Shown in pieces: positions 1 to 32,838 of a DNA stretch of 32,838 bases. This stretch comes from Cupriavidus gilardii J11 (GTDB lineage Bacteria; Pseudomonadota; Gammaproteobacteria; Burkholderiales; Burkholderiaceae). Made by a program: the position numbers and the translations under genes. Numbering within the stretch: position 1 is the first letter of the stretch; the number at the start of each line of letters is the position of its first letter. The notes below the pieces were generated by a model. The model was given only the letters and a program-made list of their open reading frames with translations. It searched no databases and was not told the DNA's origin. The stretch covers positions 87,829-120,666 of the forward strand of contig NZ_VLJN01000007.1 in the NCBI RefSeq assembly GCF_007829435.1, read 5' to 3'.

Positions 1-362
1 CTGCCGAAACGAGCGTCGGCTCGCGTGTCCGAGCAAGGTACTTGCCAGCCAGCAATGGTGCCGGCTGTTCCAGTGTTCGTCGCATTAGGGTCCCCTCCTA
101 CACAAGCTCGTACTTTAATTCAGTTCAATAATGGGCCAAAGTTTTTCGTCCATCCCAACGCCCTGCCTCGTCGCAAGAGTGACGTCTTATCGTTTCTATC
201 ATGTACTCCTGCAAGTCAAGGCAAAAGGTTCTGCACCGATAGTTCGGTCGACAGCTTCCATATCGCACCGCCGAAGACGACTCCAGACACCGGCTTCTAC
301 CCTAAGTCGTAGGCCGCGGACGTGCTGAGCGCGCAGAATCCATAGAATCACTCAGGTGCGCA
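1..362. other. No recognisable gene
   Basis: Stretch downstream of the SIR2 gene. Short plus-strand open frames exist (for example 25-312), but they have no ribosome binding site, no recognisable domain and unremarkable composition. I see no terminator with a T-tract, no obvious attachment site and no repeats. It may be the edge of a neighbouring module cut by the window. Confidence 0.4.
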
Positions 363-2117
363 TCACCAGTTTTGTCTGATGATCTCCTGAAATCCCCGTA
401 TGAAGAGATCCAGACGGGGCCGGTGTCCCTTGGCAAAGCCTACCGCCAAGAGCTCGTCGCCCCCTGGCCCAGCTAACTCCTCAAGGATGGGCACCGAGGC
501 AAACGCCTTCCATGATGACAGACCAGTGGGCGTCCAACTGTCATAGCTTGTCAGACCTTGCGCGAGCGCCGACTCTTCGCGAGTATCCGTGTGCGCCAAG
601 GACGCGAGGATCTCGAAGCGGGCAAAGCAAGGCGTGATATCGGGAAGGACGCCCATAAAGGCCGGCGCCCACGTCGTCAGCACCGAGAGAATGCGTTCGC
701 TCGACGCGGTTTTACGATTCTCCATGCCGGGCAGGTGCCTGAAATACTGCGCCCCGTCCCACGCGGAGGCGAACAGCTCGTCGACTGTTCGGCGCACCCC
801 GCGATGGTCACGCGTTAATGCAGCCGTCAGGAACCGCTGCAAGATGTTCCAGCGCCCCGCCCTGGCCAGCCCGAGGGCATACGCCGCGAACACAAGAACC
901 GCGGGATAAACCCGGATCTCGATGTACGGTGGATATCCGCTCTGCACCTCGCGGGCCTTTGCGAACAGCGCCCGAATCGTATCCAAGACCAACTCCAACG
1001 CTTCGTCGCCCCCCCAGCGACCGAGCACGCCCGCCACGGTCGCCACCGCTTCCGTTGCTACCTCGTTGGTTTCAACATATTGGCGAAAGACCTCCTTCTG
1101 ATCCGCACCTGCAGGTGGATTCGCGCGCTGCTCGTCGAGGGTCTCAACGACTTTGGTCAGCTGGTCGCGCACCAGATCGTCTAGCGCGATACGGAACTCC
1201 GTCTTGGCCACGTAGCGCCGCGCGCTTGCCACAGCCAGCGCGACATTGGCCGGATTCGGGAGCTGGCTCGCGACCAGCGTCTCCACCGATCGTTGCAGGC
1301 CTTCCAGGAGCGAATCCGCATCGTCGATCGGAATCACGATGCCCCGGCGATGTGCGAGCAATTCCTCGCCGCGCGGCCGCAGACGTCCGCTTTTTGCCGC
1401 CCAGAACAGCGGGTAGCGGCGGTTAGGCGACCGCAAGATGGCAGCACGCAGCGCGTGATCCCACTCACCCGACCAGCCGCACACGATTAATCCGTATTCA
1501 TCGAAGACGCGATCGAGCAGTCGGTCGTATTCGGGAGGGTAGCCCGCCAGTTCGGCGTCGGTATTGAGGATGCGGGCATCCTTGTAGTCGCCGTGCAGCT
1601 TGACGAGGTAGCAGCCGGCATGCGGCATCGGCACCGCGCCGGCCAACCCATCCACCGAAGCTACAACAACCGGCTCAACCCCTTCGTCCCGAAGCGCGTT
1701 TTCCATCAGCCGGTCGAAGTTCGTGGTCAGGATGATCTTGATGATGCCGGCGCGGACCAGGCGCGCGATGGCGCGATGTGCGCGCGTCGGCAGCTTCTTG
1801 CCGGCGTCCCGCTCCGCCGGAGTGGGCTCGATGTAGCTATCCAAGATGGCCCGCCGCTCGGCCGCAGTGTCGGCCAGCTGCTCCAGCAGTTGCGAGTAAT
1901 TCGGCTCGCCCCCGAATTTTGCCGCGTACCACGCGCCCCAGTCGGCCTGCTCCGGCTCGCCTTGCATGAGGGCGACGCGGCGCACCAGGTCTAGGGTGAT
2001 TTCCCAGCCGGTCGGGATGGCGGCAGCGCGGGAGATGCCTGATCCCAACAGCACTGCGTGAACACCGGGGTTCTCGTATAGGGAAAAGGCGAGCTTGGTG
2101 GCGGGGTCGATCTTCAT
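363..2117 (-). CDS. SIR2-domain protein (possible NAD-consuming defence effector)
   Basis: 584-aa protein whose N-terminal ~230 residues carry the sirtuin-fold NAD site as seen in stand-alone bacterial SIR2 proteins. The glycine-rich GSGIS is at 25-29, TTNFD at 131-135 (N133 and D135), LHGDY at 174-178 (catalytic-type H175) and GWSGEWD at 214-220. The C-terminal ~350 residues are mainly helical and I do not recognise them; they may act as a sensor or oligomerisation part. In known families (ThsA of Thoeris, DSR1/DSR2, SIR2-HerA, SIR2-pAgo) such domains destroy NAD during phage infection. That role is inferred here from the motifs and from the neighbouring ATPase. The gene is divergent from the KAP NTPase gene at 2337, and a 10-bp inverted repeat lies between them. 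No good Shine-Dalgarno sequence precedes the ATG at 2117, so translation may be leaderless or use another start. A bare SIR2-like NADase without a defence role cannot be excluded. Confidence 0.8.
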   Translation of the reverse strand: MKIDPATKLAFSLYENPGVHAVLLGSGISRAAAIPTGWEITLDLVRRVALMQGEPEQADWGAWYAAKFGGEPNYSQLLEQLADTAAERRAILDSYIEPTPAERDAGKKLPTRAHRAIARLVRAGIIKIILTTNFDRLMENALRDEGVEPVVVASVDGLAGAVPMPHAGCYLVKLHGDYKDARILNTDAELAGYPPEYDRLLDRVFDEYGLIVCGWSGEWDHALRAAILRSPNRRYPLFWAAKSGRLRPRGEELLAHRRGIVIPIDDADSLLEGLQRSVETLVASQLPNPANVALAVASARRYVAKTEFRIALDDLVRDQLTKVVETLDEQRANPPAGADQKEVFRQYVETNEVATEAVATVAGVLGRWGGDEALELVLDTIRALFAKAREVQSGYPPYIEIRVYPAVLVFAAYALGLARAGRWNILQRFLTAALTRDHRGVRRTVDELFASAWDGAQYFRHLPGMENRKTASSERILSVLTTWAPAFMGVLPDITPCFARFEILASLAHTDTREESALAQGLTSYDSWTPTGLSSWKAFASVPILEELAGPGGDELLAVGFAKGHRPRLDLFIRGFQEIIRQNW

Positions 2118-2197
2118 GGCGGTCGGCTCGTGATGGGCGGATCGGCCCGATTCTAAGGGAAAGGCCCTCGCTGCCGCGTATGCGTCGCTTTTTGGTG

Positions 2198-2223
2198 TTC
2201 TTGATAACTTTTCTTATCAAGAA
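2198..2223. promoter_or_regulatory. Perfect 10-bp inverted repeat in divergent promoter region
   Basis: The arms are ttcttgataa (2198-2207) and ttatcaagaa (2214-2223), separated by cttttc. The repeat lies in the 219-bp gap between the divergent SIR2 and KAP genes, in an AT-rich patch inside otherwise GC-rich sequence. Its position and symmetry suggest an operator for a dimeric regulator controlling both genes. A cruciform or recombination site is an alternative. No regulator gene sits next to it in this window. Confidence 0.5.
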
Positions 2224-2336
2224 CAATAGCAATAGTGTACGCGTAAGCGCTTCCCCGCTACACTCACGAGACGGTGTTGCCCCGTTACCGCGCCAGCATT
2301 GGGCTCGCGCGGCCGTACCCCCACCGTTGACCGCCC

Positions 2337-3749
2337 ATGACCGCCATTCCCGCCCGTCCTGTGACGCTGATTCCACCGCTCGTCGTTGCCACCCCCGAAC
2401 CCGACCACATCCAGGTGCCGTTTGAAGGTGATCGGCTCAACCGTAAGGCCGTCGCCGATCGGCTGACGGGCTACCTGGAGCGCCTCAAGGTGGGCGCGGT
2501 AATCGCACTGGACGCCCCATGGGGTGAGGGGAAGACCTGGTTCGGCCGCCACTGGACCGCTAGCTTGCGCGACCAGGGCTATGCGACCGGGTGGATCAAT
2601 GCCTTCGAGCAGGATTATGTGGAGGACGCGTTTCTACCGTTGGCCGCCGCGGTTCTCGAACTCTGTCAACGAGATCAGCCTGGCAGCGAGAAAGTGAAGG
2701 CCGGCGCCAGCGCCGTGATGCGGGCACTGCTCCCGGTCGGTACCAAGGCGCTTATCAACCTGGCCGGCCGCGCGGTCGGCGTCGCCGGCCTCGCCGACGA
2801 GTTTGGAGAGGCGGTCAAGGAGGCGACGGCCGAAGCCGCCAAGGACGGCGCCGCAAGCGTGGGCGACGCGGCCGCCGCTTGGGTGGAGCGGCGGCTGGAG
2901 GGCTGGGGCCAGGAGCGTGCCACCGTCTCGCATTTCCGTCAGACACTGGCCGAGTTCGCAGCCAAGCAATACGAGGCCTCAGGCAAGCCGGTTGTCATCG
3001 TGGTCGACGAGCTGGATCGCTGTCGCCCCGAGTTCGCGGTGCGGCTCGTCGAGCGGATCAAGCACTTTTTCGATGTGCCCCACTTGGTTTTCGTGCTGCT
3101 GATGAACCGCGATCAGTTGGAGAAGGCCATCCGGGGCGTCTATGGCAGCGAGACCGACGCTGCGACCTACCTGGGCAAGTTCCTTCACCTTTCCCTCAAA
3201 CTGCCAAAGGACCGGACGCGGGATCCCAAGGCCAACCCCCTCCGAGCGTTCATAACGCGACGTCTGCAGGAGCATGGCGCCGTAGACGAAACTTTTGTCA
3301 GGGGTTTCGCCGCATGCGCGGCGGTATTCGATCTGTCGCCTCGGGATATCGAACGGGGCTGTTCGCTGTTTCTTCTTTCGGGCTCGAATGAAGCTGCGCT
3401 TCTAAAAGCCTATCTAATTGCCCTGAAGCTCCGGGAACCGGGTATATACCGGGCTCTAGGGGATGTGGCGGGGCAAGAAGCCGCTCATAAGGAATGTTGC
3501 GAACGGCTGGGCATCGAAGTGCGCGAGGTGAAAAGCATTGGGGCCGGCTTATCGCCAGGTTTCCTTCCTTTTCCGGGAAACTACTTCAACGAACTGGTCA
3601 GAATTCACGACGAGCTCGGGGGTGCGAGGAGGTTCGACGAAAGTTGGTGGAACAAGGGCGGCAGCATGTTACCGGAGATCTTGGAGAACCTTCGGCCAGA
3701 CACGGCGATCAAGTACGTGATGGGCACGCTGGATCTCGACGTTGGGTAA
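2337..3749 (+). CDS. KAP-family P-loop NTPase
   Basis: 470-aa STAND-like ATPase of the KAP family. Walker A is APWGEGKTW at residues 60-68. Walker B is the KAP signature VVIVVDELDRCRPEF, with acidic D224, E225 and D227 and the typical DRC.P ending. The region following Walker B (RLVERIKHFFDVPHLVFVLLMNRDQLEKAI) also fits KAP. The membrane-spanning helices found inserted in many KAP proteins are weak here; there is only a mildly hydrophobic Ala-rich stretch around 130-180, so the protein is probably cytosolic or peripheral. KAP NTPases occur in phage-exclusion and defence settings (PifA-like proteins, QatA of QatABCD). Beside a SIR2 protein it could be the sensor or energy module of a two-gene system; that is inference. 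The ATG at 2337 has no clear Shine-Dalgarno sequence. The stop is 6 bp before the recombinase start, suggesting one transcript. Confidence 0.85.
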   Translation: MTAIPARPVTLIPPLVVATPEPDHIQVPFEGDRLNRKAVADRLTGYLERLKVGAVIALDAPWGEGKTWFGRHWTASLRDQGYATGWINAFEQDYVEDAFLPLAAAVLELCQRDQPGSEKVKAGASAVMRALLPVGTKALINLAGRAVGVAGLADEFGEAVKEATAEAAKDGAASVGDAAAAWVERRLEGWGQERATVSHFRQTLAEFAAKQYEASGKPVVIVVDELDRCRPEFAVRLVERIKHFFDVPHLVFVLLMNRDQLEKAIRGVYGSETDAATYLGKFLHLSLKLPKDRTRDPKANPLRAFITRRLQEHGAVDETFVRGFAACAAVFDLSPRDIERGCSLFLLSGSNEAALLKAYLIALKLREPGIYRALGDVAGQEAAHKECCERLGIEVREVKSIGAGLSPGFLPFPGNYFNELVRIHDELGGARRFDESWWNKGGSMLPEILENLRPDTAIKYVMGTLDLDVG

Positions 3750-3755
3750 GCGGCC

Positions 3756-5876
3756 ATGACGACGGGGCCCTCCTCTCTGGCTTTGGCAACGGCGCCCCCC
3801 CGCCGGCGCCGTTCCGTGACACGCCGACAGCTCCACCGCGGCCACTTTGGCTTCCTGCGCGCTATTGTTCAGGGGCTGCACGCCCGCCCAATGTGGGAAC
3901 GCTACCTCGCGGAGGAGGGCGATGTCGAGCCTCAGAATATTGCCATGCCATCGCCGGACGGAGATTCCGAGGCGCAGCACTTCGCCGCCCATCCCAAGGT
4001 ACGCCGTGTCACTGCCTGGCTGCGGAACGAACTGGCGGCCGCCGCCGCGCGGGAGCAGCGTCCAGGGATGGCCAGACTGGTCAAGGTCGACCTGCGCCAG
4101 ATAGGCCGCCCAGACCTTGGCTTACCTTCGTTGGAAGACTTCGTCGCGGCCGAAGGCCTGGACGGTTTCAGCGAGCGCGAGCAGCTGGCCGCCTACCAAG
4201 AGCGGTTCGGATCAGCCCTCCGGCGGGAAAACAAGCGGGTGGCGCTGATGCGGCGCCAGCTTGAGGCTATCGACTGGCTCGAAAGCCTGTATGCGCGCCC
4301 GGTGCTGGACGGCGATGGTTGCCGGGCCTGGCTGGCTGATACCTTAGCCGATCGCCTTGAAGCGGCCGGCGTGGCCACGATCGGCGCTCTCGTCGACCGC
4401 ATCAATAGCCTCGGCTCCGGCTGGAGCCGGGCGCTTCCGGGCATCGGCGCCGGCAAAGCTCGGGCCATCGAGCGGTTCCTGTCCGCGCACGCCGACACCA
4501 TGACGCGTCGCATTGGCAGTCACGTGGCAGTGCCCAGGCGCCAGCGGTATGCGCACGAGCTGGCGCGGGTGGTGCCGAGGACGACCGGGCTGGTACCACT
4601 GGACAAGCTGGTGGTGCCGGCCGAATTGGATGGGCGAGCCGGGGCCTATCGACGGCCTCAAGCCCAATGTCTGTTGTCCGCTACGAATGACTACGAGGCC
4701 GTGCTGGCTTGGCTACGCGCCAAGCCGGGCCTGCCTCCCGAGCAGGTCGCCCGCCTGCGTGAAAAGCGGCGCGACGTTGGTACCGTGCCCGGCCCGCTGG
4801 ATTGGCTGAACTTCCTCTCGCACACGCAACGCGCCTACCGAAAGGAAGCCGAGCGATTCCTGCTGTGGGCCATCCTGGTACGCGGCAAGCCGCTGTCATC
4901 GATGTCTCACGAGGACTGCGCCGCGTATCGGGATTTTCTAGCAAATCCGCCTGCGGATTGGTGCGCGCCCCGATCACGAGAGCGGTGGAGCCCTGTGTGG
5001 CGGCCCTTCGAGGGTCCGCTTTCCCACCGAGCCCAGTCCTATGCGCTCGGTGTGCTGAACAACCTGTACCGATTCCTGGTGGACCAGAACTACCTGATGG
5101 GCAACCCTTGGCACGGCGTCCACGCGCCGCGCAGCGCCACACCAAAGCTCGACGTAGGACGTAGCCTCACCGAGGATCAGTGGGCATTTGTTCAGGAGCA
5201 GCTGGCAGCCCTACCCGCTACTTCAGCAAACCTTCGCCTACGACTGGCGCTGCCGTTGTTGTATGAGACCGGTTTGCGGCGCTCGGAGATCATCGCGGCC
5301 ACAACCGATGATCTTGAATGGGTCAGCCTTCCTCGACCCGGCACAAAGGATCGGATAGAGGGCTGGTGGCTGCGTGTGGTTGGCAAAGGCTCCAAGCTCC
5401 GACGTATTCCGATATCACCTGGCGTCGCTGAAGCGCTGTGCGCGTACTTGCGAAGTCGAGGATTCGACGCTGACCTCACCCAAGGGCGACTACCTCGAGG
5501 CGTGGCGTTGCTGGGTCACGCCACGGACCTCGCGGATCGTGCACCCTGGCTTTCGCCAGCTACGGCCGATCCCGCCGCAGGCATTACGTCGGATGCGCTC
5601 TACAAGCAAATCAAGCGATTCTTCGCAGACTGCTCGGAACGGCTGCGCGGGTGTGACGAGCGTGGTGCTGAACGCCTTAAGGCGGCCAGTACCCACTGGT
5701 TGCGGCACACCCATGTGTCGCATTCTCTCGCGGCCGGCACACCCGTCGAAGTTGCACAGCAGAACGCTGGCCACACTTCGCTAAACACGACGACTCTGTA
5801 CGTCACCACGGAAGACGCGCGACGACTCGAGGCGATGATGGGATTCTGGGAGCGGAAGGCCCCCTCCCCTCCTTGA
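3756..5876 (+). CDS. Tyrosine recombinase with DUF3701-like N-terminal half
   Basis: 706-aa site-specific recombinase. The C-terminal phage-integrase catalytic domain holds TGLRRSEI with R508, VGKGSK with K544, HWLRHTH with H647 and R650, AGHTS with H673, and nucleophile Y682 in TTTLYVTTED. The full R-K-H-R-H-Y set is present, so it looks active. The first ~300 residues (beginning LHRGHFGFLRAIVQGL) resemble the N-terminal extension (DUF3701) of large integrases common in Burkholderiales and include a helix-hairpin-helix-like segment (IGALVDRINSLGSGWSRALPGIGAGKARAI). A SAM-like core-binding domain (LNFLSHTQRAYRKEAERFLLWAIL) precedes the catalytic domain. It begins 6 bp after the KAP stop and is likely cotranscribed. 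It could be the mobility enzyme that brought the SIR2/KAP pair, or a resolvase-like plasmid enzyme; no att site was identified. Confidence 0.9.
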   Translation: MTTGPSSLALATAPPRRRRSVTRRQLHRGHFGFLRAIVQGLHARPMWERYLAEEGDVEPQNIAMPSPDGDSEAQHFAAHPKVRRVTAWLRNELAAAAAREQRPGMARLVKVDLRQIGRPDLGLPSLEDFVAAEGLDGFSEREQLAAYQERFGSALRRENKRVALMRRQLEAIDWLESLYARPVLDGDGCRAWLADTLADRLEAAGVATIGALVDRINSLGSGWSRALPGIGAGKARAIERFLSAHADTMTRRIGSHVAVPRRQRYAHELARVVPRTTGLVPLDKLVVPAELDGRAGAYRRPQAQCLLSATNDYEAVLAWLRAKPGLPPEQVARLREKRRDVGTVPGPLDWLNFLSHTQRAYRKEAERFLLWAILVRGKPLSSMSHEDCAAYRDFLANPPADWCAPRSRERWSPVWRPFEGPLSHRAQSYALGVLNNLYRFLVDQNYLMGNPWHGVHAPRSATPKLDVGRSLTEDQWAFVQEQLAALPATSANLRLRLALPLLYETGLRRSEIIAATTDDLEWVSLPRPGTKDRIEGWWLRVVGKGSKLRRIPISPGVAEALCAYLRSRGFDADLTQGRLPRGVALLGHATDLADRAPWLSPATADPAAGITSDALYKQIKRFFADCSERLRGCDERGAERLKAASTHWLRHTHVSHSLAAGTPVEVAQQNAGHTSLNTTTLYVTTEDARRLEAMMGFWERKAPSPP

Positions 5877-5986
5877 GAGCATGGGTCGCATTGCCGCCCC
5901 CGCTACTTCGGCAGCGAACGAAGCCGAATTGTGTGCAGCGGCTCAATTTCAGTATATAACCCACCATTCGCACGGCCCGCTGTTCC

Positions 5987-6692
5987 ACTCACATGCCGCG
6001 AGCTTGATGCGTTAGCCGGCAGCGCTTCCTGGTACCGGTCCGCACGCCAAGCGCCATCAACCCACTGGGTATCTCGCGGCCGAGCTCATGAATCGCAATC
6101 CGACCCGGGTGCTGCTGTGGTTACTTAGGCGATCGATTTAATGGTATCGGGTAGCTAGTTGTTAGCTGATTAGGTGCCGATCTTGCTTGCGCATATTGTG
6201 CAAAGAGTATCTGGTAGCTATTTGGTAGCTGCCAAAAAACCTGCTCCGCCGATCGCGAACACTGGGCACCAAGTCAGCCGTTATCCGTTCGACTCACATC
6301 CAACGAGGTGGTTGCGTTAGCCGGTAGCTTCCTGGTACCGGTCCGCACGCCAGGCGCCATAACCAGATGGGCCCTGGCCACTATTTCCAGAGTACTTGCG
6401 AACAACCATTTGGCATCTCGTTGCCGAGCCCATAAATCGGGATCCGACCTGGGTGCTGCGGTGGCTGCTTGAAGCCGATAGATCGGATGGTATCGGGTAG
6501 CTACTTGGTAGCTGAATGCACAATTCGGTGCCGATCTCGCGTGTCTCAGCTACTAGATAGACATTCTTGCGCTTATTAGGCGGTAATCTCGCCAGCAACT
6601 TCCCGCCCCCGAAAAGTAGCTGGTAGCTACTTGCTAGCTGGCAAAAGTCGGTTCGCTGATCGCGAACCTAGGCGCCCAGCGAGCTGGTATCC
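5987..6692. repeat. Degenerate tandem duplication (about 305-bp and 400-bp units)
   Basis: Unit 1 begins at 5987 and unit 2 at 6292, both with actcacat. They share in order gcgttagccgg, a segment containing cctggtaccggtccgcacgc, a segment ending gcgccat, tggtatcgggtagct, ggtgccgatct, and gatcgcgaac. Unit 2 is longer because of extra segments around 6363-6405 and 6541-6610. Each unit carries two or more of the 18-bp partition motifs, so duplication has enlarged the centromere. A further gttagccggtagct at 6797 suggests a third, more decayed copy. Confidence 0.7.
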
Positions 6693-7229
6693 GATAGCTA
6701 TCTGGTAGATATGGCCACTGAACCAGCACTCTGTCCAGCCCAGGCGATTTTGGTAGCTAATTGGTACCTTTCACGGGATATGGGGCTGCGTTGCTCGTTA
6801 GCCGGTAGCTATCTAGTAGCTAGACCGTTGCACCGAGCATCACACCGGATTCACGCTTGATGGGTAGCTTTTTGGTATCTTTGACTCCCGCAATCGTGAT
6901 CCCCGCCGAGTAGCTGCAAGCTCCGCAGGTAGCTATCTGGTAGCTGACCATGATCTGGCTGAAGGGGCGCCGAGGTTCCTGCGTAACACGAACAGGGACA
7001 AGCGGCAAAACCTAGTATCTGCCGGATAGCCCCCAGCTACCAAAATGCTAACCTACGGATAGCCGACCGGTACCGCGTTACCGGGCGGCGAGTGCCTTTG
7101 AACTCTCACCTAAACCTCATTTCCGAAGGAATCTTTGGTACCAAACGGATACCAAGCTTAGCCGGTAGCTAGCTGCTACCCATGCACCCTTGGAGCGGCT
7201 ATACTACTACCAAGTAGCTACTTGGTAGC
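6150..7229. repeat. Centromere-like array of 18-bp repeats (parS candidate)
   Basis: Copies of ggtagctaNNtggtagct, exact or with 1-4 mismatches, lie at 6150-6167, 6213-6230, 6496-6513, 6622-6639, 6693-6710, 6752-6769, 6804-6821, 6863-6880 and 6928-6945. More degenerate copies lie at 6323-6339, 7164-7180 and 7213-7229. Each copy is two direct ggtagct half-sites 11 bp apart, about one helical turn, which suits ribbon-helix-helix dimers binding side by side. All copies lie in the same orientation upstream of parA, where type Ib partition systems keep their centromere. No gene of convincing quality overlaps the 5877-7241 interval. Confidence 0.8.
7207..7228. promoter_or_regulatory. 22-bp perfect palindrome, likely parAB operator
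   Basis: The sequence is ctaccaagtag followed by its exact reverse complement, and it contains the half-site used in the upstream array in inverted arrangement. It ends 13 bp before the parA ATG, next to the ribosome binding site (aaaggag, 7231-7237). The natural reading is an autoregulation site for the small centromere-binding protein. As RNA it would form a hairpin just upstream of the ribosome binding site. Confidence 0.65.
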
Positions 7230-7241
7230 CAAAGGAGAATC

Positions 7242-7949
7242 ATGCCGACAATTGCATTCGTGAGTCCGAAAGGCGGAGCTGGAAAGACGACTTCCTCGTT
7301 GGTACTGGCGACTCAGATTGCCGAACGGGGCAAAGAAGTCACTGTTATTGACGCCGACCCGAACCATCCTGTGAAAAACTGGGCCTCCAATGGCGCTGCG
7401 CCAGCGTCCATGACGGTTGTCTCCGACGTGACGGAAGAGGACATCGCAGACCGCATCGATGAAGCGGCTAGGAAATCCGCCTTCGTGATTGTCGACCTGG
7501 AAGGTACAGCGGCGACCATCGTTGCACATGCCATCAGCGAAGCTGACCTGGTTATTGTCCCGACCCAGGGGTCGCAATTGGACGCCGAGCAAGCGGGAAG
7601 GGCGTTTCGACTGATCCGGGCTCATGAGCGCGGCATTCAAAAGCACAAGCCCGACTACAAGCTTCCGTACGCGGTGCTGTTCACTCGGACCTCTGTGGCG
7701 ATCCAAAGCAGGGATACCGCTCATATCCGGAGAAGTTTCGCAGAAGCCGGGATACCGGTGTTTCAGACAGAACTGAACGAGAGAGCTGCCTTCAAGGCAA
7801 TGTTCTCCTACCGCGAGACCCTCTCCAAGCTGAACCGGTCCGAAGTGTCAAACGTAGACAAAGCAATAGAGAACGCGGAGGCCTTTGCTGCGGAAGTCCT
7901 GCTGTTCCTCCGACAAGGACAACCTGTGGCCACGGAGAATGGACAATGA
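7242..7949 (+). CDS. parA: ParA-type partition ATPase
   Basis: 235-aa short (type Ib) ParA that drives plasmid segregation on the nucleoid using ATP. The deviant Walker A motif KGGAGKTT is at 10-17 with the signature lysine K10. The Walker A' motif VIDADPN is at about 36-42, and Walker B-type FVIVDLEG at about 85-92. It has no N-terminal HTH, as expected for type Ib ParAs whose autoregulation is done by the partner protein. The start is fixed by aaaggag 5 bp upstream and by the palindrome at 7207-7228. Its stop overlaps the next start (ATGA), giving a translationally coupled parA-parB pair with the repeat array upstream. Confidence 0.93.
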   Translation: MPTIAFVSPKGGAGKTTSSLVLATQIAERGKEVTVIDADPNHPVKNWASNGAAPASMTVVSDVTEEDIADRIDEAARKSAFVIVDLEGTAATIVAHAISEADLVIVPTQGSQLDAEQAGRAFRLIRAHERGIQKHKPDYKLPYAVLFTRTSVAIQSRDTAHIRRSFAEAGIPVFQTELNERAAFKAMFSYRETLSKLNRSEVSNVDKAIENAEAFAAEVLLFLRQGQPVATENGQ

Positions 7950-8272
7950 CACGCGCTAACCCGTTGGACGCGGCCCTCGACGAATTCGAGGTGAAGCCAA
8001 GGGCAGACCGACCGAGGGTCGCTCCCGAAGCGATCGAACAGATCGCCAAAGAAAACGGCTTCGTGAGCCGGGATGCAGCGAAGCTTGAGGCGCCGGCACG
8101 AATGCAGAAGCAGCGCCGGTTCAAGACAGGAAGGAATCAACAGATCAACATCAAAGCGACTGGTGCGACTATCGAGCGCTTTACCGCGCTGGCTGATCGC
8201 CTTCAGCTGCCCTCGGGTGCCCTTCTAGAGCGAGCAGTAGAGCTGTTGGAGGAGCACTACCGTAACCGGTAG
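7946..8272 (+). CDS. Small ribbon-helix-helix centromere-binding protein (ParB-like)
   Basis: 108-aa basic protein overlapping parA by 4 bp. The N-terminal half (~1-55) is polar and charged and probably flexible, as in small ParB partners where it contacts ParA. The C-terminal part from about residue 62 has a beta-strand (QQINIKAT) followed by two helices (IERFTALADRLQL and GALLERAVELLEEHY), the layout of an RHH DNA-binding domain. The likely targets are the ggtagct array and the 22-bp palindrome upstream of parA. The operon ends at a strong terminator at 8297-8324. I am confident of the fold class and the partition context, not of any particular family name. Confidence 0.82.
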   Translation: MTRANPLDAALDEFEVKPRADRPRVAPEAIEQIAKENGFVSRDAAKLEAPARMQKQRRFKTGRNQQINIKATGATIERFTALADRLQLPSGALLERAVELLEEHYRNR

Positions 8273-8296
8273 GCGGCACCGGCGTTCGTTCGATCG

Positions 8297-8324
8297 GCAG
8301 GGGCGGAGGCCCCTGCTTTTTTTT
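8297..8324 (+). terminator. Rho-independent terminator of parAB
   Basis: Stem gcaggggc (8297-8304), loop ggag, stem gcccctgc (8309-8316), then eight T residues (8317-8324). It lies 25 bp after the parB-like stop and separates the partition operon from the iteron region. Confidence 0.92.
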
Positions 8325-8353
8325 CGTCGGTGGTCGCGCCATCCAGGACCATA

Positions 8354-9216
8354 GGTGAACGGCAATAGGGCCCCCGGCGAGCTGCGGGCACTGTCTGTTG
8401 AAGACGGATAGGTCTGAGAACACACGTTCGTTGTTTAGTGCTTCAGTAAACACTGTAAACCCTTTGGTAAACCTTTATGGTCGCCGAGCCTAGGCCCAGC
8501 AAGGCTTTGCGGGCGATATGGTGAACTCGCTTGGGATGATGGTGAACGCTTGTGGGGCGCAAGGCATGTGGATTTGGGGATACGGTGAACGTTCGTGGGG
8601 CGCCCAGGATGTGGATTTGGGGAATTGGTGAAAGAGCTTGGGGGCCTCCGGTCGGAGCCTAACGGTGAAACTTTTTGGGGTCGGTCCAACCCTCGCCGGA
8701 GCACCCAAGAGCCGTCGCCAACACATCGCTCCGTGGTGAATGGCATTGGTGAACAGGATTGGGGTCCGGTAAAGGTGAATAGCGTTGGGGGCGGTTAGGA
8801 GATTGGATACCAAGAAACCCAAGTGCGACGCCAAAGGTGAAAGGAATTAGGGTGGCGGAACGGTGAACGGATTTGGGGCGGCGGCCATTGGGAAAGTCCG
8901 TCAAGCTAGACATCCTCGTTACGTCGCCCCGGAGAGGTGAAAGCTTTTGGGGATTATCGGCGTTCATCAACCCGAAATATGACTAATAGGGCACTTTAGC
9001 CGCTTGGCTTTCTCCGGCGCGGCGCTTACCGCGAGAAAGAGACCCAAATCTATGCACCTTTCAACGTGAGACGCGCCCACAAGGTGAACAACCTTGGGGT
9101 CCCGGGCGGTCACCCACGCCGCAATACACAGAGCGCCAGCTGTTGTAAGCCCTGAATCTCAAGGACAAGCTGCTGAGGTGGCCGCTATTTAGCTTGATAG
9201 GTGAACGGTGTCGGTC
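8354..9216. repeat. Iteron array, replication origin (oriV)
   Basis: 17-bp repeats with consensus ggtgaaNNNNNttgggg start at 8354, 8520, 8541, 8584, 8627, 8664, 8748, 8774, 8836, 8862, 8936, 9083 and 9200, all on the plus strand. There is a shortened copy at 8735 and degenerate ones at 8563 and 8606 (ending tggatttgggg). Between 8520 and 8643 the spacing is 21-22 bp, two helical turns, including a 43-bp unit present twice (8541-8583, 8584-8626). The array lies directly upstream of a Rep_3-type initiator gene, as in iteron plasmids. No convincing DnaA box was found by eye. An AT-richer patch near 8970-9000 is a possible melting region. Confidence 0.9.
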
Positions 9217-9232
9217 TAAGATTTCACCGTTC
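9203..9232. promoter_or_regulatory. Inverted half-iterons, probable repA operator
   Basis: gaacggtg (9203-9210) and its exact reverse complement caccgttc (9225-9232) lie 20 bp before the repA start. The left arm is the start of the last iteron. In Rep_3/pi-type plasmids, such inverted half-iterons bind Rep dimers and repress rep transcription. That role is inferred. Confidence 0.65.
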
Positions 9233-9251
9233 CTAAGTTCGAGGCCTCTTA

Positions 9252-10562
9252 ATGTCGCGCGGAAGTCCAGCTCCGAAAAGCACTCAGATTGCGCTTTTTC
9301 AGCCTGAGGTGCCAGAGCCGTTCAAGAAGGCCGTCCAAGCGATCCATGTCGCGCCGGTCGGTGGCGCTCTAACGCTGCAGCAACGCCGGCTGTTCAATTC
9401 GTTGATCAAGAACGCCATCGAGCACCGCCTGGCCAAAAACGATGCCGCGAACACGTTCCAGATCTCGATTCCCGAGATGATGGCGGAGCTCAGTCTCACG
9501 ACGAAGGACACTGCATACATCAAAGAGACTGCGAAGTCGCTGATGAGAACAGTGGTGGACTGGGATCAATTGAACAGCGACGGCACAGCGACTTGGACGG
9601 GCTCAACCCTGCTGGCGGGTGCAAAGATCACTGGCCCGCTCTTGTCCTACTCATTCGCGCCGCAGATCTGCGAGGAATTGCTGAACCCTGAACGGTACGC
9701 GATGATCGATATGCGGATCGCAAAGCTGTTCCGGCGCGCACATGCGCTGGCGCTGTGGGAGAACACTGTTCGCTACGAGAAGATTGGAATCACTGCTCGG
9801 ATACCGCTGCATGTATTCCGGAACCTAATCCTGGGTCGCGAAGAAGGGGAGACGAAGTACAAGGAGTACAAGATCTTCAAGCGTGCGGTAATCAATCCCT
9901 GCATTGCAGAGATCAATGCTGTGTCGGATCACACCCTGGAGCTGATCGAACACAAGGTGGGGCGATCAGTGACGGACGTTCAGTTCAAGATCAGTAGAAA
10001 GAAGGTGAGCCCGGACGCAGAGGATGAAGACATGGAGCTTGTCCAAAGCGTCGTCAAGTTTGGTGTACCGCTCTCCGAAGCACGAAAATTCATCCGCTCG
10101 TTCGGCGCCCCCCGGGTTCGATCGGCCGTGGCGTACACGAAGGCCAGAATCCAGAAAAAGAACGCGCCCGCGGTTGACAACGTGGCCGCCTACTTCCGTA
10201 AGGCCGTTACCGAGAATTGGGCCAAGAACAGCGAGCCGGCTCCTCAAAGCGAACGGCCTTTCAGCACCGGCGCGGCGCGACACGGCGCAACGGCCAAGAC
10301 CGCTGCAGAGGCGCGGGACCAGTTCATCGCCGCACGGATCCCCCAGGCCCAAGCCTACTTCGCTGAGCTCGACGCAGATGATCAATCCGAATTGATTGGG
10401 AAGTACAACGATCAATGTGAGGTGGCAAATCTTCGCGTGATCGCCGGCAAGAAGCCAACGAAGGCAGCCCAGTCCAGCTTCTATCGTTGGCTTGCAGACT
10501 TTACCTGGGGTGAACCCACGTCGGATGACTTGCTAACGTTTGTCCTCGCCGGGAAGGTTTGA
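9252..10562 (+). CDS. repA: Plasmid replication initiator, Rep_3 type
   Basis: 436-aa initiator that would bind the upstream iterons and open oriV. The first winged-helix domain spans about 30-150, including LTLQQRRLFNSLIKNA and the region up to SYSFAPQICEEL. The second follows (MRIAKLFRRAHALALWENTVRYEKIG ... FRNLILGREEGETKYKEYKIFKRAVINPCIAEIN), a typical Rep_3 pattern. It is longer than the usual 230-330 aa. The C-terminal ~170 residues contain a helical region (SEARKFIRSFGAPRVRSAVAYTKARI ... NVAAYFRKAVTENWAKN) found in larger Rep proteins of pseudomonad and burkholderial plasmids. The ATG at 9252 follows a weak gagg at 9241. The inverted half-iterons at 9203-9232 suggest autorepression. Confidence 0.93.
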   Translation: MSRGSPAPKSTQIALFQPEVPEPFKKAVQAIHVAPVGGALTLQQRRLFNSLIKNAIEHRLAKNDAANTFQISIPEMMAELSLTTKDTAYIKETAKSLMRTVVDWDQLNSDGTATWTGSTLLAGAKITGPLLSYSFAPQICEELLNPERYAMIDMRIAKLFRRAHALALWENTVRYEKIGITARIPLHVFRNLILGREEGETKYKEYKIFKRAVINPCIAEINAVSDHTLELIEHKVGRSVTDVQFKISRKKVSPDAEDEDMELVQSVVKFGVPLSEARKFIRSFGAPRVRSAVAYTKARIQKKNAPAVDNVAAYFRKAVTENWAKNSEPAPQSERPFSTGAARHGATAKTAAEARDQFIAARIPQAQAYFAELDADDQSELIGKYNDQCEVANLRVIAGKKPTKAAQSSFYRWLADFTWGEPTSDDLLTFVLAGKV

Positions 10563-10593
10563 AGGCGTCGAGGCGGTCGGGCGCCGGAGCGCC

Positions 10594-10860
10594 TCACCAC
10601 CGCTTCCCACTGCTCTTCTCAAACTTCCCTTGACGGATCAAGGCTGAATTCGCGTTCTGACATGTCTTCATGTCGTACTCAGAAAGCCTTTCACCAGCCT
10701 TTAGCCGACGCATGCACTCTGCTTGCTTCTCGCGCGCGGCCTCCAGGTTGTCGGCATACCACTGCACAGTCGTAGCGTGAGCCGTCGCGACGGTTGTGGT
10801 CAGGGTACAAAGGACAAGGCCGATTGAAACGGCCGCTCTCCGCAAGCTCTTGTTCTTCAT
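10594..10860 (-). CDS. Small secreted EexN-like protein (possible entry exclusion)
   Basis: 88-aa protein with an N-terminal signal peptide (KNKSLRRAAVSIGLVLCTLTTTVATAHA, cleavage likely after AHA at about 29). The mature part has the pattern VQWYADN...EKQAECMRRL...KTCQNANSAL, with two cysteines. The WY-N, C and C-NA spacing resembles the EexN/TrbK-type entry-exclusion proteins of conjugative elements, which block mating between donors. There is no proper lipobox, unlike typical EexN lipoproteins, so a periplasmic form is expected. It stands alone, convergent to repA, near conjugation remnants. The function is a motif-level guess. Confidence 0.6.
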   Translation of the reverse strand: MKNKSLRRAAVSIGLVLCTLTTTVATAHATTVQWYADNLEAAREKQAECMRRLKAGERLSEYDMKTCQNANSALIRQGKFEKSSGKRW

Positions 10861-12012
10861 GTTTACACTCGTCTTCCCGTGACAGGCCTCGGCCCGTTAT
10901 CGGCACGCTACACGGTATCTGTACCTCGGTATTCCCCCCCTAGGAGGGGTTCCCCTGGCGCTGTAGGCGGCAGGCGTCGAGGCCCCCGCGGGCTAACGAC
11001 GCCGGCTTCACTCGTGGGGTTCTGTACGATGCGGCTTTGGCTTCCTGGTCTACGATTAGCTCCACGATTAGCGAACAGGCCCCGAATATTCCGACGAGGG
11101 CTGCTGGATAAAGTAGCGGCTGCTGACATCACTCAGAGAACCAACCTATGAACGAAGCCTGGATTCTTCAAGCCTCTGAAATTCGGCGTCCGTTTTCGCG
11201 GGCGACCTGGGTTCCCCTTCGTGCGTCGCTCAATGACGAAAAGGGCAACGTGACGGAAGTGGGGTATGTCTGCGACGTATTCGCTTGCGGCTCCGTTGCT
11301 TTTCCCAAGCAGCATCGCGAGCTAGCCGAGCGTTTGAGTTGGAGCGACATCGGCATCGGCCATACAGTGGCACCGTATGCATATTCGGACGGCCATTACT
11401 CGCCCGTCGACGAGTATCAGTACAACGACAAGGAGCCCGTTGGGGTCAACCTCGTTTTCGAGCACCCGCAGCCCGTGGTCGGTGGCCGGCAGTGGATCCT
11501 GAATCCGGACTTGGTGATCGCGCTTCGCCTGATTAAGGAGGGGCCGAATTGGGTCAGGCCGGAAGAGGACTTCGTCGTGGTCGCCAGGGAGAGGGTAGAC
11601 GGCGATGGCTGCCATCGCCTGATAGAGATCAAGCGCGAATTCCTGATGGACTATCTGGCTGCGCGGGGGCTGTCCCTTCGTCTATCCTATTACCGCCAGC
11701 GCGTCGAGAACGTGGTCGAGCTCAAAGACAGCCCCTATGCCGGCCTGAACGAGATACAGGAGCAGCGTGAAGGTGGAAGGTACGAGCTGCGCATCAAGAA
11801 GCTGAACGCCGTGTTCGGCGGGAGCTGGGCGTCGTTTCGTCTGTGGCGTACCGATGTCGACGAGGAAGAGGACGCTCCGGTCATGGGGCCTGAGACGAAC
11901 GCTAACACCGCCTCAGAGAGCGCCAGGGGCCATCGAAGCGGCTATCCCGGCGTGCGTGTCGAAGGCGAGTTCTGGCGAGATGAGTGGATCGAACTGCGGT
12001 GGTCAAGTTTTA

Positions 12013-13253
<1,241 letters not shown>

Positions 13254-14119
13254 TCAGGAAAAGAGCACCCGTGTGCGCGGGGACGAGGATCAAAATCTCC
13301 CGTACTTCATCGTCAACACTGACGGCTCGCGGACGTTCTCGGCCGAGCTCAACAACGAAGACATCGGACGGTGGCTCTGGTTCCGACCGTCGGTGGTCAA
13401 CGAGCTTCTGAGTCATCGAGGCTTCTCCCTGGAGTGGTACACGGCTGAAACGGGCGCCATCAAATCCACTTCGGGGTATTCGACCCATTTTGGTATCAAC
13501 GCCTCGGAACTCATCACAGTCTACGCTTACGACATCGCCAAGCTGCCCTCCTGGGAGCAGTTCCTCTGGGCCGCGAACAATGTTGCGCCGGAGGGTAAAG
13601 TAAGCGCGGAGCTCCTTGCCTCACAAGTCAAGGCGCAGCCAGCGGACACCACTGCCGTGGAGGAGATGCTGTTTGGGTGCATGCGGTTGCTGGAGGCCGA
13701 CTTCCGCAAGGCATTCGGTGTGTCGCTGTTTTCGCATGAGATTGACGATGTGGCATCGATGCAGCACGTCTCTCGCTTTTCGAGCAGGGACCAGGCGTCG
13801 CTCTTGCGGCTGGCCAAGGAGCTCGTGCGCATCTTCTCCGACCGACTCGACGTGCGCTCTCTTCGAGAGCTGTCCAACCATCCCGACAAGGAGAAGCTGG
13901 GTTCTAACAAGTTGCTTCAGGACATCCTGGCACAGAAGGCCGGGGCGGCGCGCGCACGCGAGGTCTTCGCTGCCATCGCTGGCGCCTACGATATGCGCCT
14001 CGGCGACGCACACCCGACAAGCTCAAAGATCGTCGAAGCTCTGAAGCTCGCCGGCATAGACACGACGGCGTCGTATCTGCGGCAAGGCGAGCAGTTGATC
14101 CGCAACTTCGGCCACGCCC

Positions 14120-14449
14120 TTTGGTGCACAGGGAGGGGTACCAGACGTTGTACTTCTCACCTTTGAAGGCGGCGTAGCGCTTCACGTAGAGATCATGCGC
14201 GCGAGCAAATAGCCCCTTCACGAACGCGACATTCGGGTCACCAAGCTTACGGGCTGCTCGCCATCCTTCGAGCGCGTCCATCAGCATCTCCTTCACCAGT
14301 GGCTCGTCGCGAACTCTGAAATTCACCCCGATATAGTCGACCAGGCGCGTACAGACGTCGTCGAGATCTGGCGAGACAATGAACACCGGAGACAGCTTGG
14401 CGGAAAGTTTGTATTCCTTGACGACTTGTCGGAACAGACTGGTGCGCAT
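14120..14449 (-). pseudogene. Truncated conjugation-region gene (5' part only)
   Basis: N-terminal ~108 residues from the ATG at 14449 (MRTSLFRQVVKEYKLSAKL ... GEKYNVWYPSLCTKG), after which the frame runs into the antisense of the disrupted unknown gene. The break is at about 14118-14130. It starts 6 bp after the traD stop on the same strand, so it was the next gene of a transfer operon. I do not recognise the family. Similar small genes follow traD in SXT-like elements, but that assignment is only positional. Confidence 0.6.
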
Positions 14450-14455
14450 CGACCT

Positions 14456-15505
14456 TTAACCTTGGATGATTGGAATTCTGCCCTGGTACACGGATCCACC
14501 GGAGATACGCAGGAAGTACTGCAAATTGGGTAACTGCATGATCAGCTCATGCGGGATCAGGGGCGCCTTCTCCAACTGCATGGAGCGCGATACAGAGCCG
14601 CTGAATTCTCCAACGTGGGCTTCTGTGCCGGTGCTGGTGCTGCTCGACACCACGATATTGCGGATGGCCGTTGTGCCGGCCTTCTCGCAGAACCACTGAG
14701 CGGTGTCGATATCCTCCAATCGTAAGACGAGCTGGTTGTTGAGATTCCCCAAAACCTGCTGCATCTTCGCCACGTTTCCGAGCTTCGCCGTAAAATCCGA
14801 CCGGGTCTGATAGGCGACGAACGCTTTGAAACCCGCACCACGGCCCTTGTTGAGGATTTGCAGCATTTGCTCGTTGATGGCCTCTGCCGCTTCGTCAACG
14901 ATCAGGACAATCTCGGGCGGGGTCTTGTAAAAGTTGTAGATCGAGCCGGCGACTGAGGCGATGTCAGCAAGCAGCAACGACATAACGGCTTGGGCGACCA
15001 TCGAATTCGACAAGGAGTCGGCGCCCACGTAGAGAACTGCCTTCTGTCTGATCACCTTGTCGATGTCCCAAATCTCACGGTCGTCGTCAAAGTCATCAGC
15101 TTTCGGCGCAAGCATCAGCCCCGTCTCGCCCGTGGCCAGCATTTGCAGCAAGGGTAGGGCGGAAGCGATGATCCGGCCGTAGTGGTCGCGGTCATGCTGG
15201 AACGTAGCGATCAGACCGTCGATCGCTTCGTGGCCGCGGCCCTTGTTTGCGAAGCGCTCGACATAATGTCGGACCATGCCGTCCAGGCGCGTCCCGCCGG
15301 GCTTTTGACCGACTTGCTGCATGTAGCCGACCACTTCCTCCTCCCAGTCCGGCTGCCCGGATTCGGGAAAGAAGCGCTGCAGAGCCCGTTCCAGCAGCAC
15401 ATTGATGCCGTTCTGTGCATACTGGAGAATCGACCGCAGGTTCGGCTTGTCACCTACGTACAGTTCCCCCTTAACAGCACGGTCGATGAACAGGAACGGC
15501 TCAGA
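14456..15505 (-). pseudogene. 3' fragment of an SXT/ICE-type TraD coupling protein gene
   Basis: C-terminal ~350 residues of a type IV coupling protein, the ATPase that links relaxosome to secretion channel. A Walker B-type PEIVLIVDEAAEAI is present, followed by LNKGRGAGFKAFVAYQTRSDF and VLGNLNNQLVLRLEDIDTAQWF, the RecA-like core typical of SXT/R391-type TraD. The N-terminal membrane helices and Walker A are missing. The open frame continues to an ATG at 15529, but its first residues (MICIRPIS) are antisense to a lytic transglycosylase gene, so the junction is at about 15500-15507. The piece cannot act as a coupling protein and shows that the plasmid, or a relative, once carried MOBH-type transfer genes. 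Confidence 0.85.
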
Positions 15506-15761
15506 AGATATCGGCCTAATGCAGATCAACTCCAGTCATCTTCCGCGTCTTGCCACGTATGGCATTACGCGCGCGCAATTGTTTGACGGCTGCGTCAGTG
15601 CATACGTGGGAGCTTGGATCCTGCGCGAGAACATCCAGCGTTATGGCCCCACTTGGCAGGCGGTTGGAGCGTACAACGCAGCGTCGCCTCACAAACGCCT
15701 CATCTACGCCAACAAGATCCATGCGCGGTGGCAGTCGCTGCAGCGCGCTGCACTGCGGTAG
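15504..15761 (+). pseudogene. 3' fragment of a VirB1/PilT-type lytic transglycosylase gene
   Basis: The last ~85 residues of a lytic transglycosylase: DIGLMQINSSHLPRL, then the region YVGAWILRENIQRYG and VGAYNAASPHKR. The signal peptide and the catalytic glutamate region upstream of GLMQIN are lost at the junction with the traD fragment. It lies 27 bp before the pilus operon in the same direction. In R64-type pilus clusters a lytic transglycosylase (PilT) opens peptidoglycan for pilus assembly, so this was probably the first gene of the operon. The open frame extends upstream only through antisense traD sequence. Confidence 0.8.
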
Positions 15762-15788
15762 TTCCTTCAGAGATCACTAGAGCAAGCC

Positions 15789-16304
15789 ATGCGCACCTTC
15801 AAACAATTCACTCCCATCGCTCTCGCTTTCGCAGCGTTGCTGAGCACGCAGTGCCACGCCACGTCAGCACTGGCGACGCAGATGTCCGCTGATGGCTGGC
15901 AACAGTTGCAACCGACTGCCGAAACTAAGGCAAAAGGAAATCTCGCCTTGCTGGCCAAGGTTGCGCTGACGGCGTCAACCGCGGCTGCGGACACTTCGCC
16001 GCAGGCCCCGGAGCCGGCCCCGGTCGCCGGCAATGCACCTGCCGTTACGGAAGCATTCCGGCTCGTCAAGGGTGAGCCACTGCAGCTGCAGCTTCAGCAA
16101 TGGGCGGCGCGCGCCGGATGGACAGTCGTGTGGAACGTGCCGGATGGATGGATCGTGCCAGGCGACAAGACGTATGGCACGGACTTTGAGGTCGCCGTCC
16201 AGCGGGCGGTCGAGGAACTGGCGAGTAACGGTGCCGATGTGGTCGGCGACAGTTGGCGAGGGAACCGGACCGTAATCATCAGCCAGAACGGGGTATTCCA
16301 ATGA
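15789..16304 (+). CDS. TcpQ/PilL-like type IVb pilus protein
   Basis: 171-aa secreted protein with a signal peptide (KQFTPIALAFAALLSTQCHA, residues 5-24). After a low-complexity Ala/Pro region, a C-terminal TcpQ-type domain begins at about 85 (AFRLVKGEPLQLQLQQWAARAG ... YGTDFEVAVQRAVEEL ... NRTVIIS). TcpQ-like domains help localise or stabilise the outer-membrane secretin. It is much shorter than R64 PilL and corresponds to its C-terminal part. The stop overlaps the secretin start (ATGA), so the two are translationally coupled. Confidence 0.8.
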   Translation: MRTFKQFTPIALAFAALLSTQCHATSALATQMSADGWQQLQPTAETKAKGNLALLAKVALTASTAAADTSPQAPEPAPVAGNAPAVTEAFRLVKGEPLQLQLQQWAARAGWTVVWNVPDGWIVPGDKTYGTDFEVAVQRAVEELASNGADVVGDSWRGNRTVIISQNGVFQ

Positions 16305-17965
16305 AGTGCCAACCGAGACGCTATACCGCGGCCGCGGCCGCGATCGCGGCTAGCACGCTGCTTTCCGGCTGCGGCGTGATGGAGACACGCAATGTGCAGA
16401 GCGCGATCGCCAGCGAGGCGAGAGGGCATCTTGCCGACACGCCGCGAAGCCGGCCGGTTTTCCGGGTGCATGAAGGTGCTTGGCTCATGGGGGAGAAGGT
16501 TCGAGCAAGCAAGGCGCAGCCCGAGATCTATAGTAAGCAGGTCTCCTTCAAGGGAACGATCACGTCGCTGACGGAAGCGGCCAATTGGATCGCGCAGAGT
16601 GTGGGCGTACGTGCGACCGTAGAAAGCTCCGCACTTCCTGCCCCGGCTGCGAGCGCGTCCGCCGCTGTCGGACAGGGCGTCCTGCGGGCGGGTGGCCCGA
16701 TGCCGAGTGGCGGGGCTTCTCGCCTAACCGACCTGGCTGCGCCGCTGTCAGGCGGGACCACATTCGGCGGTGCGACGGCGGCGCCGTTAGTGTTGCGCTA
16801 CAACGGCACCTTCAAGGGATTCTTGGAAGCGGTGGAAGCGCACTTCGGCGTCTGGTCGCGCTACACCGACGGTACCGTCTCGTTCTTCAGAACCGAGACG
16901 CGCACGTTCATGCTGCCGAGCCTCGCTGACTCCACCAACATGAATGGCTCGATCACGACTTCGGACAGCAGTAACAGCGGCGGCATGATTGGCTCAAGCA
17001 CCAGCGGAGGCAGCTCCGCTACGGGTAGCTCTGGCCGCAGCGGCCAGTCGATGAGTTCGTCTATCGAACTCAAGCCGTGGGAGACCATGGAGAAGACGGC
17101 GAAGGCGGTAGCTGGTGATTCGGCCCAAGTCGTATATGACCGCAACCTCGGCACCTTGACGGTAACCGGTGATCCGGTGCAATGCGATCGGGTCGAACAA
17201 TTCGTTAAGAGCTTGGCGGCCATGTACGGAAAGCAGGTTGCGATCGATGTGCAGGTCTATGAGGTCCGCGTCACGCGTGAGGACAACTACGGCCTGAACC
17301 TGGCGCTCGCCTACCAGAGTTCTGCCGGCGGCACGGGGGTTTCGTTCAGTTCGCCAAGCACACCCACCATCTCCGGTAGCGGCTCCGCCTCGAACCTTGG
17401 CGTGACAATCATGGGAGGTCCGTTCGCCGGCAGCCGTGCCGTGGTGCAAGCGCTCTCAACGCTGGGCAACGTGTCGCAGGTGGTTTCGCGCTCCGGAGTT
17501 ACCCAGAACGGTAAGGTCCTGGCACTGCAGACTGCCACCCTCCAGGACTACGTAGCGCAATCACAAACTACGCTCGCGGCCAACGTGGGTTCAGCGAGCT
17601 CCATTCAGACGAGTACGGTGACCTACGGGTTCACTAGCAACTTCCTGCCGAAGTTGGTCGACGGTCGCATCGTCATGAACTTCGACATGACTCTGTCGGA
17701 CCTGCTGCCGCTCGTGCCCTTCAATTCCGGGGGCGAAGCTAATCGAACCGCGGTGCAGTTGCGAACTATGCCGACCAACCGCTTCACGCAATCGGTCAAC
17801 TTGAAGCCAGGTGAGTCGCTAGTTCTGACGGGTCTGCGCAACCAAAAGGCAACTGCGAGCAACAACGGCATCGGGGCGCCGTGGATGGCGGCACTGGGCG
17901 GTGGCGTGGGCGCCTCGCGAGGCGACACGGTTATCGCGATCGTGATCTCGGCTCGCCTGCTTTAA
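16301..17965 (+). CDS. pilN: PilN-type outer-membrane secretin lipoprotein
   Basis: 554 aa. The start at 16301 overlaps the previous stop and gives a lipoprotein signal (AAAAIAASTLLSGC, acylated cysteine at about residue 24); the open frame extends upstream without a better start. The N-terminal domains (ITSLTEAANWIAQSVGVRATV) and a Ser/Gly-rich loop (about 217-255) precede the secretin N-domain (AQVVYDRNLGTLTVTGDP) and the conserved beta-barrel part ending TQSVNLKPGESLVLTGLRN and RGDTVIAIVISARLL. It forms the pore through which the pilus crosses the outer membrane. It matches the PilN family of R64-like type IVb pili in length and layout. Confidence 0.92.
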   Translation: MKCQPRRYTAAAAAIAASTLLSGCGVMETRNVQSAIASEARGHLADTPRSRPVFRVHEGAWLMGEKVRASKAQPEIYSKQVSFKGTITSLTEAANWIAQSVGVRATVESSALPAPAASASAAVGQGVLRAGGPMPSGGASRLTDLAAPLSGGTTFGGATAAPLVLRYNGTFKGFLEAVEAHFGVWSRYTDGTVSFFRTETRTFMLPSLADSTNMNGSITTSDSSNSGGMIGSSTSGGSSATGSSGRSGQSMSSSIELKPWETMEKTAKAVAGDSAQVVYDRNLGTLTVTGDPVQCDRVEQFVKSLAAMYGKQVAIDVQVYEVRVTREDNYGLNLALAYQSSAGGTGVSFSSPSTPTISGSGSASNLGVTIMGGPFAGSRAVVQALSTLGNVSQVVSRSGVTQNGKVLALQTATLQDYVAQSQTTLAANVGSASSIQTSTVTYGFTSNFLPKLVDGRIVMNFDMTLSDLLPLVPFNSGGEANRTAVQLRTMPTNRFTQSVNLKPGESLVLTGLRNQKATASNNGIGAPWMAALGGGVGASRGDTVIAIVISARLL

Positions 17966-17982
17966 ATTTGGGAGACGCGAAA

Positions 17983-18639
17983 ATGAAACCACGTGAGATG
18001 AAGGCCGCGTGTGCGCACTTGGCCGCAGCCACTCTGGTCAGCATGGCTGTAGCCGCTTTCCCGGCCGCCGCGCACGGGTCACTGAACCCGGCTGCAGCCG
18101 CCATCGCGGCGGCGGGAAGCGGTGAGATTGCCAAGCCACCGGCAGTAAAACCGGCGGAGGCGGCCGCTATCCCGGCCAAGCGTGAAAGTACAAGCAACGC
18201 GACCATCTCCGGCGCCGGCGTCGAAACAGGTCAGTCAGGCCGGATGACGGAGGCATCGGAACTCGCTGCACTGCAGGCGCAACACGCGCTGTGGAAAGTG
18301 AAAGCCGAAATCGCGAAACTCAAGGCGGAGGTCAGGCGAAATGAGGAAGGTGCAGGCCTACCCCCCGGAATGCCAGCCGTCGGGCCGGGCATCTCGCTGC
18401 AGAGCCCGATGCCGATGCAACGGCCCATCGAACGGGTCGCTCCGATGTCCGCAGACTCCCCCAGAGTTCTGTCGGTTCGGGCCTTCGACGGCGACTACAC
18501 CGCGGTGCTGGAAGTCGGCGGGCAAACGACGCCAGTCCAGGCTGGCGATACGCTCGACGGTGGATGGAAGGTTGTGACCATCGGCGATGACGGGGTAAAG
18601 CTGGCCAACGGCAAGCGCGTTCGCATGCTGAGGCCCTAA
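17983..18639 (+). CDS. pilP: Type IVb pilus protein PilP
   Basis: 218 aa. The start at 17983 is supported by ggga at 17970-17973 and by the signal peptide it begins (LAAATLVSMAVAAFPAAAHG). The middle is Ala/Pro-rich, followed by a short coiled coil (ASELAALQAQHALWKVKAEI, about 88-115). The C-terminal PilP domain reads RVLSVRAFDGDYTAVLEVGG and GDTLDGGWKVVTIGDDGVKL. It is a periplasmic link between the inner-membrane assembly platform and the secretin. The gene comes before pilO here, whereas the R64 order is pilN-pilO-pilP. Confidence 0.85.
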   Translation: MKPREMKAACAHLAAATLVSMAVAAFPAAAHGSLNPAAAAIAAAGSGEIAKPPAVKPAEAAAIPAKRESTSNATISGAGVETGQSGRMTEASELAALQAQHALWKVKAEIAKLKAEVRRNEEGAGLPPGMPAVGPGISLQSPMPMQRPIERVAPMSADSPRVLSVRAFDGDYTAVLEVGGQTTPVQAGDTLDGGWKVVTIGDDGVKLANGKRVRMLRP

Positions 18640-18642
18640 GGT

Positions 18643-19902
18643 ATGGCCGAGTTTCTCACTTTCCCCGGCTCGAAAGGTGGGTTCGCGATTGGCTTGCTGT
18701 GGCAACACGAGGAGACACCGCCAACCATGCGAGCACTGCGTTCCAGCGCCTTCGCGCTAGGCCGTAGCTTTCGTTGGGGCGTGGTGCACGCGAGCCCGGA
18801 GGGCGCGATTCAGAGTGGATTCTGTGAGCCACTTCCGGGCATAAAGCCGGGGTCCCTGAAGTCCCTCGCTGCAGTCGTTGCGAGCCACCACCGCGCGCCC
18901 TGGAATGGCATCTTCCATCTGGAAGGGAATCGGTACTGGTATGTCGCGGTTCGGCAGGGACAAGCGATTATCACGGGCGGCGATCGAATCGGCACGCTTA
19001 GCGACTTGACAGTGGTGCGGGAGCGCCATCGCATGCTTGGCGAGTGGATGGAAGTCGATGGGACGTTGCAAGACCTCGCGGCCATCGTTCGTACCGCCAA
19101 GGCCGTCCCGGCATTGCGGGACGTGCAGAGCGGCCCATGGAAAGCGGCCGCCTACGGGGCCGCCGCATGCGTCGGTTTGGCTTCCATTGTCGGTGCCGCT
19201 TGGTACTGGTATGACAAGCAGCAGACCGCAGAGCGCGAGGCTCAGATGGCACGCCAGCGCGCGGTTGTGGCTGCTCAGCGTGCCAGCGATGCGGCAAGAC
19301 AGCACACCGTTCCCTGGCCTGCACAGCCCGCACCCGAAGCCTTTATTGAGTCATGCAGGCAGGAATGGAGGCGACAAGCTTTGGCAGAGGCCGGCTGGGC
19401 GCTTGGAAGCTGGCGCTGCCTGCAGAACAAGCCCGGGACTCTTGCGATTGAGACCACTTGGCGCAGAGACGGCGGTGTCGCCTTGCATGCGCCTGGAGCT
19501 CTGTCGCAGGACGGTAATCAAGCCACGGCCTCGCGGGAAGCTGCAACCGACTCGGAACAGTCGCGCAAGGACGTTCTGGCAGTCGGCGATGCGCAACGCG
19601 TCATGTGGACATATGCCCAAACATTCGGCATTGCGCTGCAGCTTTCGATGCCGCCCGCCTTGCTTCCGTCGGACGGAAGCGGGCCGGTCGATTCATGGCT
19701 GGCTATGGCCGTAGAGATTCCGTTCGATGCTCCGCCGTGGCTCGGTCCGGGGCAGGGGCTCGACGCCGTTGCCGGCCTACGCCTGAACGAGATTAGCTAC
19801 GACGCTGTGACGCAAAGCTGGAAAGGCGCCGCCAAGCTGTATGCATTGCGAGACGGTGCGTCCTCGGCGGTTGCACATCTGAAAGTTGGGAGTGCAAATT
19901 GA
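18643..19902 (+). CDS. pilO: Type IVb pilus inner-membrane protein PilO2
   Basis: 419 aa, starting 3 bp after pilP. The cytoplasmic N-terminal half (~1-165) is followed by one membrane segment (about 168-190, YGAAACVGLASIVGAAWYWY), a short coiled coil (191-220) and a periplasmic domain. This is the topology of the PilO2/PilO proteins that form the inner-membrane platform with PilR. The gene overlaps the next start by 4 bp. Confidence 0.82.
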   Translation: MAEFLTFPGSKGGFAIGLLWQHEETPPTMRALRSSAFALGRSFRWGVVHASPEGAIQSGFCEPLPGIKPGSLKSLAAVVASHHRAPWNGIFHLEGNRYWYVAVRQGQAIITGGDRIGTLSDLTVVRERHRMLGEWMEVDGTLQDLAAIVRTAKAVPALRDVQSGPWKAAAYGAAACVGLASIVGAAWYWYDKQQTAEREAQMARQRAVVAAQRASDAARQHTVPWPAQPAPEAFIESCRQEWRRQALAEAGWALGSWRCLQNKPGTLAIETTWRRDGGVALHAPGALSQDGNQATASREAATDSEQSRKDVLAVGDAQRVMWTYAQTFGIALQLSMPPALLPSDGSGPVDSWLAMAVEIPFDAPPWLGPGQGLDAVAGLRLNEISYDAVTQSWKGAAKLYALRDGASSAVAHLKVGSAN

Positions 19903-21698
19903 TCACGACCCTAACCCGTCTGTTGCGCGGTCAAAACCGGCATTCCGTGAGCGCGTCGTCGCCCGCCGCTCGCGTCGAGCCATCTGCGAAGGCGACTGCG
20001 CTCAGCCTTCCCCCGCCGCCCGAGATTTTGGTGCCGCACCTGTTCTATCCTGGCACGCTGCCAGCGACCTTCGAAACCGTGGCCCGAAAGCTAAACCTTC
20101 TGACTGACGCGCAAGGCACGGAGCTACACCAGCGCGCGGTCGAGGCCGGCGACAACGTCGAGGACGTTGCGGCCGAGTTTGGATTGTCCCAAGAGGAGGT
20201 CCACCGGGTCCTTGACGCTCACGGATGCGATGTCTATGTCGACGCACGGCATTTCGGGACGCCACGACTTCTGAGCTGGGAAGCAAAGTTGCGGCGTTGC
20301 GGCGCCGCGCCAAGGATCCACAAGGTTTCGGCTCAGGATCTCGCGGTGATGCGGCAGCAGCGCAGTAACGGACAGCTGCAAGATGCCCAACTGCAGACCT
20401 TGGGCTTGGCCCGCCGACTGATTGCCGACAGCGCAGCGCTGGGCGCCTCCGATATTCACATCCTGGTCCGGGAAGACCACACCGAGATTCAGGTGCGCGT
20501 GAAGGGCGATCTTCGAACTGTCGCTGCGCAATCGATGCGAAGGGAAGAGGGTGAGCGGTTGATCCGTGCGATGTACACGGGTCTGGCGACAGTGAAGGAT
20601 ACCTATAACCCGTTGGACGTACAGGACGCTCAGATCGCAGGCGAGGCTTTGCCTGGCACAGGGCTTTCTAGCGTACGGATCGTGCGCGGACCGGCGTATC
20701 CCGTGGAGAGCGGCGGCGGCTTCCTTGTGGCGCGCCTGCAATATCGCGAGCACCATCAAGAGGCTTCGACGAGTGTCGCCCTCGAGGCAGCGAAAAGGCT
20801 TGATTTGGTTCGGCCGAAGTCGCCGGTTGGCGAATTCAAGTTGAGCGCGATGGGATACACGGCCCATCAGGTGGAACTGGTATCGCAGCTCTTGCGTCGC
20901 CCGATGGGGGTCATCATCGTGACCGGCCCCACCGGAAGTGGCAAGACCACGACGCTTTTCGAGTGCACACGGCATCAGGCGCGGTTGTTCCCGGAGAAGC
21001 GCCTCATCACGATCGAGAACCCGACGGAGTATCCGATGGACTGGGCGGTGCAGCTGACAACCGAGAGCGAGCGCTTCCCCGAGATGTTGCGAATGACCCT
21101 TCGGATGGATCCGGATGCGGTTCTCCTCGGTGAGATCCGAGGAGTTGAGGAGGCGATCGCAACGCTGCAGGCCGCAGCAACCGGCCACCTCGTGCTGACG
21201 ACATTGCACGTCACTGATCCCTTTGAGACGTTCTCCCGGCTCGTCATGCTCGATCATGTGCGCTTGGCCATGGGAGTGATCTGCAACCACAACCAAATCA
21301 TCGGTCTCATTGCGCAGCGGATCGTCCCATTGCTATGTCATGCATGCCGTGTGCCTCTCGCCGGTGGGGTCGATCGAATACCAGATTACATGCGTCGAGC
21401 GTTGGAATCGTGGGGCGACCTATCGCAGGTGCACGTCCGTGGTCCCGGCTGCGAGGAATGCCACGGCGAAGGAATTATCGGTCAGCAGGCGGTGGCAGAA
21501 GTCGTCGTTGCAAGCGAAGCGCTGATGCAGGACTGCATCAAGGAAGGCATCCTGGTTGCTCGTCGGAAGCACCGCGCCCGTCCCGGTGCTGACAAGGCAA
21601 TGATCGCGCATGCGATGGATCTTATCCTGGCCGGCAGGCTGGATCCCATCGATGCGGAGCGAAACGTGGACGCCATTCCGATGAAGGAGGCGCCGTGA
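19899..21698 (+). CDS. pilQ: Type IVb pilus assembly ATPase PilQ (GspE family)
   Basis: 599 aa, hexameric secretion ATPase that powers pilus extension. Walker A GPTGSGKTT is at about 343-351, the Asp box region LITIENPTEYP follows, Walker B DPDAVLLGEIRG is at about 404-415, and the His box follows (ATGHLVLTTLHVTDP). A zinc-type pair CHAC (about 480-483) and CEEC (about 520-523) matches GspE-like enzymes. The start is TTG at 19899 overlapping the pilO stop (TTGA), with ggga 7 bp upstream. No ATG offers a better N-terminus. The stop overlaps pilR (GTGA). Confidence 0.93.
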   Translation: MITTLTRLLRGQNRHSVSASSPAARVEPSAKATALSLPPPPEILVPHLFYPGTLPATFETVARKLNLLTDAQGTELHQRAVEAGDNVEDVAAEFGLSQEEVHRVLDAHGCDVYVDARHFGTPRLLSWEAKLRRCGAAPRIHKVSAQDLAVMRQQRSNGQLQDAQLQTLGLARRLIADSAALGASDIHILVREDHTEIQVRVKGDLRTVAAQSMRREEGERLIRAMYTGLATVKDTYNPLDVQDAQIAGEALPGTGLSSVRIVRGPAYPVESGGGFLVARLQYREHHQEASTSVALEAAKRLDLVRPKSPVGEFKLSAMGYTAHQVELVSQLLRRPMGVIIVTGPTGSGKTTTLFECTRHQARLFPEKRLITIENPTEYPMDWAVQLTTESERFPEMLRMTLRMDPDAVLLGEIRGVEEAIATLQAAATGHLVLTTLHVTDPFETFSRLVMLDHVRLAMGVICNHNQIIGLIAQRIVPLLCHACRVPLAGGVDRIPDYMRRALESWGDLSQVHVRGPGCEECHGEGIIGQQAVAEVVVASEALMQDCIKEGILVARRKHRARPGADKAMIAHAMDLILAGRLDPIDAERNVDAIPMKEAP

Positions 21699-22732
21699 GC
21701 TTGTCATGGACGATGCGGCGGCGCCTATATCAGCAGGCATCGGCTCAGCTCGAAAACGGCCTGACGCTCGCGCAGGTGCTTGAGGATTTCCGTGAGCGCT
21801 TGGCCCGCCGTGGCAAGGCTCGAGCAGCCGAAGCGGCCAACGAGATTGGGCGGCAGGTGCGCGATGGCAAGACGCTCATGGCGGCAATGGGCGACAGCCT
21901 CAGTGATCTCGAGCGCAGCGTGTTGGACGCCGGCGAAAAGGCAGGCCAGTTGCCCGAGGCAATGCGCCTCGTTCTCGACGTACGAGATCTGAGCAAACGG
22001 CTTCGCCAAAAGCTGCAAGCCAGCTTCTTCGCCCCCGCTGTCTACCTGGTGACGCTGTATGCGGTTCTGCTGATGATTGGCGGTTACATCGTGCCCCAGT
22101 TCCTTGACGTGTTGCCTCTCGACAAGTGGACGGGCTGGGCGTACGGCCTTTACTGGATGGGCGAGCTAGCGGTCGGCTGGCCGGCGCCGTTGATATTCGG
22201 CGGCATGGCTGCCTATGCGTTTTGGAGCTGGTGGGCGCTGCCGCGATGGATCGGACCAGGACGACGCTTCTTCGATCAGTACGTCTTTCCGTTCACGATC
22301 TACCGCGAAATCACCGGGTTCACTTGGCTCATGTCCTTTGTGGCTCTCCTGCGGGCCAACGTCCCCGACGTGGTTGCGTTGGAGGGACAGATTGGCTCCT
22401 CATCCCCGTGGATGGCGTCGCGTCTACGGCCGGTCCGTCTGGGGCTCAGTGACGGCCTAGACCTATCCGAATCGATGCGACAAACAGGATATGGCTTCCC
22501 GTCGTTGGACATGATTGACGAGATTGGCGCGTATGCCGGCTTCGAAAACTTCACCGAGAAGATCAGCGTGGCAGTGAAGCAGAACGCCGAGGTAATCGAA
22601 CGGCAGCTGTTGGCAAAAGGGATGGTGATGTCTGCGATATTCACCGGCTTGATGTTCCTCGCTTTTGTCGTGTTGCAGCTCGGTGCCAACTCGCTCTCTT
22701 CGATTCTCACGTCGTCGATGGGGCTCATCTAA
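21695..22732 (+). CDS. pilR: Type IVb pilus inner-membrane platform protein PilR (GspF family)
   Basis: 345 aa with a GTG start; aaggagg at 21684-21690 decides it. The two GspF cytoplasmic domains are present (LENGLTLAQVLEDF ... GQLPEAM and the repeat LLRANVPDVVAL ... GLDLSESM). Three membrane segments lie at about 111-135, 160-182 and 315-337. It recruits PilQ and extracts pilin from the membrane. It overlaps pilQ by 4 bp. Confidence 0.92.
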   Translation: MSLSWTMRRRLYQQASAQLENGLTLAQVLEDFRERLARRGKARAAEAANEIGRQVRDGKTLMAAMGDSLSDLERSVLDAGEKAGQLPEAMRLVLDVRDLSKRLRQKLQASFFAPAVYLVTLYAVLLMIGGYIVPQFLDVLPLDKWTGWAYGLYWMGELAVGWPAPLIFGGMAAYAFWSWWALPRWIGPGRRFFDQYVFPFTIYREITGFTWLMSFVALLRANVPDVVALEGQIGSSSPWMASRLRPVRLGLSDGLDLSESMRQTGYGFPSLDMIDEIGAYAGFENFTEKISVAVKQNAEVIERQLLAKGMVMSAIFTGLMFLAFVVLQLGANSLSSILTSSMGLI

Positions 22733-22766
22733 AGCAGGGCATGTTTCACACTCAAAAGGAAATCAG

Positions 22767-23267
22767 ATGGATGGAATTCTCGGGCGGGTCGTCGCCATTG
22801 TGCTTGGTCTCATCGCGCTGTCCGGCGTCGGGTATGCCGCCTACAACGGCTTCCAGACGCACAAAGGGGGGACAGTCAGCACCAACATCACGCAAATCAT
22901 CACTAACGCCCGTGCGGGCTTCTCGCAGGGCAACAACGGTTACACCAACTTCACGACCGCCAACATCCCGGCCATGATCACCGGTGGCATGTTCCCAACT
23001 GACATGGTCCGCGGCAACACGCTGGTCGACAACTGGGGCAACGCAGTAACGCTTTCATCGGCCAGCAATGGCTCCCAAGGGGTGATCACGTTTGGTGGCG
23101 GCAATGCGCAAACGGCCAAGCAATGCGTCAGTGTAGCGACCGGGCTGAAGGATTTCCTGACGCTGACGGTCGGTACAACGACCTTCAGCCAGGCGAATCT
23201 CCCGGACCAAGCTACGGCGGGGAGCGCATGTAGCGCCACGGCGTCGTTCACGTTGACCTTCCAGTGA
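22767..23267 (+). CDS. pilS: Major type IVb prepilin PilS
   Basis: 166 aa. The start at 22767 has aaagga at 22755-22760 and yields MDGILGRVVAIVLGLIALSG, a short leader and hydrophobic N-terminal helix. The rest is a Gly/Asn/Thr-rich pilin head with two cysteines near the C-terminus (KQCVSV and GSACSA), likely a disulfide-closed D-region. The usual glutamate at mature position 5 is absent if cleavage follows G3 or G6. The same MD-ILG leader begins PilV. Placement after pilR matches R64. No prepilin peptidase gene (pilU) follows. Confidence 0.82.
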   Translation: MDGILGRVVAIVLGLIALSGVGYAAYNGFQTHKGGTVSTNITQIITNARAGFSQGNNGYTNFTTANIPAMITGGMFPTDMVRGNTLVDNWGNAVTLSSASNGSQGVITFGGGNAQTAKQCVSVATGLKDFLTLTVGTTTFSQANLPDQATAGSACSATASFTLTFQ

Positions 23268-23316
23268 TATGAAGGTGACGCCACTGCGCTGAGTGAGCGT
23301 TGAAACAAGGCAACAC

Positions 23317-23796
23317 ATGGGATACCTCTTCCTCCCGATAGCGACAGCATTGTTCTGTCTTGGCATTCTGACGCAGCTATGGCAGCAGTCGCAGGCGGCT
23401 CCTGGCGCTGGCGTAGCAGGCCGCATGGACACGGTCGCTATCGTCACTGCGCAACAGGCGCAAGCCTACGGCGCTGCCTGTGTCGCCACCGTGGGGGCTA
23501 CGCCCGGCCTGGTCAGCCAGAGCGTTGCCCCGGTATTGCCGGCGGGAATGCTACCGCCGGTTGACGCGGGGTGCATGGCGGTGGTGAATTCGAGCGGTGG
23601 GCGCGACGTCTACGGGTACATGCGCGTTGCGCCGGGTGCGAGCGCCTCGTTGCTCGGGACCTCGCAGGGCAGCCGCGCGTGGTTCCGTATCGAAAGCCAG
23701 GGTAGCGCCATCAACATCGCAACGGGAGTCGCGCACACCGTGCCATCGTCGCTTCCCGTGGGCGCGCTGGTCCACTGGATTCAGCTAAACACCTGA
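23317..23796 (+). CDS. PilM-like type IVb pilus protein
   Basis: 159 aa. The start at 23317 gives a membrane anchor (GYLFLPIATALFCLGILTQLW); an in-frame GTG at 23293 adds eight polar residues with no better ribosome binding site. The remaining part is Ala/Gly/Val-rich and periplasmic, with cysteines at AACVAT and AGCMAV. Size, N-terminal anchor and context fit PilM of R64-type clusters, although there pilM lies between pilL and pilN, not between pilS and pilV. A minor pilin-like role is the alternative. Confidence 0.6.
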   Translation: MGYLFLPIATALFCLGILTQLWQQSQAAPGAGVAGRMDTVAIVTAQQAQAYGAACVATVGATPGLVSQSVAPVLPAGMLPPVDAGCMAVVNSSGGRDVYGYMRVAPGASASLLGTSQGSRAWFRIESQGSAINIATGVAHTVPSSLPVGALVHWIQLNT

Positions 23797-23803
23797 AAAT
23801 GTA

Positions 23804-25042
23804 ATGGACGCCATCCTAGGTTCAATTATCGCGCTCGTTCTTTCTATGATGAGCCTGGCCGGCTTCGCGACGTGGGCAAAGGCGGGTGTAACGAACGTGA
23901 AAACCGCGGCCACGGCGAGTCAGATGCTGGTGTTCGACAAGGCCGCACTCAAGTTCGTCGAAGATCGGGCCGCGACTCTGATTCAACAGGCCACGGCTTC
24001 GGTCCCTGTCTCGGTGACCCCCACGATGCTGATCAATGGCGGATATCTGCCGGCGGGCTTCTCGCCTATAAACGCTTTCGGGCAAACATGGTTGCTTCAG
24101 GTTTTGCAGCCCAATCCCAATACGTTGCAGGCGCTTGTGACATCGCAAGGCGGAAGGCCGATCACGGACACTCGACAGCTCGTGCAGATTGCCGCGCAAG
24201 CTGGTGCGCAGGGTGGCTTCGTTCCGTATGAAGGACAGAATGGCGACCCTACGATGGTCGCCTCCAACGCGTACGGTGCGTTCGGAGCGTGGCAGGTACC
24301 GTTGGCAAACTACACAAATCCCGGAAGCGGGCGGCTTGCGTCCTTGCTGGCATTCACCGGGACACAGGCGAACAACGGATACCTCTATCGAGTGCAGGTG
24401 CCAGGCCAGCCGGAGCTGAACCAGATGCAAACCAATCTGGATATGGGATCGAACGACGTCAATAACGCCAGACGGGTCACTGTGAATACTGCGTTGACCA
24501 GCAGCGGCGACACATACTTGACCAGCTTCGGACAGCCGGGCGCCCCATGCGGGGCGGCCACGCAAGGCTCCATCCGAACAAACGTCAACAGGACCGGCTT
24601 GGTCATCTGCAATGGCGTATGGCAGCCGATTGGCACCGCGGTGGCGTCTGTCGCTAGCGGCGTGGCCTGCAGCGTCCCGAACCACATTGCGACGAATGCC
24701 AACAACGTGCCGTATCTATGCAAGAACGGAGTCTACGTCGCGTTGACAAGTTTGATAGGGAAAAACATCGAATTGGCACGATATGTTGTCGGAGATAACA
24801 ACGTGTCCGTGCCGAAGCCTGCTTGTGATGCAGGCGGAACGCCGTCGTTCTCCTTTGACGTGCGATCTATGGGTACGGATTTTTCACAATCGCCGCCCTA
24901 CACGACAACTCGCGTCTTCGCGGACGACTACGGCTCATCGTGGGTGCCGCGGATTCAGTTGCTGAACATGAACGGCGGAGTGCAATCGGGCAACGCCATC
25001 GGGCTCCAAGCAATCTTCAAGGCCGAGTGCAACTATCCATGA
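23804..25042 (+). CDS. pilV: PilV-type pilus tip adhesin
   Basis: 412 aa of the shufflon-type PilV family. The N-terminal helix MDAILGSIIALVLSMMSLAG is followed by the conserved constant region (INGGYLPAGFSPINAFGQTW, ITDTRQLVQIAAQAGAQGGF, GAFGAWQVPLANY, GQPELNQMQTNLDMGSNDVNNA). The variable-like C-terminal part contains a Cys pair (PCGAATQGSIRTNVNRTGLVIC) and ends in a lectin-like Cys-containing domain. In R64 the C-terminus is swapped by recombinase Rci to change recipient specificity. Here I see neither a second C-terminal segment in inverted order nor an Rci gene, so the adhesin is fixed. It overlaps the next gene by 4 bp. Confidence 0.87.
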   Translation: MDAILGSIIALVLSMMSLAGFATWAKAGVTNVKTAATASQMLVFDKAALKFVEDRAATLIQQATASVPVSVTPTMLINGGYLPAGFSPINAFGQTWLLQVLQPNPNTLQALVTSQGGRPITDTRQLVQIAAQAGAQGGFVPYEGQNGDPTMVASNAYGAFGAWQVPLANYTNPGSGRLASLLAFTGTQANNGYLYRVQVPGQPELNQMQTNLDMGSNDVNNARRVTVNTALTSSGDTYLTSFGQPGAPCGAATQGSIRTNVNRTGLVICNGVWQPIGTAVASVASGVACSVPNHIATNANNVPYLCKNGVYVALTSLIGKNIELARYVVGDNNVSVPKPACDAGGTPSFSFDVRSMGTDFSQSPPYTTTRVFADDYGSSWVPRIQLLNMNGGVQSGNAIGLQAIFKAECNYP

Positions 25043-25557
25043 GGCAACTGATGAGCAGAACTTTTCGAATGTGCAAAGCGGGCTTGTTAGCCGCTGCAAT
25101 GTGCTGGTGCGCCCCACTGGTGGTGCAGGCGCAGGCTTTGAACGTCCGCGTACCGATAGCGAGCAATTGCCCGCCCGGGTATCACTGGGAGATGGCTTTG
25201 GGGTACGCAGTATGCGCTGCCGATGCCCCTCCAGTACCACTGCCGCCACCGGACCCACCGCCACCCGCCTGCACTTACCAGGCAGCGAGAACGTACATTT
25301 CCGTGGGGGACGCCGGCCAATGCACCGCCGATGGCGGCTGTGAGGGGTTGGGGTATGAGATCCGCATGAATGGTGCGCGCGTTGGCGGCAACGCATGGTT
25401 GTACCAGTACATGGACGACAACACTCTGCTTGCCCGCGTCGACCAAGACATGGCAACACGATTTCCGGCCTACCGGCGAGGTGCCTATGCTGCGCAGATG
25501 TCTCCCGGCAACGGCAACATGCGCGGGACAAGATCCTACCAACTGTGCACGGGGTAA
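25039..25557 (+). CDS. Secreted Pro-rich protein of the pilus operon
   Basis: 172 aa from the ATG at 25039 overlapping the pilV stop (ATGA), or 168 aa from 25051 with gagg 5 bp upstream; both keep the signal peptide (CKAGLLAAAMCWCAPLVVQAQA). After a Cys-containing segment (SNCPPGYHWEMALGYAVC) comes a proline linker (PPVPLPPPDPPPP). A compact Cys-rich C-terminal domain follows (CTYQAARTYISVGDAGQCT ... CEGLGYEIRMNG ... GTRSYQLCTG). The family is not recognised. Last place in the operon, coupled to pilV, suggests a tip-associated or PilV-assisting exported protein. Confidence 0.7.
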   Translation: MRQLMSRTFRMCKAGLLAAAMCWCAPLVVQAQALNVRVPIASNCPPGYHWEMALGYAVCAADAPPVPLPPPDPPPPACTYQAARTYISVGDAGQCTADGGCEGLGYEIRMNGARVGGNAWLYQYMDDNTLLARVDQDMATRFPAYRRGAYAAQMSPGNGNMRGTRSYQLCTG

Positions 25558-25558
25558 G

Positions 25559-25602
25559 TCGGATAGAAAAAGCCCGGTTCATGCCGGGCTTTTTCTATCC
25601 GA
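25559..25602. terminator. Bidirectional terminator ending the pilus operon
   Basis: A perfect 19-bp stem: arms 25559-25577 (ending gaaaaagcccgg) and 25584-25602 (starting ccgggctttttc), with loop ttcatg. A/T runs on both sides allow termination in both directions, from the pilus operon on the left and the minus-strand gene at 25873 on the right. Confidence 0.93.
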
Positions 25603-25666
25603 AAGGTTTTTCATCCTTGAGTGCCAGTTATGACTCCCCACACAACGAGTTGAGAGGGCATCGTCG

Positions 25667-25873
25667 TCACCCACCGACCTTGGACCACCTTATGTTCTCG
25701 ATCCCGAATCGGCAGCCAAAGCTGTGCCAGGCGAGAACCATCCCTGAGGCGAGCAGCACGCAAAATGACAGGGCTGTGAGTTCGGTCCCCACGTGAAACA
25801 AGATGAAGAAAGGTGCCGCACAGACAACCGAAATCAGTAGGTCAATCGAGATATCTGCCAGGATCTGCTTCAT
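25667..25873 (-). CDS. Small membrane protein, unknown function
   Basis: 68 aa with two hydrophobic helices (about 8-28 and 33-53) and a basic tail (CRFGIENIRWSKVGG). A good ribosome binding site (ggaga, 6 bp before the start on the minus strand) supports translation. It follows the CAP-domain lipoprotein gene by 65 bp on the same strand and ends before the terminator at 25559-25602. No family is recognised. Confidence 0.65.
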   Translation of the reverse strand: MKQILADISIDLLISVVCAAPFFILFHVGTELTALSFCVLLASGMVLAWHSFGCRFGIENIRWSKVGG

Positions 25874-25938
25874 TGGAAATCTCCATTGCTATCCGGGAAG
25901 GACGGGCCGGCGGTGAGCCGGCCGTTGCTGCGATAACC

Positions 25939-26979
25939 TTAATTCGTGGCGAAGCTCCAGCTCTTCGAAATCGGTGTACCGTTGCGAGCGCCGGCGAACG
26001 TCGCGGTGTAGGTCTTGCCACTGGCCAGCGGCGCCAACGGCAAGAAGAACGCAACACCGGGGTACAGCATCGAGTCGACCTGCGCACCGCTGACTGTGGT
26101 GCCCGTCTGTGCGTTGGACGGGATCAGCACGCGTCCCGGAATGGTTGTGCCGCCGCTATCCACCAACGTGAAGTTGCTCACGGTCAGAGCATCGTTGAAG
26201 TTTTCCGCCCGAACCCGGACCATCAGCGGGTGCCCAGGCGATGCGATATCCGGCGCTGGCTGCGGGCTTTCCGGCGGCATTGCGCCATCGACGGTCGAAC
26301 CTTCGACCGGTGCGACACCGATCGCATTGGCTGCCATCAGCTGACCGTTGCCCACCGGCAGCGAGTTCGCCGGCGGAGATCCCGATACGCCGCCGAGCGT
26401 CACAACGGCCATGTCAATCGAGCACGCATAGTCATTAATCCCAAGGCCCACCGTTTCGGCGTTGCTGGTCAGACCTTGCAGGTGATACACGCTGTTGGTC
26501 ATGCGCATGCACATCGGTACTTGGGCTGCGGGAAGCAGCGCCGTACCGCCGGCAACTTCGCCAATCCAGTGCGCCGGATTAACACCGGCCTTCGTGGCAC
26601 GGCTGCGTGGCGTGGCCTCGTAGTAGCCCGGATTGCTTGCAATCTCATCGTGGCTGACGACCAGGTTGGTTTTCATGTACTCGGCATGGGCTTGTGCTGC
26701 AACGTCAAGCAGGGGATCTTGGCGCAGCTTGCCTACACCGACACCGGCGCGAAAATCGTTCAGCTGTTGGAGCAGCTGCGCACGTGCATCACCGGACGGG
26801 TACGTGGGTGTCGGGACATCCGTTGCAGGCGGTACGGACGTCGGAACGGTCGGCGGGGGCGGTGTGGTGGGGGTCGTTGGCGACACGGCACTATCATCGC
26901 CGCCACCACCACCGCAAGCAGCGAGCGCGAGAGCAATTGCCGCGGCCAGCACCGGGAGGGAAATATTGGAGTTCTTCAT
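25939..26979 (-). CDS. CAP-domain (SCP-like) lipoprotein
   Basis: 346 aa. The ATG at 26979 is preferred over 26994 because of agaggt just upstream. The lipoprotein signal ends LALAAC (C22), followed by Gly/Asp and a Pro/Thr-rich linker (about 30-62). A CAP/SCP domain begins at about 69 (LLQQLNDFRAGVGVGKLRQDPLLDVAAQAHAEYM, then VSHDE with a candidate metal-site His). The C-terminal ~100 residues look like an Ig/CAP-associated beta domain (HPLMVRVRAENFNDALTVSNFTLV ... SGKTYTATFAGARNG). CAP proteins are surface or exported proteins of uncertain activity. Some plasmid-borne lipoproteins of this kind lie in transfer regions; a role in surface interaction is only inference. Confidence 0.82.
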   Translation of the reverse strand: MKNSNISLPVLAAAIALALAACGGGGGDDSAVSPTTPTTPPPPTVPTSVPPATDVPTPTYPSGDARAQLLQQLNDFRAGVGVGKLRQDPLLDVAAQAHAEYMKTNLVVSHDEIASNPGYYEATPRSRATKAGVNPAHWIGEVAGGTALLPAAQVPMCMRMTNSVYHLQGLTSNAETVGLGINDYACSIDMAVVTLGGVSGSPPANSLPVGNGQLMAANAIGVAPVEGSTVDGAMPPESPQPAPDIASPGHPLMVRVRAENFNDALTVSNFTLVDSGGTTIPGRVLIPSNAQTGTTVSGAQVDSMLYPGVAFFLPLAPLASGKTYTATFAGARNGTPISKSWSFATN

Positions 26980-27024
26980 TTTGACCTCTGTCATGAGTCG
27001 GCCGGAATTGACCTATATAGTTAG

Positions 27025-27049
27025 GTTACGCGACGGTGCGGAAAGTCAA
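27025..27049 (-). promoter_or_regulatory. Motif shared with the 29.97-kb promoter (copy 1)
   Basis: On the minus strand the motif begins ttgacttt and contains cg.accg and gtaa; 19 of 25 positions match the copy at 29974-29998. It lies 46 bp upstream of the CAP-lipoprotein start. ttgact matches a sigma70 -35 box, but no good -10 box sits 16-18 bp further on. It may therefore be an activator- or repressor-controlled promoter common to both genes. Confidence 0.45.
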
Positions 27050-27145
27050 GGCCGCCCCGAAATTCCGGCCGGCGTGAGCATACACGGTGCGAACCTGTTA
27101 TAGACGGCAATTTCCAGTGGAAATTGACCCCACCCTAGAGGGGTA

Positions 27146-27481
27146 TCAGGTTGTATAGAGGCTCTTTCCGCAATGATTGCAGAGATGGTGTTGTCTGACG
27201 GCGAAAACGCCATGACTGCGCCATAGGCGAATGCTTCCCGAGCCGCAGTAGGTGCACTTCATCCCTTTCCCCGTTGCGCATTCTGGGAAGCGTTGGCTGT
27301 ATTCCCTCAGCGTGGGTAGAGCCTTTGAGGGCAGCAGTGCGAGAAGGCCGAGCCCCAGGTATGAAAAACCCATCGCGAGGAAGCCCCAGACCCAACGGCT
27401 TCGCCCGCGCTTTGACGCTAAGCGGGAGGCCAAGTATGCCGGTATAAGGGAGATAATGATCAGAGTGAAAATGCCGTTCAT
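27146..27481 (-). CDS. Membrane protein with C-terminal zinc ribbon
   Basis: 111 aa. Two membrane segments (about 3-19 and 30-50) are followed by a four-cysteine zinc ribbon (C76, C79, C101, C104: CTYCGSG and LCNHCGKSL). It begins within the stop of the FlhDC-like gene (ATGA overlap), so it is coupled to that regulator. It could be a membrane-bound partner or anti-activator, but nothing in the sequence shows that. No family is recognised. Confidence 0.72.
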   Translation of the reverse strand: MNGIFTLIIISLIPAYLASRLASKRGRSRWVWGFLAMGFSYLGLGLLALLPSKALPTLREYSQRFPECATGKGMKCTYCGSGSIRLWRSHGVFAVRQHHLCNHCGKSLYTT

Positions 27482-28758
27482 GATGGCCGAGGTGTTCCAG
27501 AAGAAGAGGGGGTGTCAATGCGCCCTTGATTGTTCGTAGACGCGAGTACCGCTTGTTTCGGCGTCGGCGGCTCTTTGCGTGGCCGGCCTCGTTGCTTTCG
27601 GTGCAGGGGAGAGTTTGGCGAGGACAATGCGCCCGTGCAACAAGGGCATTGAAAGGAGTTTGCCAGCTCAATCTTCGGTGCCGTGTTCGAGGCCAGATAC
27701 GGGGTGCCGCAGGACCTGCAAGCTCGAACGGCAAGGTCCTCATCGGTCGACATGGACCGCGTGAGGTGGAATGCTCGCTCCGCCGGCATGAATCCGTCGC
27801 TAAACAGGCGCCGTGCCACATCCATTGCACATATGAACGCCTCAGGAATCGTTGCGCCTTCGGCTAGGGCGCTTCTGAAAAGCCATAGCAACGTCGTGGA
27901 TTGAACCCGCCTGGACGCGGACTCGAGATACCACACTGCCGAGGCGGGCTGCTGGCCGGACGGCGAAGACTCCCCATGGATTTGAAGATATAGCTCTCGC
28001 ATCTTTTCGGGTGTCGTGTCGAAGAGCGCTGCAACGCTCTTTGCTCGACAGCGCAGGCGAATGAACCCCTCGCAATACGCCATCCTCACGAATCGGGAGA
28101 GATGAAAGTTTCCCCAGGCGCCGGAGTGCGGGAGTCGATCCGACCTGATTGGCGAGCTGTCCATGATGTAATGGGCCACCGTGTCAGACGTCAGCCTCCC
28201 CGCGGCGGCTTCGAACCAGAAAATCCGGTTTGGCAGCCGCCATTTGAATAGCGGAATGCGGCGCTCGGCGATGGCCAAATCAACTTTGTGCTGCGGCACG
28301 GTGCGAAGGTACTCCGCCAACTCAACCGACATGCCGAGCATCGGCGCGGCAAGTAGCGACATGTTCAGCACGTCATATAGCGCAGTGACATACGCGCGAT
28401 TGGCCTGCTCAAGCTGCATGTTCTGCACGAGCGTTAGATCAGGCATGCTTTTCGCGATGGCTGCGACGCTAGTCGTCAGGGTACGGCCATCGATATAGCT
28501 CTTCCAGTCCTCCGGCGTTGAGAGGGTGGGAAGGAATGCGAGAAATGGTGTCCCAAAAATATGGGAAGCTGTCTGATGATCGTCGCGCAGCCGCGAAATG
28601 TCTTCGTGCTCGGCGTCGAACTGGGCTGCAAGAGACTTCGTGACTGCAAGGGCGTTGACCATATAGGTGGTCAGCCGGAAGTTCGCCGACATGATCCGGT
28701 CCAGGACCCATTGTGGCAGCATGAATTGCTCGGAAAGGCCTTTTGTGTGTTGCTTCAC
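27478..28758 (-). CDS. FlhC-like regulator, apparently fused to an FlhD-like domain
   Basis: 426 aa. Residues about 225-375 read as FlhC: YCEGFIRLRCRAKSVAALF, then ELYLQIHGESSPSGQQPASAVWY (like FlhC GSPPPKG.LP.S..WF), and a four-Cys site (C347, C350, C371, C374) as in the FlhC zinc site. Residues about 120-185 (ALYDVLNMSLLAAPMLGMSVELAEYL ... KVDLAIAERRIPLFKWRLPN) align by eye with FlhD (IYDINLSYLLLAQRL ... LGINEEMATTLAAL ... KLAETNQLVCHFRF). An extra N-terminal ~110 residues is unassigned. The tail has an AT-hook-like RGRPRK at 390-395. FlhDC normally forms an FlhD4C2 activator; the SetCD and AcaCD relatives switch on transfer genes of SXT and IncC elements. One chain would fix a 1:1 ratio. 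The gene overlaps its neighbours by 4 bp on both sides. Confidence 0.75.
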   Translation of the reverse strand: MKQHTKGLSEQFMLPQWVLDRIMSANFRLTTYMVNALAVTKSLAAQFDAEHEDISRLRDDHQTASHIFGTPFLAFLPTLSTPEDWKSYIDGRTLTTSVAAIAKSMPDLTLVQNMQLEQANRAYVTALYDVLNMSLLAAPMLGMSVELAEYLRTVPQHKVDLAIAERRIPLFKWRLPNRIFWFEAAAGRLTSDTVAHYIMDSSPIRSDRLPHSGAWGNFHLSRFVRMAYCEGFIRLRCRAKSVAALFDTTPEKMRELYLQIHGESSPSGQQPASAVWYLESASRRVQSTTLLWLFRSALAEGATIPEAFICAMDVARRLFSDGFMPAERAFHLTRSMSTDEDLAVRACRSCGTPYLASNTAPKIELANSFQCPCCTGALSSPNSPLHRKQRGRPRKEPPTPKQAVLASTNNQGRIDTPSSSGTPRPS

Positions 28759-29921
28759 GGCTTTGCTCCAGCGACGTTGTCGACCATCTCGTAAAGGTTC
28801 TTCGCGGCATCTCGCAGGGACATCAAGAGCGCGCGGTGCGGCTTTACCGCAGCTGCCGAGAAGGAGCTTTGGAATTTCTCCAAGACGGAATCAATGTCGG
28901 CCTTGATGCCAGTAAGTCGAATGGAGAGCTGCTTTTCGTCGAGCTTCTGCCTCTCGCTGTCAAGCAGTTCGGTCTTTGCTGCATTCAGAGCTTCCATCGT
29001 CTGGGACAACTCGGCGTTCGTCTGCGCCAGCTTTGCGCTCGCATGCGAGATCGCCTCAGTGATTGACTGGTACTCCTTCGGGACAACCTCGACTTCCTTC
29101 ACAACCTCGCGCACACGCATTTCCGAAAGCCGCTTTTCCAGCTCAGCCTTCTCGCGGCCGATTCGCTCGACGGCGACTTGCAAGGCGTGGACCGTGTTGC
29201 TTTGAGAGTCCAGGGCGATCTGCGCGGCAGCCAGCGCGTCTCGATGCTCGGACTCCTTCTGTCCCGATTTCGCGCTCAGATTCCGCAGATACTTGATCTC
29301 GAGCTCAAGCTGGATCTTCTCGGATGTTCCCGCCGCAAGCTGCTCCTTGGCGGTTTCGAGCTGTGCCATCAGGGTGTTGATCTCCTCGGTGGCTTCCCGG
29401 TACCGGTCGATGAACGGCACGATTTCATCGCGGGAGAATGCCTCCTTTCTTTTCCGTGCGTCGACCAGCAATTGCACTTCGGCATCGCTGATATCCGACC
29501 GTTTGAGGATCGTCAGTTCACCGAGGTTGAGGAACTCGACAGCTTCGCTGCTATTGACGAAGCGTTGATAGACCTGGAGGTATTGGATGACGGTGTGCTT
29601 GCTAATCTGCAGTGTCGTCGACGCGTAGTCGTTCAGCAGTTTGGCGGCCTGCGACTTGGCCCGTGCCGGGTTGTCCAAGCGCTTGTTCAGCGCGATGTAC
29701 ATGGTCTGATGGATGTCTGCGAGGTACGAGCCGATCAGCATGTATTCGGTTCGGATTCTCTCGCGTGCCTGTGCGATCTGCTCTGCAGCATGGACGATGC
29801 GTCCGATGGCTGCGGTATCGACTTCCGAGGCCAGGAGATGCCTCGTCATCTGCAGTAGGGATAGGGATTGCCCTTTGCCCTGCGGGGCAGGCAGATTGCT
29901 GTGTCCTTCGTTGTCCATCAT
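28755..29921 (-). CDS. Coiled-coil DNA-binding-type protein
   Basis: 388 aa (or 387 from the second ATG at 29918, better spaced from aggaagga at 29922-29929). The N-terminal ~30 residues are polar. Helical residues 45-170 include an HTH-like stretch (YASTTLQISKHTVIQYLQVYQRFVN, about 99-123), reminiscent of DUF3102/ParB-type DNA-binding regions. A long coiled coil runs from about 172 to 345. The layout (small DNA-binding head plus long coiled coil) recalls KfrA-like plasmid proteins, but the head differs from KfrA, so I do not use that name. It is the first gene of a three-gene overlapping operon with the FlhDC-like regulator. Confidence 0.7.
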   Translation of the reverse strand: MMDNEGHSNLPAPQGKGQSLSLLQMTRHLLASEVDTAAIGRIVHAAEQIAQARERIRTEYMLIGSYLADIHQTMYIALNKRLDNPARAKSQAAKLLNDYASTTLQISKHTVIQYLQVYQRFVNSSEAVEFLNLGELTILKRSDISDAEVQLLVDARKRKEAFSRDEIVPFIDRYREATEEINTLMAQLETAKEQLAAGTSEKIQLELEIKYLRNLSAKSGQKESEHRDALAAAQIALDSQSNTVHALQVAVERIGREKAELEKRLSEMRVREVVKEVEVVPKEYQSITEAISHASAKLAQTNAELSQTMEALNAAKTELLDSERQKLDEKQLSIRLTGIKADIDSVLEKFQSSFSAAAVKPHRALLMSLRDAAKNLYEMVDNVAGAKP

Positions 29922-29973
29922 TCCTTCCTGAGTGCTTCACGTCCGGTACACGCTCGCGCGGTGTCCTCTCCAA

Positions 29974-29998
29974 ATTACCAGCCGGTACGCAAAGTCAA
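29974..29998 (-). promoter_or_regulatory. Motif shared with the 27.03-kb promoter (copy 2)
   Basis: On the minus strand it begins ttgacttt, continues with cg.accgg and ends ggtaat. It lies 53 bp upstream of the coiled-coil gene start. ttgact is a good -35 box; taattt 15 bp further is a possible but tightly spaced -10 box. The match to 27025-27049 suggests coregulation of the regulator operon and the CAP lipoprotein. Confidence 0.45.
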
Positions 29999-30123
29999 GT
30001 TTCTGGCGCTTGGGCATTCGGCCCCGGCCGCATAGAACGTCAACGGGAGGTTAGACGGGGTGAGGAACCCCTTGGAGGGCGAAAGATCCCGGATTTACCG
30101 TGTCTTTCGATGTCAAGTCCCGA

Positions 30124-30148
30124 AAAAGCACTGATTTGCAGTGCTTTT
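30124..30148. terminator. Hairpin with A/T flanks, possible bidirectional terminator
   Basis: Arms aaaagcactg (30124-30133) and cagtgctttt (30139-30148) with loop atttg. The terminal T run is only four bases, so termination would be moderate. No gene is known to end here, which makes a regulatory or attenuator role possible. Confidence 0.45.
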
Positions 30149-30602
30149 ATCGGCTGCATGTGGCCCCGTTTTAGGGTATCCACCAATAGGTAGGGGGTGG
30201 CTGTATATACAAGTGTCGCAGAATACCAATATCGTGATACTGAGTTGCCGGCCAAATACTTGAAACCGCAACGTGCGAATCAAGCGAAATTCGGTGATCC
30301 GCTGACCGCTTGACCTGTGGATAGGGGGAGCGAGCTACTTTCGCCCGGGTTGCACCGCTGTGGCGAAATCGTGTAGATTTGCGGTGCGTCCTCGACGCAT
30401 CGAATTTCGCGCCGTCGCATGGGCCCCCATGCGCTTCCTTACCGCGACCGGCAAGGCGACGCGCTCCATCCTCTCATCCCCATAATCCGAGCGCCTTTGC
30501 GTCATGCAGATAAGAAGCATGTCGTAAGCGCGTTCGCGCCCCTACGGGATTCCTTGCTCATCCGAGCATCGAAAAGTCGCCTGGCAGCTGTCAGGAATAC
30601 TC

Positions 30603-30932
30603 TTGTCTCGTTTCTGGGAAGAAACCGTGGAATCTCCTATCTCCAACCTCATCAGGCGTCCGTTTAAGCTCTTCATGCTCTGCATGGTGCTTTACGTTGC
30701 CTCGGAGTCAATCATCGTTGGCGTTCTCGTAACTGTCGTTGGAATGCACCATCTGTACCGTCACGTCTTGGGGCCCAAGAAGGGGGCTGTCAATGCCGCC
30801 CCAGCCGCGAAATCGGAGCCTTCGGCTAAACCGAAGCAGGAGCCGAACTTTGATGGTGTATTTGATATTTTGTATGAGCGATCGGCTGTCGTAACGCCGA
30901 TTCGCCGATCCGGAGCGCATAACCGTTCCTGA
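30603..30932 (+). CDS. Small inner-membrane protein, unknown function
   Basis: 109 aa from TTG at 30603 (agga 7 bp upstream), or 101 aa from GTG at 30627 (ggaag 5 bp upstream); both start choices are defensible. There is one or two membrane segments (about 20-52, FKLFMLCMVLYVASESIIVGVLVTVVGMHHLY) and a basic Ala/Lys/Pro cytoplasmic tail. No family is recognised. It lies upstream of the two hypothetical genes and ssb in the same direction. Confidence 0.55.
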   Translation: MSRFWEETVESPISNLIRRPFKLFMLCMVLYVASESIIVGVLVTVVGMHHLYRHVLGPKKGAVNAAPAAKSEPSAKPKQEPNFDGVFDILYERSAVVTPIRRSGAHNRS

Positions 30933-31027
30933 TTCAGATCCGCTCCCTTGGGGCGGTGATTTTCACCTATCGCGGGTACCCGTTACCCGCCGACTGGTGG
31001 TCTACGGGTTCCCCTCCGGAGACCATC

Positions 31028-31456
31028 ATGAATACCGTTGCTACGCGATGGCAGTTGGACCTCTTCGGTGAGGCAGCGGCCATTGCTCTACCCCCTCCGA
31101 AAGCTGACCCTTTGCCCGACCCCTCCTTATGGAGCGAGGCTGTGCGGGAGAAGATGGTCGACGCACTGATCAGCCTAGCCTGTGACAGCAGGCGGGGCGA
31201 CAACATGCCCGAATCCCTGATCGACTGCGCCGAGATGCTACGTGCTCGCATGCGCGGCCGGCCGCTCGATAAACAGGAGTTTCACAACACGCTGGGCTGG
31301 ATCTTCGGGTATTGGAACGGCGCCGTGCCTTACCGATATGTCTGTGCGGTGTCGGGCGTGAATCCCGAGACGCTCCAGGACGTGATCCTCAACCATGCCC
31401 GCCTGCGCAGCGATCTTGAAGAGGTCCGGCGCACCAGCTGCGGCTCACTTCTGTAG
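31028..31456 (+). CDS. Hypothetical protein
   Basis: 142 aa from the ATG at 31028, chosen because cggag lies 7-8 bp upstream; the open frame extends to 30956 without such a site. It begins MNTVATRWQLDLFGEA, then a Pro-rich stretch and a helical domain (SEAVREKMVDALISLACD ... QEFHNTLGWIFGYWNG ... VNPETLQDVILNHARLR) that might bind DNA. No family is recognised. It is followed after 9 bp by the next gene. Confidence 0.6.
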   Translation: MNTVATRWQLDLFGEAAAIALPPPKADPLPDPSLWSEAVREKMVDALISLACDSRRGDNMPESLIDCAEMLRARMRGRPLDKQEFHNTLGWIFGYWNGAVPYRYVCAVSGVNPETLQDVILNHARLRSDLEEVRRTSCGSLL

Positions 31457-31465
31457 GACGAAGAC

Positions 31466-32257
31466 ATGACTTGGTTGGCTATCGTAAAGCGCGCTGCATC
31501 GCTCCTCTTCGATCATTCGGAGAAGAGCAACGCTGCGACCACCATCCCTGTCGGGACTGGCGCCCACAATGAGCGGCAGTTCTTTCTCAACGGCATTCCG
31601 CACCTCCTGCGGGACGAGGGCAACTGCATCGTCCACTTCGTTGCCCGCTTCGAATATCGGATGGAGTCGACGGCATACGGCGAGAAGTTGCTTCCCGACG
31701 TCGTGCCTCGCTGGGTCCCCATCGACACGCATGCACTTGCCACGCTTGAAGGGGTTGCTGCCAGCGTAATGAAGTTGGATGGCTTGCGAGAGGCACAGCA
31801 GGGCCCAGGATCCGCTCCTGGATCCGATAAAGAGGTCGAGGGGCGGCGGGCAGAGCGCCGCGACCTTCGCTCCGGTCATAGAACGGAGCGGCCGCGCGAC
31901 GCCTGCGGAGGCGCTGCGACGGAGGTCAGCCCTTCCACCTCAACGACTGTAGGAAACCTGCTTGGATGGGGGGAAATGGAGTTCCCGAGTCGCAAGGCTC
32001 GCGGCCCCCGCACCTATAGGTCCTTTGCGGTGAAGCTAGCTACCCCCACTGGGGAGCAGACGCTGCAGGGAGAGGGCTTGAAGGAGGCTATTGCAAAGGC
32101 GATGTGCCGGCAAGGGGACCACGTGGTCGTGAAACGCCTACGCAAAGTGAAAGTGCCAGCTTTCGATGAGAAGACCGGCCGACCCATCATCGACCGTGAG
32201 ACCGGGGAGCAGAAACTCTGGGACAAGTGGATCTGGGAAATTAATCAAGTTCATTGA
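31466..32257 (+). CDS. Hypothetical plasmid protein upstream of ssb
   Basis: 263 aa. The N-terminal ~110 residues form a possible globular domain. A charged low-complexity linker follows (about 115-165, rich in Arg/Glu). The C-terminal domain (about 185-263, YRSFAVKLATPTGEQTLQGEGLKEAIAKAM then GDHVVVKRLRKVKV) resembles the small beta domain with the pattern G.GL..AI......GD.V.. seen at the ends of plasmid primase/relaxase-type TraC and TraI proteins. It ends 12 bp before ssb, so the two are likely cotranscribed. A role in plasmid DNA processing is inference. Confidence 0.6.
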   Translation: MTWLAIVKRAASLLFDHSEKSNAATTIPVGTGAHNERQFFLNGIPHLLRDEGNCIVHFVARFEYRMESTAYGEKLLPDVVPRWVPIDTHALATLEGVAASVMKLDGLREAQQGPGSAPGSDKEVEGRRAERRDLRSGHRTERPRDACGGAATEVSPSTSTTVGNLLGWGEMEFPSRKARGPRTYRSFAVKLATPTGEQTLQGEGLKEAIAKAMCRQGDHVVVKRLRKVKVPAFDEKTGRPIIDRETGEQKLWDKWIWEINQVH

Positions 32258-32269
32258 ATAGGAAGCATC

Positions 32270-32782
32270 ATGGCGTCTGTCAACAAAGTCATCCTCGTCG
32301 GTAATCTCGGGGCGGACCCTGAAACTCGCTATAAGGACAGCGGCGAAGCGATGGTAACGAACATCCGCATCGCAACGACTGACCGCTACAAGGACAAGAG
32401 CAGCGGCGAGATGAAGGAGCTGACCGAATGGCATCGCATCGCCTTCTTCGGAAAGTTGGCTGAGGTATCTAGCCAATACCTGCGTAAGGGGTCCCAGGTC
32501 TACGTCGAAGGTCGCATTCGTACTCGCAAATGGCAGGACCAGTCCGGCCAGGACAGGTACAGCACGGAGATCGTCGGTGAGCTGATGCAGATGCTCGGTA
32601 CCCGTCAAAGCGGTGGATTATCGGATGACGGAGGGAACACCTCCCGTGACGCCTCGCGTCCGCGGTCGCAGCGATCTAACGACGGCGAACACGATTACCG
32701 TGGTGGCGAGCGGCAACAGACTCAAGAATCTCCCGCACCGTCTAACGGCTTCGACGATATGGACGACGATATCCCGTTCTGA
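32270..32782 (+). CDS. ssb: Single-strand DNA-binding protein
   Basis: 170 aa. The OB fold (1-110) has [37 protein letters not shown] and [18 protein letters not shown], as in bacterial SSB tetramers. A disordered Arg/Ser/Gln-rich linker leads to the acidic tip DDMDDDIPF, which docks partner proteins. Aggaag 5 bp before the ATG fixes the start. Plasmid-borne SSBs protect single strands during transfer and replication. Confidence 0.96.
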
Positions 32783-32838
32783 GAGGGGCACTTCCCTCAC
32801 GACAGGTCCTTCCTGCTGCACTTCGATCGGCTGGGGGG

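Follow-up and report, generated by a model that had tools for sequence, protein, structure and literature searches.

The question raised by this locus is what function is served by an array of short repeats placed directly in front of a plasmid-type parA gene. The window, by which we denote the whole stretch of DNA analysed, comprises positions 87829-120666 of contig C7 of genome G000, that is, the final 32.8 kb of a contig of 120,666 bases. It encodes plasmid-type functions, namely a Rep3-type initiator, a type IV secretion coupling-protein domain, and parA together with a small overlapping gene, which suggests that the contig is a plasmid. Judged from its sequence, the array very probably belongs to a plasmid partition system of type Ib (ParF/ParG-like), in which it serves as centromere and, at the end next to parA, also as operator. 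Coordinates are summarised in Table 1. Two further features of the window are recorded here: a 43-bp tandem repeat of about two copies (positions 8533-8643) between the gene for the ribbon-helix-helix (RHH) protein and rep, which is a candidate iteron region, and a SIR2-like gene beside a divergent gene for a KAP-type P-loop NTPase (positions 363-3749), perhaps a defence pair.

Table 1. Features of the partition locus and its surroundings (window positions; mismatches are counted against GGTAGCTANNTGGTAGCT).
Feature	Position	Strand	Remarks
Tyrosine recombinase gene	3756-5876		Adjoins the array
First duplication copy, 305 bp	5982-6286	+	Aligned to the adjacent block
Second duplication copy, 407 bp with insertions	6287-6693	+	Directly adjacent; 83% identity over 300 aligned bases
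Array of TAGCTA-type half-sites, mostly in 11-bp pairs	6150-7230	+	Predicted centromere/operator; 18-mer scan, GGTAGCT count, matrix
18-bp paired site	6150-6167	+	1 mismatch
18-bp paired site	6213-6230	+	0 mismatches
18-bp paired site	6323-6340	+	3 mismatches
18-bp paired site	6496-6513	+	0 mismatches
18-bp paired site	6622-6639	+	1 mismatch
18-bp paired site	6693-6710	+	2 mismatches
18-bp paired site	6752-6769	+	1 mismatch
18-bp paired site	6804-6821	+	1 mismatch
18-bp paired site	6863-6880	+	2 mismatches
18-bp paired site	6928-6945	+	0 mismatches
18-bp paired site, inverted	7035-7052	-	3 mismatches
18-bp paired site	7164-7181	+	3 mismatches
Candidate -10 box TATACT	7200-7205	+	42 bp before the parA ATG; array sites around it
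Perfect 22-bp palindrome	7207-7228		Shares bases with the last two sites; between candidate -10 box and parA start; putative autoregulatory operator
parA, 235 aa, Walker-type ATPase	7242-7949	+	Nearest PDB relative TP228 ParF; ATPase domain from residue 1
RHH gene (parG-like), 108 aa	7946-8272	+	Predicted centromere-binding protein; 4-bp overlap with parA
Predicted DNA-recognition strand, codons 65-71, QQINIKA	8138-8158	+	Within the RHH gene
rep gene (Rep3-type)	9252-10562		Rival iteron-binding Rep; about 2 kb from the array

The repeat array and its helical phase

The repeat motifs reported in an earlier note on this DNA are real. The 18-mer GGTAGCTANNTGGTAGCT, allowing up to three mismatches, matches the window 14 times (12 on the forward and 2 on the reverse strand), compared to a chance level of 0.11 on average and at most 2 in 100 dinucleotide shuffles, and its two half-sites lie 11 bp apart from start to start. 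Ten of the matches, all on the forward strand, fall within positions 5987-6945, the range to which the earlier note had confined the array. The remaining four lie at 7035-7230, and the array therefore extends to 11 bp before the start of parA. The spacing of 52-71 bp given in the earlier note is seen in 6 of the 9 intervals that separate the ten 18-mers; the remaining three measure 110, 173 and 126 bp. The shorter word GGTAGCT occurs 17 times in the window (1.9 expected), with 14 of these occurrences in 6150-7170. A half-site matrix derived from 25 loci without the window, applied with a threshold of 7 bits, yields 16 matches in 5880-7241 against 0.3 by shuffling, one of which (at 5951) looks stray while another overlaps its neighbour, and 8 matches in the other 31.4 kb. 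No promoter passes a sigma-70 consensus scan of positions 6900-7300.

In a set of 25 further loci of this type, the 194 exact TAGCTA sites share the consensus context TAGCTAYCNGR, an 11-bp unit that is repeated on both sides. The 18-mer thus corresponds to about one and a half units and contains two palindromic half-sites separated by one helical turn. Among pairs of exact TAGCTA sites (20 loci), a distance of 11 bp is the commonest (22 pairs), with lesser peaks at 22 bp (8), 7 bp (6), 28-30 bp (16 together) and 33 bp (5). In arrays built from a different word, GAATTC (14 loci), the sites are 11 or 12 bp apart (39 pairs), followed by 23/24 and 35/36 bp, and there are no pairs at 13-21 and 26-32 bp. 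The lesser peaks at 7, 22 and 28-30 bp indicate that the phase is less strict in TAGCTA arrays than in GAATTC arrays.

Tandem duplication within the array

Part of the array is a duplicated block, as the earlier note had recognised from the letters. Aligned end to end, the adjacent blocks of 305 and 407 bp are identical at 250 of 300 aligned bases (score 245, compared to a maximum of 45 in 300 shuffles). With the motifs masked the score is still 138 (maximum of 44 in 200 shuffles). The spacers have therefore been duplicated as well, and the block reflects a segmental tandem duplication with later insertions or deletions rather than convergence of motifs.

Array lengths differ widely between plasmids. 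With sites counted above 9 bits and within a single run, there are 13 over 1,087 bp in the window, 52 over 3,384 bp in pRK1-2 of C. basilensis, 28 over 2,244 bp in C. malaysiensis and 24 over 1,186 bp in C. metallidurans p2. Four plasmids of 28-44 kb have 5-10 such sites over 82-194 bp, and in two Sphingobium plasmids the run holds a single site. In pRK1-2, a 316-bp segment is present about five times within the array (tandem-repeat score 2339); the array of C. malaysiensis contains repeat units of 151 and 171 bp, and that of C. metallidurans p2 1.8 copies of a 117-bp unit. Internal duplication of the array is thus also found in three other Cupriavidus plasmids. We also note about four head-to-tail copies of the 11-bp unit, with 97% match, within the pRK1-2 array (L010:1924-1968).

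We also considered that array length is set by plasmid size. Both quantities correlate among 18 complete plasmids (Spearman rho 0.84, p 1e-5), with rho 0.18 in the 7 TAGCTA plasmids outside Cupriavidus. The trend is absent in six further plasmids fetched later as a test (rho -0.55, p 0.26). With these included, all 13 GAATTC plasmids give rho 0.37 (p 0.21), and the value for 24 plasmids together (rho 0.72, p 6e-5) is driven mainly by four large Cupriavidus plasmids. The relationship was therefore dropped.

ParA and the small putative RHH protein

The best PDB match of ParA is ParF of TP228 (residues 1-184, E 1.6e-18). The protein is a short ATPase whose domain starts at residue 1-4, and it has no N-terminal helix-turn-helix (HTH). 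By these features, together with a small, likely RHH protein in the same operon and repeats immediately upstream of parA, the locus reads as a type Ib system.

The C-terminal domain of the 108-aa protein is likely an RHH domain. Pfam RHH_1 is matched by 10 of 21 members of the protein family at E values up to 1 (best 1.4e-4); the window's protein reaches 17.8 bits, below the cut-off of 20.5 bits. Its AlphaFold model has a pLDDT of 74 overall and of about 90 over residues 71-108, and comparison of model residues 62-108 with PDB structures places mostly RHH proteins (CopG, Arc, PutA, AmrZ) in the top ranks. VIA-align gives Z scores of 6-7 for RHH structures, where values below 8 may mean a common arrangement only. 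A Foldseek search with the model returns no match at E 0.001, with ParG (1p94) at rank 22 (E 2.1), and a sequence search of the PDB gives no significant match to solved RHH proteins, ParG included. In type Ib systems a flexible N-terminal tail with an arginine finger acts on ParA; the N-terminal half of the window's protein is modelled with lower confidence and contains conserved arginines. Residues Q66, N68 and K70 of the predicted recognition strand are invariant in both alignments made (A1 and A3), a pattern that resembles the Q-N-R contacts of the Arc repressor.

Co-occurrence of array word and RHH subfamily

Relatives of the RHH protein were collected from 62 plasmid records and from 24 loci in GTDB contigs. 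The gene is found in 18 of 398 genomes surveyed in the family and in 6 of 398 surveyed across the phylum, the window's own genome being included in both. Before counting, L029 and L045 (no parA found), L035 (43 bp of upstream sequence) and loci with identical RHH sequence were left out. Filtering of the fetched loci retained 50, including the spurious L081r, which lacks the RHH gene, is counted as 'other' and was omitted from trees. L074r and L076r, whose RHH gene is broken, were also omitted from trees; the former is among the 26 loci with an alanine after the invariant lysine of the strand (K-A), as is L072, whose strand reads K-T.

In the window and its relatives the array is located directly upstream of parA and the RHH gene. 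The neighbouring replication genes vary: TrfA, RepB types, RepA types and IncFII RepA are represented, and for some stretches the PLSDB gene tables, which are incomplete, list none. The word of the array follows the RHH subfamily. All 26 K-A loci have 2-13 TAGCTA-type sites per 400 bp and at most one GAATTC-type site, whereas all 14 loci with the strand QINIKG (K-G) have 4-16 GAATTC-type and at most two TAGCTA-type sites. The word matrices were trained on these same K-A and K-G loci; untrained hexamer counts agree with them, apart from the weak cases L051, L053 and L072, each with 2 recognisable sites in 400 bp. In L009, GATATC is as frequent as TAGCTA. Other strands go along with other words: GATATC in L056, an AAGCTT-like word in L071, a CAGCTTTC-like word in L054, mixed GGTACC/GATACC-like words in five Paraburkholderia-type loci, and TAGCTA together with GATATC in L075r, which has an unusual strand.

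A code in which the residue after the invariant lysine (A or G) suffices to determine the word is rejected, because the five Paraburkholderia-type VQIPxKG proteins have no GAATTC array; one of these loci, L048, has two TAGCTA. The tree of ParA unites the 14 GAATTC loci in one clade, with L071 as the sole further member. A single clade of all 14 is not rejected by the AU test (p 0.107 for the RHH protein without its strand, 0.219 for ParA), so the contrast between A and G may be one event. Massilia L014 may represent a second word switch, of which we are unsure. The association of word and strand rests on few evolutionary events. It supports a pairing of RHH protein and array within subfamilies, short of proving a residue code.

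A blastn search of 72,556 plasmids with the array alone gives no match (records closest to the window's genome may be missing), as is expected of binding sites whose words are conserved in otherwise free spacer. Two side observations concern the relatives. On contig C7 of the congeneric genome G291 (L074, L076) the RHH gene is matched in two separate pieces and the TAGCTA sites are still there. In 17 of the 26 TAGCTA-type loci, for example L009, there are, by raw count, 1-3 further sites above 9 bits within 600 bp past the RHH gene; the window has none in the corresponding 600 bp.

Alternative functions of the array

Direct-repeat arrays near Rep3-type genes are typical of iteron origins, and the window's rep gene is just 2 kb off, such that the repeats might be iterons bound by Rep. 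We consider this highly improbable. Among relatives the array keeps with parA and the RHH gene while name, orientation and distance of rep change, about half of the annotated relative stretches list no rep at all (the gene tables being incomplete), and the array word follows the RHH subfamily. In the window itself, the separate 43-bp tandem repeat before rep is the better iteron candidate. The array could also be an extended parA operator only, with the true centromere elsewhere, to which we concede a small chance. Array sites surround the candidate -10 box, paired sites also occur at some imuA promoters, and RHH partition proteins of type Ib also act as repressors, with omega of pSM19035 acting at several promoters (PMC5016525). 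However, the outermost site is 1.1 kb away from parA in the window, and in pRK1-2 as much as 3.4 kb, far past any promoter, and 10 of the 12 places in the whole genome that match the 18-mer with at most two mismatches are in the array (reversed control, 2).

The gene adjoining the array on the other side encodes a tyrosine recombinase, and C. metallidurans p2 likewise has a long integrase ahead of its array. The repeats might accordingly be accessory sites for multimer resolution or integration, yet a tyrosine recombinase is listed upstream of parA in only 4 of 24 annotated loci (L009, L011, L052, L057) and the word tracks the RHH subfamily rather than the recombinase, which leaves this reading with next to no probability. 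The proposal of the earlier note, a centromere array grown by tandem duplication, is supported by the position upstream of parA and the RHH gene, by the concordance of word and RHH subfamily and by the recurrence of duplication.

As a centromere and operator, the array most probably works as follows. Each dimer of the 108-aa protein would occupy the major groove of one palindromic hexamer (TAGCTA or a near variant). Neighbouring dimers, one helical turn (11 bp) apart, would lie on the same face of the DNA, which would favour cooperative pairs. About a dozen pairs over 1.1 kb would then recruit the ParA ATPase via the tail of the RHH protein, such that plasmid copies are positioned and segregated. 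Occupation of the last sites and of the proximal palindrome around the candidate TATACT box would repress parA and the RHH gene, resulting in autoregulation. The array itself would have grown in part by tandem duplication of the block of about 305 bp.

Paired sites outside the array

The two places in genome G000 that match the 18-mer outside the array, C7:77047 and C7:85683, equal the reversed control in number. The former (L021:9048-9069) precedes an imuA-imuB-dnaE2 operon by about 100 bp and is some 50 bp away from a LexA-like box. ImuB and DnaE2 are identified by Pfam; the first gene product has no Pfam match, and we take it to be ImuA by its position and by known features of ImuA. The latter (L021:17684-17701) immediately precedes an open frame that has an AbiTii domain.

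A composite pattern, consisting of a paired site and a LexA-like box separated by 33-60 bp in either order, was searched in 60 Cupriavidus genomes, one of which (G791) is by its number outside the RHH gene survey. It occurs in 4 of the 60 genomes, all among the 10 carriers of the RHH gene (hypergeometric 4.3e-4). We note that the pattern was drawn up after G000, C. pauculus (W01) and G786 had been seen. The test is not clean, because three of the four places (G000; G131, which has the letters of W01; G202, which has the coordinates of G786) had contributed to the pattern, and the one new element is the LexA-like box of G196. The reversed pattern gives 2 matches, in two genomes without the RHH gene. 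All four places (including L082, L083 and L084) are at an imuA-like start. The gene is intact in G000 and C. pauculus has an imuA, whereas G786/G202 retain a broken fragment; in G196 the start is cut short, and the sequence after the cut resembles a Tn3-type transposase.

Of 20 imuA-like places found, 19 were aligned. Two of them, C. pauculus and the broken fragment, show a strong site upstream; at another two, the start of the gene itself contains one weaker half-site. The strong site is absent at 17 of 19, so that a site at imuA is an option and not a rule. In whole genomes the reversed control of a 15-mer exceeds the real word (G785: 58+65 versus 23+25, among the matches listed), whereas on six plasmid records the real word leads clearly (W02: 39+36 versus 4+6, among the matches listed). 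Taken one by one, the outlying sites are weak evidence.

Relation to known partition systems

The parS iterons of pSM19035 are heptads. The window's system and the delta-omega-parS system of that plasmid have in common an RHH protein on repeated short words that overlap several promoters (PMC5016525, in its part on this system), which is a prediction in the case of the window and concerns parA and perhaps imuA. In pSM19035 there are three parS sites of 9, 7 and 10 iterons and the genes are separately transcribed; the same part of PMC5016525 mentions no 11-bp pairs. ParF-ParG-parH of TP228 likewise combines an ATPase of the same family with an RHH protein in the operon, and has repeats upstream of parA and more next to the promoter (the TP228 side after the relevant part of PMC5016525). 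Its parH consists of continuous direct and inverted repeats with AT-rich spacers, according to that part of PMC5016525, whereas the palindromic hexamers of the window form 11-bp pairs that are dispersed over 1.1 kb. Unlike in TP228, the RHH protein here is not matched to ParG by sequence search.

The par module of Psychrobacter plasmid pP62BP1 also encodes a ParA without HTH and a small protein with a ParG domain, with short repeats right before parA as its predicted parS (PMC3346939). It has seventeen identical adjacent 8-bp repeats and a ParB of 67 aa, and the passages on it describe neither phased pairs nor a scattered array. Similarly, the parA-parB modules of Antarctic Pseudomonas plasmids have direct repeats of 4-6 bp in their predicted parS regions, noted in PMC6896180 without detail in the main text; some of these modules may belong to the same family as that of the window. 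The literature searched, which left most subscription papers outside, holds no account of this array family, and the passages of PMC2864759 consulted have nothing on a par site of pMOL28. The earlier note set the array against compact parS sites of well-studied type Ib systems; multi-repeat centromeres have been described before for this type (PMC5016525). By their descriptions, the array differs from described centromeres in its palindromic hexamers phased at 11 bp, its long scattered layout and the changes of word across the family.

Implications for the plasmid family

Within one protein family, arrays range from less than 100 bp to 3.4 kb, and internal duplication is one route of growth. 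A wider and speculative proposal, to which we give distinctly less than even credence, is that of a broad proteobacterial family of type Ib centromeres with a shared architecture, palindromic hexamers phased at one helical turn, whose word (TAGCTA, GAATTC, GATATC, AAGCTT-like, GGTACC-like) would switch with the strand of the RHH protein and give rise to new compatibility groups. As part of the same proposal, the RHH protein would have been recruited as a second regulator of the plasmid SOS mutasome operon (imuA), coupling occupancy of the centromere to mutagenic repair. The sites at imuA suggest, without showing it, that plasmid SOS mutagenesis may involve a segregation protein as well. The relatives constitute a natural experiment in which the word of a centromere changes and its geometry is kept, which bears on the origin of partition-based incompatibility groups.
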